Source: Caldisericota bacterium
GTDB lineage: Bacteria; Caldisericota; JANLFM01
NCBI GenBank assembly: GCA_024655965.1
Contig: JANLFL010000002.1
Span: 186,001-250,000, forward strand
Length of the DNA stretch: 64,000 bases
Direction: 5' to 3'
In this document: piece after piece, positions 1 to 64,000 of the stretch
How the letters are laid out: the number at the start of each line of letters is the position of its first letter
Numbering within the stretch: position 1 is the first letter of the stretch
Position numbers and translations under genes: made by a program
Notes under the pieces: generated by a model
Told to the model about the DNA's origin: nothing
The model's input: the letters and a program-made list of their open reading frames with translations, nothing else
Databases searched by the model: none

Positions 1-2
1 AA

Positions 3-800
3 GAAATCGTCAGGCTGAGGAACTCCGGGGAAGAAGGAGCCCTGGCCATTGTGGTCAATACCTCCTCCTCCAGCCCGGGCAGGGTTAACTTCAAGATGCT
101 CGTCTATCCAGATGGTCAAATTTTGGGAACTGTGGGAGGAGGGGTGATGGAAAAGCAGGTGATGGAAGAGGCTTTAAAGTGCATTTCCGACAAGCGTTCC
201 CGTTTCCTTCATTTCTCCCTGAGAGAGGACGAAATGGAGGGGCTTGGGGTCCTCTGCGGAGGGGAAGCGGACGTGTACATCGAACCGGTTGGGGCTCCTC
301 CCTTCCTATATATTTTCGGTGGAGGGCACGTAGGTTTTGCCCTCTACCAGGTCGCCTCCCTTCTGGAATTCCGGATCATCATTGTCGATGACCGCCCGGC
401 GTTCGCCTCTCCTGAAAGGTTCCCCAGGGCTCACCGGATTATCCAGAAGGACTTCGAGGAGGCTTTAAGGGAAATTAATTTTTACCCCTCGGACTTTGCG
501 GTAATCGTTACCAGGGGGCATGCCCACGACCAGTTGGTTTTGAGGGAGATCCTGAAAAAAGAGAGGATCCCCGGATACATCGGAATGATCGGCTCCCGGG
601 CAAAAAACGCCAGGGTTTTTCAGAACCTGGAAAAAGAGGGGATCCCCCGGGAGTTATTAACCAGGGTCTTCGCTCCAATTGGCCTGGATATTGGAGGGGA
701 GAAACCCGAGGAAATTGCCATCTCCATCCTGGCGGAGATAATCGCTTTCAGGCACGGAAAAATTCAGGGCAAAACCCGCGATAATAGCACCGCGATCTGA
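3..800 (+). CDS. XdhC/CoxI family protein (5' end truncated by window edge)
   Basis: Frame stays open upstream of the listed ATG to the window edge (EIVRLRNSGEEGALAIVVNTSSSSPGR); XdhC motifs VNTSSSSPG, GGGVMEKQV, FGGGHVG, IGMIGSRAK. Confidence 0.9.
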   Translation, partial: EIVRLRNSGEEGALAIVVNTSSSSPGRVNFKMLVYPDGQILGTVGGGVMEKQVMEEALKCISDKRSRFLHFSLREDEMEGLGVLCGGEADVYIEPVGAPPFLYIFGGGHVGFALYQVASLLEFRIIIVDDRPAFASPERFPRAHRIIQKDFEEALREINFYPSDFAVIVTRGHAHDQLVLREILKKERIPGYIGMIGSRAKNARVFQNLEKEGIPRELLTRVFAPIGLDIGGEKPEEIAISILAEIIAFRHGKIQGKTRDNSTAI

Positions 801-2833
801 GCCCTGCTTGCCGGTTGGTTAAAAGAAACCGCGCATCCCCCGGAAACCTTTTCCGTTAGATTGGGGTCATCAACCTTTAAAAGGCCGTTGGCGAAAGCCG
901 CCCCCGCGTAGAGGAAGAACCAATCGGTGGGTTGAAGGGGCTGAAGCAGGTTTCCCTCCTTGAGAAACACCGAAACTGGAGCCTCAAGGGTCCATCTCTT
1001 CGCTCGGACGATGAGGGTGATGGCCTCGGCCAGGGTAACTTTTCCTTCAGGCCTGAAAGTGCCATCAGGGTATCCCTGCACCAGACCGTAGGCAACCGCC
1101 GCCTCCACGAATTTGTGTGCCCAATGACCCGGGGGGACATCCGGAAAAGTTTGGCCGGAAGTTTGAACTGGCTCAAGGTTAAACGAAAGAAGGATCATCT
1201 TGGAGAATTCCGCCCGGGATACCGGGTTTTCTGGCTTGAAGGTCCCATCGGGGTAGCCGTTGACCACTCCCCTTTCAGTGAGGAGGCCAACGGCAGGGAA
1301 AGCCCAATAATCCGAGGGTACATCGGGGAAAACGGGAGTTTTCACCAAGACTAAAAGGTTAACCTTGGCTTCGAAGGAATCAGCGATTGCCCTCAATTCC
1401 AGGCTGTAAGTTCCAGAAGGGAAGCCTGGAGGGACGGAGATATTCAAAACAGCCTGCAAATCCTGACCTGACAGTTGAAACTCGGAGGGGGAGAGGAAAA
1501 CTGAAAGCCCGGGAGTGGCAAAAACCTCAAGGTTGCCGGAAACGAGGGCCGTATCCAGAGGGTGGATGTTTACCACCACAATTTTTGTCGATCCGGGGTA
1601 GAGATCAACCTGGGGAGGGGTGAGAAGGATGGAAAAGGGAGGAGTTGTGGGGGTTGGGGTGGAGGTTGGGGATGTGGGAGTTTCCGGTTCCTCGCCCGAT
1701 GAACCAATACAGTAGAGGGATCCATCATCGCACCCTACCAGGATCCTCCCATGCTGGTCAATGACTGCCGAACTACGGGAAAACCCATTGGGGAATTTCA
1801 AGCGCCAGACTTGCTGACCCTGAGAGTCGAGGCAGTAAAAGAACTTGTCCAGACCCCCGAAGTAAAGGTGACCGGATGGATCAACAGTTGGTGAGGAATC
1901 GATTGGGTACTCGGTCTTAAAGGTCCAGAGCTTTGTCCCAGTTTCTGTGCTTAAGGCGTACAATCTCCCGTCCCGGGACCCGAAAAAAACCTTTCCATCG
2001 CTGGAAATTGCTGGTGTGGAGATAATGGAACCTTCAGTTCTGAAACTGAAGCGAAGGTTTCCAGAAGGATCGAGGGAATAAAGGGAGAAGTCCTTGGAGC
2101 CGAAGTAAACGTTTCCCATCGAATCGAGAACGGGAGAGGATTCGATCCCTCCTTCGCTCTTGAACTTCCACCTCAAATTTCCCGAAGGGGTTAGGGAATA
2201 CAAATATCCATCCTCCGACCCAAAGTAGAAATTACCCCACTGGTCCTGAGCTGGGGAGGAAAGGATGGGGCCGGAGGCAGTAAAGGTCCAAAGGGTTTTT
2301 CTCAAATCCCCGCTCAAGGCATAGAACTTTCCGTTCGCTCCTCCGAAGTAAACCGTGCCATCCTGCCCGATAACCGGGGAAGAAAGGATTGAGGAAACGA
2401 AAGTGGGGAAGTACCAGATTTCCTTCCCCTCGCTATCCACCGCGAAGAAAAGGTGGCCGGAACCCACATAAACGGTGCTGGTTTCCGATACGGCGGGGGT
2501 AGAGTCAACCGCTCCCCCGTAAAGGAAGTCATGGCTCCACTTCAAACCCCCGTCAGGATTGAGGGCATATAAGTGCCGGTCTCCGCTTCCCAAATAAATG
2601 GTCCCGTCTGGCCCCAGAGAAACAGACCCTGAAATCCGATAATCGGTCCTAAAAGACCACTTGATTTCCGGGTGAAGGGGCCCCCGAAATCCTGCCTGCC
2701 CCGAATGGGAGGGATTAAAACGATACATGGGAGCGGGGGAATGAGCGAGTTCCCCTCGGACCTCGGGGAAAACCGGGAAAAAGGAGAAAAAGAGGACAAA
2801 AATTAAAACCCAGACCAACTGTCTAACCATCAC
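764..2833 (-). CDS. Secreted PQQ-like beta-propeller repeat protein with C-terminal SLH domains
   Basis: Signal peptide; repeated SSPV/VYFGSxDGxLYSL blades; two clear SLH motifs (FPDVPSDYWAFPAV..GYPDGTFKPENPVSRAEF and FPDVPPGHWAHKFVEAAVAYGLVQGYPDGTFRPEGKVT) and a degenerate third. Confidence 0.9.
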   Translation of the reverse strand: MMVRQLVWVLIFVLFFSFFPVFPEVRGELAHSPAPMYRFNPSHSGQAGFRGPLHPEIKWSFRTDYRISGSVSLGPDGTIYLGSGDRHLYALNPDGGLKWSHDFLYGGAVDSTPAVSETSTVYVGSGHLFFAVDSEGKEIWYFPTFVSSILSSPVIGQDGTVYFGGANGKFYALSGDLRKTLWTFTASGPILSSPAQDQWGNFYFGSEDGYLYSLTPSGNLRWKFKSEGGIESSPVLDSMGNVYFGSKDFSLYSLDPSGNLRFSFRTEGSIISTPAISSDGKVFFGSRDGRLYALSTETGTKLWTFKTEYPIDSSPTVDPSGHLYFGGLDKFFYCLDSQGQQVWRLKFPNGFSRSSAVIDQHGRILVGCDDGSLYCIGSSGEEPETPTSPTSTPTPTTPPFSILLTPPQVDLYPGSTKIVVVNIHPLDTALVSGNLEVFATPGLSVFLSPSEFQLSGQDLQAVLNISVPPGFPSGTYSLELRAIADSFEAKVNLLVLVKTPVFPDVPSDYWAFPAVGLLTERGVVNGYPDGTFKPENPVSRAEFSKMILLSFNLEPVQTSGQTFPDVPPGHWAHKFVEAAVAYGLVQGYPDGTFRPEGKVTLAEAITLIVRAKRWTLEAPVSVFLKEGNLLQPLQPTDWFFLYAGAAFANGLLKVDDPNLTEKVSGGCAVSFNQPASRAQIAVLLSRVLP

Positions 2834-2854
2834 TTGCTCCTTTGTTATTTATTT

Positions 2855-4249
2855 TCAGGCATCAGAGGGCTTCTGGTGGCTACTGTACCAGATTTCGTCA
2901 GCTTTTTCCTTCCAGAGCCTGGACCTCTCATCCAGGGCCCTGGCGTTCTCGGGCTTAAAAATATCATCCGCCCCTTCGTGAGTGGGTTTAGCCCCCGACT
3001 CCCGGACGATCTCCCTCAAAGCCTCGGGGACGTCGATTATCGGGCAGGGCCTGAGAAGGTTATCGGAAAAAGGCTGTCTTTTCTGATAAGCGGCAAACAG
3101 CGGGTTTTTCAGGACTTCTATCAGGCTTTTGTCCTTGATGTTATCGCAGGAAAAATGGACGAAAGCGCATGGTTCCACATCCCCCCTGGCGGTGATGTGG
3201 AAATACCTTCTCCCTCCGGCGATACATCCGCCCGCAAGTTCACCGTCGTTCCAGAAATCCGCAAATTGAATGGGCTTGGTGGACCTTAAAAGGGGTACCT
3301 GTTTGGCCAGCCAGGCCCTTTGCTCCGGGGTGACCATCAATTCAAAATTGGGATCCCTCCCCACTGGCACGTAATGGAAGGTCCAGCCATAGAGGCATCC
3401 TTTTTCGATTAAAAAATCGATGAATTTCTCGGACATCACTTCGTAGCAGTTTTCCCTGGTGATGGTGAGCGAGAAACCGAAGGGTATTCCCCTCTCCCTG
3501 AGGAGGTCCATAGCCTTCATCACCTTTGCAAAGACCCCCCTTCCCCTTCTTCTGTCCGTTGCCTCCTCCCACCCTTCAAGGCTTATCGCCGGGGTCATGT
3601 TTGCAGCCTTGAAGAGCCGGTCCGCCACTTTTTCGTCGATCAATGTTCCGTTGGTATAGAGCATGAAACAGGTATCCCGATGTTTCATAGCCAGCTCGAA
3701 AAGATAAGGGTAAAGGAAGGGCTCCCCCCCGGACATTACCACCCAGTAAATTCCCAGCTCCTTCGCTTCCTCAAGCAGGCGGTCCAGCCTATCGAAGGAG
3801 ATCAAGTCGGTTTTGGGATACTCCCCCGCCCAGCACCCCACGCACTTCAAATTGCACCGGCTCGTGGGGTCGACCAGAAAAAAGAAGGGGATGTGGACCC
3901 CCAGCTCCTGGGACTTCCTCAAAATAATGGGCTGGCCGAAGAGGACCCAGTTCACGAACCAGTTAAAAACCACCCCTCTCAAAAGACGGGGATGGATCTC
4001 GGCGAACATCCTCTTCACAAAGGAAACCACGTTTGGCTTTTGATAAAGGGCCTCCTTTAATTGGAGGATATTCTGCCTGTGCGATTCCAGACGGGCAAAA
4101 TTTAAGGAAAAGTCCAGAAGGCGCCCCAGGTTCCTCTGGGGGTCGCGCCCGATATACGAGGCGCTTTTTTCCAGCAAAAACCTTCCCGGAGTTGAGCGGA
4201 CCAGGCTAATCAAAAAGTATTTATTGGAACTCCTGATCTCCACTCCCAT
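2855..4249 (-). CDS. Radical SAM/SPASM-like protein
   Basis: CNLKCVGCWAG (CxxxCxxC), VMSGGEPFLYP, late Cys-rich segment CIAGGRRYFHITARGDVEPCAFVHFSC. Start moved to ATG 4249 with AAGGAGGG upstream. Confidence 0.85.
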   Translation of the reverse strand: MGVEIRSSNKYFLISLVRSTPGRFLLEKSASYIGRDPQRNLGRLLDFSLNFARLESHRQNILQLKEALYQKPNVVSFVKRMFAEIHPRLLRGVVFNWFVNWVLFGQPIILRKSQELGVHIPFFFLVDPTSRCNLKCVGCWAGEYPKTDLISFDRLDRLLEEAKELGIYWVVMSGGEPFLYPYLFELAMKHRDTCFMLYTNGTLIDEKVADRLFKAANMTPAISLEGWEEATDRRRGRGVFAKVMKAMDLLRERGIPFGFSLTITRENCYEVMSEKFIDFLIEKGCLYGWTFHYVPVGRDPNFELMVTPEQRAWLAKQVPLLRSTKPIQFADFWNDGELAGGCIAGGRRYFHITARGDVEPCAFVHFSCDNIKDKSLIEVLKNPLFAAYQKRQPFSDNLLRPCPIIDVPEALREIVRESGAKPTHEGADDIFKPENARALDERSRLWKEKADEIWYSSHQKPSDA

Positions 4250-4381
4250 TCTATCCCTCCTTTTCTGCGGTTTTTTGATTTTAATCCTCCGGAAAAAAGG
4301 GTTCAATCAGGGGGAATTTCCGAATAAATTAATTTCAATTTAATAAAAAAGTTGAACCCAACCATTTTATAATAGTAAAGG

Positions 4382-5203
4382 ATGGGTGCTTTAAGAATTC
4401 CTTCAATGTTTACCGAATCCGACCTCAAGAACCTGGCAAGGAAAATTGGATTAAACCCTTTTTCCTTGGAGAGAGACCTGGTTTTCGTTTCCCTTCTTTT
4501 GGCCATTGGGGGCCTCCCAACTGCTTACAGGAGCTTCATTCTGAAAGGGGGAGGGGCCCTAAAACGGGTCTATTTCTCCAACTGGCGCCACCATGAGAAC
4601 CTTCGCTTCCAAGTGGAGGAAAAAATGTCCGAAAAGGAACTTTTCTCTCTATTAAAGAACGTGTTTAAAAAAGTGGAAAAAGAAACGGAAATCAAGTTTC
4701 AGTATCAGGAAAGTTTCAAGGAAAAAAGGGCCTTCCGTGTCCTCGCCGCCTATTCCGGGCCTTTAAGGCGACCGACCATCATTAACCTCCTTTTCTCCCT
4801 GGGGGAGCCTCTCTTCCTCCCTGCGAGGAAGGAGGAGGTAATCACAGACCCTTTCAATTTGAAACCACGGAAAATCTCCACCATGGCCCTCGAGGAAATC
4901 CTTGCTGAAAAATTAAGGGATTTCCTTCTGGCGGGTGAACCGAAGGACTTATACGACACCTGGAGGCTGATCTCCGAGCATTCCCCCATGCTCGACCGGG
5001 AGGACTTCAAGAGGACTCTGGAGAGAAAATGCCAGGCTGCGGGTTTCGACCTTGAAGGACCACAGGATTTTCTCGATCCCGAGCTCTTTATCCCCACCAG
5101 GGCATACTGGGAAATTAAACTGGGGGAAGCGGTTCCCAACCTACCTCCATTTGAGGAGGTATATTCCCAGTTTAGACAACTCCTCCCGGGTTTTCTCTCT
5201 TAA
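4382..5203 (+). CDS. AbiEii/AbiGii-type nucleotidyltransferase-like protein (orphan, atypical active site)
   Basis: [14 protein letters not shown] resembles AbiEii motif LKGGTa[27 protein letters not shown] resembles the EKl.A...r...RDlYDl motif. Confidence 0.65.
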
Positions 5204-5361
5204 TCCTTAACTGGCTCGAACATATCCTTTTCTGCCCCGCACTCGGGACAAACCCAGTTCTCTGGAAGGTCGACGAATTCGGTTCCCGGCTCAATCCCCT
5301 GGCTAGGGTCCCCCTTCAGGGGATCGTAAATGTAACCACAGATTGTGCATTGATACTTCAT
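5200..5361 (-). CDS. Rubredoxin (53 aa, below ORF-track cutoff)
   Basis: Translated by eye: [53 protein letters not shown]; two CxxC knuckles (CTICGY, CPECGA). Confidence 0.95.
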
Positions 5362-6578
5362 TGCTGACTCCTTTCTGGTTCTTTTAAGGCATCCTCAAGG
5401 AAGCTCTGCGCCTCCTCTGGGGTCATTTCCTTGCCTTCCTGGACCATTTTGTTCAGGGCGAGGCCCGTTTTTTTCAAACCGAGGGAGATCGCTCCCACGA
5501 CCCGATTTTCCTTTAAGACAATCTTCAGGTAAATTCCCCTTTCTTTTTCATTCACCCGGATTTCCACAGAGCCCTCCTCCGGGGAGGCTGTATTCCCGGA
5601 AGTAATGAGGTCGAGCCCCACGACTTTCAAGATGTTTGAGGGAACTGTGCCCTTGTAACTAACCGTTTCGCCAAAAATTGAGGAGGCTGCAACATTTGCC
5701 TGTTCGAGGGCCGGAGGAATTATCCCCCACATCTTTCCTCTCCACTGGGCGACATCCCCTACTGCGTAAATGTAAGGAAAATTTGTTTGCATCTGATCGT
5801 TAACCACAACTCCCCTTTCCACGGCAATCCCCTTCCCGGAGAAAAGGGAGACCTCGGGTCGCACCCCAGCGGAGATCAGAACCATGTCACCATCGATAAT
5901 TCTTCCGTCCTTCAAGGAAACCCCTTCCACGACCTCTTCCCCGAGGAAGGATTCGGTTGAGGCCTGGAGGATGACCTCAATTCCCCTCTTGCTTAGAAGG
6001 TCCTTGAGCAGGGAGGCCGCCTCCTCGTCAAGCTGGCGGGAGAGAAGGCGCTCGGAATGATCCAGAACCCTTACTTCCCTGCCGGAGAGGGAATAAAGGG
6101 AGAAAGCCGACTCCAGTCCAAGTAATCCCCCTCCAATGACAACCACCCTTTTCCCCCGGGAAGAAGCCCATTCCTTGATCCTTTTAGCATCCTCCAGGGT
6201 GCGGAGGGTGAAAATCCCTTTTAGATTCAGGTTTCCGAAAGGTGGGAGATTCGCTCGCGAGCCCGTGGCGATCACCAGGATATCGAAAAGTGTCCTCTCC
6301 CCTCCTCTTTTTAAAATAGCCTTTTCCTGGGGGAAAACTTCCTCCACCGGTTGCCCATAAAGGACCTCGATCTGGTTATCCTCGTAGAATCTGGAGGGGT
6401 AAAAAAATAATTCCGGCTCCATCAGTTTTCCCTGAAGAAATTCGATCAATCTGGGACGGGGGTAATAAGGATAGGATTCCTCGGCAAAAATGGTGATCTC
6501 CTCTTTGAAACCTTTGTCCCTCAATGCTTTTGCCGTTGAAACCCCTGCCACTCCATTCCCGATGATTGCGACCCTCAT
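5358..6578 (-). CDS. FAD-dependent NAD(P)H oxidoreductase, probably NAD(P)H:rubredoxin reductase
   Basis: Two GxGxxG dinucleotide motifs ([25 protein letters not shown]), [10 protein letters not shown]; overlaps the rubredoxin start in the same operon. Confidence 0.85.
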
Positions 6579-6643
6579 ATCGTCCCCTTTCCATTTTTAA
6601 ATTTTAACAACGGAGAGATAAAAAAATTCCTAACCCCAGGGTT

Positions 6644-7552
6644 TTAAAGAAAGATTTTTCCCTCCATGGAAGAAATAACCTTCCCTCCAACCTTTACCTT
6701 GTAGGGGTTCCCCGCCCTGTCGACTTTTACCTCAACGAAGATCCTGCTCGGCCGGCCAACCTCCTCCCCCTGTTCGATCTGAAATTCCATCGATTTGGGA
6801 AGAAGCCCTCTCAAGGCGAGGTACGCTCCCAATCCTCCGGCAGCGGATCCAGTTGCCGGATCCTCCCTAACTCCCTGGGCGGGGGAAAAGAAGCGCATGT
6901 GGGCAAGGGCTTCCTTGTCTTTGGTCTCAAGGGTGAAGACGCAGCAGCCGATTACCCCAAGTTTCCTCTCCTGTTCCCTCAATTCGAAGAATTTTGGCCT
7001 TAGATTTCGGATGGTTTGAAGGTCAGGAAGAGGAACGAAGACCTGGGGGATGCCCGTAGAAATGATCGCCACACTCAGGCCCGTGCCTTTTATCACTTCG
7101 GCCTCCAGCCCCAAGGCGGAGGCAAGTTCCTTAAAATCTGAGAGTTCCGCCCCGAATTCGGTTTCCTTCTGTGTCATAACCACCCTGTCGATTTCTCCAT
7201 CCTTAATGTAGATCTCCAAGGGGAGAACCCCGACCTTCAATTCCTGATTGATTAAGGTTAAGGGTTCGCTAATGGGAAACCTTCCCAGTTCCGCTAAAAC
7301 AAAAGCCGTCCCCAGGGATGGGTGACCGGCGAAAGGGATCTCCGCATTGGGGGTGAAAATCCTCACCTTGTAAGCCGCATCCCTCGATTCCGAAGGGAAG
7401 ACAAAAGTGGTCTCGGAAGTCCCCATCTCTCGTGCAATCAGCTGCATTTCCGCATCTTCCAGACCCTGGGCATCGGGAAGGACAACCAGAGGGTTTCCGC
7501 TGAAGAATTTGTCGGTAAAAACGTTGACCCTGTGAAAGGAAAAAACCTTCAT
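6644..7552 (-). CDS. PhzF family isomerase
   Basis: VNVFTDKFFSGNPLVVL, ETTFV, FTPNAEIPFAGHPSLGTA, DPATGSAAGGLGAYL. Confidence 0.92.
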   Translation of the reverse strand: MKVFSFHRVNVFTDKFFSGNPLVVLPDAQGLEDAEMQLIAREMGTSETTFVFPSESRDAAYKVRIFTPNAEIPFAGHPSLGTAFVLAELGRFPISEPLTLINQELKVGVLPLEIYIKDGEIDRVVMTQKETEFGAELSDFKELASALGLEAEVIKGTGLSVAIISTGIPQVFVPLPDLQTIRNLRPKFFELREQERKLGVIGCCVFTLETKDKEALAHMRFFSPAQGVREDPATGSAAGGLGAYLALRGLLPKSMEFQIEQGEEVGRPSRIFVEVKVDRAGNPYKVKVGGKVISSMEGKIFL

Positions 7553-7631
7553 AAAAATTCCCCCTTTCTTGGCTTTCCAACTTCCAGAGGACTCTCGTCC
7601 TCTTCCTATTTCCCAAAAGGGAAAAATCCCT

Positions 7632-8480
7632 TCAAATTTGAGCCAAGTCCCGTTTGAGAGGGGAAACTCCCCCGAATTTCTGCCAGCAACTCAGAGTCCT
7701 TTTAAGATATTGATTGGCTCCTCTAAAATCCCCTTTCTTTTCGCAAAGGCTGGAAAGCAACTGGCAAATTTCCCCTGTGTCCCTCTCGCACCCCGAATTT
7801 ACAGCGAGTTCAAGGCAGTTTTTGAGGAGTTCCTCAGCTCCCTCAAAATCTTCCTCCTCAATCAAAATCAAAGCCCGACGGAATCGGGCATTCCGCAATA
7901 GCTCCGGATCAGAAGTCTCCTCGGATTCCAGGAAGCAATTCCAGGCTTTCTTTCGGAAATTGGCCCTCATCTGGCGGTCAAAATGGGCTACCTCCTGGTA
8001 AAAACGCCCTTCAAAGAACCTGAGCAAGAGCTTTCCGGAATCGTCAAGCTCGGGTATCTCCTTGAGGTTTTTAATCGTGGCAAGCCCTTCCTTCAAAATG
8101 GTCGCCGTCTTGAGGGGTTCGATCTCCGCGAGGTTAAGGAGCACGGGAAAAATGGCGATTTGAACGGAAAGGGTTTGGGGGATCAACCCCCTCTCGGATA
8201 GCAGGGAGACTCCCTCCTCGAGCAGGGCCTTAGCCTGATAAACTTTCTCCGGGGAACCGAAACTCAATAAAGCCGAGGAAAGACTCATCAGGGCTTGAGA
8301 ATACACATTCCAATCCTCCACTTTTCGGGAGAGGTTCAAGCACCGTCTAAAGAGGGAAAGAGCCCTACGGCGATGGATTCCCCCCTCTTTCAGATAACGG
8401 GCCCATTCCTTGCGGGCGTTCCCCAGGACCCGGGAAAGGTCAAATTTTGGCTTTTCGCTGGGTTTTTCTCTCTTTTTCAA
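7632..8480 (-). CDS. TPR-like helical hypothetical protein
   Basis: Alpha-helical repeat composition (ALSLFRRCLNLSRK..AKALLEEGVSLLSERG); overlaps start region of neighbour by 4 bp. Confidence 0.5.
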   Translation of the reverse strand: MKKREKPSEKPKFDLSRVLGNARKEWARYLKEGGIHRRRALSLFRRCLNLSRKVEDWNVYSQALMSLSSALLSFGSPEKVYQAKALLEEGVSLLSERGLIPQTLSVQIAIFPVLLNLAEIEPLKTATILKEGLATIKNLKEIPELDDSGKLLLRFFEGRFYQEVAHFDRQMRANFRKKAWNCFLESEETSDPELLRNARFRRALILIEEEDFEGAEELLKNCLELAVNSGCERDTGEICQLLSSLCEKKGDFRGANQYLKRTLSCWQKFGGVSPLKRDLAQI

Positions 8481-9004
8481 TCCAGGAAAGTAACGATCTC
8501 TTCCAGCGGACGACGGGGAGTCTTTACGCCTCTTTCCCCAGGAAAACCAATGGGGAGCATGGCAACCGGGCGAAGCTGGGAAGGCAGGGAAAGGGAATCC
8601 CTCACCTTGGCCTCGTCAAAAGCCCCCACCCAGCAGGAGGCGAGCCCGAGTTCCACAGCGGTAATCCACATGTTCATCACCGCGCTTGCCGTGTCCTGAA
8701 TGGAATAGAGGCTCCTTCCCCTTTCTCCGTAACGGGATTCCGACCTCTCGGGGTCAGCGCAGACCACGATCACGATCGGGGCTTGAGATAGGAAATCCTG
8801 TCCAAATGCGGCGACTGCCAGCCGATCTTTCAACTCCTGATTTCTCACAACAAAAAAATGCCAGGGCTGGCGGTTTCCTGCGGAAGGAGCCATCTGAGCG
8901 GCGATGAGAATTTTTTGAAGAAATTCATCAGGGACTGGGTCCCCCTTGAAGGACCTGATGCTCCGCCTGTTTAAAATAACCTCAAAAGCTCCTTTGCTCA
9001 CCAT
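8477..9004 (-). CDS. Nitroreductase family protein
   Basis: ILNRRSIRSFKGDPVPDEFLQKIL, QMAPSAGNRQPWHFFVV, GLASCWVGAF. Confidence 0.92.
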   Translation of the reverse strand: MVSKGAFEVILNRRSIRSFKGDPVPDEFLQKILIAAQMAPSAGNRQPWHFFVVRNQELKDRLAVAAFGQDFLSQAPIVIVVCADPERSESRYGERGRSLYSIQDTASAVMNMWITAVELGLASCWVGAFDEAKVRDSLSLPSQLRPVAMLPIGFPGERGVKTPRRPLEEIVTFLD

Positions 9005-9011
9005 TTTTTCC

Positions 9012-9566
9012 TCAAAGGTCCAATTCTTCTCTGATTGATTTCATGGCTTCAACTCCCACCTTCACGAAACTGGGAAGGTCAAAGCCGATCTCCGTGCAAG
9101 AGGCAATTTGTTCCCTGTTTGCGCCTGCCGCGAACCTCTTCTCCTTAAAACGCTTCAAAACAGAATCAGGGGTCATGGTGGCAAGCTTGTCCGGCCTCAC
9201 GAGGGCTGAAGCTGTGATCAGCCCGGTCAATTGGTCTACCGCTCGCAGGGCTTTAGCCAACAGAGTTCGGGGTTCCTCCCCGTTGTTCTCCCCGTTGTGC
9301 GCGCGAACGGCATGCGCCATTTCCGGGGAGAAACCGAGTCCCTCGAGGATCTCCGCGCCCTTGAGGGCATGTTCCTGGGGTGTGGTTTCTTCAGCATCAA
9401 GGTCGTGGAGAAGCCCGACCAATCCCCATTGTTCTTCGTCCTCTCCCTTTTCACGGGCAACAGCTTTCATCACAGCCTCTGTGGCGAGCATGTGCTTTAT
9501 TAAATTCGGGTTTTTCACGTGCTGGCAAATTAAGGATAGCGCTTGTTCCCGATCCAAGAAGATCAC
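9012..9566 (-). CDS. HD domain protein
   Basis: LVGLLHDLDAEETTPQEHALKGAEIL HD motif. Confidence 0.85.
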   Translation of the reverse strand: MIFLDREQALSLICQHVKNPNLIKHMLATEAVMKAVAREKGEDEEQWGLVGLLHDLDAEETTPQEHALKGAEILEGLGFSPEMAHAVRAHNGENNGEEPRTLLAKALRAVDQLTGLITASALVRPDKLATMTPDSVLKRFKEKRFAAGANREQIASCTEIGFDLPSFVKVGVEAMKSIREELDL

Positions 9567-9670
9567 CCCTTTCTTTATTGCATTTTAGCCCTCTCGGGGA
9601 ATCAGGGCAAGAAGGCTGGTCCCTTTTGAACTTGACTAAAAGGGAACAAAAATACAAAATAAATCCCGAA

Positions 9671-9744
9671 TGGGGAGTCGTCTAGCGGTAGGACAGCAGA
9701 CTCTGGATCTGCGAGCGGTGGTTCGAGTCCATCCTCCCCAGCCA
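9671..9744 (+). tRNA. tRNA-Gln (anticodon CTG), CCA encoded
   Basis: Cloverleaf folds by eye: acceptor TGGGGAG/CTCCCCA, D arm GTC..GAC, anticodon arm GCAGA-CTCTGGA-TCTGC, T arm GGTGG-TTCGAGT-CCATC, GCCA tail. Confidence 0.95.
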
Positions 9745-9801
9745 TTTTTTTAAAAATCACCCCCGGGAAGAAATCCCCCAACCCACCTGTTTTTCTTAAA
9801 A

Positions 9802-10260
9802 ATGGAAAAAAAGAGAATCCTTTTCATCTGCACTCACAACTCCGCCCGGTCCCAGATTGCCGAGGGCTACCTCAGGGAAAGGCACGGGGATTTGTTTGAA
9901 GCCCTCAGCGCAGGAACCCACCCCACACGGGTCCACCCATTCGCAGTAAAGGTGATGTCCGAAATGGGAATCGACATCTCAAATCAGAGATCCAAGGGGC
10001 TCGAGGAGTTTGCCAACCAGAAATTCGACCTGGTAGTTACCGTTTGCGACAGCGCTAAGGAATCTTGTCCCTTTTTCCCCGGTGCCAAAATTCTCCTCCA
10101 TGCGGGATTTCCCGACCCAAGCGAAGCAGATGGTTCCGAGGAGGAAAAACTTGTGACCTTCAGAAAGGTTCGGGATCGGATCATTTCCTGGATTGACCAA
10201 AATTTGAGGAGGCTATTCCCAGAAGAACTGGCGGCTAAACCCCCGCAGGGCCAAACCTGA
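9802..10260 (+). CDS. arsC: Arsenate reductase ArsC / low-MW phosphatase family
   Basis: ILFICTHNSARSQIAEGYLR, VVTVCDSAKESCPFFPG, HAGFPDPSEADG. Confidence 0.9.
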   Translation: MEKKRILFICTHNSARSQIAEGYLRERHGDLFEALSAGTHPTRVHPFAVKVMSEMGIDISNQRSKGLEEFANQKFDLVVTVCDSAKESCPFFPGAKILLHAGFPDPSEADGSEEEKLVTFRKVRDRIISWIDQNLRRLFPEELAAKPPQGQT

Positions 10261-10902
10261 GGTCGAAGAGAAAAGAAGGATTATCTGAGCCAGAATCCCC
10301 CCAAAGAACTCCAGGTACCGCCAGAAGGAAATATCACCTGAGAGGGAAAGGCCTTGGAAGTGAAAGAAGCCCAGAAGACCTGCCGGGATTAAATAAGCGT
10401 AGAGAAACAGGGGCAAGAACCAGAATTTCCGCTCCTTCAAGGAAAGGGGAAGGAAGGAAATACCTACAACCAGAGTAAGGGAAAGGAAATCGTAGGTGAT
10501 TGTATCCACGAAATAACCCTGGGCAAAATCCCATCCCAGGATCCAGTAAGACAAGGGGGCAAGGAGAAATTGGGAAAGAAGAAAGAGGATCTGTAGCATC
10601 AGTTTTAGCCCCCCTGATTCAAAGGTCACTATCTGAGCGATGCGCATAGCCCCGAAGACCAGTGCCAACATGCCACCAGGGAGCGCCCAAAGAACGAAGA
10701 AAAAGTAAAAATAGGGGGAATCTCCCAACCAATTGAACCCCGCACAGCCGATAGCGATTAACGGTTCCAGGCAAAACCAGGTAAAGAATAAAAGCTTAAT
10801 AAAAGCCGGACCCTTGAGGAGGTTTTCCTCAAATTCCTGGGTCTCTTTCAGGTATTCCTTTTCTTCCCGTTCAAGCCCCGAATGGACTTCCTTCTTTCCC
10901 AC
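10213..10902 (-). CDS. Hypothetical multi-pass membrane protein
   Basis: About six hydrophobic segments; ATG just downstream of the SerK-like gene. Confidence 0.6.
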   Translation of the reverse strand: MGKKEVHSGLEREEKEYLKETQEFEENLLKGPAFIKLLFFTWFCLEPLIAIGCAGFNWLGDSPYFYFFFVLWALPGGMLALVFGAMRIAQIVTFESGGLKLMLQILFLLSQFLLAPLSYWILGWDFAQGYFVDTITYDFLSLTLVVGISFLPLSLKERKFWFLPLFLYAYLIPAGLLGFFHFQGLSLSGDISFWRYLEFFGGILAQIILLFSSTSGLALRGFSRQFFWE

Positions 10903-10911
10903 AAATTTATT

Positions 10912-11397
10912 TTAGCGAAAATTCCCAAAGGAAGAGGGGATCTCCATGTCAATCTTGAGGAAACCCAGGGGAAAGGGACAGCGGGGGATTGGCCAGGGCC
11001 AGATATGCCTGGAGGTCTTGGGAGGAAAGGGTTTACCGCTCAAACCCCGAAGAATAACGCTCTCCTTTTCAACGGGAATTTCCGGGCGCCAGCTGGAAAC
11101 CTGGATTGATTCATCCTGGTAATCCACCAGGAAGGAAGGGATCAATTGACATCCAAGATCAATTAGCGCGCTTACCCGGTGGTGCCCGTCAAGAATTACC
11201 AGAGAAGACCTGTCCACCATTACCGGAAAGAATAGGAACCCATCCCTCTTTATTTCCCGGGAAAGCTCATCCAGGTGGACCGGGTCAACCATTTCGTGTT
11301 CCTTGAGGGCGGAAAAATGAACCAGGGCAAAGGGTGCTGGGAGGACCATTTCCTCAATTCGGGTTTGATTTCTGTGAAATTTAACCATCCTATCCAT
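10912..11397 (-). CDS. SerK-like (ParB/Srx fold) free serine kinase candidate
   Basis: LVILDGHHRVSALIDLG...FLVDYQDESIQVSSWRP and C-terminal PPKTSRHIWPWP...KIDMEI resemble archaeal SerK (VDGHHR.., SPKTTRHVLPF..KIDVK); HE in KEHEMVD retained. Confidence 0.75.
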   Translation of the reverse strand: MDRMVKFHRNQTRIEEMVLPAPFALVHFSALKEHEMVDPVHLDELSREIKRDGFLFFPVMVDRSSLVILDGHHRVSALIDLGCQLIPSFLVDYQDESIQVSSWRPEIPVEKESVILRGLSGKPFPPKTSRHIWPWPIPRCPFPLGFLKIDMEIPSSFGNFR

Positions 11398-11406
11398 TTC
11401 CCAACC

Positions 11407-12801
11407 TCAAGAATCCCCCACCCGGGGTTTTTGGGGTAGGGTTTTAAGTGAACGCTCGATTTCCACCCCCGGCTCGTAGTCTTGGAGCAAACCCTTCAGA
11501 TGAGCCTCGTAAGCTCCCAGGTCGAGGTATCCGTGCCCGCTCAAGTTAAAGACGATGCAAAGAGGTTCATTTTTTTCTTTAGCCTCTAAAGCGACATCGA
11601 TTGCCGCTTTAACCGCGTGGGCTGATTCAGGTGCAGGGAGAAACCCCTCCATTTTGGCAAAGAGGACCGCCGCTTGAAAAACCTCCCTCTGCCCCACCGC
11701 CCTCGCTTCAATCAGCCCCTCCTTATATAGTCCGCTCAATATGGGGGACATGCCGTGGTACCGCAACCCACCCGCGTGAATTGAAGGGGGAACAAAACCG
11801 TGCCCAAGGGTAAACATCTTCAATGCCGGGACGATGCCCGCGGTGTCGCCGAAATCGTAGGCATAAATTCCCCTTGTTAAGGAGGGACAGGCAGTGGGTT
11901 CGACTGCGATGATCCTTGGCTTAAACGGTTGAGGCCCACCGGATTTCTTAGCCCGGAGGAAGTCCCTCAGGAAGGGAAGGACAAGCCCCCCGAAATTGCT
12001 TCCCCCACCCACACAGCCAATTAGCACATCGGCCTTCTCCCCAATTTTCTCAAGCTGAAGGAGAGTTTCCTCCCCGATGACCGTCTGGTGAAGAAGCACA
12101 TGGTTCAAAACGCTTCCCAGGGAGTATTTGGTGGAAGGATGGGAAAAAGCGTCCTCGACGGCTTCGCTGATGGCGATCCCCAGGCTTCCGGGATGCTGAG
12201 GATCCGCTGAAAGTATCCCACTCCCGGTTTTGGTCCTCGTACTGGGACTGGGGAGGACTTCTGAGCCGTAAACCTCCATCAGGGTCCGGCGGTAATGCTT
12301 CTGCTCATAACTGATCCTCACCATGTAGACCGTGCATTCAAGATCGAAGAAAGCACAAGCCATGGAGAGGGCCGTTCCCCACTGACCGGCGCCGGTTTCC
12401 GTGGTCAGCCTTTTAGTTCCCTCCTTGCGATTGAAATACGCCTGGGCAACAGCGGTGTTTCCTTTATGGCTCCCCACTGGGCTGAATCCTTCAAATTTGA
12501 AATAAATCCGGGCAGGGGTGGAAAGCCTCTCCTCCAGTCTTTTTGCTCTTAGAAGGGGGGTGGGCCTCCACAATCGGTAGACATCAAGTACGGGACCGGG
12601 AATTTCAATGAATTCATCAGGCGAAACCTCTTGGCGCACCACTTCCTCGGGAAAAATCGAAAGAAGGTCCTCGGGGGAGACAGGCTCCAGGGTCTGGGGA
12701 TTTAAGGGGGGAGGAAGCTCAAAGGGCAGGTCGGGAAGGATATTGTACCACCTGGTAATCATCTCTCCCTTTCCAAAGATGAAATCATGCTTAATGCTCA
12801 T
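11407..12801 (-). CDS. trpB2: TrpB-like pyridoxal-phosphate enzyme, TrpB2 subfamily
   Basis: 464 aa; N-terminal extension [75 protein letters not shown], typical of TrpB2. Confidence 0.93.
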
Positions 12802-12829
12802 CCTTTTTCTCCTTTCCTTGTTTGAAAAT

Positions 12830-12866
12830 AAAAAAAGAGCCGACCCTCATTCAGAGGGCGGCTCTT
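12830..12866 (-). terminator. T-box regulated intrinsic terminator
   Basis: AGAGCCG-CCCTC-TGAAT-GAGGG-T-CGGCTCTTTTTTT on the minus strand. Confidence 0.92.
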
Positions 12867-13115
12867 ATTAAAACCGTGGTGCCACCTCAGTTGGACCCCT
12901 CAAAGGAGTCCCGCTCTTTTCGGATACGGAGGGCAATCCCTCTATATATCCTCCCCTTTTAACGGCGGGTTCCCGTCAAGGCCTACTTGTCGCCTTTCGG
13001 CCCTGAAGCTCCCGGGTCCATTCGGTCGCTCCTCGCATTGCCGGGCTTCCACTGTCCCCGGCTCGCTTGAATGCTGGTGATGCGCTTACTAGTCCCGATC
13101 AACGCCTTTACTTAT
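12830..13115 (-). ncRNA. T-box leader upstream of trpB2, probable Trp (UGG) specifier
   Basis: Minus strand: AGTA motif early in leader, CGAATGGACCC (TGG specifier at 13018-13020 followed by conserved A), T-box TGAGGTGGCACCACGG, then intrinsic terminator. Confidence 0.88.
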
Positions 13116-13120
13116 TTGGG

Positions 13121-13150
13121 TTATTATTGCTCACACCCAGGATTTGTCAA
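13121..13150 (-). promoter_or_regulatory. Sigma70-type promoter for the T-box/trpB2 operon
   Basis: TTGACA (13145-13150) then 17-18 nt then ATAATA/TAATAA. Confidence 0.75.
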
Positions 13151-13169
13151 GACTTTTGGAAAAATTTTT

Positions 13170-13760
13170 TTAAATTCGGCGGGGACCCCAGGAGCGAAAA
13201 AGATTGGGTTCCTTAAGAACTGCTTTGACAATCAACGGGATCAGCGCAAGCTGGATAAGGATTCCGGGAAGACCAATTACAAAAAGAGTCCAGGCAAGTT
13301 GAGAAAAATCAAGGGTTTTCCCGGAGATGATTTCCAGCACCAGCCAGTTAAAAAAGATGGAAGCAAACCTCCCCAGGACCATGGAGAAGAGCAGGGAGGG
13401 AAAAATTCCCCATTTCCAGTTGCGGAAAGCAATGGAGGAGCAAACACCGTAGACCAAAAGCTCCCCCATCATGGGGAAAAGCACGGGCAAGGGAGGCATG
13501 GAGGTAAACAGGAAACTCAATAGGGGGCACAACAACCCCACCAGCCCGGAGATTCCCCAGGGAAGAAAAAAGCCACCGAGAAGCACGGGGAAGTGCATAG
13601 GGAGAAAGACTGTCCCCCCGATATTCAAAGCGTGGAAGGCAACCGGGAGAAGGATACCCAATGCCAAGAGAATCCCCGCAAGGGAAATGTGGGAAAGGGA
13701 GATTGCTTTTCCGGAAAAGGTTTGGGGCCTCCTGTTAGGAATACTAGGCTGGGAATTCAT
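13170..13760 (-). CDS. ECF transporter S-component-like membrane protein
   Basis: Approx. 6 TM; LPMHFPVLLGGFFLPWGISGLVGLLCPLLSFLFTSMPP resembles ECF S-component core. Confidence 0.65.
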   Translation of the reverse strand: MNSQPSIPNRRPQTFSGKAISLSHISLAGILLALGILLPVAFHALNIGGTVFLPMHFPVLLGGFFLPWGISGLVGLLCPLLSFLFTSMPPLPVLFPMMGELLVYGVCSSIAFRNWKWGIFPSLLFSMVLGRFASIFFNWLVLEIISGKTLDFSQLAWTLFVIGLPGILIQLALIPLIVKAVLKEPNLFRSWGPRRI

Positions 13761-13767
13761 CGTAGGT

Positions 13768-14187
13768 TCAAGCCAGGTCCTTTCCAGTGGAAGCGGCGAG
13801 CAATTTCCCCAAAATTACCCCTTTGGTGGAGATGATCTCATCGGAAATCCTTTGGACTTTCTCCTTTTCCCCTCTTAGAACGATCGCTTCCAGGCAGTGG
13901 TCCTCGTCAAGGTGAACGTGGAGGGAGGAAACCACGCAGCCGAGATTACAGTGTTCGATTTCGGTAATCTTCTCAGACAGAGCCCTCACGTGGTGGTCGT
14001 ACACAATGCTGAGGACACCCACCACCTCCCCTCGAGAATCTTTCCATTCCTCTTCAACCAGGGAAGCGCGGATGAAATCCCGGAAGGCCTCAGAGCGGTT
14101 CTTGTAACCTTTCCTCCGGAGGAGTTCCTCCAGTTTATCGCCCAATTCCTCGGGTATTGAAATGCTGAATCTTATGGTCTTTCCCAT
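13768..14187 (-). CDS. nikR: Nickel-responsive regulator NikR
   Basis: RHH N-terminus RFSISIPEELGDKLEELL; metal-site motifs YDHHVRALSEKITEIEHC and SSLHVHLDEDHCLE. Confidence 0.93.
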   Translation of the reverse strand: MGKTIRFSISIPEELGDKLEELLRRKGYKNRSEAFRDFIRASLVEEEWKDSRGEVVGVLSIVYDHHVRALSEKITEIEHCNLGCVVSSLHVHLDEDHCLEAIVLRGEKEKVQRISDEIISTKGVILGKLLAASTGKDLA

Positions 14188-14258
14188 TTGGGAAATAAAA
14201 TATCATAATTTCAGGAGGAATGAAGAATTGGGCAAAAGAACCTCGAGGAGGCTGAAAA

Positions 14259-14588
14259 ATGATTTCCTATGACGACTTTTTGAAAATCCAGATAAGGGTG
14301 GGTACCGTTCTTGAAGTGGAGGATTTTCCCCGAGCCAAGAAGCCCTCTTTCCGGTTGAAAATCGATTTCGGACCTCTGGGGATTAAGGTCTCCTCCGCTC
14401 AAATTACAGATTTTTACTCCAAAGACGAACTCAGGGGGAAGCAGGTCGTTGCGGTGACCAATTTCCCCCCGAAGAACATCGCCGGCTTCCTGTCAGAGGT
14501 CCTCGTCCTGGGGGCGGTTCTTGAGGATGGAAAAGTGGTGCTTTTGGAACCCGAAAGAGAGGTCCCCAACGGGACCAGGGTCCTTTAA
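14259..14588 (+). CDS. csaA: CsaA-like tRNA-binding domain protein
   Basis: IRVGTVLEVEDFPRAKKPSFRLKIDFG..KVSSAQIT..L.GKQVVAVTNFPPKNIAGF.SEVLVLG. Confidence 0.9.
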   Translation: MISYDDFLKIQIRVGTVLEVEDFPRAKKPSFRLKIDFGPLGIKVSSAQITDFYSKDELRGKQVVAVTNFPPKNIAGFLSEVLVLGAVLEDGKVVLLEPEREVPNGTRVL

Positions 14589-14863
14589 GCCTTCTCCCCC
14601 ACCTCTTCTCTCAGCTTTTTAATCAATTGGATTATTTCCTGTTTTGAGGGGAAGGAAATTGCCCCGTTCGGACATAGATTGGCACAAGCCGAGCAACCCA
14701 CCACACAATTGTAAGGCTGGGCAACGAGAGGGTGGTTTTCCTCCTCGTCCCAAAGGTAGACGCCATTTCGGCAAAACTCAAAGCACTGCATGCAACCAGC
14801 GCACAGGTCGTTATCCACCCGAGGGAACCAGGGGATCTTTTCCCTGGGAATTTCAACTGGCAT
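14585..14863 (-). CDS. 4Fe-4S ferredoxin
   Basis: CAGCMQCFEFC and CVVGCSACANLCP cluster motifs. Confidence 0.9.
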   Translation of the reverse strand: MPVEIPREKIPWFPRVDNDLCAGCMQCFEFCRNGVYLWDEEENHPLVAQPYNCVVGCSACANLCPNGAISFPSKQEIIQLIKKLREEVGEKA

Positions 14864-15155
14864 TTCTCTCTAATTCCTCCCTTACAGTTTTTAGCATCAT
14901 TTTCAGTTCTTCCCTGGTGGGAAAGGAAATGGCCCCCAAGGGGCACTGGAAACGACAGGACTCATCCCCTACATTGCAGGAAGAGGGATTTGAAACCACA
15001 ACCGTACCGTCAACTCTCGAGAACACCTTAAAGGGACAGAAGGAAACACAGTGGTATCCGCATTCCCGGGGATTGCACCGGGTTTTATCGATCCGGGGGT
15101 GCCATTTTATTTTTTCCCGGGGAAGCCCGGTGTAGGTAGAACGATCCCTTCCCAT
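14853..15155 (-). CDS. Ferredoxin-like protein with atypical Cys spacing
   Basis: CNPRECGYHCVSFCP and CNVGDESCRFQCP; paralogous in layout to the downstream ferredoxin. Confidence 0.75.
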   Translation of the reverse strand: MGRDRSTYTGLPREKIKWHPRIDKTRCNPRECGYHCVSFCPFKVFSRVDGTVVVSNPSSCNVGDESCRFQCPLGAISFPTREELKMMLKTVREELERNAS

Positions 15156-15521
15156 TTACTCGTTCAAGCTTTCCACTGTTTCCTTGACCTTTTTGAAGGC
15201 CTCTGGGGTTTCCATGTTCCTCAAATCAAGGGGAATGACTTGAGCATCGAAATTGCCGCCTACCTGGGCAAATGCGTCTTTAAACATCTTCCGCTGCATG
15301 ACGGGATCGCAAGCGCCAATGATGTATCTTTCACCGGGCTTTATATAGTCCTGCAAGAACCGATCCCCATCCTCGACGCAGAGCTGGGGGTGAACTACGG
15401 CGTATTCTACATCAAGTTCATTTCGAACCATGTTGATCAATCCCCAGAGGTCCAATTTACTAAACCCCGGGCATTGACCGGTACAGATGCACATCAGGAA
15501 CCTGGGCTTGGAATCAGGCAT
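15156..15521 (-). CDS. Small protein resembling the HdrA N-terminal domain
   Basis: FLMCICTGQCPG...YAVVHPQLCVEDGDRFLQDYI..ERYIIGACDPVMQRKMFKDAF resembles the HdrA N-terminal region (CxC...LCSEDG...VVAACTPR). RBS GGAGGG precedes ATG 15521. Confidence 0.6.
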   Translation of the reverse strand: MPDSKPRFLMCICTGQCPGFSKLDLWGLINMVRNELDVEYAVVHPQLCVEDGDRFLQDYIKPGERYIIGACDPVMQRKMFKDAFAQVGGNFDAQVIPLDLRNMETPEAFKKVKETVESLNE

Positions 15522-15927
15522 TTTCTTTTCCCTCCTTGGAAATTTCAATTTTTTGCGAAAAATTTATTCCTATGACGCACTTCCCGTCCTGCCTCAGGGA
15601 GACGCGTTCTAAGAACCTCGATTGATTGGGAGAAAGGACCTCCTCTTTGATGTTTTCCACAGCCCTTTTCAAAAGTTTGTGAAACTCGCTTTCCGGAAAA
15701 GTTGGGGCGTAGGAGATCCACCTTCCCTCCCTTTGCTCGTTAACCAAACCAGCGTTTTTCAACTCCTTCAAACAGCGGGAAACGTTGTACTGCTTTATTT
15801 CCAGAATGTCCGAGAGTTCGCAAACGCAAAGGCCAGGGGATTTTAAAACCAGGCAGTAAACCCTTAACCTGTTCAGGTCCCCTAAGGCCTTGATCTTGTT
15901 CAAGTATTCCTCAATTTCCATATTCAT
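15514..15927 (-). CDS. ArsR family transcriptional regulator
   Basis: IKALGDLNRLRVYCLVLKSPGLCVCELSDILEIKQYNVSRCLKELKNAGLV wHTH with CVCEL metal/arsenical motif. Confidence 0.9.
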   Translation of the reverse strand: MNMEIEEYLNKIKALGDLNRLRVYCLVLKSPGLCVCELSDILEIKQYNVSRCLKELKNAGLVNEQREGRWISYAPTFPESEFHKLLKRAVENIKEEVLSPNQSRFLERVSLRQDGKCVIGINFSQKIEISKEGKENA

Positions 15928-15935
15928 ATATGCGC

Positions 15936-15963
15936 ATTTTAGCATTTATTTCCTGAATGTCAA
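15936..15963 (-). promoter_or_regulatory. Promoter of the ArsR operon, predicted leaderless or near-leaderless
   Basis: Minus strand TTGACA-N16-TAAAAT; the ATG at 15927 lies about 9 nt beyond the -10 element. Confidence 0.6.
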
Positions 15964-15993
15964 GGGGTTTCAGGTTCACTGGAGTTTTGGGTT

Positions 15994-16434
15994 TTAACCC
16001 AGCCACCAATCTTTCGCCCGGAGACGGGCATCGTAGATCATCCGGGCAACGATGTCCGGGATCTTTCCCACCTCACGCAGGGGATTAACCTCGGAAAAAT
16101 GCACCCAGCGGACCTCGTCAACATCCCCTCCGGGCCTGGGAACACCGGAGACATACCTCGCAAGGTACCCAATCAGGAGGACCTGTTTCTCAAAGGAAGT
16201 TGTGGGGTCAAAGGAAACATAAGCCCCTGTTTGCTGGAGGACTTCCACCTGACAACCCGTCTCCTCGAAGGCTTCCCGACGAACGCAATCCTCCAAGGTC
16301 TCACCCAATTTTAAAGACCCTCCGGGGAGGGTCCACAGGTTTTCCCAGTAACCCTTGTTCTGGCGGACAAGGAGGATCTGCTCCTTTTTTATTATGCAGG
16401 CGTAGCAGGCTACGGTGTACTTTCCTTCCTCCAT
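15994..16434 (-). CDS. NUDIX hydrolase
   Basis: GGSLKLGETLEDCVRREAFEETGCQVE Nudix box. Confidence 0.95.
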   Translation of the reverse strand: MEEGKYTVACYACIIKKEQILLVRQNKGYWENLWTLPGGSLKLGETLEDCVRREAFEETGCQVEVLQQTGAYVSFDPTTSFEKQVLLIGYLARYVSGVPRPGGDVDEVRWVHFSEVNPLREVGKIPDIVARMIYDARLRAKDWWLG

Positions 16435-16503
16435 ATTTTCCTCCTTGGGATTTTATACCAATTAAGCCTCCCCGGGACAAGGAGGGGAATTTCTTGCCCC
16501 TTA

Positions 16504-16532
16504 TTGACAATACCGAACAAAAGTTCGATAAT
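16504..16532 (+). promoter_or_regulatory. SOS promoter: TTGACA-N17-GATAAT with embedded LexA box CGAACAAAAGTTCG
   Basis: LexA box at 16514-16527 is a perfect CGAAC-N4-GTTCG inverted repeat located in the promoter spacer. Confidence 0.88.
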
Positions 16533-16553
16533 CTGTCCAAAGGAGGGGAGAAA

Positions 16554-19500
16554 GTGAAGTTTGTTCACCTGCGCGTGCACTCTGACGGGAGCATACTCGA
16601 CTCCACCTTCACCCCGGAGAGGCTCTCCCTTGAGGCTCAGAGGTTGAAAATGGAGGCCATGGCCTTAACCGACAGGGACTCCCTGCTCAGGGGTGTGGAT
16701 TTTTTTCAAACGGCTCCAGGGTACGGGATCCGCCCGATACTCGGTTTAGAGCTTTCCTATTTTCGAGGCCAGCCCTCCCCTACCCCTTACACCATCCTCC
16801 TTCTTGCGGAAAACGAGAGGGGATATAGGAAGCTGATCTCCCTCCTGAATTCCGCGCACCTGAGGCTCAAGGGGAACAGGCCCTCCCCGCGCATCCCTCC
16901 CCTGAGGTCCAGCTCCTCGCTTGAGGCAGAGGATCTTCCCCAGGTGGAACTCGAGGAGGTCTTGAGGGATAACCAGGGGCTCTGCGCCCTGAGCGGGTGG
17001 AAGGGAAGCGAGGCGGGAAACCTCCTGCTTGAGGGAGACGAGGAAGGGGCATCAAGATCGCTCGGGGAATTGAAGGAGGCTTTCGGGGATCGATTGTTCA
17101 TCGAGCTCCAGTGGCACGGAGAGGAAGAGGAAAGGAAGTTGTTGAGAGGGTTGATTCGCTTGAGCGGAAAATTGCAGCTTCCCAAGGTGGCTACGAACGA
17201 CGTGCATTACCTTCAGCCACCGGAGGAGCGCCTCTATCAGATACTGAACTGCATCCGCACCCTCACCCGCCTGGGAGAGACTCATCCGAAGAAAAAGGGC
17301 ACGAGAAACCGCCACCTGCGTTCGGAAAGCGAGATGGAAAGGGCTTTCTCCTTCTGCCAGGAAGCACTCCGCAACACCATCCTTCTTTCGGAGCGGCTTA
17401 ATTTCTCCTTGCCGCCTTACGCTCCACGCCTTCCCCATTCCGGCCGCACGGTGGAGCAGGAAAAAGCCCTCCTGGAGGAACTGTGCCGGAGCAGGCTTCC
17501 TTACTTCTACCATCCGGGGGAAAGAGGCCAGGCGCTCGCCAGGCTGGAATACGAGCTATCCATAATAAAGGAGATGGGCTATGCAGGTTACTTCCTCCTT
17601 GTCCATGACCTGGTGGAGGAAGCGCGGAGGAGGGACATCTACGTCTTCGGAAGGGGGTCTGCGGCTTCCAGCCTAGTATCATACCTCCTGGGGATAACAT
17701 TTGTGGACCCCATAAAGGAAAACCTCCTCTTCGAGCGTTTCCTGAACCCGGCGCGCCTAAACGATCCCCCGGACATCGATCTGGACATCGAAAGAGACAG
17801 GAGGGAGGAACTGATGGACTACGTGCGCCAAAAATACGGCGAGGAGATGGTGGTCCATGTGGGAGGGATGAGCACCTTCCGCCTTCAGGGAGCGCTGCGC
17901 GAGGTGGGAAAGGCACTGGGAAAAACCAAGGAGGAAATAGATTACTTTCAGGAGAGCCTCCCCTTCAGAAAGGTGGAAAGCGGGGAGGCCATGAAATGGC
18001 TGGAGAACGCTAGATCTCTGGAAGGCTTAATCCACCATGTAACCACCCATCCATCGGGCTTCGTGATCACCAGAGGGCCGGCCAGGGAGGAGCTCCCCCT
18101 GATCGTCACGCCGGAGGGGACATGCACCCAGTACGACATGCGAGCCCTGGCTCGCCTGGGCTTCCTCAAGATGGACTTCATCGGCTCCCGCAATCTGAGC
18201 ATAATCCAGGGGACGAGAAAAATGCTTCCCCCGGGGTGGTTGAAGGAGATCCCCCAGGATGACGGGGCAACCTGGGAGATGATCTCCAGGGGAGAGACGC
18301 TGGGATGTTTCCAGCTGGAGAGCTCCGGCATACGCTCCCTTTTAAGGAAATTGAAACCCAAAAACATCAGCGACCTCACCGTGGCCCTATCCCTTTACCG
18401 TCCGGGACCAATTCAAGGAGGAATGGTGGAATCGTACATCCGCCGTCATCACGGAAAGGAGCCCAAGACCTACCTTCATCCCAGCCTGAAGCCGATCCTG
18501 GAGGAAACTCACGGCGTGGTCCTCTATCAGGAGCAAGTGATGAGGATCGCCTGCGAAATAGGGGGGTTTTCCCTGGCAGAAGCGGACATCCTGAGGAGGG
18601 CCATGAGCGATAAGGAGGGAGAGGTGCTGGCATCAATGAGGGAGCGCTTCCTGGAAGGGGCAAAAGAGAGGGGGGTTTCCCATGAGACAGCGAGGAAGAT
18701 ATACGACTTTCTGGAGAAGTTCTCAGGGTACGGCTTCAACAAAGCTCACAGCGCTTCATACGCCATCGTCTCCTACCAGACCGCCTACCTGAAGAGGCAT
18801 TTCCCCAGGGAGTTCTTCAGCGTCCTCCTCTCAACCGAGGAAGGTTATTACCAGCCCTTCGTTTACGCAGAGGAAGCAAGGAGAATGGGAGCGCGGGTCC
18901 TGCCACCAGATCTGAACAGGAGCCAGAAGCACTGCACGGCGGAAAACGAGGGGATTCGCCTGGGGTTCTCCTACATCAAGGACCTCGGTCCAAGCCAGAT
19001 AGAGAGGATAATAGTCAGAAGGCCCCAGGGAGGTTTCAAGAGTTTCGAGGAAGCGATGCGCCTTCTTCACCGGGATCTGGATCGAAAAGCGTTTGAGGCT
19101 TTGATCAAGGCAGGGGGGATGGACTCCTTCGGTTTAACCCGCTCCACGATGCTCGCCAGCCTTCCTTATCACCTGCGGCGCCTCAAGGAAAGGCCGTCCC
19201 TCTTGGAACTCGAGGAGAAGCACCCCGCCTTCTCGCTTCAGTCACCCAGGGAGGATGAAGCCAGGGACTCCTGGGAATTCACCGGGATTTACTCCCCCGC
19301 CCATCCCCTTCGGGTCTACAAAAAGGAGCTCTCCTCTTACCTGACAAACGCCAGCATCAGCATCAGGAACCTTCCCCGGGGAAGCAAGATCAGAGCGGCC
19401 TCCCTCCTGACGCTCGTCAGGCTGGAGAAGACAAGGACCGGAAGAAGGGTGGGCTTTTTGACCCTCGAGGACCTGGATGGGCAATGGGAGGCAATACTCT

Positions 19501-19700
19501 TCCCCGAGGAGCTCGCCCGCTTCGCTCCCCTGCTCAAGGCGCATTCCCTTCTCCTATTAGAGGGGGAGGTAAACGAGAGAGATGGGGAAAAGAGCCTGGC
19601 GGTCACGGACTTAAAATTCCTGAGCCTGAGGAAGGAAGAAAGGCAGTTTTTGAGGGAGAATAATTATTGGGAAGGGACATGGAGGAAGGTTGCCGGATGA
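16554..19700 (+). CDS. dnaE2: DNA polymerase III alpha-like, DnaE2/ImuC-type (error-prone)
   Basis: GTG start 16554 after [72 protein letters not shown], OB fold; 1048 aa. Confidence 0.9.
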   Translation: [1048 protein letters not shown]

Positions 19701-20887
19701 AGAAAAGGAGAATAATTCACGTGGACATGGATGCCTTCTTCGCTTCGGTGGAGGAGTTGGATAACCCGTCCCTTTCGGGCAAGCCGGTGATCGTGGGGGG
19801 ACACCAGACGAAAAGGGGGGTAGTTTCTTCCGCAAATTACCTGGCCCGCTCATACGGGGTGAAAGCAGCAATGCCCTTATGGCAGGCAAAGCAGCTCTGC
19901 CCTGATGGTGTTTTCCTTCCGGTCCGAATGCACAGGTATGCGGAGATCTCCCGCAAATTCCTGGGGATTTTTCTGGATTACACCCCCCTTGTGGAGCCGA
20001 TGGGATTCGACGAGGCCTATCTGGATGTCACCGGCTCCGAGCACCTCTTCGGGGAAGCCCGGGAAATGGGGAGAGAGATACAGAGGAGGGTGAAGGAGGA
20101 AATTGGGCTTTCCTGCTCAGTCGGAATCTCCTACAACAAGTTCCTGGCAAAAATCGCCTCGGGATGGAAAAAACCAGGGGGACTATTCCAAATCCTGGAG
20201 GAGGACGCCCTGGAGTTCTTAAAGGATTTGCCTTTGGAGGAACTCCCGGGGGTGGGCTATGCCACGAGGAAACGCCTGGAGCGAATGGGTTTGAAAAAAG
20301 TGGGGGAACTCTGCCTGGTTCCCTTAGAGATCCTCCAGGCGGAATTCGGGAAGCTCGCCCTGGACATGCTCAATTTCGCAAAAGGGGTCGACCCCAGGCC
20401 AGTTCTTCCGGTATGGGAGAGAAAGTCCCTCGGTGAAGAGGCAACCTTCGAGGAGGATCTCTCCGATCTTGACAAACTTCTGGCTTTTCTCCTGGAAGCC
20501 AGCGACCGACTGGGAAAAACCTTGAGGGAGGAGGGGCGCAAGGCGCGAAGGATCACCTTAAAGGTTCGCTTTCCCAATTTCAAAACCATCACCCGCTCCC
20601 TGACCCTTCCTCATCCCACCGATATCGACGACGAGATTTTTCAGGCTGCTAAATCCCTCCTTTTTAAAAGCCCTCCAAAAAGGGTGAGGCTGCTTGGATT
20701 GCAACTTTCCGGACTGACGCCCTACAGCGAGGGTTTTCTTTTCCCGGATTCCTTAAAACGAAGCGAGGCTTTGCTTCTGGCAATTGACCGCATAAAATTC
20801 AAATACGGGGAGGGAGCGATCTCCAGGGCGGTGGCTCTGAAAAAGGGCAAGGAAGGGAAAAGTCCCCCTCCCAGAAAATCTCCCTGA
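19697..20887 (+). CDS. dinB: Y-family DNA polymerase IV (DinB)
   Basis: HVDMDAFFASVEE, MGFDEAYLDVTG, SVGISYNKFLAKIASGWKKPGG; ATGA overlap with dnaE2. Confidence 0.95.
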   Translation: MKKRRIIHVDMDAFFASVEELDNPSLSGKPVIVGGHQTKRGVVSSANYLARSYGVKAAMPLWQAKQLCPDGVFLPVRMHRYAEISRKFLGIFLDYTPLVEPMGFDEAYLDVTGSEHLFGEAREMGREIQRRVKEEIGLSCSVGISYNKFLAKIASGWKKPGGLFQILEEDALEFLKDLPLEELPGVGYATRKRLERMGLKKVGELCLVPLEILQAEFGKLALDMLNFAKGVDPRPVLPVWERKSLGEEATFEEDLSDLDKLLAFLLEASDRLGKTLREEGRKARRITLKVRFPNFKTITRSLTLPHPTDIDDEIFQAAKSLLFKSPPKRVRLLGLQLSGLTPYSEGFLFPDSLKRSEALLLAIDRIKFKYGEGAISRAVALKKGKEGKSPPPRKSP

Positions 20888-20928
20888 GGGCAATTCAGAC
20901 CAGAAAATTAATCTGATAAAATATATTC

Positions 20929-21987
20929 ATGGCCCTGGACAATGTTTCAAGGATTGAGGCCCTTGATCCTGGAGGGATGCTCGATACCGCATTTCACCTG
21001 GCAGAGGACATCGAGTCCGCCTCAAAATTGGAATTCCCTTCCATCCCCGCCTTCACTGTCTCCAAAATTTTCTTTTCGGGGACTGGAGGTGGATCCCGTT
21101 CCTCCTTCGATCTCCTCCGCTCCTTCCTCCTCGATAGGCTTCCCCTACCCCTTTATGTTCATCAGGGTTATGATTTACCCGGTTTTGTAGATTCCCAAAC
21201 ACTGGCAATCTTCATGAGCCACTCCGGGAACACCGAAGAGGTACTCTCCTGCTTTAACCAGGCCCTTTCCCGGACAAAAAACATTGTGGTTATCACCGGA
21301 GGGGGAGAGGCAGAAAAAATCGCCCTCAAGGAAGGCCTCCCATTGATTAAGGTCCCCATAGGAATGGAAGCCCGTTCGGCAATCGGCTTTCTATTCCTCT
21401 CGCTCCTCAGGCTCCTCTCCCGGATTTTCCCGGGGATATGGAATCAGGAGGAAACCGGTGAGGTGGTTGAGAACCTGAAAAAGGAGAGGGAGAGCTTAAA
21501 AAAAGAAACCCCGGTTTTTTTAAACCCCGCCAAAAAAATGGCCCTAAAACTCCAGGGGAAAATTCCCTTAATCTACGGTTTCGCCGGTTTTTCCGAGGGG
21601 ATCGCCCTCCGGTTCCAAAGGCAGCTTGCGGAAAACGGGAAGGCCCTTTCCCACGCTAATCTCCTCCCCGATATGCATCACGATGAGATCGTTGGCTTTC
21701 AAGACCCTTTCTACTGCCAGCAATCAATCGGGATATTGATCAGGGATTTTTTCGAGCCTGAGAAAATTTGCCTCCGTTTCAAGGTCACCAGGGCGATCTT
21801 CGGGGAGAAGGGGATCCCCTTCCTGGAGGTTTTCCCGGGAAACCGTGGTTCAAAGCTCTCCCGGATGTTCTCCCTTGTCCAGCTATTAGATTTTGTCTCA
21901 CTCTATTTCGGGATCGTGCGAGGATTCAACCCCAAGGACGTGAGAATCATCGGCGATATCAAGGATAAGATGAGGACGGAATTATGA
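20929..21987 (+). CDS. SIS domain protein, bifunctional phosphoglucose/phosphomannose isomerase-like
   Basis: SGTGGGSRSSFDLL, MSHSGNTEEVLSCF, ITGGGEAEKIA, C-terminal NLLPDMHHDEIVGF. Confidence 0.85.
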   Translation: MALDNVSRIEALDPGGMLDTAFHLAEDIESASKLEFPSIPAFTVSKIFFSGTGGGSRSSFDLLRSFLLDRLPLPLYVHQGYDLPGFVDSQTLAIFMSHSGNTEEVLSCFNQALSRTKNIVVITGGGEAEKIALKEGLPLIKVPIGMEARSAIGFLFLSLLRLLSRIFPGIWNQEETGEVVENLKKERESLKKETPVFLNPAKKMALKLQGKIPLIYGFAGFSEGIALRFQRQLAENGKALSHANLLPDMHHDEIVGFQDPFYCQQSIGILIRDFFEPEKICLRFKVTRAIFGEKGIPFLEVFPGNRGSKLSRMFSLVQLLDFVSLYFGIVRGFNPKDVRIIGDIKDKMRTEL

Positions 21988-22079
21988 AGACCCTGATCGC
22001 TGAAGACAGCCCCACATTCAGGAATTTTCGACAAACTTCTGGTTTTTCTGGGGACTTTAGCCATCTCTTTTTCCCATGA
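21984..22079 (+). pseudogene. Remnant of a response-regulator (REC) N-terminus
   Basis: Short ORF MKTLIAEDSPTFRNFRQTSGFSGDFSHLFFP*; MKTLIAEDSPTFR is a typical REC beta1/acid pocket start, then truncated. Confidence 0.45.
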
Positions 22080-22127
22080 CATTGAAATCGGTGAGAGTAA
22101 TAGAAAAAAATCAAAAAACAAAAATAA

Positions 22128-23108
22128 ATGGAAATGACGGGTAACATCGGGATCGGAATCGACCTGGGGGGGACGAAGATCTGCGGAATCCTCCTGGATG
22201 AGGAAGGGAGGATCCTGAAAAGGGTTGATGGGAGCACCGGGGACCCCAACTCGGAGGAAACGGTTCTTAAAAACCTTTTTCAGGTCATCGATGATCTGAA
22301 AGAGAACTTCCCGGTTGCCTCCATCGGCATAGGTTGCGCGGGCCCTGACGACTTTTTCAACCAGTTGGTGGTCACCTCTCCAAATTTGCCATTCATAAAG
22401 AATTACCCATTGCAGAGAATCGTCCAGGACCGGTTCGGGATTCTCACCGTGGTGGACAACGACGTGAAAACAGCAGCCCTGGCGGAGCTGGTTTTAGGGA
22501 AGGGCAAGGACTTTCAACCCTTTTTCTTCATCACCCTGGGAACGGGAATCGGGGGGGCACTTGTCTACGATGGGAAAATTTATCGGGGGGCTTCCAATAC
22601 TGCGGGGGAAATCGGTCATACGGTCTTCGACCTGGAAAGCAAGGAGATGTGCGGTTGCGGAAAATACGGTTGCCTGGAAGTACTTTCTTCGGGAACTGCG
22701 ATCCGCCGCTTCGTACTTCAAGGGATGAGGAATGGTTTCCCGTCCAAATTGAAGGGGGTCCCGGAGGAATTGATTGATGCCCGTTTGATCGCCCAGAAAG
22801 CCCGGGAGGGGGATGAGCTCTCCCGAAATGCCTTCCTCCGCGCTGGATTCTGGCTGGGGGTTGCTTTTTCCTCGCTTGTTCAGATCCTCAACCCGAAAGC
22901 GATCATCATCGGAGGGGGGATGTCCGAGGCCTGGGACCTGATGGAGGAAAAGGTCAAGGAAACATTGGTCCGGCTGACCATGGAATTTCCCCGGGGTAAC
23001 CTTCGAATTTTTAAATCAACCCATGGACCACTTTCCGGGGCAATTGGAGCTGCGCTCCTTGGAATGAGGCCAAAAAATAGGGGGCCATTGAATGGCCCCC
23101 CTGAGTGA
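22128..23108 (+). CDS. ROK family glucokinase-like sugar kinase
   Basis: GIDLGGTKICGILLD, ITLGTGIGGALVYDGKIYRG, GEIGHTVFD, CGCGKYGCLEVLSSG. Confidence 0.93.
   Translation: MEMTGNIGIGIDLGGTKICGILLDEEGRILKRVDGSTGDPNSEETVLKNLFQVIDDLKENFPVASIGIGCAGPDDFFNQLVVTSPNLPFIKNYPLQRIVQDRFGILTVVDNDVKTAALAELVLGKGKDFQPFFFITLGTGIGGALVYDGKIYRGASNTAGEIGHTVFDLESKEMCGCGKYGCLEVLSSGTAIRRFVLQGMRNGFPSKLKGVPEELIDARLIAQKAREGDELSRNAFLRAGFWLGVAFSSLVQILNPKAIIIGGGMSEAWDLMEEKVKETLVRLTMEFPRGNLRIFKSTHGPLSGAIGAALLGMRPKNRGPLNGPPE
23070..23103 (-). terminator. Intrinsic terminator for the minus-strand ferritin-like gene
   Basis: Minus strand GGGGGCCATTCAATGGCCCCCTATTTTTT, embedded in the 3' end of the ROK CDS. Confidence 0.7.
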
Positions 23109-23120
23109 AATCCAGGTCGT

Positions 23121-23609
23121 TTACTTAAAAGATTTTAGATCCTCTAAAAGAACCTCCAGATCCTCCTCGTGTTCTACCTCGTCCTCAAGAATCTCAATTA
23201 AAAGGTGCATGGTGACGATATCCCTGTTCCCCAGGAACTCTATCAGCTTCTGGTAAGTGGAGATCGCGCATTGCTCACCCTTGATGTTTTGAATAAGCAG
23301 TTTCTGGGTATCGGGATCCTCCGGGGCATCGTATCCGCAATTTGTAAGTTTGTACCAGTCCTCGGGCTTAATGACCGGAGTTCCCCCGAGCTGGATGATC
23401 CTCTTTGCAAGAATTTCGGCGTGCTGAAATTCCTCTTGAGCGTGCTGGGAAAGCTCCTTTTCGACTTCACCGTGCATTTTCCCTTTGGAAACAAGGGCCC
23501 CCACCCAGTACTGGTAGAAGGCGAGCCACTCATCGGAAAGTGCTTTGTTTAACAGGTTAATTAACTCCTTAACATCAACCCCCACAATTTCTCTTCCTTT
23601 TGTTCCCAT
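23121..23609 (-). CDS. Ferritin-like/bacterioferritin-type protein
   Basis: LNKALSDEWLAFYQYWVGA, EFQHAEILAKRIIQLGG, GEQCAISTYQKL, EDEVEHEEDLE di-iron motifs. Confidence 0.85.
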   Translation of the reverse strand: MGTKGREIVGVDVKELINLLNKALSDEWLAFYQYWVGALVSKGKMHGEVEKELSQHAQEEFQHAEILAKRIIQLGGTPVIKPEDWYKLTNCGYDAPEDPDTQKLLIQNIKGEQCAISTYQKLIEFLGNRDIVTMHLLIEILEDEVEHEEDLEVLLEDLKSFK

Positions 23610-23885
23610 TTTTTCCTCCTTTTCAATCTTTTAATTTAATAACCGTTAAAAAGGAGTGGTTATTCCCGGGCATTCTTTCCTTTCCCTTTTCCCCAAGAAG
23701 GATTTCGTATTTTTATCCATCGGTTCCGGAAATCCCAAAAATTTGGGAATGATTGAAATTTATGACAAAAGACTTTTTCTCTGGAAACGCCCAGGTCCCA
23801 AATTCATTTAAGGGTTTTATATAATATCCTTGTGGCCAAGGAGAATAGGCCTCCGCAACCAGCTATAACCTTCAGGAGGGAAAGA

Positions 23886-25253
23886 ATGAGAATCTTTTCA
23901 TCGCTGGGGCTTGACGAAATCTATTCCTTCAAGAAAAGCATCCGTTGGACCTTCGTCCTTTTGATGTGCATGTCAGTCATCCTTCTTGCGGACCAGAATG
24001 TGATGTCCCCCAACATCGAAGAAATAGAAGGGGAATTTCAAATCACCGACCGGGAGATCGGGCTTGTGGGCTCGGCTTTCACCCTTGTGGCTGCGGTTGT
24101 CACGCTTCTCTGGGGATACCTTTCCGACAAGTTCTCCAGAAAATGGCTCCTGGTGGGGGCGATTCTGGTGGGGGAAATACCCTGCTTTCTTACGGGGTTC
24201 GCCCGAAACTACTCTGAACTTTTAGCTTTAAGGGTCTTGACCGGGATCGGCATTGGAGGGATGGTCCCGGTGACTTTCTCCCTTTTAGGGGACCTGTTCA
24301 CGGAAAAACAGAGGGCAACCGCCCAAGCCTGGTACCAAGCAGTAACCGCAGTGGGAACTCTTCTGGGGATGGTTGTCGCCGGCTTCCTGGGACCGGCCCT
24401 GGGATGGCGCATCCCCTTCTTCGTGGTCTCCGCCCCCAACTTCCTCTTCCTCCTGGGCTTGATTTTCTTCTCCGGGGAACCCAAAAGAGGGGGAGGGGAG
24501 CAGGAAATCAAGGACCTGGTTCTCTCAGGAAAGGAATACAAATCCCACTTAAAGTTGAAGGATTACCTGAACTTAGTTAAGACTCCCTCGAATATCTGGC
24601 TCTTCCTCCAGGGGATCCCCGGGACGGTTGCCTGGGGGATACTCCCCTTTTACATCATCGCCTTCTATCAGAGGCACAAAGGCTTTTCTGTGGAACTGGG
24701 GACAATCCTGATGCTCGTTTTAGGGATCGGAGTAATACTTGGAAAACTCCTGGGGGGGATAGTGGGAAACAAGCTCTATAACAGGGACAAGCGCCTTCTC
24801 CCAATTTTCAACGGAGCGACAACGCTTTTGGGGATCATCCCCTTGTTCATCACCCTCTCCTGGCCAGCCCCGGAAAATCCCAATTTTTCCTCCCTTATCG
24901 GACCCGCAGCTTTCGGTTTCCTGGGAGCGGCAATCCTTTCCATCGCCGGCCCCAATGTCCAGGCAATGCTCATGAACGTGAACCCTCCAGAATACCGGGG
25001 GGCGATCTCCTCGATCTTCAACTTGACCGACTCGATTGGCGCGGGCTTTGGACCGTTTATCGGAGGGCTCTTGTCCACCGCCAGGGACCTGGACTTTGCC
25101 ATGAAAACCTCCACCCTCTTCTGGATCCCCTGTGGAATCCTTTTCTTCGTCCTGGTCAAATACCTTCCCCTGGATGCGGAAAAACTCCGCAGGAAAATGT
25201 CAATGGTGAGGGTGGAGATGGAGGCAGATAATAGTGGTGAACCTGGAATATAA
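23886..25253 (+). CDS. MFS transporter (spinster-like)
   Basis: 12 TM; GYLSDKFSRKWLL; LRVLTGIGIGGMVPVTFSLLGDLF. ATG 23886 has GGAGGG upstream. Confidence 0.9.
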   Translation: MRIFSSLGLDEIYSFKKSIRWTFVLLMCMSVILLADQNVMSPNIEEIEGEFQITDREIGLVGSAFTLVAAVVTLLWGYLSDKFSRKWLLVGAILVGEIPCFLTGFARNYSELLALRVLTGIGIGGMVPVTFSLLGDLFTEKQRATAQAWYQAVTAVGTLLGMVVAGFLGPALGWRIPFFVVSAPNFLFLLGLIFFSGEPKRGGGEQEIKDLVLSGKEYKSHLKLKDYLNLVKTPSNIWLFLQGIPGTVAWGILPFYIIAFYQRHKGFSVELGTILMLVLGIGVILGKLLGGIVGNKLYNRDKRLLPIFNGATTLLGIIPLFITLSWPAPENPNFSSLIGPAAFGFLGAAILSIAGPNVQAMLMNVNPPEYRGAISSIFNLTDSIGAGFGPFIGGLLSTARDLDFAMKTSTLFWIPCGILFFVLVKYLPLDAEKLRRKMSMVRVEMEADNSGEPGI

Positions 25254-26913
25254 CGGGGGAAGGGTCCTCCTTTCAACTAAAGATCTTCCATTTACAAATG
25301 GCCTGGATCAGGAGGGAATCAAAGTCTCCCTGTCCTTTGAAGAAGAGAGGATTTGGGGAGAAATATCCCAAAAGAAGGGGGATATCGTGGAGAGGGTTGA
25401 ACTGGAATTTGAAATCAAGGGGGAGTTTACCTTTTTCAAGAACGGTTTCCAGTCCTGGTCCCCTTCCTGCGAGGTTAAAGGAAATTTAAGAGAGCCCAAG
25501 GTCCTGATTAAATCCCTCCGTCTACACTGGGACGACCCGGGGTATCTAGAGGAGGTTCCCTATTTTTCCAGGTCCCACTTTTTCACCTACTTGAAGGGCC
25601 AAGACGGCTACCTTTTCCTGGAAGCCAGGGACCTCCCAATTCCGCTCGTTCATTTCCTTTTTCAGGGGAAAAAATTGAAAGTAGTCTCCGAGATCTGCAA
25701 AAGCGGCCCCATCAGTTTTCCCTTTCTCGATTTAAAAATTGAGCGTTTTACCAGCCTTAAACCCGGAAGCCGGAGGGAAAAAAGGGTCTTCGGGTGGACA
25801 AGCTGGTACTATTACTTTCAAAGAGTTCGCCCCGAAGACGTGGAATTTAACCTCGACCTTTCCCGCAAATTTCCTTTTCCCCTCGATTACTTCCAGATAG
25901 ATGACGGCTGGGAAAGGGCAATTGGCGACTGGGAGGAAAACGAAAAGTTCCGGGGGAAATTAGGAGGGCTGGCCCAAAAAATCCGGGATAAGGGATACAA
26001 AGCTGGGATCTGGCTTGCCCCCTTCATCGTGGAAAAAAGAGCGGAAAATTTCAGAAAAAGGGAGTGGCTCCTTAAGGGTAAAGAGGGAAAACCCCTGGTT
26101 GCGGGCTTCAACCCAGTATGGGGAGGCCACTTTTTCGCCCTGGATCCCACCCACCCAGAAGTTCAGGAATACCTCAAGGAAAGGATTTCCTACTTCCGAG
26201 GACTGGGATTCGACTTCTTCAAAATGGACTATTTGTACTCCCTCGCCCTTCCGGGAACCCGTTTTAAGGAGAACCTCTCGCGGAGGGAGGCAATCGGGGT
26301 CGGCCTGGAAATTCTTCGCTCCGCCTGTGGAAGCGGCGAAATTCTGGGATGCGGGGGGCCCCTCCTCAATTCGACAATTTACAATTTCCTGAGGATTGGT
26401 CCGGATACCGCTGACTGCTGGGAAAACAAGATTATCCGCCTGGCAGGACACATCGGGGGAGTTGAGGCAAAAGGATCTCTTTCCAATACCATCAATCGAT
26501 TCTTCCTGGACGGGAAGTGGTGGAATTCCGATCCCGACGTCCTGATTCTGCGGAAAGGAAAAATGTCCCCCCAACAGAGGCGGACCCTAATCCTTTCCAA
26601 CTTCTTCCTCTCTAGGTTCCACTTTTACTCCGACCCTCTGGACCGAGTGCCCAAAGAAACCTTGAAGCTGCTTGAAGAACTTAAGGCCTACCAGGACTTC
26701 GTCCTGAACGAGGGGATCCCCGGCGATTTCTTCACATTCAGGGGAGAATGCGCGGGAAAGGAGATTCTGGGCTTCATCAACCTGGAAGCCCTACCCCATT
26801 CCCTGAACATTCCACCGGGGTATCGGGAAATATTTTCACAGGGAAAGGGCGAAACCCTCCTTCCCTTTCAAACGAGAATATTTTCCAGGGAGAAAGGGGC
26901 AGCGGAAGGATGA
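25234..26913 (+). CDS. GH36 alpha-galactosidase-like (melibiase)
   Basis: FGWTSWYYYFQ, FQIDDGWERAIGDWEEN, AGIWLAPF, FFKMDYLYS, ILGCGGPLLNS..RIGPDTADCW. Confidence 0.9.
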   Translation: MVNLEYNGGRVLLSTKDLPFTNGLDQEGIKVSLSFEEERIWGEISQKKGDIVERVELEFEIKGEFTFFKNGFQSWSPSCEVKGNLREPKVLIKSLRLHWDDPGYLEEVPYFSRSHFFTYLKGQDGYLFLEARDLPIPLVHFLFQGKKLKVVSEICKSGPISFPFLDLKIERFTSLKPGSRREKRVFGWTSWYYYFQRVRPEDVEFNLDLSRKFPFPLDYFQIDDGWERAIGDWEENEKFRGKLGGLAQKIRDKGYKAGIWLAPFIVEKRAENFRKREWLLKGKEGKPLVAGFNPVWGGHFFALDPTHPEVQEYLKERISYFRGLGFDFFKMDYLYSLALPGTRFKENLSRREAIGVGLEILRSACGSGEILGCGGPLLNSTIYNFLRIGPDTADCWENKIIRLAGHIGGVEAKGSLSNTINRFFLDGKWWNSDPDVLILRKGKMSPQQRRTLILSNFFLSRFHFYSDPLDRVPKETLKLLEELKAYQDFVLNEGIPGDFFTFRGECAGKEILGFINLEALPHSLNIPPGYREIFSQGKGETLLPFQTRIFSREKGAAEG

Positions 26914-27827
26914 TCCTCGTCCTGACGATCAACCTTGCCATCGATAAGGTGGCAACGGTGGAAAAATTTCAGAAAGGGAAGGAAAACCGAATCCGCATCG
27001 TCTCCTCCCTTCCCGGAGGAAAGGGGGCCAATGTTTCCCGGGCTTTAAGGTGCTTGAAGGAGGAGGTCTGCCTTTGCGGTTTTATCGGGGGGAAAAACGG
27101 GGAATTTATCGAGGAAGGCTTGAAGCGGGAAGGGATCTTCCCTCTGTTATTCCCCATCGAAGAGGAAAACCGGGTTTGCTTGATCGTAAAAGAAAGTACG
27201 GGAAAGGTTACGGAAATCTACGAGATCGGTCCTCAGGTGGAGGAGGAAATCCAGGAGGAATTTTACTCCTATTTTCGTGGGCTATGGGCCGATTTCTCTT
27301 GGGTGGTGATTTCCGGGAGCCTTCCCCCCGGGTTCCCGGATGATTATTACGCAAAGCTCTTGAAGGGAAGAAAGGGAAAAAGGGTCTTCTTCGATTTTTA
27401 CAGCCTTCCGCTCCTTAAAGCCCTCGAAGAAGGGGCTTTCTTGCTCAAAATCAACGAACGGGAATTCAGGAGGACCTTTGGGGGGTCCGATTTTCTTGGA
27501 AAGTTAAAAAGCTTGCCCCACAAATTTCCCATCCAGCATGCGGTCGTGACCCTGGGAGAAAGGGGGGCAATTGGGACAGATGGGAAAAGGTGCTTCCGGG
27601 TGATCCCCTCCTATAAAGCCGAGGTCCTCTGTCCCGTCGGGGCAGGGGACGCTTTCATGGGTGGCCTGGTTCACGCTTTCCGGGAAGGGTGGGACTTTAA
27701 AGAAGCCATGATTTTTGGGACCGCCACTTCTGTGTCCAATTTGGGTTTCTGGGAGGGGGGAAGGGTTGATCCCCTGGAGGTTTCAAAAATCATTGAAGGA
27801 AAGGCGCTAAAAATTGAGGAACTTTGA
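26910..27827 (+). CDS. PfkB family sugar kinase (1-phosphofructokinase/tagatose-6-P kinase-like)
   Basis: LPGGKGANVSRALRCL, VVISGSLPPGFPDDYYA, CPVGAGDAFMGGLVHAF; ATGA overlap with GH36 so start is 26910. Confidence 0.9.
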   Translation: MILVLTINLAIDKVATVEKFQKGKENRIRIVSSLPGGKGANVSRALRCLKEEVCLCGFIGGKNGEFIEEGLKREGIFPLLFPIEEENRVCLIVKESTGKVTEIYEIGPQVEEEIQEEFYSYFRGLWADFSWVVISGSLPPGFPDDYYAKLLKGRKGKRVFFDFYSLPLLKALEEGAFLLKINEREFRRTFGGSDFLGKLKSLPHKFPIQHAVVTLGERGAIGTDGKRCFRVIPSYKAEVLCPVGAGDAFMGGLVHAFREGWDFKEAMIFGTATSVSNLGFWEGGRVDPLEVSKIIEGKALKIEEL

Positions 27828-27839
27828 GGAAAAAGGAGG

Positions 27840-29066
27840 ATGAACATGGAGTTTCTCTGGGGAACGGCAACAGCGGCTCACCAGGTTGAGGGAGGAAATT
27901 ATTTCAACGATTGGTGGTTGTGGGAAAAAAAGGGAAAAATAAAGACCGGGGATTCCTCCGATCCAGCCTGCGATCACTATCATCTTTTCCCCCAGGATTT
28001 CCAGTTGATCAAGTTTCTGAACAACAACGCTTACCGTTTTTCCATCGAATGGTCGAGGATCGAAAAGGAGGAGGGAGGGTTCGACGAAAAGGAGATCGAA
28101 CACTACCGGGAGATGCTCCAGGAGCTTAAGAGACTTCACATAGAGCCGGTATTAACCCTGCATCACTTCACGATCCCCATCTGGCTTGCGGAAAAAGGAG
28201 GAGCGGAAAATCCCGATTTCCCCCGCTATTTTTCCCGCTTCGTAAAACAAGTGGTCCCGGCGTTCAAGGATTTCGTGAATTTCTGGATCACGATCAATGA
28301 GCCTGTGGTCATCGGGGTCATGGGGTACCTCTTCGGGGACTGGCCCCCGGGGGTGAAAAGTTTCTCCCGCATGGCGAGAGTTTGCCGCAACCTGCTTTTC
28401 GCTCATCGGGAGGCCTATCAAGCGATTAAGGAACAATCCCCCTCCTCAATGGTTTCCATCGCACACAACATGCAGAATTTTTACCCCTCATCCACCTTGA
28501 ACCCGATTGACCTGTTTTTTGCCAAAACGGTCGATCAATACTACAACTTTTCCTTCATCCAGACCCTAATTGACGGAAAGATCCGCCGGCCATTCGGAAA
28601 AGGGGAAACGGACCTTTCTCTGAAGGATACCCTCGATTACATAGGATTGAACTATTACACCCGGGTTTTCGTCCACTTGGGCTTCAGAGGTTTCAAGGAA
28701 GTGAAAAAACCCGCTTTGAGGAACGACTTTGGCTGGGAAGTATATCCAAGGGGAATTTACGAAATCCTGATCAGGTTAAAATCTCTGGGAAAGGAAATCA
28801 TGATCACCGAAAGCGGGACTGCGGACAGCCAGGACCGGATCCGACCCCAATACCTCAAGGACATCCTCTTCTGGATAAAAAGGGCCCGCGAGGAGGGGGT
28901 GAAAATAATGGGCTACATGCATTGGTCGTTGATGGACAACTTCGAATGGCTTGAAGGCTATTCCATGCGTTTTGGGCTCTTCGAGGTGGATTTTAATACC
29001 CAGGAACGGAAACCAAGGCAGAGCGCGTATCTTTACCGCGAACTGGTGGAGAATTCCGGTTTTTGA
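27840..29066 (+). CDS. GH1 beta-glycosidase
   Basis: FLWGTATAAHQVEGGN, YRFSIEWSRIE, WITINEPVV (acid/base), ITESGTAD (nucleophile), GYMHWSLMDNFEW. Confidence 0.95.
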   Translation: MNMEFLWGTATAAHQVEGGNYFNDWWLWEKKGKIKTGDSSDPACDHYHLFPQDFQLIKFLNNNAYRFSIEWSRIEKEEGGFDEKEIEHYREMLQELKRLHIEPVLTLHHFTIPIWLAEKGGAENPDFPRYFSRFVKQVVPAFKDFVNFWITINEPVVIGVMGYLFGDWPPGVKSFSRMARVCRNLLFAHREAYQAIKEQSPSSMVSIAHNMQNFYPSSTLNPIDLFFAKTVDQYYNFSFIQTLIDGKIRRPFGKGETDLSLKDTLDYIGLNYYTRVFVHLGFRGFKEVKKPALRNDFGWEVYPRGIYEILIRLKSLGKEIMITESGTADSQDRIRPQYLKDILFWIKRAREEGVKIMGYMHWSLMDNFEWLEGYSMRFGLFEVDFNTQERKPRQSAYLYRELVENSGF

Positions 29067-29181
29067 CCTTGACCTGCATTAATTCCGCAGTTCTGGGAAA
29101 AAGGGCATTTTAACCTCTAAATTCATGTTTAGCCATTTTTCCCCGTATATGCATTTTTCAATTTCTTGTAAGATTTAAGAA

Positions 29182-29922
29182 ATGGTCTGGGCTTATATTT
29201 TAATTGCAACGGGAGTGGTCTCACTGACCTCCCTTGTGGGAGCTGGACTCCTGGTTTTCGGGAAAAAGAAGGGGGTCTTGATCTTCGGGATGGTTAATTT
29301 AGCCACAGGGGCTTTAATCGGGGCTGCCTTCTTTCATTTGATCCCGGAATCCTGGGAGAGGACCCCGCTTTCCCCTTATTTCCTCATCTTGGGAATCCTC
29401 CTTTTCTTCGTCCTGGAAAAGTTCCTCTACTGGAGGCACTGCCATTCCGGGGAAGAATGCCAGGTCCACGTCGAAGCCTATTCCTATTTAAACCTCATCG
29501 GGGACGCAATCCACAATTTCATCGATGGAGCGGTCATTGGAGGGGCATTCATCGTCAACCCGGGCCTGGGGTTGACCACCACCCTGGCGGTTGTCCTTCA
29601 CGAGGTGCCCCAGGAACTGGGGGACTTTGCCATCCTCCTTCACGGGGGTTTTTCTCCCGTTAGGGCTCTGATTTACAACCTTCTCAGTCAGGCCACATGC
29701 ATCTTAGGCGGAATCCTTACCTTTTTCCTCGGGGAGGCAATTTCGGGAATGGAACCTTTCCTACTTTCCTTCGCTGCCGGGGGTTTCCTGTACATTGCCC
29801 TTGTCGACCTCCTTCCCGAAATGAGGCACAGTACGGGATTGAGGAGCGCATTAATTGAAGTTCTCCTGATCTTGGGAGGGATCGCCATGATGTGGGGCAT
29901 GAAGGGGCTCGTGGCTCTGTGA
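29182..29922 (+). CDS. ZIP family metal transporter
   Basis: ATGALIGAAFFHLIPES, NLIGDAIHNFIDGAVIGGAF, LAVVLHEVPQELGDFAILLHGG. Confidence 0.92.
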   Translation: MVWAYILIATGVVSLTSLVGAGLLVFGKKKGVLIFGMVNLATGALIGAAFFHLIPESWERTPLSPYFLILGILLFFVLEKFLYWRHCHSGEECQVHVEAYSYLNLIGDAIHNFIDGAVIGGAFIVNPGLGLTTTLAVVLHEVPQELGDFAILLHGGFSPVRALIYNLLSQATCILGGILTFFLGEAISGMEPFLLSFAAGGFLYIALVDLLPEMRHSTGLRSALIEVLLILGGIAMMWGMKGLVAL

Positions 29923-30905
29923 GCCTGAAAATTTTGATCTGGGGAGCGGGACCGGTTGGCCTGTACCTGGGAGCAAGGCTGGCGGAGGCTGGTCAGGAGG
30001 TATTTTTTCTGGGAAGGCGAAAGGTACTGGAACCACTCGAGGGAAGGCTGGTAATTGAAGAAGAGGGGCAAAGGAGGGAGTTCGGGAATTTAAAGTTCCT
30101 CTTCGACCCCGAGGATATCCGGGATATTCCCTTCCACTGGGTGATCATCTCCTTCAAATCCCATCACAACATGGCGGTGGTCCCTCAATTAAAAGAATTG
30201 AAGATGGATAAGGCCTTGGTCGTCCAGAATGGGATCGGGAACGAGGAATTCTACAGCGGCTTCCTCCCCGTGGTTGCCTCCGGGGCATTCACCAAGGTCG
30301 TCCACTTCAAAGAGGGCGTCCTCAAGGCCTCAAAGGGGGGCCTTGGGTTAGCCCCCAGGGAACTGGTGGGAGACCTATTTGCCCTCCTAGCCCCGAAATT
30401 TCCAGTACGGGTTTTTCAGGACTATCGCCCGATGAAGTGGAGCAAGCTCCTTTTAAACATCCTGGGAAGCCCGATCGCCTGCGCCTTGAACCTTCATCCC
30501 CAGGATTACTTGAGCCAGAAAAAGGGGATTTTCCTGGAAAAAACCCTGCTTAAAGAGTTTCTGGGTTTAATTAAGAAATTGGATATCCCCCTGGTGAGCC
30601 TTCCCGGATACCCGATAAAACTCTTTCCCCTTCTCCCCATTCTTCCCTCGGGGATATTTAAAAAAATATCCGGGGCGAGAGGGGAAAAACTTCCCTCCTT
30701 GCTGGGAGACCTGAGGGAAGGGAAGCCCCTTGAGATAGAAGCCCTGCTCTTAAAACCCTTGAAGGAGGGGGAGAGAATTGGCCACCCCATGCCCCTCGCC
30801 TCCCTGATCTACGAGGTAATTTCTCAAAAAAGGAACCTCTCCTTAAATTCCCTCTTCGAAGAGTACCTCAAAAAGGCTCAGGGAAGTTTCTCCGGTTCGG
30901 GATAA
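29919..30905 (+). CDS. 2-dehydropantoate 2-reductase-like (ApbA/PanE family)
   Basis: [44 protein letters not shown] overlap with ZIP gene. Confidence 0.85.
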
Positions 30906-31495
30906 CCATCAGCGTTTTCCAGCCGGACCTTGAGAATTTTATCTCCAACCTGGATGCGCTTGACCACGTCCATGCCCTCAATCACCTGGCCAAAGACGGT
31001 ATATTTTCCGTCCAGCGAGGGTTGAGGGGAAAGGCAGATGTAGAATTGAGACCCGGCAGAATTTGGGTCTTTTGCCCTTGCCATGGCCACCGTTCCCTCG
31101 AGGTGCTTCCGGGAATTGAACTCCGCTTTGATGTGGTATCCTGGACCACCGGTTCCATTGCCATTGGGATCCCCGCCCTGGATAACGAACCCCGGCTCAA
31201 CCCTGTGAAAGGTGAGTCCATCGTAAAATCCCCTCTTTGCCAGAAAGATGAAATTTGCCACGGTGTTGAAAGCATCCTGGGGGTACATCTCGAACTTGAT
31301 GACCCCTTTTTCCGTCTCCAGAATGGCCACCGGCAAACCCTGGCTTTCAGAAAGGGGAGTCGGTCCCGAGGAATTGGACGAGGATGGTAGGGGGGAATTA
31401 GTTGGATTCATCCCTGGTTCTTGGCAGCCCGAAAAAATTAAAGAAAGGAAAATTAGGGAAAAAACAGCGAGGAATATTCCGGGGGATTTCTTCAT
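30878..31495 (-). CDS. Cyclophilin-type peptidyl-prolyl isomerase, lipoprotein
   Basis: Lipobox [62 protein letters not shown]. Confidence 0.95.
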
Positions 31496-31501
31496 TGTCC
31501 A

Positions 31502-31720
31502 TCACTCCAATCTATCTTTTACCTTCCGAAGAAGTTCCTCCTCAAGTTGGGGATCGCTTAGCCAGCGCTTCACCTCCTCCCAAACAAGGGGGCAACCCTC
31601 CTTTCTGGAATAACCTAGGACGTCCCTCAGGGCTACGTCGAGGATCCTCCGGGAATTCTTTGAATCCTCGAGCCCGAGCTTGCTCATGAATCCCTGAAGG
31701 TGGCGAGTATAGCAAGACAA
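31502..31720 (-). CDS. Small hypothetical protein (72 aa)
   Basis: ORF only, minus-strand, immediately upstream of the PPIase. Confidence 0.35.
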   Translation of the reverse strand: MSCYTRHLQGFMSKLGLEDSKNSRRILDVALRDVLGYSRKEGCPLVWEEVKRWLSDPQLEEELLRKVKDRLE

Positions 31721-31833
31721 GAGACCTCACTCCTTTCAAAAATATTCTGATCAATCTTTACACATTCTTCAAATTTATTTTATTGAGGTTTTAAATTGGA
31801 GTTGGAAAATGGGGTCAGAAAGGAGGGAAGAGA

Positions 31834-32418
31834 ATGAAAAAACTAATTGCCGGAATCCTGGTTGCCGGAATGCTGGTTTCCCTGGGAGTGGGCTTAACAT
31901 GGGCTTCAGATACTAACCCCGCAACTTCAACCTCAACCTCTGATTCCACCCCCACCATCCAGCAGAAAACAAACACCGATACCCCCAGCTGTCCCGAATA
32001 CTTCCACAGAGGAATGAAACGCCTGAGGGACATGGAAATGGGAGCAAAAAGGCTGGAAGAGAAGGCCGGAAACCTAAAAGATCGCCTGCTCTCCGACCTG
32101 AAAGAAAGGCTCGGCCTGACCGACGACCAGATTTCCCAGATCCAGTCGGCAATTCAATCCTCCCAGCAAACAGTTCAAACCCTTCAAGACCAACTTAAAA
32201 CTGCCAGGCAGAACCTGAAAGAAGCGATGGTCGCCAACCCTACCGACACCGCGAAATTGTCCCAGGCCCAGGAAGCCATAGCCTCCCTGGAAAAGCAAAT
32301 CCTGGAGAATCAAGTGCAGACGGCTTTGAAGGTCAAGGAAATCGTGGGCGCGGATAAGTTCGCCCAGCTTGATGGATGCTTTCCCCTCTTCCTGGGACCA
32401 CGTCCCCTGGGAAAATAA
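31834..32418 (+). CDS. Secreted helical protein, Spy/CpxP-like
   Basis: Signal peptide; LKERLGLTDDQISQIQSAIQSSQQTVQTLQDQLKTARQNLKEAM coiled-coil resembling Spy/CpxP/periplasmic heavy-metal-resistance proteins. Confidence 0.55.
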   Translation: MKKLIAGILVAGMLVSLGVGLTWASDTNPATSTSTSDSTPTIQQKTNTDTPSCPEYFHRGMKRLRDMEMGAKRLEEKAGNLKDRLLSDLKERLGLTDDQISQIQSAIQSSQQTVQTLQDQLKTARQNLKEAMVANPTDTAKLSQAQEAIASLEKQILENQVQTALKVKEIVGADKFAQLDGCFPLFLGPRPLGK

Positions 32419-32447
32419 CAACTAACCCCTTTCAAACCTCCTCCTGA

Positions 32448-32482
32448 GATCACGGCCCCGCTTGGGGCCGTGATCGTTTTTT
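32448..32482 (+). terminator. Intrinsic terminator
   Basis: GATCACGGCCCC-GCTT-GGGGCCGTGATC-GTTTTTT. Confidence 0.95.
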
Positions 32483-32512
32483 GGGGTGAAAGTTTCTCAG
32501 TGATTAAAGGAC

Positions 32513-32995
32513 TTACAGCTTATAGCCGAATTTCCTCAAAAGGGCTTTTCTTTCCCGGATTTCCTCTTCCCCTTCAATTCCCCTGGTTTTAAAGCCGTCG
32601 ATCACCCCCAGTATTCCCCTACCCTGTTCGTTTTCGCAAACGATAACAGTCACGGGATTTGCCGTCGCGCAAAAGATGCGGCAAACTTCGGGGACCATTT
32701 TTACGGCGTTGAGGACATTCACCGGGAAAGCCTCCTTAAGGAAGATGATGAAGGAATGCCCGCAGGCCAGATTGATGGCATTCTTTTTTGCAAGTTCGAT
32801 CAAAGCTTCGTCGTTCCCGCTCCAGCGGACGAGACAGGGCCCTGAGGACTCGCAAAAAGCCAGCCCGAACTTGATAAAGGGGGAGGTCCCCACCAATGCC
32901 TCGTGGAGGTCCTCCACGGTCTTGATGAAGTGGGATTGGCCCAGGATGAAGTTCAGACCTTCTGGATTTTCAACATTCACGGGAACTATCTCCAT
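32513..32995 (-). CDS. Adenosine-specific kinase-like protein
   Basis: [56 protein letters not shown]. Confidence 0.85.
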
Positions 32996-33217
32996 ACCTT
33001 CAACCTCCTTTCTTAACAATTGTACTTCCCAGCCAAGAAATGCCCTCCAGAAAATAGAAGGGCGACCCGCCCGGAAAATGGAACCCCTTCAATTTTAAGG
33101 AACTTTCACCGGGGAGGGAACGAGTTTTCCGGAGAAACAGAAATGGCAAAAGGTGCAAATCCGCTATTAATGCTTTTAAAATAGTTAAAATGAGGCTTAA
33201 AAGGGAAGGAAGAAAAC

Positions 33218-33427
33218 ATGCTAAAGGTAAAAACAGCCTCTGAAACAAAAAGGAAATTCCTGGAAGTTTTAAAGGAAGCGGAGGAGAACCCGGTATTAAT
33301 CACCAGAAAAGGACAACCGACGGTGGTGATCATGAACGCCCAACTTTACGAGTCCTTAATGGAGACCATCAAATTTTTTGCTTACCCGGAGATCGCCAGG
33401 GAACTGGAGAAATGGAAGAAGACCTGA
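33218..33427 (+). CDS. Phd/YefM family antitoxin-like protein
   Basis: TASETKRKFLEVLKEAEENPVLITRKGQPTVVIMNAQLYESLMET. Confidence 0.85.
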   Translation: MLKVKTASETKRKFLEVLKEAEENPVLITRKGQPTVVIMNAQLYESLMETIKFFAYPEIARELEKWKKT

Positions 33428-33996
33428 GGGGATGGTTCGAGGTCAACTTTTCCCCCTCTGGAATAAAGGGGAGATTCGGGGCTCGAAGCTTCTTCCTCTC
33501 CTTTGAAAATTTTTCCACTCTGCCCTTCTTCTCTCTCCTGATCCTCGCGGGAAGGGAAAAGGATGAGGAGCGGGTAAAGGAAGTTATTCAAGCCTATCAC
33601 TTTCCGGTGATCCGGGAGGTCATTGCCGTGGTGAACCGGGAAATGGATTGGAGGGCTTTCAGAGAATTTCCCCATCTGAAACTCGTTACATCCACAAAAC
33701 CGGAAGAGGCGATCATCACATCTTTGAAGGATGGGATCAAACCTTTGAGCCAACGCTCTCAAGGAGTGATATTGCATCTGGCGAACAGGCCCCCAATTTC
33801 AGAAAAGTCCCTGGAAACTCTGCTAAAAGCTTCCCTCGAGGAAAAAGGTAAGATCGTCGTTCCCCTGATCAAAGGGGAACCCTCCCATCCGATAATCATC
33901 CCCCGGGAACTTGCTTTAAGGATGCTGAGGGTTCGAAAGGAGGTGGGCCTTCCCTACTTCAGCCGAAGGTGGAAAAGGGAAATCCCAGTGGATTGA
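33412..33996 (+). CDS. MobA/MocA-like NTP-transferase-related protein lacking the N-terminal GGxS/GxR motif
   Basis: SLKDGIKPLSQ..GVILHLANRPPISEKSLETLLKA..GKIVVPLIKGEPSHPIIIPREL resembles the DxP...IVVP.y.G..GHPvl region of MocA-like proteins. Confidence 0.55.
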   Translation: MEEDLRGWFEVNFSPSGIKGRFGARSFFLSFENFSTLPFFSLLILAGREKDEERVKEVIQAYHFPVIREVIAVVNREMDWRAFREFPHLKLVTSTKPEEAIITSLKDGIKPLSQRSQGVILHLANRPPISEKSLETLLKASLEEKGKIVVPLIKGEPSHPIIIPRELALRMLRVRKEVGLPYFSRRWKREIPVD

Positions 33997-33997
33997 G

Positions 33998-35056
33998 ATG
34001 TCCCCATCCTTAAAGGCTTTTTTGGTCATCCTCCTCACCTTCTCCCTGGGAGCATTGCTCTTTCTGGGGACCTTCTTTTTGTCCTTTTCTCATTTTTTTC
34101 TTTTCACTTACATCCTCTTTGCGGTGATCCTTACCTTCCCCGCCCTTTACAAAGGAAAGGGCGGGGAATTAAAAGATAAGCTTCTCCTGGGGGAAGCGGT
34201 CCTCTTATTCCTTTTGATTATGGCCATTCGCCTTCCCTCATATGCGATCACCGGTTTTCTCCTTGAGAAACTTCCGGCGATCCTTCTCGTCCTTTTCTGG
34301 GCTTTGCTGGTCAAAGGATGGAGGACCTCCTCCCTGGGACTTTCCTTAAGGAAGTTTCCCAAACAGGTTTTCCTAGGTCTGGGGTTTGCCCTTATTTACT
34401 GGGTCCTTTACCAGGGGACCTTCGCCGTCTATTCCGCCCTTTTTGGGGGAATCTCCTCCTTCCTTTTTTACGACTACCCTCAAAGCGTCCCTCCCGGGAC
34501 CCCTCTTTCCCCCCTCCTTTTTTTATTTGCACTTTTCCTTTATTCGAACTTTGCAGAGGAGCTATTCTTCCGGGGGTTCCTGCTCAAAGAGGTCCCGGAA
34601 AATAAAAAAAGAGGGTTTTCCCTCTTTCTTCTGCAAGCGCTCCTCTTCGGTTTATACCACATCAACTATGCCCTATTTCCTCGGGAAGGGGGCGGCGTTG
34701 ACTGGGCTTATATGGCTTTTTACATCTCCTGGACTTTCCTGTTCGGGATTGGTTTCGGATTCGCTTATCTCCTTTCCGGGAGCGTCATTTCGACCACCAT
34801 ACTTCATGTCCTGGGAAACATCATGCAGAGTAACTGGATCATTCTTTTTGTCCCCCCGGGGAACGTACCATCCCCCTACCTCCTCGATGCGGCAGTGGCT
34901 TTTAGGGAGTCGATAGTGAGGCCGGTTTTAATCCTGAACGCGGGACTGTTCTCCCTTGTCCTGGGGGGAGTCTGGTTCCTGAAGAGCCGAAGGAAGGGAT
35001 TCCTTCCCATTGTGAATGGTCCCTCGGGCGAGGGAAGAGAAGACCCCGACAACTGA
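33998..35056 (+). CDS. CPBP family intramembrane metalloprotease
   Basis: FAEELFFRGFLL (EExxxR), ALLFGLYHINYAL, STTILHVLGNIMQ. Confidence 0.9.
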   Translation: MSPSLKAFLVILLTFSLGALLFLGTFFLSFSHFFLFTYILFAVILTFPALYKGKGGELKDKLLLGEAVLLFLLIMAIRLPSYAITGFLLEKLPAILLVLFWALLVKGWRTSSLGLSLRKFPKQVFLGLGFALIYWVLYQGTFAVYSALFGGISSFLFYDYPQSVPPGTPLSPLLFLFALFLYSNFAEELFFRGFLLKEVPENKKRGFSLFLLQALLFGLYHINYALFPREGGGVDWAYMAFYISWTFLFGIGFGFAYLLSGSVISTTILHVLGNIMQSNWIILFVPPGNVPSPYLLDAAVAFRESIVRPVLILNAGLFSLVLGGVWFLKSRRKGFLPIVNGPSGEGREDPDN

Positions 35057-36397
35057 AAGAGCGGAAAAGAACAGGAAGGCGGTCTTAAAACTCGAAAGGA
35101 AAGCGGAAGGGTTCTCCGATACCTGGCTGTTTCCCAGAAAAAGCGAAAATATGAAAGTAACGGCCATCAGGCTGAAAGACTGGCCCAGGAGCCTGGCGGT
35201 CCCCAGGATTGAGGAGGCAATGCCGTAGTTTTCCCTCCTCGTGGAGTTCATTATGGCATTGGTGTTGGGGGCGGCGAAGAGGCCGAACCCCAGACCCATC
35301 AGGGAAAGATTCCCTGCCACAAGCCACATGGGCGAACTCCCATCCATGAAAGAGAAAAGGAGCAGGGAGACCCCTGATAATCCCATCCCTAATGAGGCGA
35401 TCACCCGGGGCTCGAGTCGGTCTGATAACCTGCCGGAAATTGGGGAAAACACTGCCTGAACGATGGGCTGAGAGACGAGGATCAACCCGGAAATATGAGG
35501 GGGCAAACCCTTGACCACCTGAAGGTATAGTGACATGAGGACGGCCATGGAATTGGTTGCCGCATAGTTAATGAAGGCTGCAAGGTTGGAAAAAGCAAAA
35601 GGCGGGTTTCGGGAAAAAAGCCTCAAATCGAGGAGGGGCCACTTTATCCTGGATTGCCGGACCAGGAAAGCGGTAAAAAGAATAAGCCCAAATAGGGAAA
35701 GGACGGGGTATTCCCAGTACTTGGAATTTGAAAGCCCTAAAACAATGAGGACGATGGAGACCCCGTAGAGAAGGGAACCAAAAAGGTCGAACTTTCCCCT
35801 TCCACTTTTTGGGGCTTCCTTTAAGGAGGCCTTTAGCCAGATTAGTTCAAGGACGAAAGCCAGGGTCCCGAAGAAGGAGACGAAGAGGAAAATCGTCCTC
35901 CACCCGAACTGGGTAAGAAAGCCCCCGAGGACGGGTCCTAAAGAAAGCCCCAGGTAGATCGAGGCGGTGTTTATTCCCAGAACCGCCCCCCTCTTTCCGG
36001 GAGGGAAAGAGACAGAAAGGAGCGCGTTGCTCGAGGCAAAGATCATTGCCGCTCCAGCGCCTTGAATTAACCGACTGCCCATCAAAAACCAGAAATCCCC
36101 GGAAAAAGAGCAAAAAATTGCGGAAACGGTGTAAATCCCAGTCCCAATTATGAAAACCGGCTTTAATCCCTTTAGGTCGCCTAACCTTCCGAAAGGGAGG
36201 ATGAACGCCGCAGTGGAAAGGATAAAGCCGGTGACAATCCAGGTGAGGAGGGTAGCGGAAACCTGAAATTCCTTTTCTATTGAGGGAAGAGCCAGGTTAA
36301 GGGCTGATGCCATGAAAGCAACGAGAAAGGATGTCAAAACGCAGAGGAACAGGATTTTCTTTTCGGTCTCAAATTTCATGAAGATATTTAATATCAA
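34928..36397 (-). CDS. MFS transporter, DHA2/EmrB-type drug exporter
   Basis: 14-TM-like; FGRLGDLKGLKPVFIIG, LIQGAGAAMIFASSNALLSVSFPPGKRGAVLGI. Confidence 0.9.
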   Translation of the reverse strand: MILNIFMKFETEKKILFLCVLTSFLVAFMASALNLALPSIEKEFQVSATLLTWIVTGFILSTAAFILPFGRLGDLKGLKPVFIIGTGIYTVSAIFCSFSGDFWFLMGSRLIQGAGAAMIFASSNALLSVSFPPGKRGAVLGINTASIYLGLSLGPVLGGFLTQFGWRTIFLFVSFFGTLAFVLELIWLKASLKEAPKSGRGKFDLFGSLLYGVSIVLIVLGLSNSKYWEYPVLSLFGLILFTAFLVRQSRIKWPLLDLRLFSRNPPFAFSNLAAFINYAATNSMAVLMSLYLQVVKGLPPHISGLILVSQPIVQAVFSPISGRLSDRLEPRVIASLGMGLSGVSLLLFSFMDGSSPMWLVAGNLSLMGLGFGLFAAPNTNAIMNSTRRENYGIASSILGTARLLGQSFSLMAVTFIFSLFLGNSQVSENPSAFLSSFKTAFLFFSALSVVGVFSSLARGTIHNGKESLPSALQEPDSPQDKGEQSRVQD

Positions 36398-37602
36398 AAG
36401 TTTCCGAACTTTACCAGCCCTAAAATTTGAGAGGCCTCATCCAGTTCAAGGGAAAGGTCACCGGGGGACAGGATCAGGTGGTTTCCCAGGGGAAGGTTCT
36501 TTATCGCCTCCGCTCCCGGGAATTTCAAAAGCACCTGAGTCCTGCACAAATTGGGCTTCCTTTGCCCGGGAAGGACCTGAACGGAAGCGAAGAAAATTCC
36601 CTCCAGGGAAGGGGCTACCTTGGAGATGGTGTAATTCCCTGGTTGAAGAGCCCCCTCGAGGGCAACACTTTTTCCGGACTCGAAGTGCGTGGAAAGGCAG
36701 AGATCGCGGGTCAAAGAAGGGGCGATGGTACAATGGGCGAGTGTTAATTGATCCTTCTCGATCCATGAGGGGTTCCCCATGAAGGAGGGCTTCCCGGAAA
36801 GGCTGTTGAGGAGAAGCATGGTGACCAAAGAGGGAAGATCTCCCTCGCAGGAAGCTGGAATTGCAGAATTGTTAAGGTTGGCAAGGGATAGACATCCAGT
36901 TTGTCCCGTCCGGGAAAGGAGATCAAAACATGAAAGCGAGACCCCCGTATACCCCCCCCTTCTGACCATTTCATCCAGAACCTGGCTCAATTTTAAGGCT
37001 TTTGGAAGGTCCCCTTTTTCAATCCCTTTCCAGGGACAGGTCAGGAAAATTCCCAAATCTTGAACCGGGGGAGAGTTCTCATAAGCCTGGATCAATTCCT
37101 CCAAGGGGATCTTTTTTATGTTAATTTTGAATTTCTTTTCCAACTGATCGTGATCGAGAATGCTCCCGACAAGCCAGGAGGCAGGTTCTCCAACAAGGAG
37201 GATCCGGGAGGATAAAAACTTTTTCATTCCTTCCCGAACCCGGGCTTTCAGGGGAATTGTCCTTCTGGCCTCCTCGACCGTGATTATCCGGGCTTTCTTT
37301 CCGGCATTTTCCAGAAATGTCCTGAGCTCAAGGGCTGCGGGCAGGGAGTTCAACGATGGATGGACGAGCAAAAGGTATTCCGGCGCTTCCACCTGGGAAG
37401 CTGCCCTTTCAGTCCCTCCGGTGATTAGAAAAAGGACCACCGGAACTTCGAAGGATGATGGTCCCTCAAGGGAGGTTCCCATGGGAAGGAATTCCAGGAA
37501 AGGGAGGATTTCGCTCAATTGAAACCTAATTCTGGACAGGGTTTCCTCCGTTGTCCGGGGATCGCTCAATGGGGAAACAAGGGGAATTAAGGGAAACTTC
37601 AT
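36394..37602 (-). CDS. L-fucose/L-arabinose isomerase superfamily-like protein
   Basis: ASCEGDLPSLVTMLLLNSLSGKPSFMGNPSWIEKDQLTLAHCTIAPSLT resembles FucI-like C-terminal domain. Confidence 0.7.
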   Translation of the reverse strand: MKFPLIPLVSPLSDPRTTEETLSRIRFQLSEILPFLEFLPMGTSLEGPSSFEVPVVLFLITGGTERAASQVEAPEYLLLVHPSLNSLPAALELRTFLENAGKKARIITVEEARRTIPLKARVREGMKKFLSSRILLVGEPASWLVGSILDHDQLEKKFKINIKKIPLEELIQAYENSPPVQDLGIFLTCPWKGIEKGDLPKALKLSQVLDEMVRRGGYTGVSLSCFDLLSRTGQTGCLSLANLNNSAIPASCEGDLPSLVTMLLLNSLSGKPSFMGNPSWIEKDQLTLAHCTIAPSLTRDLCLSTHFESGKSVALEGALQPGNYTISKVAPSLEGIFFASVQVLPGQRKPNLCRTQVLLKFPGAEAIKNLPLGNHLILSPGDLSLELDEASQILGLVKFGNF

Positions 37603-39143
37603 TATTCCTTCTTCGGGGAGAAGAGGGAGAGAAAGACCTCCACTACTTCCGGGTCAAACTGGGTTCCAGCATTTTCCCGGAGTTCCCTCAAAGCAATCTC
37701 CTGGGGAAGGCTGCCTCGATAAGGCCTTTTTTCCCTCATGGCTGAATAGGCGTCAACCACCGAAAGGATCCTTGCGGGAAGAGGAATCTCCTCCCCCTTG
37801 AGCCCATCGGGATACCCTTTTCCGTCCCAGCGCTCATGGTGCCAGCGGACATACCTGGAAACCTTCTCCAGCCCGGGAATGCTGGAAATGATCCGCTCCC
37901 CGATAATCGAGTGTTGCTTCATGATTTGCCATTCTTCGGGAGTGAGTTTATCCGGCTTACGAAGGACGGAATCCGGGATGCCGACTTTCCCGATATCGTG
38001 AAGCACAGAAGCGTACTGAAGGTCCTCCAACTCCTCGGAAGTAAGCCCGAGAAGGGAGCCTATCCTCCGGCAGGCATCCTGAAGCTCCTTGATGTGGCTC
38101 CCGGTAAAACTGTCCTTGGCTTCCACGGCGAGCGAGAGGCTGGTGATCGTCCCCAGGAGGGTTTCCTTTAACTCCTTGTGCCGGCTCAAGGCTTCCTCCC
38201 TTGATACGAGGGCCTGGAGGGCTAAGGCAGCAAAGTGGGCGGAAATTGTGAGGAAGGAAATTTCGTCCTGAGTAATCTCCCGCTTTTGAGGAAAGTTCAG
38301 GTCAAGGATTCCGAGGAGGGAATCCTGGTATAGAAGGGGTATCCCCAGGTAGGATCTCACAAGTCCAGGGGTATCGGGGAAGAACTTGATGAACCTGGAA
38401 TCGGCTTCCACATCGGGAATAAACAACGGGGTCCGCCCGAGGGCGGCATGACCCGCTCCCCCCTCCCCGATCTGAAAATCCCTCTGGAGAGAGTACCAGA
38501 TCGGGGGGCCCTTCCGGGCTTTTATTCTGAGAAGGTTTCCCTCCCTGAGGCGGACGGCAACGAAGGCATCGGGATACAGGGAAGAAATAACGTTCAAAAT
38601 GGAGGAAAGGGCATCCTCGATTGAGGGTGAGGAAATCACCCCTTCCGCAAGTTCGAGCATGAATCGGGGAAGGGATTTTCCCCCTTCACCTTTTCTTGAG
38701 AAACCAAGGGAAACCAGGGGAGAAAGCAAGGAGGAAATTGCTTTAAGGGTCTTCTTTTGAACGGGGCTAAAGGGTTGACCAGCACGGGAAAAGGCAACCA
38801 CTGCCCCCAGAGGGTTTTTCCCTCCAAGGGGGGAAGCGGCTGCATACTGTTTGGGGAAACCATCGAGGGAAAGGGGCTTCGGAGAAGTGGTCACCTTGGA
38901 GGAACGAAAAGCCCTGATTAAAAATCTTTCCCGGAAAAGAGAATCGATTCCCTGTGGATAGGACTTTCCCCGGGAATCGATTAAAAACTCCTCATTCCCG
39001 GAATTTAAAAAAATGAAAACCTTCCCCGAGTTGAGGCAAGATTTGATAAACCGACATGAGCGGATCAGGAATCTTTCAATATTCCCCTCTTTGAGGTCCC
39101 TTTCCAGAAGCGAGTATATTCGGAACTCCAGTCTTTTCTCCAC
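37602..39143 (-). CDS. GAF + HD-GYP domain protein (probable c-di-GMP phosphodiesterase)
   Basis: LHDIGKVGIPDSVLRKPDKLTPEEWQIMKQHSIIGERI...RWHHERWDGKGYPDGLKGEEIPLPARILSVVDAYSAM; upstream GAF domain. Confidence 0.95.
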   Translation of the reverse strand: MEKRLEFRIYSLLERDLKEGNIERFLIRSCRFIKSCLNSGKVFIFLNSGNEEFLIDSRGKSYPQGIDSLFRERFLIRAFRSSKVTTSPKPLSLDGFPKQYAAASPLGGKNPLGAVVAFSRAGQPFSPVQKKTLKAISSLLSPLVSLGFSRKGEGGKSLPRFMLELAEGVISSPSIEDALSSILNVISSLYPDAFVAVRLREGNLLRIKARKGPPIWYSLQRDFQIGEGGAGHAALGRTPLFIPDVEADSRFIKFFPDTPGLVRSYLGIPLLYQDSLLGILDLNFPQKREITQDEISFLTISAHFAALALQALVSREEALSRHKELKETLLGTITSLSLAVEAKDSFTGSHIKELQDACRRIGSLLGLTSEELEDLQYASVLHDIGKVGIPDSVLRKPDKLTPEEWQIMKQHSIIGERIISSIPGLEKVSRYVRWHHERWDGKGYPDGLKGEEIPLPARILSVVDAYSAMREKRPYRGSLPQEIALRELRENAGTQFDPEVVEVFLSLFSPKKE

Positions 39144-39231
39144 CTTGACCCTATTTTAACGGAATTTTAAACATTTATTACAATTCTCTGTTTAAAATGG
39201 GGTTAATGAAAAAAAATCGGCTTCTTTTAGA

Positions 39232-40947
39232 ATGCCCCGGAGGGTAATTTTTTCCTCGGAGATGGCCTCACTCCTCCATCCTTCCCTTCTTTCATTCCTC
39301 GGTCTCCTCTGGGGTATAAGCCGGGTTTATTTTCCCATCATTGCCCCGGGGGTCGGTGAACAACTGTCCTGGAGCCTGGGGGCCCTTACTACTTTCTTCT
39401 GCCTCCTCTCCCTTATTTTTCACCATTTTTCCCATTGGACCCTTTCCCGAATCCTGGAACAAAAAAAATGGAAGAACGGGAGCCTGGGATTCCTCGGGGA
39501 TTTAGCCCAGGAAAGGGAATATCAGGCATCTCCTTTGAAAGAGTTTTTGATTTCACTGGCCGGTCCCCTGGCAAACGGGGTCCTTGCCGTGATCTCTTTC
39601 TTCCTCTGGAACCTCCAATTGGGCCAGGCCTGGAATGCCGCATTCTTGTTTTTGATGATCTATAACCTGTTTCTCGGGGCCTTAAACTTTTCCCCATTTT
39701 TCCCCTTCGATGGAGGAAGGATGATCCTGGCACTACTTCCCTGGCTTGGGGGGAAGGCCCTTGTTCTCTGGGGAAGGGTCTCGTCCCTCATCCTTTCCCT
39801 ATGGGGTTTGTTGCTTCTTTTTCAGAAAATCCAGTATGGGAAAGAATGCGGGCTCTTCGCCTTAACCCTGGCGCTTTTGATCATGTGGGAAACTTTCGGA
39901 AAAACCTCACCCTGTCCTTTTAAGAAAAATGAAAGCCCAATTCCCCGGTGGAAAATTTTGATTTTCCTCCTTTTTTTGCCTTTGATGCTCTTTTCCTTCC
40001 TGTCTTTTCTTCCCATTCCCTGGGGGTTGGAGGCCCCTGGGGAGGCAGCGGAGGTCGAAGGGATGGTGAAAGTCCCGGAGGAGATCCTCCATCAATCTCG
40101 GGGACATTTCCTCCTCACTTCGGTCTATTCCCAGACCCCGATCCTTCTTTCCCAGCTCCTCTATGTGGGGTTTGATCCCGCCGTTGACCTGGTCCCCCCG
40201 GAAAGAGTCATCCCACCGGAAATCTCACCCGCCCAATGGACGAGGAAAAACTTTCAAGATCTGGAAGAAAGCCAGGCTAATGCCATCTTCGTGGCTTTGA
40301 AGGCCGCGGGATACACCGCCTCCCTCGAGGGAGAAGGGGCATTGGTGATCTCCATCATGGAGGACAGCCCTTCGAGGGGAATCCTGAAGGAAGGGGATCT
40401 GATCGTGGAAGCCGAGGGAAGGAAGGTGACGGGACCTGAGGATCTTTCTGAGGCCCTCAGCTCCTTCACCGGGGAGGGAAAGGTGCAATTGAAGGTCAAA
40501 AGGGGGGAGGAAACCCTGGAACTTGAAATTACCCCGATATACCCCAAAAGCCCCGAGGAAAACCCCCGCCTGGGAATTTATGTGCAAGCAAAAGGGTTAA
40601 TTCTGGAGACCCCATTCCCGGTGGAAATTTTTCCCCAAAAAATCATCGGGGGGCCATCCGCAGGGATGATGTTCGCCCTCACCATCTACGACCTGATCAC
40701 CCCCGGGGACCTAACAGGGGGGAAGTTGATCGCAGGAACCGGGACCATTGAACGGGATGGAAAAGTCGGCCATGTGGGGGGTGTGCGAAGGAAAGTGGTT
40801 TCCGCGCAGAGAGCGGGCGCTGAATACTTCCTCTGTCCCGAGGAAAACTTCGACGAAGCTTTAAAATACTCTGGAGAAATCAAGGTCATAAAGATTAAAA
40901 CCTTCAAGGATGCAATAAACTTCCTCGAGGGTTTAAAGGGTGATTAG
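39232..40947 (+). CDS. S2P (M50)-like membrane domain fused to YlbL-type PDZ-Lon (S16) protease
   Basis: N-terminus IFHHFSHWTLSRI, LAGPLANGVLA, FPFDGGRMI (S2P-like); C-terminus LLYVGFDPAVDLVPPERVIPP, PDZ, GGPSAGMMFALTIYD..GGVRRKVVSAQRAGA (Lon Ser/Lys). Confidence 0.8.
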   Translation: MPRRVIFSSEMASLLHPSLLSFLGLLWGISRVYFPIIAPGVGEQLSWSLGALTTFFCLLSLIFHHFSHWTLSRILEQKKWKNGSLGFLGDLAQEREYQASPLKEFLISLAGPLANGVLAVISFFLWNLQLGQAWNAAFLFLMIYNLFLGALNFSPFFPFDGGRMILALLPWLGGKALVLWGRVSSLILSLWGLLLLFQKIQYGKECGLFALTLALLIMWETFGKTSPCPFKKNESPIPRWKILIFLLFLPLMLFSFLSFLPIPWGLEAPGEAAEVEGMVKVPEEILHQSRGHFLLTSVYSQTPILLSQLLYVGFDPAVDLVPPERVIPPEISPAQWTRKNFQDLEESQANAIFVALKAAGYTASLEGEGALVISIMEDSPSRGILKEGDLIVEAEGRKVTGPEDLSEALSSFTGEGKVQLKVKRGEETLELEITPIYPKSPEENPRLGIYVQAKGLILETPFPVEIFPQKIIGGPSAGMMFALTIYDLITPGDLTGGKLIAGTGTIERDGKVGHVGGVRRKVVSAQRAGAEYFLCPEENFDEALKYSGEIKVIKIKTFKDAINFLEGLKGD

Positions 40948-40949
40948 GG

Positions 40950-41810
40950 TTACTGTTTTTCCTTTTTTGTCTTAGTGTATTCCACTGCCACCTGGGCAGC
41001 CCTTACCACAAGGCCTCCCCCGGGGATTATCGTGCCTATGGCATCCGCTCCTAAATCGAATAGGAAATCCCTTTTCAGGACGGTTTTCATGATCTGTTTG
41101 AATGTCTTTCCTCCGGTCCTCATCTCACCGGTCAAGCCGTCAAATTCCGCGATCCCCGTGCGGTCTTTAGGAACCCAATGATATTCGAAAGCGTAAACGG
41201 GCCGCAGGTAAAGTTCAATTCTGGTCAATTCGATTTTCTCCTCGAACACTTTGTCCGCCTGAAGGGGCTTCATCAATTCTTGAAGGACCTGCCGGACCAC
41301 AAAAGAAGCCCTAATCTCTGGGGGCACAACCACCCCGTCGACGGAAAAATTTTCCAGGTCCTGAATTTCCTCCAGCCGGAATTTCAAAGCGTAGGAGAAG
41401 TCCCGCTTCTCCCCTGAGAGCCCGTCAAAATAGCAGGTTCCCTGATGCTCCTCCCTGCACTGCTCGACTCCCGGAACCATGATCACCTTTCCCAGCTTCT
41501 TATCCTCCACGGGGGAGAAGTTCAAATTGGAAATGGTCACGCTCTGAACCTCGGGGCCTGTTACCTGGAGGGGAAAATTCCGCTTTCGATCATACTGAAA
41601 GCTGGTTTGATAGTGGATCAACCAGAAGGGCTCATACCTTTTTTCCGAGTAGGTAATTTTGATGTCCTCTCCTCTGGGCCGGGAAAGGATGCTCGTCAAG
41701 CCTGACGCAAAAACACCAACCTTTTTGTCCCAGGCTCTCTCCCTCGCCTGCTCGGGAGTGAGGACCTCTGGAATCAGGAAAACTCTCTGTTCTGAAATTG
41801 TTATCTCCAT
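40950..41810 (-). CDS. Hypothetical protein
   Basis: Conserved-looking PFWLIHYQTSFQYDRKR/ VYAFEYHW repeats; ATG 41810 with AGGAGGGGG upstream. Confidence 0.5.
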   Translation of the reverse strand: MEITISEQRVFLIPEVLTPEQARERAWDKKVGVFASGLTSILSRPRGEDIKITYSEKRYEPFWLIHYQTSFQYDRKRNFPLQVTGPEVQSVTISNLNFSPVEDKKLGKVIMVPGVEQCREEHQGTCYFDGLSGEKRDFSYALKFRLEEIQDLENFSVDGVVVPPEIRASFVVRQVLQELMKPLQADKVFEEKIELTRIELYLRPVYAFEYHWVPKDRTGIAEFDGLTGEMRTGGKTFKQIMKTVLKRDFLFDLGADAIGTIIPGGGLVVRAAQVAVEYTKTKKEKQ

Positions 41811-41977
41811 TATCCCCCTCCTTTTTTTCCATTTTACTCCAGGGAAACCAATTTTGAGCATTCGAGAAAATTTCTTTTCGAGTAAAAGGTGCGGGACATT
41901 TTTAAATATTCTTAAAACTTGACAAAGATTTGCCAAAAGCCAGGACTCCCCTTAAGATTTTTCCAAAGGAGGTTAAA

Positions 41978-42775
41978 GTGACCGAAAAATATAAAGAGAA
42001 CATGCTCTGGGGGATTTTTTTACTTCTTTTAGGGTTGTTCCTGCTCCTGGAGAGGCTGGGGGTATTTGGAGCAATAAGTTTTCCCCTTCCACCGATCATT
42101 TTCCTGGCAATTACCCTGGTTTTCTTGGGCATTTATTTCACCCGTGGGAGGAATTGGGGGATTTTGATCCCGGCTTTCGTTTTTTTGGGGTTGACTTTTC
42201 TGACCTGGAATGATTCCCAGGGTTTTTTACCCGGGGAGGTTGGGGCGGGTGCCCTGATCCTAAGCATTGGCATTCCTTTCTTGATCGGCTACTTCGAGAA
42301 AAGGGAGAACTGGGGGCTTCTGATCCCCGGAGGAATCTTATTTTTCGTGGGGATTGCCGTCGCTCTTTCTGCCTACCTCCACGGCTCCTTCGTCCCCGCG
42401 ATCATCCTCTGGGGGATCGGGATCTCCTTCCTGTTTGTATTTTTAGCCCAAACTTCCAACTGGTGGGCAATCATTCCGGGGATGATCCTGATAACCTTTG
42501 GCTTCATACCCCCTCTGGCCTCGGTTTGGGGGGTAACTTCCGCTGGCTGGATCGGCGGGGTTGTCTTCGGAGGAATGGCCGCATCATTCGGGTTGGTATA
42601 CCTGGTGGATCCAAAACTTGAGACAAAGTGGGCAATTTACCCCTTCGGTTTCCTTCTGTTCCTCGCTTTATGCTTTGTCTTCTTCGGAGAGCTCGCGGCC
42701 CAATGGTGGCCCATCCTTTTAATCGCCCTGGGGGTTTACCTTTTGATTATTAACCTCGTCCGCAAAAGAAAATAG
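41978..42775 (+). CDS. Multi-pass membrane protein of unknown function
   Basis: Repeated NWGxLIPGxxL/F TM units (RNWGILIPAFVFLGL, ENWGLLIPGGILFF, NWWAIIPGMILITFG); GTG 41978 after AAAGGAGG. Confidence 0.6.
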   Translation: MTEKYKENMLWGIFLLLLGLFLLLERLGVFGAISFPLPPIIFLAITLVFLGIYFTRGRNWGILIPAFVFLGLTFLTWNDSQGFLPGEVGAGALILSIGIPFLIGYFEKRENWGLLIPGGILFFVGIAVALSAYLHGSFVPAIILWGIGISFLFVFLAQTSNWWAIIPGMILITFGFIPPLASVWGVTSAGWIGGVVFGGMAASFGLVYLVDPKLETKWAIYPFGFLLFLALCFVFFGELAAQWWPILLIALGVYLLIINLVRKRK

Positions 42776-42847
42776 GGAAATTCCCCAAAAAGTGAACCGC
42801 CCCCATCCCAATTGCGTATTTAAAGAAAAAAGTTGGAGGGGATAAAT

Positions 42848-43429
42848 ATGAATTTCAAGAAGTTCTTTCCTTTTTTAGCCATCTTCCTTTTGGGGACGGC
42901 GTTTCTCTTATCCCCGCTTCCAGGGGTAGCAAGTGAGTTTAAGGGAAAGGGATCGGTCCAAGCGGTTAACGAGGAATCTCCCTCCCCGGGGGATCTTTCC
43001 CAGAAGGCCTCGGAAGTCAGAAATTGCCAGTCCTGGGAGGTTCAGGAAAGGATTCGGGAACATACAAGGGAAAATTCCCGGGAAATGGAGCAGGTCCGTA
43101 CGAGAGAAAGAGCAAGCGAGGGTGATCAAAGCCAGGGTGGTCTATGCGCCGCCAATTCTCCTTGTGGAGTTAAAGAGGCGTTAAACCTACCTCAAGACGA
43201 AATTGAAAAATTGAGGAACCAGGACCTGGGATGGGGGGAAATCGCCATCATTCAATTGCTTCAAGAGCGGTCCGGAAAAACAGTCGATGAAATTCTGTCC
43301 CTATTCAAACAGGGTTACGGATGGGGGGAAATCGCCTCCCTTCTCGGGGTTGATTTTCGGGGGATCGGGGAATTGGTCTCCCAGAAGAATTCAAAACATC
43401 AGCGGGGAAATTTTGATTTCCGGAAATGA
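42848..43429 (+). CDS. Secreted protein with two GWGEIA motifs
   Basis: Signal peptide; DLGWGEIAIIQLLQERSG and QGYGWGEIASLLGVD; ATG 42848 after GGAGGGG. Confidence 0.55.
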   Translation: MNFKKFFPFLAIFLLGTAFLLSPLPGVASEFKGKGSVQAVNEESPSPGDLSQKASEVRNCQSWEVQERIREHTRENSREMEQVRTRERASEGDQSQGGLCAANSPCGVKEALNLPQDEIEKLRNQDLGWGEIAIIQLLQERSGKTVDEILSLFKQGYGWGEIASLLGVDFRGIGELVSQKNSKHQRGNFDFRK

Positions 43430-43435
43430 ATTCAG

Positions 43436-43495
43436 TTGATTAATTGTTATTAAAAGGATAGATTAAACGATTAGCACTCCCAAAAGGAGTGCTAA
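43436..43495 (+). promoter_or_regulatory. Promoter TTGATT-N17-TAGATT with CIRCE-like operator at predicted TSS
   Basis: TTAGCACTC (43471-43479) - 7 nt - GAGTGCTAA (43487-43495); both 9-bp arms equal the CIRCE consensus arms. Confidence 0.65.
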
Positions 43496-43532
43496 GATTT
43501 TTGATTAAATGTTTCTCCCTGGAGGTAGGGAA

Positions 43533-44546
43533 ATGAGCGCAATTATCGAAGCAGAAAAACTGACAAAAATATACCCGGGCGGTGTCCTTGCCGTGGATCG
43601 GATTGACCTCTCCGTTCAGGAAGGGGAGATCTTCGGATTCCTCGGTCCAAACGGGGCGGGAAAGAGCACCACGATCATGATGCTCGTTACCCTCCTTCTT
43701 CCCACCGAGGGAAAGGCGAGGATTTCCGGGTTTGATGTCGTTCATGACCGGGGAAGGGTTAGAAAGCTCCTCGGCTATGTCTCCCAAGACATCGCGGTGG
43801 ATGAGTTCCTCACCGGGTGGGAGAACCTCCTGCTCCAGGGGAAACTTTATCACCTCTCCCCCCAGGAGATTAAAGAGAGGGGAAAGGAAGTCCTGGAGAT
43901 GGTTGACCTCTGGGAGAGGAAAGACGAGCTCGTTCAGAATTACTCCGGAGGGATGAGAAAGAGGCTGGACATTGCCTGTGGCTTGATTCACCGGCCAAAA
44001 ATCCTTTTCTTGGATGAACCCACCCTGGGCCTGGATATCCAGACCAGGGCGAAGATCTGGGAATATATCAGGAACCTCCGCTCAGAGCACAAGATGACCA
44101 TCTTCCTCACCACCCATTACATGGATGAAGCGGACAAGCTCTGCGACCGGATTGCCATCATCGACCACGGCAGGATAATGGCCCTTGGCACTCCCCTTGA
44201 GTTAAAGCGCTCGGTGGGGGGAGACCTGGTGACCATCCAGTTCCAGGAAAACGGAAACGGAATTAAGGAAGAAATCATAAATTCTCTGAAGGAATTCCCC
44301 CTGGTCGAAAAAGCCCAGGAAAAGGATGGAAAATTATTAATCGTCACCCGAGACGGGAACACTGCTATTCCCCCGATTCTATCTCAACTTCACGATCTGG
44401 GAGCGGAGGTCCAAAGCATCTCCATGAAAAGGCCTTCCCTTGACGACGTTTTCCTTTTTTACACCGGACGGCAGTTAAGGGATGAGGAAGCCTCCCCTCA
44501 AGATTTTTACCGCATGAGGATGGCGTTAAGGAGGGCAAAGAAATGA
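43533..44546 (+). CDS. ABC transporter ATP-binding protein (DrrA-like)
   Basis: GPNGAGKSTT, NYSGGMRKRLDIACGLIHRPKILFLDEPTLGLD; start 43533 after GGAGGT. Confidence 0.95.
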   Translation: MSAIIEAEKLTKIYPGGVLAVDRIDLSVQEGEIFGFLGPNGAGKSTTIMMLVTLLLPTEGKARISGFDVVHDRGRVRKLLGYVSQDIAVDEFLTGWENLLLQGKLYHLSPQEIKERGKEVLEMVDLWERKDELVQNYSGGMRKRLDIACGLIHRPKILFLDEPTLGLDIQTRAKIWEYIRNLRSEHKMTIFLTTHYMDEADKLCDRIAIIDHGRIMALGTPLELKRSVGGDLVTIQFQENGNGIKEEIINSLKEFPLVEKAQEKDGKLLIVTRDGNTAIPPILSQLHDLGAEVQSISMKRPSLDDVFLFYTGRQLRDEEASPQDFYRMRMALRRAKK

Positions 44547-45322
44547 GAAGGATAAAATACATTATCTCGGATATCTGGTATGTGTGCTGGCGGGAGATGA
44601 AGCATTTCATGGGGCAGAAGGTGCGGATCCTCATGAACATCGTCCAGCCCCTGGTCTGGTTGGGGTTGATGGGGAACATGTTCTCCAACATCACGACCAT
44701 CCCTGGTTTTCCCGCAAAATCCTACCTTCAATTTATGACCCCAGGGGTAATCGCCATGACCTCCATCTTCATGGCCACGTTCGGGGGAATGTCCATCGTT
44801 TTTGACCGCCGCTTCGGTTATTTGAACAAACTCCTCGCCTCTCCCATATCCAGGGCCTCCATTCCCATGGGAAAGATGCTTTCCAGCGCTTTGCAGGCCG
44901 GAATTCAAAGCCTGATCATTGTGGTCATCGCCCTGGCTCTGGGAGTCAAGTTCGGAACGGGGGTTCCAGGGGTCCTGGTGATGATCCTGGTCGCCATGCT
45001 CCTGACTCTGGCAATTTCCGGGATCTCCCTTTCCCTTTCCGCGGTTTTGAAAACCCAGGAATCCTTGATGGCTGTGGTCAACTTCCTCACCATGCCCTTA
45101 ATTTTTACCTCCAACGCCATGTTTCCCACAAACATGATGCCCAAGTGGCTTGCCTCCATCGCCTCCTTCAACCCAGTCTCCTTCGCGGTTGCGCCGATGC
45201 GTGATCTGGTCCTGGGAAACTGGAACTGGGGGTCCCTGGCCCTAGATGCCCTCGCCCTGGTTGGTTTCGGAGTCTTAATGGCCTTCATTTCCACCCTCCT
45301 TTTCCGCAGGAGCGTGGCTTAA
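44543..45322 (+). CDS. ABC-2 type transporter permease (DrrB-like)
   Basis: 6 TM; GVIAMTSIFMATFGGMSIVFDRRFGYLNKLLASPISRASI; ATGA overlap with the ATPase. Confidence 0.92.
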   Translation: MRRIKYIISDIWYVCWREMKHFMGQKVRILMNIVQPLVWLGLMGNMFSNITTIPGFPAKSYLQFMTPGVIAMTSIFMATFGGMSIVFDRRFGYLNKLLASPISRASIPMGKMLSSALQAGIQSLIIVVIALALGVKFGTGVPGVLVMILVAMLLTLAISGISLSLSAVLKTQESLMAVVNFLTMPLIFTSNAMFPTNMMPKWLASIASFNPVSFAVAPMRDLVLGNWNWGSLALDALALVGFGVLMAFISTLLFRRSVA

Positions 45323-45335
45323 AGCAGCATTCAAT

Positions 45336-47732
45336 ATGAAGTTTAAGCCGACGAGGGATCTCGCCCCTCTTTCCCTTGAGGAAGCTTTCCAGGAACTGGA
45401 AAGCTCCCCCGAGGGCTTGAGCGAGGAGGTGGGAAGAGAGCGTTTATCCCTCTGGGGATTTAACGAAACCCCTCAAAAGGAGGTTAACCCCGCCCTGTCC
45501 TTTCTTTTAAGGTTCTGGGGACCGATGCCCTGGCTTCTTGAGGCGGCGATCATCCTCTCCTTTCTCCTGGGGCGCAGGCTTGAAGGTTTCTTTATCCTCT
45601 CCCTCCTTTTTATCAACGCCACATTGGGATTTTTCCACCAGCTCAACTCCACGAAAGCCCTTGAACTTTTAAAAAAGGCCATTCCGGTTAAGGCAAGGGT
45701 CTTGAGGGATGGGGAATTAAAGATAATACCGGCAAGGGAATTGGTCCCCGGGGATGTAATTCTTCTCAAACAAGGGGATTTTGTCCCCGCAGACCTCAAA
45801 GTCATCTCTGGAGTGGGAGAAGTGGATCAATCAACAGTAACCGGGGAATCCCTCCCGGTTCCGATCCAGGAGGGAGGAATTTTGTATTCCGGCTCAATAT
45901 TCCAAAGAGGGAGCATAAAGGCTCTGGTTTTGAACACCGGAACTCATTCCCAATACGGAGCCTCAATGGAATTAGTCCGGATCGCCCGGCCAAAATCCCA
46001 TCAGGAAGAGCTAATTTTGAAAGTTATAAAGTATTCCCTTCTTTTTGCACTTTCCTGCACCATTGGGGCAACCATTTACGGCTTTATAAGGGGGGGAAAC
46101 CTTCTTCAAATCCTTGAATTCGACCTAGTTGTCCTGATGGGAGCAGTTCCGGTGGCGATTCCCGTGATGTTGAGCGTTGTTCAATCAGCGGGAGCAATAG
46201 AGCTTTCCCGAAATGGCGTCCTGGTGACACGATTAGATTCGATTGAGGATGCTGCTTCTTGCGACATACTCCTGCTTGATAAAACAGGGACATTAACGGA
46301 GAACAAAATAAAAGTTGCCGGAGTTGCACCCCTTGCTGGAAAGGAGGATGAGGTACTTCTGTGGGCGGGGGTTGCTTCCGAGGATGATTCCCCCGATCAG
46401 ATTGACAAAGCGATCCTCGAGGAAGCCAGGAAAAGAGAGATCGTTCTCTCCTCATTAAAGAGAATTTCCTTCACCCCCTTTCTCCCCGAAACTCGCATCA
46501 GTCAAGCCCTGGTGGAAAAAGGGGGGGAAATGGTCAGGGTGGTGAAAGGAGCCCCTCAGGCCCTCACGGGGCTTTTCCCTCTGGAAGAGGAAAAAAGAGA
46601 GGATTTGAGGAAGATGGTGGAAAATTTCTCTCAAAAAGGGGCGAGGAGCATCGCTGTGGCTTTGGAGAAGGAGGGCAAGGGCCTTGTCCTGGGAGTCATA
46701 GGCCTGTTTGACCCCCCTCGAGGAGAGGCAAAGGATACAATTCGGGAATTAAAGCAACTGGGGGTAAAGCCCATCATGTTGACCGGGGATAACCTGATGA
46801 TCGCCAAAGAGATCGCCAATCTGGTAGGAATTGGCCCCGAGGTGAGGAGCTTTTCCGAATTGAAAGAGTTACCTGATCAAGAACTCGCTTCCGTTCTGGA
46901 AAACCTTGATGGGATTTCGGAAGTGTTCCCGGAGGACAAATTCAGAATAGTAAAAGCCCTTCAAGAAAAAGGGCATTTTGTGGGAATGACAGGCGACGGG
47001 GTCAACGATGCTCCCGCTTTAAAGCAAGCGGAGTTGGGGATAGCGGTGGAAAACGCCACGGATGTGGCCAGAGCTTCCTCAGGTGTCGTTTTAACCAAAC
47101 CCGGAATTCAGGTGATCCTCAACTGCTTGATCTTATCCCGGAAAATTTTCCAGCGTACTTTAACCTGGATTTTAAACAAAATCATTAAAGTCATTGAGTT
47201 CTCTGCCCTTCTCACCCTTGGTTTCTTCGCTTTAAAGACCAGCGTCCTTCCCTTGCTTTACATGGCTTTTTTGATCATCGCCAACGATTTCGTTACCATT
47301 TCTTTGGCCACGGATCGGGTGGAATATTCAGGGTCCCCAAATTTCTGGAACGTAAAATCAATCGCCATTTCAGCGATTGTCCCCGGCCTCCTTTTCTTTT
47401 TGGAGGACGCCCTGGTATTTTTCTGGGGGATTTCCCATCTTCCCTTGCCCCAGCTCCAGACATTAATCCTCATGGCTCTGGTGTTTAACAGTCAGGTCAG
47501 AATCCTCCTCGTTCGGGAAAGAAGACACTTCTGGTCCTCGCTTCCAGGAACGGCTCTTTCGCTCGGTTCCATCCTCACAGTTTTTACCTTTTTCGCATTT
47601 GCTTATTGGGGGGTTGTTTTAAATCCGATCCCTATCGGAATATTAGGTTCACTCTCTTTATTCCTGATCCTGGGCGCTTTCCTAATCGATTTTCCCAAGG
47701 TTAACCTTTTCTCCAGGTTCCTGGGAACCTGA
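45336..47732 (+). CDS. P3A-type plasma-membrane H+-ATPase family P-type ATPase
   Basis: VDQSTVTGESLPV, LLDKTGTLTENKI, MLTGDNLMIAKEIA, MTGDGVNDAPALKQAELGIAV; GAVPVAIPVML in TM4. Confidence 0.92.
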   Translation: MKFKPTRDLAPLSLEEAFQELESSPEGLSEEVGRERLSLWGFNETPQKEVNPALSFLLRFWGPMPWLLEAAIILSFLLGRRLEGFFILSLLFINATLGFFHQLNSTKALELLKKAIPVKARVLRDGELKIIPARELVPGDVILLKQGDFVPADLKVISGVGEVDQSTVTGESLPVPIQEGGILYSGSIFQRGSIKALVLNTGTHSQYGASMELVRIARPKSHQEELILKVIKYSLLFALSCTIGATIYGFIRGGNLLQILEFDLVVLMGAVPVAIPVMLSVVQSAGAIELSRNGVLVTRLDSIEDAASCDILLLDKTGTLTENKIKVAGVAPLAGKEDEVLLWAGVASEDDSPDQIDKAILEEARKREIVLSSLKRISFTPFLPETRISQALVEKGGEMVRVVKGAPQALTGLFPLEEEKREDLRKMVENFSQKGARSIAVALEKEGKGLVLGVIGLFDPPRGEAKDTIRELKQLGVKPIMLTGDNLMIAKEIANLVGIGPEVRSFSELKELPDQELASVLENLDGISEVFPEDKFRIVKALQEKGHFVGMTGDGVNDAPALKQAELGIAVENATDVARASSGVVLTKPGIQVILNCLILSRKIFQRTLTWILNKIIKVIEFSALLTLGFFALKTSVLPLLYMAFLIIANDFVTISLATDRVEYSGSPNFWNVKSIAISAIVPGLLFFLEDALVFFWGISHLPLPQLQTLILMALVFNSQVRILLVRERRHFWSSLPGTALSLGSILTVFTFFAFAYWGVVLNPIPIGILGSLSLFLILGAFLIDFPKVNLFSRFLGT

Positions 47733-47784
47733 TTTCTGGATTTTTCTTTTTCCCCGGAGTACTTCTTGAGATAAACCTGGTGCA

Positions 47785-47967
47785 TCAACCAAGCATCAAC
47801 AGGCTGATCGGCACTGCTCCCCCCCGAAAACTAGGTTCAATAAAAGCCCGACAGGCTTTCTCGAGAACCTGGCAGGCAACGAAGGCCTCGTCGAGGTCTC
47901 TCCCCACAAAAACCACCGCTTTCGCGCTGCTCGTCCCAACATCATGGGCGATAATGTACCTGGCCAT
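47785..47967 (-). pseudogene. Chimeric remnant: FGGY kinase N-terminus joined to class II aldolase C-terminus
   Basis: MARYIIAHDVGTSSAKAVVF (FGGY/xylulokinase start) followed in frame by VGRDLDEAFVACQVLEKACRAFIE (class II aldolase/FucA C-terminal helix). Confidence 0.6.
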
Positions 47968-48054
47968 CACGCTCCCTCCTACAACCAGGGCTTGAGAAGC
48001 AAAAGGAGATTTCGCTTCTTTTTGGAATTCATTATACCAAATTCAAAAAATGTA

Positions 48055-48084
48055 TTTGAAATCAATTTCAAACCTTAGTATACT
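48055..48084 (+). promoter_or_regulatory. TetR-gene promoter with overlapping inverted-repeat operator
   Basis: TTTGAAAT-CA-ATTTCAAA at 48055-48072 overlapping TTGAAA-N17-TATACT. Confidence 0.75.
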
Positions 48085-48098
48085 TTTTTTATAAAATT

Positions 48099-48704
48099 AT
48101 GATGGGCGAGAACCTCTCACGCAGGGAAAGGAAAAAGAACGCAACCCGTTCCACCATTCTCCGGGCTGCCCGGCACCTGTTCGAGGAGAAGGGGCCGGAG
48201 AACACCTCCATTGAGGAAATAGCTGAAAGGGCGGATATCTCAAAAAGCACTTTCTTCAATTATTTTCCGAACAAGGAAGCCTTGTTTACCGCAATTGCCG
48301 AGGAGGAGGTTCGGGACATCTTAGCCCTGGAGGGGGACCTTCCCCCCGGGGATAGTTCCTTCAAGAAAATTCGAATAATTACCCAGAGGATCCTGGAGGA
48401 TGTGATCCCCTACGTCCATCTCACGGGAAAAATTGTTTTCACATCAATTTTATCCAACGATAGCCGTCCATCACCTTTCCTGGAGATAAATCACCTCTTG
48501 GAAAGGATCGTGGAAAAAGGACAGAAGAAGGGGGAGATCTCCAAAAAATATTCCCCGACCGACATTTCCACGGCAATAGTGGGGGCTTGTTACGGTTTAA
48601 TCTTTCGATGGATCGAGCTTGGGTACAAAGCAGGTTCAACCTCGGAATTTGAAAGCATCCTGGAGATGCTATTTTCAAGCATTAAAAAAGGAGGTCAAGA
48701 CTAA
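48099..48704 (+). CDS. TetR family transcriptional regulator
   Basis: RSTILRAARHLFEEKGPENTSIEEIAERADISKSTFFNYFPNKEALF. Confidence 0.95.
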   Translation: MMGENLSRRERKKNATRSTILRAARHLFEEKGPENTSIEEIAERADISKSTFFNYFPNKEALFTAIAEEEVRDILALEGDLPPGDSSFKKIRIITQRILEDVIPYVHLTGKIVFTSILSNDSRPSPFLEINHLLERIVEKGQKKGEISKKYSPTDISTAIVGACYGLIFRWIELGYKAGSTSEFESILEMLFSSIKKGGQD

Positions 48705-48709
48705 AAGGG

Positions 48710-50176
48710 GTGCGGAAAATGCAAGGATACTCAATTGCCAAATGGGAAGAACCGGACGAAATCTACCGAAAATTGAAGGATCTCGTCAAACAGCCCATTC
48801 GCCGGATCAAGAGGGAAGCGATGGAAAAATATCTCGAATACTTCAATTCCCGATGCCACCGTTCAAAAGAAATTGTCGCCGAGGCCAGAAACTTTATCCC
48901 CGGAGGGGCCCAGCATAACCTGGCTTTTAACTATCCCTTTCCCCTGGTGATCGAGAAGGCAGAAGGGCCTTACCTCTGGGATATTGACGGAAACAGGTAC
49001 ATAGATTTTCTCCAGGCCGGGGGGCCAACAATCTTGGGTAGCAATTATCCCCCGGTGAGGGAAAAGGTGATTGAGCTTCTCCAGACCTGCGGCCCGGTAA
49101 CCGGCCTCTTCCACGAATACGAGCTGAAACTGGCTCGTTTGATCAACAAGCACATGCCCTCGGTGGAGATGTTCAGGATGCTGGGGAGCGGGACTGAGGC
49201 GGTAATGGCTGCCTTGAGGATCGCCAGATTGGGGACAGGAAAGAAGAAAGTAATAAAAGTGGGAGGAGCATATCACGGCTGGAGCGACCAAATGGTTTTC
49301 GGCCTTCACGTACCGGGGACGGGAAGGTACGAGGCCCACGGAATACCCAAAAGCTGCACCCAGCACACCCAAGAAGTCCCGCCAAACGACATTCCCGCTC
49401 TGGAGAGAAAATTGAAGATGAACCGTCTCCGAGGGGGGACCGCAGCGGTAATCGTGGAGCCCCTGGGGCCTGAAAGCGGGACAAGGCCGGTTTACTGGAA
49501 TTACAACAAAGAAGTCCGTGAGCTTTGCGACCAATACGGGGCCTTGCTCATTTTCGACGAGGTGGTGACCGGATTCCGGGTGGGATTGGGGGGAGCCCAG
49601 GGATACTTCCAGGTCAAGCCCGATCTCACGGTATTTGGAAAGATCGTTGCCGGAGGCTATCCCGGGGCTGGAGGGGTGGGAGGAAAGAGGGACCTGATAA
49701 GTCTCCTGGCAGCAGGAATCGAAAGCGGAAAGAAGAGGGCTTACGTGGGGGGAACCCTGGCAGCCAACCCCCTCAGTTCCCTTGCAGGTTATTACACCAT
49801 CCTGGAGATCGAAAGGACCAATGCTTGTGAAGTTGCAGGACGAATGGGAGATCGCTTAACCGAGGGTTTGAAATACCTGATTGAGAAATACCGTCTCCCC
49901 TATGTTGCCTACAACCAGGGCTCGATCTGCCACCTAGAGACATCAGGGGCGATGTTTGTAAAAATCGACCTCCTTCACTTGAAGAAGTCCCTGAAGGATA
50001 TTCACGAGAGGAAGTTTATGATGGAGGAAATGGGGGCAGCCTATATGGCCGAAGGGATCGTCACCCTTGCTGGAAGCAGGATGTACACCAGCCTTTCCGA
50101 TACCCCGGAGGTAATAGACCAAGCCCTGGAGAGGTTCGAGAATGTCTTCCGGAATGTGGAAGGGATTTCCCCCTGA
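48710..50176 (+). CDS. Class III aminotransferase, glutamate-1-semialdehyde aminomutase-like
   Basis: FIPGGAQHNLAF, GSGTEAVMAALRIAR, GAYHGWSDQMV, LLIFDEVVTGFR, VFGKIVAGGYPGAGGVGGKRD. Confidence 0.88.
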   Translation: MRKMQGYSIAKWEEPDEIYRKLKDLVKQPIRRIKREAMEKYLEYFNSRCHRSKEIVAEARNFIPGGAQHNLAFNYPFPLVIEKAEGPYLWDIDGNRYIDFLQAGGPTILGSNYPPVREKVIELLQTCGPVTGLFHEYELKLARLINKHMPSVEMFRMLGSGTEAVMAALRIARLGTGKKKVIKVGGAYHGWSDQMVFGLHVPGTGRYEAHGIPKSCTQHTQEVPPNDIPALERKLKMNRLRGGTAAVIVEPLGPESGTRPVYWNYNKEVRELCDQYGALLIFDEVVTGFRVGLGGAQGYFQVKPDLTVFGKIVAGGYPGAGGVGGKRDLISLLAAGIESGKKRAYVGGTLAANPLSSLAGYYTILEIERTNACEVAGRMGDRLTEGLKYLIEKYRLPYVAYNQGSICHLETSGAMFVKIDLLHLKKSLKDIHERKFMMEEMGAAYMAEGIVTLAGSRMYTSLSDTPEVIDQALERFENVFRNVEGISP

Positions 50177-50253
50177 GGAATAAAATCGGGGCAATTTCCG
50201 TAATAAATCAAAAAGGAAATTAGCAACCTGCCCTTTTTGGAAAGGAGAAAAAA

Positions 50254-51303
50254 TTGGAAGGAATCCCATTGAGCGAGGAGATGGTCCTAAAAAACCTCAA
50301 GGAAGTGATCGACCCCGAATTGAACGCCTCGGTTGTCGATTTAGGGATGGTCAGGAACCTGAAAATCCAAGACGGTATCGTTTCCTTCGACTTCACCCTC
50401 ACCACACTGAAGTGCCCTTTTAGGGAAACCTTGGTGAACTCAACCCGAAAGAAAATCGAGGGAATACCCGGAGTAAAGGAAGTGAGGATTAACCTCAGGG
50501 AAATGACCGAGGACGATAAGCGGGAGCTCTTTAAAGAACGCTTCCAAGAAGAAACAATCCCCACAAACCAGATCAAGCACGTCGTGGCCATCATGAGTGG
50601 AAAAGGGGGGGTTGGAAAATCCCTGGTCACCTCACTTCTTGCCCTTTCGCTTCAAAAAGCCGGAAAAAAGGTGGGGATCCTCGACGCGGATATTACCGGA
50701 CCATCGATCCCCAGGCTCTTTGGCCTTAAGGGGTTTCCCGAAGCCTCCGAAAGCGGGATCTTCCCCTTATCAACCCGAGAAGGCTTAAAGGTAATTTCCA
50801 TGAATTTTTTCTTGGAAGAGGAGGGCAAGCCGGTCATCTGGAGGGGTCCATTGATCACCAAAGCCATCCAGCAGTTCTGGAGCGATGTTCACTGGGGGGA
50901 CCTTGACTTTCTCCTGGTGGATCTACCTCCTGGGACCGCCGACGCCCCTCTAACTGTCCTTCAATCCATCCCCGTTGATGGGGTAATCCTGGTCACGAGC
51001 CCGCAGGAGTTGGCAAGCGTCATCGTCCGCAAGGCAGCGGAAATGAGCCGGGAACTGGGGACGCCGATCCTGGGGATCGTGGAAAACATGTCATATTTCA
51101 CCTGTCCGCACTGCGGAAAGGAGACCAGCCTTTTTGGGACAAGCCACGCCCAGGAACTGGCAAATTACCTTGGCGTAAAAATCCTGACACGCCTTCCCCT
51201 GAGCCCGACCTGGGCAGAACTCGCTGATTCGGGAAAATCGGAAGAAATTCCCCTCGACCTTTTCCAGCCCATAAGGGAGGAGATCCTCCAGAAGCTGGGG
51301 TAA
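50254..51303 (+). CDS. Mrp/NBP35-type Fe-S carrier ATPase with N-terminal MIP18-like domain
   Basis: VIDPELNASVVDLGMVRN; MSGKGGVGKSLVTSLLALSL; VDLPPGTADAPLTV; YFTCPHCGKET. Confidence 0.95.
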   Translation: MEGIPLSEEMVLKNLKEVIDPELNASVVDLGMVRNLKIQDGIVSFDFTLTTLKCPFRETLVNSTRKKIEGIPGVKEVRINLREMTEDDKRELFKERFQEETIPTNQIKHVVAIMSGKGGVGKSLVTSLLALSLQKAGKKVGILDADITGPSIPRLFGLKGFPEASESGIFPLSTREGLKVISMNFFLEEEGKPVIWRGPLITKAIQQFWSDVHWGDLDFLLVDLPPGTADAPLTVLQSIPVDGVILVTSPQELASVIVRKAAEMSRELGTPILGIVENMSYFTCPHCGKETSLFGTSHAQELANYLGVKILTRLPLSPTWAELADSGKSEEIPLDLFQPIREEILQKLG

Positions 51304-51409
51304 ACCTTCCCCAAAAAGTTGAATCGAAATCCGTACAAATCCCCTAAGCTTATTGCTAAAATTTATCCAGGGAAAATCTCCAATTTTTTGAAAAGAAGGA
51401 GAGCTTTTT

Positions 51410-52024
51410 ATGGGGAAAGCTGTTTCTTATCTTCTGATTTTTTTGTTTTTGTCGGTATTAGTTTCAGGATGCGGGGGAGGAGCCCCCGCTTTAAGTCCTT
51501 CTCCGACTCAAACCAAATCCTCTGAGATCCCTCCTCCCCCACCCTCGGAAACCTCCACGGGAATAGGGACAGAAGGTGCCAAAAGGTACTCATTAGGGGA
51601 ATCCTTCGAATACTCAAAGGCCACCTTCACCTTCAAGAAAGCGGAATTCAGGGAAAAGATCCCGGTCTTTTTGGGAGAAACCTCCTACACCCCCCAAAAC
51701 GGAAAATACCTGGTGGTTTATTTTTCCTTTAGGGGAAGCAAGGAGAATGAATCCGCGGGAGTTAATACGGACATCTTTCTCCTCAAGGATTCCCAGGGAA
51801 GGTCGCATCAGATGTCCTCTTACACCTCCAACCATGAGGCAAACGACATGGCTTTCGAGGAAGGAATGGAGGTGGCAGGGATGCTCCTCTGGAACCAGGA
51901 AGAGGAGGAAGATTCCCTTCTGGTCTACGACATCCCCTCTGATTCCTCGGGGTTGACAATGAACATTATTTATCAAGAGGGAGAAGAATTAAAAACCTTT
52001 GCCATAATAGACCTGGGGCTTTAA
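51410..52024 (+). CDS. Lipoprotein with DUF4352-like domain
   Basis: Lipobox LVSGCGGG; NGKYLVVYFSFRGSKENESAGVNTDIFLLKDSQGRSHQM. Confidence 0.7.
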   Translation: MGKAVSYLLIFLFLSVLVSGCGGGAPALSPSPTQTKSSEIPPPPPSETSTGIGTEGAKRYSLGESFEYSKATFTFKKAEFREKIPVFLGETSYTPQNGKYLVVYFSFRGSKENESAGVNTDIFLLKDSQGRSHQMSSYTSNHEANDMAFEEGMEVAGMLLWNQEEEEDSLLVYDIPSDSSGLTMNIIYQEGEELKTFAIIDLGL

Positions 52025-52040
52025 GCGGGCTTGACTTCAA

Positions 52041-52559
52041 TTGAGGATGAGATCGCCCGGGAGAAAAATTTTTATTACCGGGGCGCCCGGGTGCGGAAAA
52101 ACCACCCTGATCAAGGAACTTTTCACCCGGTTTCCGGATTTGTGCGGTTTCTGGACTGAGGAGGTGAGGAAAAGGGGGATTCGAACTGGCTTCCAGATTG
52201 TGACCACCTGGGGAGAAAGGCTCCCCCTATCTTCGGTAAATTCTCCCTCCCCTTTTCGGGTGGGAAAATATGGGGTCGAAGTCCAAAACATAACCAAAGT
52301 TTGCCAAAAAGTCCGGGAATGCCGGAGATCCGGGAAAAAAAGGTTCATCCTGGACGAGATAGGGAAAATGGAATACTTCTCTTCCAATTTTCGCCAGATG
52401 ATTTGGGAAATCTTGGAGGACCCGGAATCGGAAATTTTTGCAACCATTTCCTTAAAGGATTTCCATCCCGAGATCAGAACCATAAAGGAAATGGGCGAGG
52501 TTTTCCATCTGGAAAGAGGAAACTTCGAACAAATTTTGAGGGCACTCTGCGAACAATAA
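52041..52559 (+). CDS. Nucleoside-triphosphatase THEP1-like
   Basis: IFITGAPGCGKTTLIKEL, GFWTEEVRKRGIRTGFQIVT, FILDEIGKMEYFS. Confidence 0.92.
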   Translation: MRMRSPGRKIFITGAPGCGKTTLIKELFTRFPDLCGFWTEEVRKRGIRTGFQIVTTWGERLPLSSVNSPSPFRVGKYGVEVQNITKVCQKVRECRRSGKKRFILDEIGKMEYFSSNFRQMIWEILEDPESEIFATISLKDFHPEIRTIKEMGEVFHLERGNFEQILRALCEQ

Positions 52560-52652
52560 TTAAAAAATCCTGGTCTCCGCAAAAAAGAGGTTTTTTCATT
52601 TCTAAAATCGCTAAAATCTAATATATGATTTTTCAGGGGTCAGAGGAGCGCT

Positions 52653-54845
52653 GTGAAAGAGAACGCCTCAACAGGTAAGAAGCAAAGCGTTGTAAACCTG
52701 AGGGAGCTCTTCGTTTTTTGCGCCCTTCTCGTGGGGATTTTTCTAACCCGCCTTTATAATTACCCCCTCTTCCATTCCCTTTCGGAAATGTTTTCCATTT
52801 TAATCGCCCTGGGCCTTTTCTTGATCGCCTGGAACACCAGGGAAAATATCCAGAACAAGGGCCTCCTCTTCCTGGGGATTGCATATTTCTTCGTTGCCTT
52901 AATCGATCTCGTCCACACCCTTGCCTATAAGGGAATGGGGGTCTTCCCGGAATTCACCTCGAACTTGCCCACCCAGTTGTGGATTGGCGCCAGGTACCTG
53001 GAAAGCATCAGCCTCCTTATCGCCCCCATCTTCATTGAACGCCCATTCAAGCCTCACCTGATCTTCCTTTCTTATTCCCTGGTGGTGACCCTGATTTTTT
53101 TGAGCATTTTCCTCTTCGGGATTTTTCCCACCTGCTATGTAGAGGGAAGCGGGCTCACCACTTTTAAGATCGTAAGCGAGTATGTAATTTCCGGGATTCT
53201 TCTTCTTTCCATGTATCTGTATTTCCAAAAAAGGGCCTTTTTCCCCGGAGAATCCCTGGTTCTAATAGAGTTTTCCCTTATATTCACCGTTTTCTCGGAA
53301 ATCACCTTCACCCAGTACGTTGGGGTGTATGGGGTCGCCAACATGATCGGCCACATCTTCAAGGTCATCTCCTTTTACTTGATTTACCTGGCGGTCATCT
53401 CCACTGGCTTGCGGAAACCCATGGACCTCCTCTGGCGAGCTTTGAAAGAAAGCGAGGAAAAATACCGGAACCTGGTTGAAGGAATGGCGGAGGGGGTGGT
53501 GATCCTGGATTCTGAGGAGAAATTCATTTACGCAAACCCCAGAGCTGAAGAGGTTTTCGGGATCACGGGAGGGGAATTGGAAGGCCGTTCCCTTCTTGAA
53601 TTTATCCCTCCCGAAGAACTCCTCAAAGTAGAGGAACAAACTCGAAGACGAAAGAAGGGATTGACCGACAGGTACGAGCTGGAAATATCCGGAGCGGATG
53701 GAAAAAGAAGGATCATCAGCGTTTCCGTCAGTCCCATTTTGGACGGCCAGGGAAACTACAAGGGAGCGAGCGGGGTCTTTGAGGACATTACCCTCAAAAG
53801 GGAAAAAGAAAAGGAAGTGGAACGGCTGGCGGCAATCGTGAACTCTGCCAGCGAAACTTTTCTCCTTTTCGATTCCGGGGGAAAAATACTTGCCTGGAAC
53901 AAAATGGCCGAGGAATTCTTCCCTTCCTTAAAGCAGGACTCCGGGGCAAAATCCTATCTGGACCTAATTTTCAAAGACAACAGGGACGAGGCCTGGGAAA
54001 AATTTGAGGAGGCAATAAAGGGAAAGGGAGGGATCCGCTTTGAAAGCCAGATTAAAACTGAGGAAGGGAAGAGCATCCCGGTCCTAATTACCCTTTTCCC
54101 AATCCCCGGGGCGACGGAAAAGCAGGTGGAAATTGCTGCTTTAATCGTGGACATCAGGGAAAGGAAAAAGGCGGAGGAACTCCACGCGGACTTCATCAGG
54201 TCACTAGTACACGACCTTTCTAATCCCTTGTCTGCCTCCTTAACAGCCCTGGAGATGATTCAGACTGGAAAAAAGGATGGCTCGTCTCTTGAGGAATATC
54301 TGGAAATTCTCGGAATGAATGTGAAAAGAATCGCCAATCTCCTGGCAAATTTCTCCCGGGCATTAAATTGGCCCTCAAACGGAATCAACCTGGAGAAAAA
54401 TCCCCGGAACTTATTTGAGATCCTTTCAAGGCTCCTTGAAGCACAAAAGCCCCTCTTTTCCCGAAAAGGAATAGAATTGCGGTTCACAAGCCAGGGTGAA
54501 AATGTCATGGTCCTGGCCAACGAAAACCTGGAAAGGGCCATCGGGAACATTCTGGATAACGCTTTAAAGTTCACCCCTGAAGGAGGGAAGGTCGAGGTTT
54601 CCTTGCACAAAGAAGGCCATAAAGCCTTGATTTCGATCGCCGACACCGGAACGGGAATTTCTTCCTCAGACCTTCCCCACATTTTCGAGCGGTTTTATCG
54701 AGGAAAAGGAGCCAACACTGGAACCGGCCTTGGGCTTTACACTGCCCGCCTGGCAGTGGAGGAACTGGGGGGAGAAATCCGGGCAGAAAGTGAGTTGGGA
54801 AAGGGAAGCAAGTTCACAATCTCCCTTCCATTAAAGGAAGGGTAA
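52653..54845 (+). CDS. MASE3-PAS sensor histidine kinase
   Basis: N-terminal 7-TM MASE3-like (GIAYFFVALIDLVHTLAYKGMGVFP); PAS; FIRSLVHDLSNPLSASLTALE (H box), ENLERAIGNILDNALKFTPEGG, ADTGTGISSSDLPHIFERFYRGKGANTGTGLGL. Confidence 0.93.
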   Translation: MKENASTGKKQSVVNLRELFVFCALLVGIFLTRLYNYPLFHSLSEMFSILIALGLFLIAWNTRENIQNKGLLFLGIAYFFVALIDLVHTLAYKGMGVFPEFTSNLPTQLWIGARYLESISLLIAPIFIERPFKPHLIFLSYSLVVTLIFLSIFLFGIFPTCYVEGSGLTTFKIVSEYVISGILLLSMYLYFQKRAFFPGESLVLIEFSLIFTVFSEITFTQYVGVYGVANMIGHIFKVISFYLIYLAVISTGLRKPMDLLWRALKESEEKYRNLVEGMAEGVVILDSEEKFIYANPRAEEVFGITGGELEGRSLLEFIPPEELLKVEEQTRRRKKGLTDRYELEISGADGKRRIISVSVSPILDGQGNYKGASGVFEDITLKREKEKEVERLAAIVNSASETFLLFDSGGKILAWNKMAEEFFPSLKQDSGAKSYLDLIFKDNRDEAWEKFEEAIKGKGGIRFESQIKTEEGKSIPVLITLFPIPGATEKQVEIAALIVDIRERKKAEELHADFIRSLVHDLSNPLSASLTALEMIQTGKKDGSSLEEYLEILGMNVKRIANLLANFSRALNWPSNGINLEKNPRNLFEILSRLLEAQKPLFSRKGIELRFTSQGENVMVLANENLERAIGNILDNALKFTPEGGKVEVSLHKEGHKALISIADTGTGISSSDLPHIFERFYRGKGANTGTGLGLYTARLAVEELGGEIRAESELGKGSKFTISLPLKEG

Positions 54846-54872
54846 TTTCTTATTTTCGGGCTTAAATTTTAA

Positions 54873-54898
54873 GGGGGCGGAAAACCGCCCCCCTTTTT
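54873..54898 (+). terminator. Intrinsic terminator
   Basis: GGGGGCGG-AAAA-CCGCCCCCC-TTTTT. Confidence 0.9.
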
Positions 54899-54918
54899 AT
54901 TTAATCAGGGAAAGTAGC

Positions 54919-55146
54919 TCATCCCCCAGAATAAATGTGAGAGATCACCACCCGATCCCCCTCCCTGAGAGGATGCTCCCGGGAAACCCCCTTCCCCTCA
55001 ACGGTCAAAATCAGGGGCAGGTCCTCGGGAATTTCCAGTTTCTGGAGGAGAAATGTTAAATTTGATTCTTCGGGGATTTCTAGGTCCTTTTCGCTGAATC
55101 CCATCCGGGAAATTAAAGGTCCGATGAGTTTTACCTTGACCTTCAT
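54919..55146 (-). CDS. MoaD/ThiS family sulfur-carrier-like protein
   Basis: MKVKVKLIGPLISRMGFSEKDLEIPEESNLTFLLQKLEI...LREGDRVVISHIYSGG (C-terminal GG). Start 55146 rather than 55275. Confidence 0.85.
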   Translation of the reverse strand: MKVKVKLIGPLISRMGFSEKDLEIPEESNLTFLLQKLEIPEDLPLILTVEGKGVSREHPLREGDRVVISHIYSGG

Positions 55147-55153
55147 GGGGTTA

Positions 55154-56989
55154 TCACTCGAGTTTGGCGAACTTCTCAACTTCCCTGGCTTCCTCCTCGA
55201 GACCCAGATCTTTGGCGGTTTTCCTGGTGGGGACCCCCCGGTTGTCCCATCCCCGGATGTCATAGTAGTGGTCAAGGAGTTGATTGTATTTTTCCAGCTC
55301 CAGGACCTTTCCAGCGATAATCCCTTCCTTATCAGCGTTTGAAGGATCGAACCAGGCCATTGGAGGATAATCCCTTGTTCGGTCCCAATTTGGGAATTCC
55401 CTCACCCAGAAGAACTTCATCAGGGAATAGATGCGGTCGGAGATCTTCCAGAAATCATCCAAGGTCCAGTTCAAGCCAGTGATCTTGTTGAAGTAAACGG
55501 GATAGTGTTCAAGCCCCCAGCCAAGTTCCACCCAGGGGAAGCGGCAAGCAGGAAGGTACTCGAAGAGGCCACCCCGGATCCTTTGAAGTTCGATCACCTT
55601 CTCCGCTTTCTCCCTCCCATAAGATTCCCGGGTAGTATGCATTATCTCAAAGGTGATCACCCAGGATTCCTTATGGTGAGCCCCTATGGGACTTGTACCG
55701 TAAGCCAGAGCCATCCCCGGGATGAACTTGCAGTTGTAGGCTGAAATTTCCAAGCCCTTCACGTGCATGGCGTAATCCGAGGAACCTTTCCCGATCTTCT
55801 GGGCCATCCTCATCGTCCCCTGGGCGAGGAAATCCCCCACTCCTTCCCTTCTTGCCGTAAGTTTCAGAAGTTCTTTTGCTTTTTCGGCGTCCCCGAAGCG
55901 GAAATCCCCTTCGATGGCCCCGTGCTCGATGGCGTCAGCGTAAAAGGCGAGGACAGCCCCCGCGGAGATGGCATCCAACCCAAGGTCATCGCAGAGGTAG
56001 TTCAGGGATCCAACCTGGTCCAGCTCGAAGATTTCCAGGTCCGCGCCCAGCATGCCGATGTTCTCGTAATCCATTTCTGCTTCGTGGCCCTCATGGTCCC
56101 TGATGGTTATCCCGCAGCGCATGGTGCAGTTTGGGCACCCGTATGTGGCAATTCTTGCCGCATTTAGTCGTTCGCCGTCAATTCTCCAGGCATCAGGATG
56201 AGAAGTCTTCCTCATGTTTCTCACGGGAAGGGCAGCAACTTCATTGCACCAGGCGAGGACTCCGGTTGTCCCCTGTTTGGACCATCCCGTGCGTTTGTCC
56301 AGATCGCCAACCTTCCTCAGGTCCCCCAAACCGACTTCTTTTATCCCTTCGGGATCAGAAACGGGGATTTCCTTTGACCCTTTTGTGACAATGGCTTTGA
56401 GGTTTTTTGACCCCATCACCGCGCCCATTCCCGGTCTGCCACCCGCTCTCCCCTCCATACTCCGGATCATGGCGTACAGGACCTTGTTTTCGCCCGCCGG
56501 TCCGATGGTTAAAAGCCCGACTCCCCGTCCGTATTTTTTATAAAACCAGTCGTTGGTCTCGTAAGTTCCCTTTCCCCAGACCTCTCTCGCGGGAAGGAAC
56601 TCTACTTTATCGTCCTCGATATATAAATAGGTAGGTTCTGGGGCGATTCCCTCCACGATCAGGGCATCATACCCCGCTTTTCTCAATTGTTCGGTCATCC
56701 GGGATCCGAGGTTTCCGTCCCCGTAACCTCCTGTTAGGGGGGATTTTGCCGCTACAACGGTCTTCCCGGTGTTTGGAGCGGGAATTCCTGCCAGAGGTCC
56801 CAGAGCAACTATGAGTTTGTTTTCCGGTCCCAGGGGGTCAATTCCCGGTTTAAGTTCGTCCCAGAGTATTTTTAGGGCGAAGCCCCTTCCCCCCACCCAC
56901 TTGTGCGCGAAATCCTGATCGAAGGTCTCTTTACGGAAAGTCTTATTCGAAAGGTTAACCCGGAGAATATTACCAGTCCATCCCTTCAT
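55154..56989 (-). CDS. Aldehyde ferredoxin oxidoreductase family (tungsten/molybdopterin)
   Basis: GWTGNILRVNLSNKT, LIVALGPLAGIPAPNTGKTVVAAKSPLTGGYGDGNLGSRM, GRAGGRPGMGAVMGSKNLKAIV, CPNCTMRCG. Confidence 0.95.
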   Translation of the reverse strand: MKGWTGNILRVNLSNKTFRKETFDQDFAHKWVGGRGFALKILWDELKPGIDPLGPENKLIVALGPLAGIPAPNTGKTVVAAKSPLTGGYGDGNLGSRMTEQLRKAGYDALIVEGIAPEPTYLYIEDDKVEFLPAREVWGKGTYETNDWFYKKYGRGVGLLTIGPAGENKVLYAMIRSMEGRAGGRPGMGAVMGSKNLKAIVTKGSKEIPVSDPEGIKEVGLGDLRKVGDLDKRTGWSKQGTTGVLAWCNEVAALPVRNMRKTSHPDAWRIDGERLNAARIATYGCPNCTMRCGITIRDHEGHEAEMDYENIGMLGADLEIFELDQVGSLNYLCDDLGLDAISAGAVLAFYADAIEHGAIEGDFRFGDAEKAKELLKLTARREGVGDFLAQGTMRMAQKIGKGSSDYAMHVKGLEISAYNCKFIPGMALAYGTSPIGAHHKESWVITFEIMHTTRESYGREKAEKVIELQRIRGGLFEYLPACRFPWVELGWGLEHYPVYFNKITGLNWTLDDFWKISDRIYSLMKFFWVREFPNWDRTRDYPPMAWFDPSNADKEGIIAGKVLELEKYNQLLDHYYDIRGWDNRGVPTRKTAKDLGLEEEAREVEKFAKLE

Positions 56990-57263
56990 AACGAACCTCC
57001 AGAAATTTTTTTGGGCAAAACAATAATCTAAAAAAAATGGCACGGTGTCAATATAAAAAGGAATTTTAAATTTTACATTTTATTTAGAAATTTAAATTTG
57101 CGGATGAAAAGTCTTTTAAGGGATATTCAGTACACTGGAAATTGAAAAATTTTTTACCAGGGATTTAATAACCCCCGGGGGATAAAAAAGAACCCTGTTT
57201 TAAAAAAGCTTTCCAAAGGCTTCCAAAAATTCCCTTTCCGGGAGTGAATATTTTCCGGAAGAA

Positions 57264-58076
57264 CTATTTCTGGCAGGAAGGGCAGATGTAGGAGGAGGTG
57301 CTTCCCGTTTTTATCTTTTTTATTTCCAAACCGCAGGAGGGGCAGGGTTTCCCCTCGCGATACCCCACAAGAAAGTCTTTGAACCTTCCCGGACGATTGA
57401 ACAGGTCGGTCTCATAGGCCAGACCGCCCAAATCTGCAGCCTCTTTCAAGACTTCCCCAATGGCTTTAAACAGGCCCTCAACCTCATTTTCTTTCAGGGA
57501 GGGGATTTTTCGGTTGGGGTGGAGCCCGGCCGTAAAGAGGATGTCTTGGATATAAACGTTTCCAATTCCCGCAATGTTCTTCTGGTCCATGAGGAAGGCC
57601 TTGATCCCCCCTTTTTTCCCTTTCAGGAGTTTTTTAAAGTTTAAGAGGGTGAATTCCCCTTCTTTCATTGGGTCCATCCCCAGCACAGCGGTTGGAAAAT
57701 GCTCTGGCAGTTCTTGATCACCGAGGGCGTGGGCGTAACCGAACCAGAAGAAGTTGATCACCATCAGGGAGCCATCCTGAAAATCAACCCTTAACCGGTA
57801 CTTTTGAGGGAGGTTTTTCTCATCTTTAAAATACAGAACCTCCCCTCCCATTCCCAGATTTAAAAGGAAGGTGACCCCGGGACTAAGCTTCAGAAACACC
57901 CATTTTCCCCGGGAACTTGCACCCTGAACCTCCTTATCTACAAGGAGCTTTTGGAAGTCCTCCGGGGGAAGGTTCAAACATTTGGGCTGTTTTATCTCCA
58001 CTTTGGCGATCCTCTTTCCCCTCAGAGTCTCGTCCATCTGTCTGGCTAAATTCCAGATTTCCGGAAGTTCAGGCAT
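57264..58076 (-). CDS. Fpg/Nei family DNA glycosylase
   Basis: MPELPEI N-terminus; DQKNIAGIGNVYIQDILF; C-terminal zinc finger CPSCGLEI..STSSYICPSCQK. Confidence 0.93.
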   Translation of the reverse strand: MPELPEIWNLARQMDETLRGKRIAKVEIKQPKCLNLPPEDFQKLLVDKEVQGASSRGKWVFLKLSPGVTFLLNLGMGGEVLYFKDEKNLPQKYRLRVDFQDGSLMVINFFWFGYAHALGDQELPEHFPTAVLGMDPMKEGEFTLLNFKKLLKGKKGGIKAFLMDQKNIAGIGNVYIQDILFTAGLHPNRKIPSLKENEVEGLFKAIGEVLKEAADLGGLAYETDLFNRPGRFKDFLVGYREGKPCPSCGLEIKKIKTGSTSSYICPSCQK

Positions 58077-58193
58077 TTGATCCCTCCTTGGAAGTTATGC
58101 CCATAAAAGGGGAAACAAAGGGAAATGTCAAATTTTCCTTCCCTGCTTTACCCCAAAGTGAAACGTGTCTTTTGACCTTCTCTCTTTTGTAAA

Positions 58194-58628
58194 ATGGGAA
58201 AAATGGAGAAGATCTTTACCCTGGGGACGAGTTCCCGAAGCAAGGAGGAGTTTCTCAGACTTTTGGGAATTCATGGAATTGAAGCGGTTGCAGACGTTCG
58301 CCGCTTCCCGACCTCCAGATTCGACCATTTTAAAAAGGAGCTTATAAGGGAGCTGCTCGAAAAAGAAGGGATTTCCTATTTTTATCTTGGAGAGGAACTT
58401 GGGGGGTTCAGAAAAGGAGGATACGAAGCATATACAAGGACCGAAGACTTCCAAAGCGGGTTAAGGCGCCTTGTTGAAATTGCCTCCTTGAAAAGGACAG
58501 CGATTGTCTGTGCCGAGCGCTTCCCCTGGAGGTGCCACCGAAGGTTCATCGCCCGGGAACTGGCACTGCGGGGATGGGAGGTGATTCATATTCTGGATGA
58601 GGAAAGGATTTGGAAAAAAGGGGGTTAA
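58194..58628 (+). CDS. DUF488 family protein
   Basis: FTLGTSSRSKEEFLRLL..GIEAVADVRRFPTSRF, YLGEELGG, VCAERFPWRCHRRFIA. Confidence 0.9.
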   Translation: MGKMEKIFTLGTSSRSKEEFLRLLGIHGIEAVADVRRFPTSRFDHFKKELIRELLEKEGISYFYLGEELGGFRKGGYEAYTRTEDFQSGLRRLVEIASLKRTAIVCAERFPWRCHRRFIARELALRGWEVIHILDEERIWKKGG

Positions 58629-58636
58629 GAATTAAA

Positions 58637-58662
58637 AAGGGAGGGCTTTAAAGCCCTCCCTT
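58637..58662. terminator. Bidirectional intrinsic terminator between convergent genes
   Basis: AAGGGAGGGCTTTAAAGCCCTCCCTT. Confidence 0.8.
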
Positions 58663-58676
58663 GGTTTCAATTTCCT

Positions 58677-59162
58677 TTACGGACCGTAACCCGTAGGAAC
58701 AGCGTGGGCAAACCAGAGATGGCCTTCGCCCGGGGAAGTTCCTTGATCCATTATTACCTCAAACTGTCCCCAGATCGGGTATCCACCTTCGCGCCAGTAA
58801 GAGGATTTTTCAAGCTCCGGACCAACCCAGACGATCTTGTAGTGCCAGACTTCCCCCGAACCTCCGGGGACCATCCCGTTCCACTCGTTGTCGGTCCAGG
58901 CTTCAGGGGTCCAGTCGGCACCATTAAACCTGGCATCGTCCCAGGCTTTGGACCATTTCATGACCAGGTGGTCATTGGCGTAGGTGGGATCGCCCCAAAC
59001 TTTTCCATCTAAAACCCGGTCGACCCCGTCGGCTTTTCCCACAAAGACCCTGGCAGCGTAATTGTACCCGAATTCGTCAAAACCGCTTCCATTTTTGGCA
59101 AAGAGGGACGCGGGAATGAACACCAGGCCAAAGGCCAGAAGGAAAATCAAAATCCGTTTCAT
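58677..59162 (-). CDS. Secreted hypothetical protein
   Basis: Signal peptide MKRILIFLLAFGLVFIPASLFA; YNYAARVFVGKADGVDRVLDGKVWGDPTYANDHLVMKW. Confidence 0.6.
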   Translation of the reverse strand: MKRILIFLLAFGLVFIPASLFAKNGSGFDEFGYNYAARVFVGKADGVDRVLDGKVWGDPTYANDHLVMKWSKAWDDARFNGADWTPEAWTDNEWNGMVPGGSGEVWHYKIVWVGPELEKSSYWREGGYPIWGQFEVIMDQGTSPGEGHLWFAHAVPTGYGP

Positions 59163-59305
59163 AAAAACCTCCCGTTCATGGTCTACCTCCGCTCCGCAGA
59201 AAGGAATTTCTTCCTCTCAATCACCCCCCGGACAAAAATGGTTAAATTGCAAAGAAAATTTTACAAAAAAATTTTTTCTTTTGGCTCATTTCGTGAAAAA
59301 TTTTT

Positions 59306-59620
59306 TTAATTTTGGGGGACCCAGAGGGATATTTTTAAGTCCACCCTCCCATCCTCCTTAAAGGAAACTCCTTCCTTCTCAAGAATCTCCCTCTGTGCTC
59401 CCTCGCCGAAAATGTGGCCTGGTGCCAGTTCCCCCCTGGAATTCACCACCCGGTGATAGGGAATTTGATCCCATGGCGGTCCGGACCAGAGAGCCCACAC
59501 CACCATCCTTGCTCCCCTTGGTTTTCCCAGGGCTTTAGCGATTGCCCCGTAGGTGGTAACTTTACCCATGGGGATTTGGGCAACTATTTCCAGAACTTTT
59601 TGGGAAAAGCTCTCCATCAC
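59306..59620 (-). CDS. Alkyltransferase-like (ATL) protein: MGMT-fold with PYHRV instead of PCHRV
   Basis: VLEIVAQIPMGKVTTYGAIAKALGKPRGARMVVWALW..IPYHRVVNSRGELAP. Confidence 0.88.
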   Translation of the reverse strand: MMESFSQKVLEIVAQIPMGKVTTYGAIAKALGKPRGARMVVWALWSGPPWDQIPYHRVVNSRGELAPGHIFGEGAQREILEKEGVSFKEDGRVDLKISLWVPQN

Positions 59621-59655
59621 ATCCTCATTTTAATCAGGATAATTTCTTAAAAGAT

Positions 59656-59683
59656 AACTGGCGGAGGGCGCCCTCCGCCAGTT
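59656..59683. repeat. 28-bp perfect palindrome, probable terminator of the adjacent minus-strand gene
   Basis: AACTGGCGGAGGGC/GCCCTCCGCCAGTT. Confidence 0.75.
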
Positions 59684-59691
59684 TTAATTTC

Positions 59692-60606
59692 CTAAAACAC
59701 CCCAACAAGGAGCTGGAACTCTTTTTCGGGGGGACCGCTTTCCCCCGCTTTCACGTAGATCAACTTCACATCCGTGATTCCGGGGGAAATTGGCGCAAAC
59801 TTGAAGGTGAAAATACCCGGGGCTCCCAAACCTTGAGCATTAGAATCAAACGAGGGTTCTTCCTCTAAGGCAAGGACCTCTCCATCGCAGGACTGGACCT
59901 CCCAGGAATATCCCGCGGAGGGGTTTCCGGGCAGAGAAATTTCCATCTTGTTCAAGGGCATAACCAAATATACTGCGCTTCCGGAATCTTCCTCGGTTAA
60001 GGTGATCTTCTCCTCGGGCTCGATGAGTTTTACTTTCAAAGTGAACTCCTCAATTGGGGGGACGCTCTCCCAGGGTCTCAGATAAATAAACTCCAAAGTC
60101 AGTTCCCCTGATTTCCCCTGAGTGAGGAAGTTAAAGGTAAAATCCCCGCCTGCCCCAACAATATTTGTGGAAGTCTGGGTAGTGTAAGTTGGCTCTCCCA
60201 GAAGTTGAACCAGGCTCTGATCAAAGTCTTTTACTTCCCAGGAGTACCCGGTTGTGGGGTTACCCTCAAGGACAACAGAGAAAACCTGAAAATCACGGGA
60301 AACATAGAGGGTTTTTCCGGAGAAGTCCTTCCCTAATTTTAAGGGATCGGCGATCCGGACTTCATATTTTGCCTGATCCCAGGTGACATTCTTCCCCAAA
60401 GCCTGGGAAATAAAGCGGATGGGGACGAAGGTCCTCCCCTCGAAAACGAATGGTTCCTGGTCGCTGGAAACCGGGACCCCGTTAACAAGGACGGAGATAT
60501 CCCGGTAAGCGACCTCGATCTGACGGTTTCCGGTGCTGGCTTCGACGAAAGCTGTTCCTGCCACCACGGCTAACATCAGAAAAATCACGACGGTCTTCTT
60601 AAACAT
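59692..60606 (-). CDS. Secreted protein: stalk (copper amine oxidase N-term-like) domain plus two chagasin/I42-like inhibitor domains
   Basis: GRTFVPIRFISQALGKNVTWDQ; GNPTTGYSWEV and GNPSAGYSWEV with IYLRPWES / IYVKAGES. Confidence 0.85.
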   Translation of the reverse strand: MFKKTVVIFLMLAVVAGTAFVEASTGNRQIEVAYRDISVLVNGVPVSSDQEPFVFEGRTFVPIRFISQALGKNVTWDQAKYEVRIADPLKLGKDFSGKTLYVSRDFQVFSVVLEGNPTTGYSWEVKDFDQSLVQLLGEPTYTTQTSTNIVGAGGDFTFNFLTQGKSGELTLEFIYLRPWESVPPIEEFTLKVKLIEPEEKITLTEEDSGSAVYLVMPLNKMEISLPGNPSAGYSWEVQSCDGEVLALEEEPSFDSNAQGLGAPGIFTFKFAPISPGITDVKLIYVKAGESGPPEKEFQLLVGVF

Positions 60607-61117
60607 TTCTTCACCTCGTTCATCAAGTTAACTGTTTGACGCTCCAGGCCCCCCGGAGTTCCATGACCAGAAGCTTTTTGAAAACTTTTCATCCCGAAAA
60701 CGGCCTTGGTTCCAGCGAATTTGACACGTTCCCAACACGGAAAATCATGGAAAGTTTAGAAATTTCCTTTCAAGCCCTGGGGGGTTTTCGGGTCTATACG
60801 GTTAAGGTCCCTGCATTATGCTTTGCCGAATCCCTAATTTAAGGCCTACAGTTCTTTCTTCATCATGGCCCATGAATTCTCAGAACTATTTTCCTCTTGA
60901 TCCCTTTCAAAATTCAAGCCGCTGAAAAGGGCGCAACGGAAATCCAGCCCCAGGAAAGATGATTAAAGCTTTCTCAAGCTTTGACCACCCTTAGCGATCA
61001 GGGGGAAAATGCTCCCCAAGCTCATAAACGGGCTTTTTGGCTTAAGTCCGGGCGGTCAAGGAGTATCGGCAATTCTTTTTCCTCGAAACCTGAGGGAAAA
61101 AGGAGGATAATAAAAAA

Positions 61118-62161
61118 ATGGAGTTAAACAGATTGATTGAGGACTTACTTTCCCAAACCTGTCCCCCAATTCGCTACCGAATAAAAAAAGAGATCCTGGG
61201 AGGGGACCCCAATTTGGGGGAGATGAAGAAACTTCAGAGGGAGGTCCTTAAGGACCCCCTCGTTTCCAGAAACATTGGCCTATTCCGCCCTGAGGGTTTC
61301 TCTGGTTCCCATTTCCATTCCCAGGGGGCAAAATCCGGGGAGGAAGCCCTGGAGGTAGCCCTGCGAATTCTCTTCGAGAAGGGGGTGGAATTTCACATTC
61401 CCGAACTTCAAAAAGCCCTTTCCCACCTTGAGGAAGGGCCCCCATTTTATGACAAGGAGATCCACCGTATTGGAGGCTTCCTCGATAAATCGGGCCTCGG
61501 GGGTTCTTCCCTGATCCGGGCTTACCTCCTCTCTCGCGGGGGAAGGGAAAGTTCACCACTGGTAAAGGAGGAAATTCGAAAGGTCCTCGAGACCTTCCGA
61601 TTCCTGAAGGGGGTAAAGGATCTCGGGGAGGTGTGCCAGGAGTATCGGGGGAAGCTCGTCTTCAAGCCCGGAGCACTCTGGCCCGGTATTTACCACTTTC
61701 GACTTCTGGCTTTCAATCCCTCCTGGGCAAGCTCTGAGAATTTAGAGCTGGTTTCCCAGGCAATAGAAAACTTGATCGACCTTGGCCCGAGCCCCTTCAT
61801 TTATCTGAAGGTCGGATCTCAACTTGTGGCTCCCCCTACGGTTTTCGCCCTCGAGCTTACCCCCGATTTGGAGGACCTTGAAGAACAGGAGTGGGGGCAG
61901 TGGTTCGAACGAATGGAGCTCCTTTCCCGGATGGGAATCGTTAGCCTGGTTCCAGCACTAGAGGAACAAAGGGAGAGGCTTTCCAGGATCCTCCAGGAGG
62001 GATACCCCGCCTTCAAAGAATTCAAATCCAACCGTTTCTGGACTTACTGGTCTGCCTACTCCGGCCTAGCCCTTGAGCCTTCCTGGGCATTTCAGGAAGC
62101 AAGGACCCGGGACGTCCTCTTCCGCTCCCTCCTCGTCCTCCATTATTCCCGGACCAGGTAG
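61118..62161 (+). CDS. Hypothetical protein
   Basis: 347-aa ORF with AAAGGAGG upstream of ATG; helical, IRYRIKKEILG. Confidence 0.6.
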   Translation: MELNRLIEDLLSQTCPPIRYRIKKEILGGDPNLGEMKKLQREVLKDPLVSRNIGLFRPEGFSGSHFHSQGAKSGEEALEVALRILFEKGVEFHIPELQKALSHLEEGPPFYDKEIHRIGGFLDKSGLGGSSLIRAYLLSRGGRESSPLVKEEIRKVLETFRFLKGVKDLGEVCQEYRGKLVFKPGALWPGIYHFRLLAFNPSWASSENLELVSQAIENLIDLGPSPFIYLKVGSQLVAPPTVFALELTPDLEDLEEQEWGQWFERMELLSRMGIVSLVPALEEQRERLSRILQEGYPAFKEFKSNRFWTYWSAYSGLALEPSWAFQEARTRDVLFRSLLVLHYSRTR

Positions 62162-62262
62162 ACTGACTTTTTCGTAAATTACAAAAAAAGAATATTTCAG
62201 TTTGGGGTCTTCCAATTGGGAGGGTCATTTTTTTAAAATTGCGGAAAAACCGGAGGGAACCG

Positions 62263-62964
62263 ATGAGGAAAATCATAATCGAAGAAGGGGTCTTTCAGAT
62301 ATTTCCCAATTTTAAAAGGGGGCTGGTAATCGTCAGTGATATGAAAAACGAGGGCTCCAATCCCGAAATCGAGGAACTTCTGGAAAATCAGAGGGTTATC
62401 AGGCAAGGCTGCCCCCTTGACCGCGAGGAGATAACCGCCTGGGAGGAGATGCACCGAAGGTTCGGTTCAAACCCCAATAAATTTCCCCCTTCAATCAAAT
62501 CCTTGATCAAAAGGGCACAGAGAGGGGATCGAATTCCCTTCGTTAACTCCGTGGTAGCCCTCTTCAATTACATTTCTTTAAAGTACCTCCTTCCCTGCGG
62601 GGGAGACGATCTGGACAAAATCCAGGGGAACCTCCGCCTGGGAATCGCCACCGGAGAGGAGGAGTTCGTCCCCCTGGGGGGTTGGGAAATCGAGCATCCC
62701 GTACCCGGAGAGATCATATATTATGACGACCTGTCAAAAAGGGTGATGTGCCGGAAGTGGAACTGGAGAAACGGGGATTTTTCCAAAATTCTGGAAAGCA
62801 CAAGGAGGGTGGTCATTAATGTGGACGGGGCAGAAACAGTACCTGAAAAAAGGGTCATTGAAGCTCGGGATGAACTTGCTGACCTCTTGAGCAAGCACTG
62901 TTCAGCAACATTGACCACCGACCTTTTAAACGCTGGAAATAGGGAGATCATCTTAGAGATTTGA
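62263..62964 (+). CDS. Stand-alone B3/B4 tRNA-binding/editing-domain protein
   Basis: RIPFVNSVVALFNYISLKYLLPCGGDDLDKIQGNLRLGIATGEEEFVPLG, GEIIYYDDLSKRVMCRKWNWRNGD. Confidence 0.85.
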   Translation: MRKIIIEEGVFQIFPNFKRGLVIVSDMKNEGSNPEIEELLENQRVIRQGCPLDREEITAWEEMHRRFGSNPNKFPPSIKSLIKRAQRGDRIPFVNSVVALFNYISLKYLLPCGGDDLDKIQGNLRLGIATGEEEFVPLGGWEIEHPVPGEIIYYDDLSKRVMCRKWNWRNGDFSKILESTRRVVINVDGAETVPEKRVIEARDELADLLSKHCSATLTTDLLNAGNREIILEI

Positions 62965-63034
62965 TTTTTTGACATGCCCTGCTTGCTCCTCCATACTCAA
63001 GTCAAACAAGGCCAAAAGGCTAAGGAGGAAAAGG

Positions 63035-63733
63035 GTGAAAAATTTTATCCTGGGCGGTCTTCTTTGTTTGCTGGTCCTCTCCATTGGGGCTTCGGTTTCC
63101 GCTTCGACCGAGCGAACTATTGAGCTGACCATTGACAGTAAAACCATGCTCGTTGATGGAAGCCCGGTGGAGATGGATGTTGCCCCGTTCATCAAGGAGG
63201 GGCGGACCTTCGTCCCCCTCCGTTTTGTTTCCGAGCAACTGGGTGCCAACGTTGCCTGGACTTCAAGAGAGGACGGGACCACGGAAAAGGTGTTCGTTAA
63301 AATGACGATATCGGAGCCCCCTCCATCCCCCTCGCCATCCTCCCCCACCGAACCGGAAGCCATCGTAGGGAAGGTCTCCTCACAGGGAGCGGAATTGACA
63401 GTTGTTTCAGTGACGGAGCATTCCAAAATAGGAATTTGGGTTCCCCAAAATGAGGGGGACATTTTTCTAAACGTGGAAGTAATTCTGAAAAATATCTCCC
63501 GGGAAAAAATCCAGGGGAACTCCCTTTACTTCAGCTTAAAGGATAAAGATGGGATCTCTTATGGCCATTCCATCGCCTCACTTGAGCCCCACTTTCCCCT
63601 GGGAGATATTCTTCCGGGGCAAAAAGCCCAAGGGAACATAACCTTCATCGTCCCAAAAACTGCCAGTGGTTTTGTTTTAAGTTTTCAGGATTTCCTACTA
63701 TCGGAACCCATATCCCTCCAACTGGGGCTTTAA
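63035..63733 (+). CDS. Stalk-domain protein with DUF4352-like C-terminus
   Basis: GTG 63035 after AAGGAGG; signal peptide; EGRTFVPLRFVSEQLGANVAWTSR; FLNVEVILKNISREKIQG. Confidence 0.75.
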   Translation: MKNFILGGLLCLLVLSIGASVSASTERTIELTIDSKTMLVDGSPVEMDVAPFIKEGRTFVPLRFVSEQLGANVAWTSREDGTTEKVFVKMTISEPPPSPSPSSPTEPEAIVGKVSSQGAELTVVSVTEHSKIGIWVPQNEGDIFLNVEVILKNISREKIQGNSLYFSLKDKDGISYGHSIASLEPHFPLGDILPGQKAQGNITFIVPKTASGFVLSFQDFLLSEPISLQLGL

Positions 63734-63752
63734 ATATCCAGAGGAACCCCCC

Positions 63753-63998
63753 TTATAACCTCAATTTCCCAAAGCCCCTTCTTTTAAACTGAAGCTGCAT
63801 GGTCAAAACCCTGTCCGAGGAGAATATCCGGGAAGCGATGTACACCAGAACCGCGAAGACCACGAACATGTATAGGATACCGAACAGAATCGGGGTATAA
63901 CTCCCCAGGAGGATGTTCTGCGTTGCCAGGAAGGGGTGGGAGAAGGGAATGATCCAGATTAAGGCCTTTGCGGGAAGGGAAAGGGTATTGAAATCGGA
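63753..63998 (-). CDS. ABC-2 type permease C-terminus (partial, runs off window)
   Basis: Translated by eye: SDFNTLSLPAKALIWIIPFSHPFLATQNILLGSYTPILFGILYMFVVFAVLVYIASRIFSSDRVLTMQLQFKRRGFGKLRL*. Confidence 0.65.
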   Translation of the reverse strand, partial: SDFNTLSLPAKALIWIIPFSHPFLATQNILLGSYTPILFGILYMFVVFAVLVYIASRIFSSDRVLTMQLQFKRRGFGKLRL

Positions 63999-64000
63999 AA

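Follow-up and report, generated by a model that had tools for sequence, protein, structure and literature searches.

The window, that is, the whole 64-kb stretch of Caldisericota DNA analysed here, carries on its forward strand a pair of polymerase genes preceded by a promoter with a palindrome inside it. The first gene (16554–19700) encodes a second DnaE, DnaE2-like, of 1048 aa with PHP, polymerase core, HhH and OB domains, and the second, dinB (19697–20887), encodes DNA polymerase IV of 396 aa. The start of dinB overlaps the stop of dnaE (ATGA), and the two genes are predicted to be translationally coupled. The same dnaE-dinB pair is also present in a sister species of the same genus (G001) and in two genomes of a second genus of the same family (G002 and G004).

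The −35 hexamer TTGACA (16504–16509) and the −10 hexamer GATAAT (16527–16532) are separated by a 17-nt spacer (16510–16526), in which lies the palindrome CGAACAAAAGTTCG (16514–16527), a predicted LexA operator with perfect 5-bp arms and a 4-bp centre. The final G of CGAACAAAAGTTCG is also the first base of the −10 hexamer, so 13 of the 14 box bases fall within the spacer. Downstream of the box, AAAGGAGGGG leads to the GTG start at 16554, and the ribosome-binding site AAGGAGGGG is located at 16540–16548. A promoter scan matched 11 of 12 consensus positions with the spacer of 17, while 0.2 promoter-like sites would be expected in shuffles of the same 400-bp stretch. The initial annotation had described TTGACA-N17-GATAAT with a perfect LexA-type palindrome, followed by AAGGAGGGG and GTG, and this layout is exact at 16504–16532. 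A palindrome of the Gram-positive type, GAAC-N4-GTTC, is found in the core promoter of dnaE, and the perfect form CGAACNNNNGTTCG occurs only once in the 64-kb window, at this promoter.

The first gene had been named dnaE2, and the name holds in part. The protein ends after the OB domain and has no C-terminal tau-binding domain, a domain universally absent from DnaE2 (PMC3919608), and it keeps the catalytic Asp triad (PDIDLD and the third Asp) and has no internal QxxLF clamp motif. A full-length DnaE1 with both the C-terminal domain and a clamp motif (QATLF) is encoded on another contig (C11). Thus, the domain architecture and the presence of a second DnaE in the genome speak for the name. On the other side, the protein scores 666 bits with the curated DnaE2 model NF004225, below the cut-off of 939 (the Caulobacter control reaches 1392), and scores higher with general DnaE models. 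In a tree built without mis-extracted reference sequences, it stands between the DnaE1 and DnaE2 groups, and grouping with DnaE2 is not rejected (p-AU 0.14). We call it DnaE2-like, its place in the tree being unsettled.

The DinB protein passes the Pol IV model (377 against a cut-off of 256) and keeps the catalytic Asp and Asp-Glu residues (DMDAFF and FDEAYLD), and is consequently not the catalytically dead Y-family protein that would be expected of an ImuB. Near its C-terminus there is a motif resembling the RecA N-terminus, ALLLAIDRIKFKYGEGAISRA, which scores 36 against the RecA of the same genome, the best of 300 shuffles scoring 30. The motif is seen in the DinB proteins of G001, G002 and G004 as well, although their scores of 29, 24 and 34 lie near their own shuffle maxima of 30, 27 and 33. 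PolY proteins with such a motif have been proposed to bind RecA (PMC6511836, PMC12926913), and the window DinB, being active and carrying the motif, has both features of the PolY protein in DnaE2B-PolY-RecA systems. A RecA-model search of the genome returned RecA and one weak match of 25.6 bits only, though a diverged ImuA could escape such a search.

What the operon is for could be read in another way: the second DnaE could serve as a housekeeping polymerase, either a lagging-strand replicase or an accessory one, with LexA control adjusting its dose rather than switching mutagenesis on. This reading concerns the function of the operon and is compatible with the palindrome being a LexA operator. 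The low DnaE2 score, the higher scores with general DnaE models and the unsettled tree position are all in its favour. However, we consider it unlikely, since the genome has a full-length DnaE1 with the C-terminal domain and the QATLF motif, both of which the window DnaE lacks, and since the window DnaE is apparently coupled to DinB in translation. We infer that the pair is mutagenic, as the initial annotation put it.

The promoter arrangement recurs among relatives. In G001 the promoter reads TTGACAATATCGAACTTTTGTTCGATACT; the −35 hexamer (TTGACAATA) and the ribosome-binding site (CAAAGGAG) are kept, and the box, CGAACTTTTGTTCG, retains both arms at the same place although all four centre bases have changed, from AAAA to TTTT. 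For G002 and G004, lexA is divergent from dnaE-dinB and boxes are present in both promoters. Their dnaE promoter, TTGACAAATGTAAACATTAGTTCAATACT, has the layout seen in the window, with the box TAAACATTAGTTCA in the same spacer position, and their lexA gene has TGAACGAACATTCG ahead of its −10 hexamer. In another family of the phylum (f2), RAAC-N4-GTTC was found in 11 of the 11 lexA promoters located (seven exact, four with one mismatch) and also in the dinB promoters of G007 and G012, in each case immediately 5′ of a TATAAT-like −10 hexamer. A different box consensus would have spoken against the initial annotation, but the lexA promoters of the relatives carry RAAC-N4-GTTC in the same place. 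In the fragmented genome G003, no lexA and no box before dnaE were found, which agrees with the LexA reading, though the missing lexA may reflect incomplete assembly.

Some further differences among the relatives could be observed. In the window, the gene divergent from dnaE-dinB encodes a Nudix (MutT-like) hydrolase (15994–16434, reverse strand), in the place that lexA occupies in G002 and G004. In family f4, the lexA promoters (L058–L075) carry a different palindrome, TAGTGTATACACTA followed by TACANNTGTAGTA, and the recognition helix of LexA is changed, which suggests that the operator may have switched within the phylum. Downstream of lexA there come, in order, an unknown small gene and genes for a short DnaE, a RecA-like ATPase and a DUF72 protein. 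In two families, a DUF72-type gene is repeatedly found next to lexA or dnaE cassettes (L111:12616–13476, L115–L119), hinting at a role in DNA damage.

Based on these boxes of the relatives, a Caldisericota motif was built with the genus of the window left out. The training boxes were chosen by motif resemblance, and their fixed position relative to the −10 hexamer was no selection criterion. Under this motif, the window box scores 18.3 bits and ranks first in the 64 kb, the next best match scoring 14.2. Two other matches in the window were not counted, one at 52526 inside an ORF and one at 60600 overlapping a secreted-protein ORF around its start codon.

Then, is a suitable repressor encoded in this genome? 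The absence of LexA would have told against the initial annotation; instead, one LexA was found on contig C42 (L013:982–1566; 214 bits against a cut-off of 111), together with one RecA. The LexA protein is full-length, with both the DNA-binding and the peptidase domains, and it keeps the residues for self-cleavage, i.e., the Ala-Gly site (VRAGEP), the Ser (GDSM) and the Lys (TIKRF). In its own promoter and in that of recA no recognisable box was found, the best motif scores being −1.5 and 2.5 compared with 18.3 for the window box, and the lexA promoter of G001 is also far below the latter. The box is thus not carried by lexA and recA in this genus, while lexA carries it in G002, G004 and f2. 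In this genome, neither lexA nor recA appears to be under LexA control, and lexA of this genus seems to have left the cassette and lost its own box.

The lack of a box before lexA would also fit control of the promoter not by the chromosomal LexA but by another repressor that uses this class of operator, such as one from a phage or from the S24 family. In G019, the promoter of a gene for an S24-peptidase protein carries a box of this kind, and a similar palindrome might in principle be recognised by other wHTH or phage repressors. We regard this as quite improbable, however, for LexA itself is the sole S24 peptidase found in this genome, and in G002 and G004 it is lexA, with a box of its own, that stands divergent beside the operon.

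The palindrome was also counted by pattern searches of the genome, with the reversed pattern as control. The perfect form has 4 sites against 5 for the control, and the form with one mismatch has 38 against 47. There is no enrichment over the control pattern genome-wide; therefore, the palindrome is not significant by itself, which also suggests a small regulon. The three perfect sites elsewhere (C33, C42 and C43) were dismissed, one being in 23S rRNA-like sequence and the others inside two ORFs. What goes beyond chance is the position in the promoter, the conservation in G001 and the match to a motif built without this genus. A chance palindrome within a strong constitutive promoter would agree with these counts and with two of the four perfect sites lying inside ORFs, but it is most improbable given that G001 keeps the arms though the centre has changed, that the box takes the same position in G002/G004 and in the f2 lexA and dinB promoters, and that just 4 of 400 Markov-simulated 64-kb windows reach 18.3 bits anywhere, even before a promoter location is required.

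We put the probability at about 0.88 that the chromosomal LexA uses the 14-bp palindrome as its operator, by which the dnaE-dinB operon would be repressed until DNA damage relieves it. Direct LexA repression, as predicted by the initial annotation, is consistent with the box layout and the presence of LexA and RecA, and is well supported because of the arms kept in G001, the boxes in G002/G004 and f2, and the first rank under the motif. A LexA dimer would sit between the −35 and −10 hexamers, touching the latter, and shut the promoter of the two-gene operon. Once DNA is damaged, LexA would be induced by RecA filaments to cleave itself at the Ala-Gly bond, which would free the promoter, and then both the DnaE2-like polymerase and an active DinB would be made for translesion synthesis. 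The RecA-like tail of DinB suggests a physical partnership with RecA as well, which has been proposed for DnaE2B-PolY-RecA systems. LexA binding, repression, induction, mutagenesis and the partnership with RecA are all predicted here from sequence.

Arrangements of this kind are known, though some details here are unusual. The consensus for LexA of Bacillus subtilis is GAAC-N4-GTTC, as cited in PMC4234289, and the Gram-positive (Bacillus/Clostridium) box has the same arms, spacing and core-promoter place at SOS genes. In contrast, the box described here occurs in Caldisericota, and lexA and recA of this genus do not have it. The LexA-regulated ImuA-ImuB-DnaE2 cassette is likewise an operon with a LexA box that encodes a DnaE without the C-terminal domain and a Y-family protein, and lexA adjoins the operon in the sister genus (G002/G004). 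However, no ImuA-like RecA paralogue was found in our search, and the DnaE falls below the DnaE2 model. Since DinB is catalytically intact and has the RecA-N-terminus-like tail, the operon is not an ImuA-ImuB-DnaE2 cassette. It resembles the DnaE2B-PolY-RecA systems (PMC12926913, PMC6511836), which have the same combination of a DnaE without the C-terminal domain and an active PolY with a RecA-N-terminus-like motif, and where no ImuA or ImuB is found and lexA is often in the operon. The active-PolY group, however, has been described from Bacteroidetes. The literature searched makes no mention of LexA in Caldisericota, and as far as it shows, the arrangement is new for this phylum.

One further promoter-embedded site is common to the window genome and G001, upstream of an ATP-dependent DNA ligase gene (G000:C22:46552, L088:1552–1660; L120 in G001). 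It consists of a TTGACA promoter with the LexA-like box CAAACATTAGTTCG (16.7 bits), and between it and the ligase gene lies a conserved leader that folds into two strong hairpins. The leader matched nothing in Rfam over a gathering score, and may be a small RNA or leader under SOS control. The third candidate (G000:C33:252484, L205:1490–1525) is AAAATAGAACAAATGTTCTATTTT, a palindrome with 11-bp arms located 47 bp before cas1 and just downstream of TATAAA; its LexA core match is 15.6 bits and its outer bases are A/T. A near-box at C33:180996, before a lysine-2,3-aminomutase-like gene, was not counted, as the preceding ORF extends into it. In addition, G001 contains five copies of CTCTTGACAAACATTTGTTCGATAGT-TAAA-TAAGGGGCAGGAAGC (L156–L160, on contigs C13, C34, C35, C39 and C42), each comprising a promoter with a LexA-like box and a structured transcript. 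The copy on C39 precedes DUF1659, DUF2922 and an Amidase_3-SLH gene. This pattern has no match in the window genome, and it resembles a damage-inducible unit that is repeated and may be mobile. An Rfam DUF3800-IX RNA in G001 (L156:396–463) adjoins a DUF3800-like gene.

Tentatively, the SOS response of this genus may have shrunk, with a LexA that controls neither itself nor recA, and with the dnaE-dinB operon, encoding a non-canonical DnaE2-like polymerase and a RecA-tethered DinB, as the main chromosomal target, plus a few odd sites such as the structured leader before the ligase and possibly cas1. The box at the dnaE promoter provides a testable LexA operator for the little-studied phylum Caldisericota, and the comparison with relatives adds evidence that boxes of the Gram-positive type extend past the Gram-positives. 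It also presents a LexA-linked DnaE-DinB pair without ImuA and ImuB. With lexA apparently relocated and devoid of a box, this genus may serve as a natural case in which to ask what purpose LexA autoregulation has.
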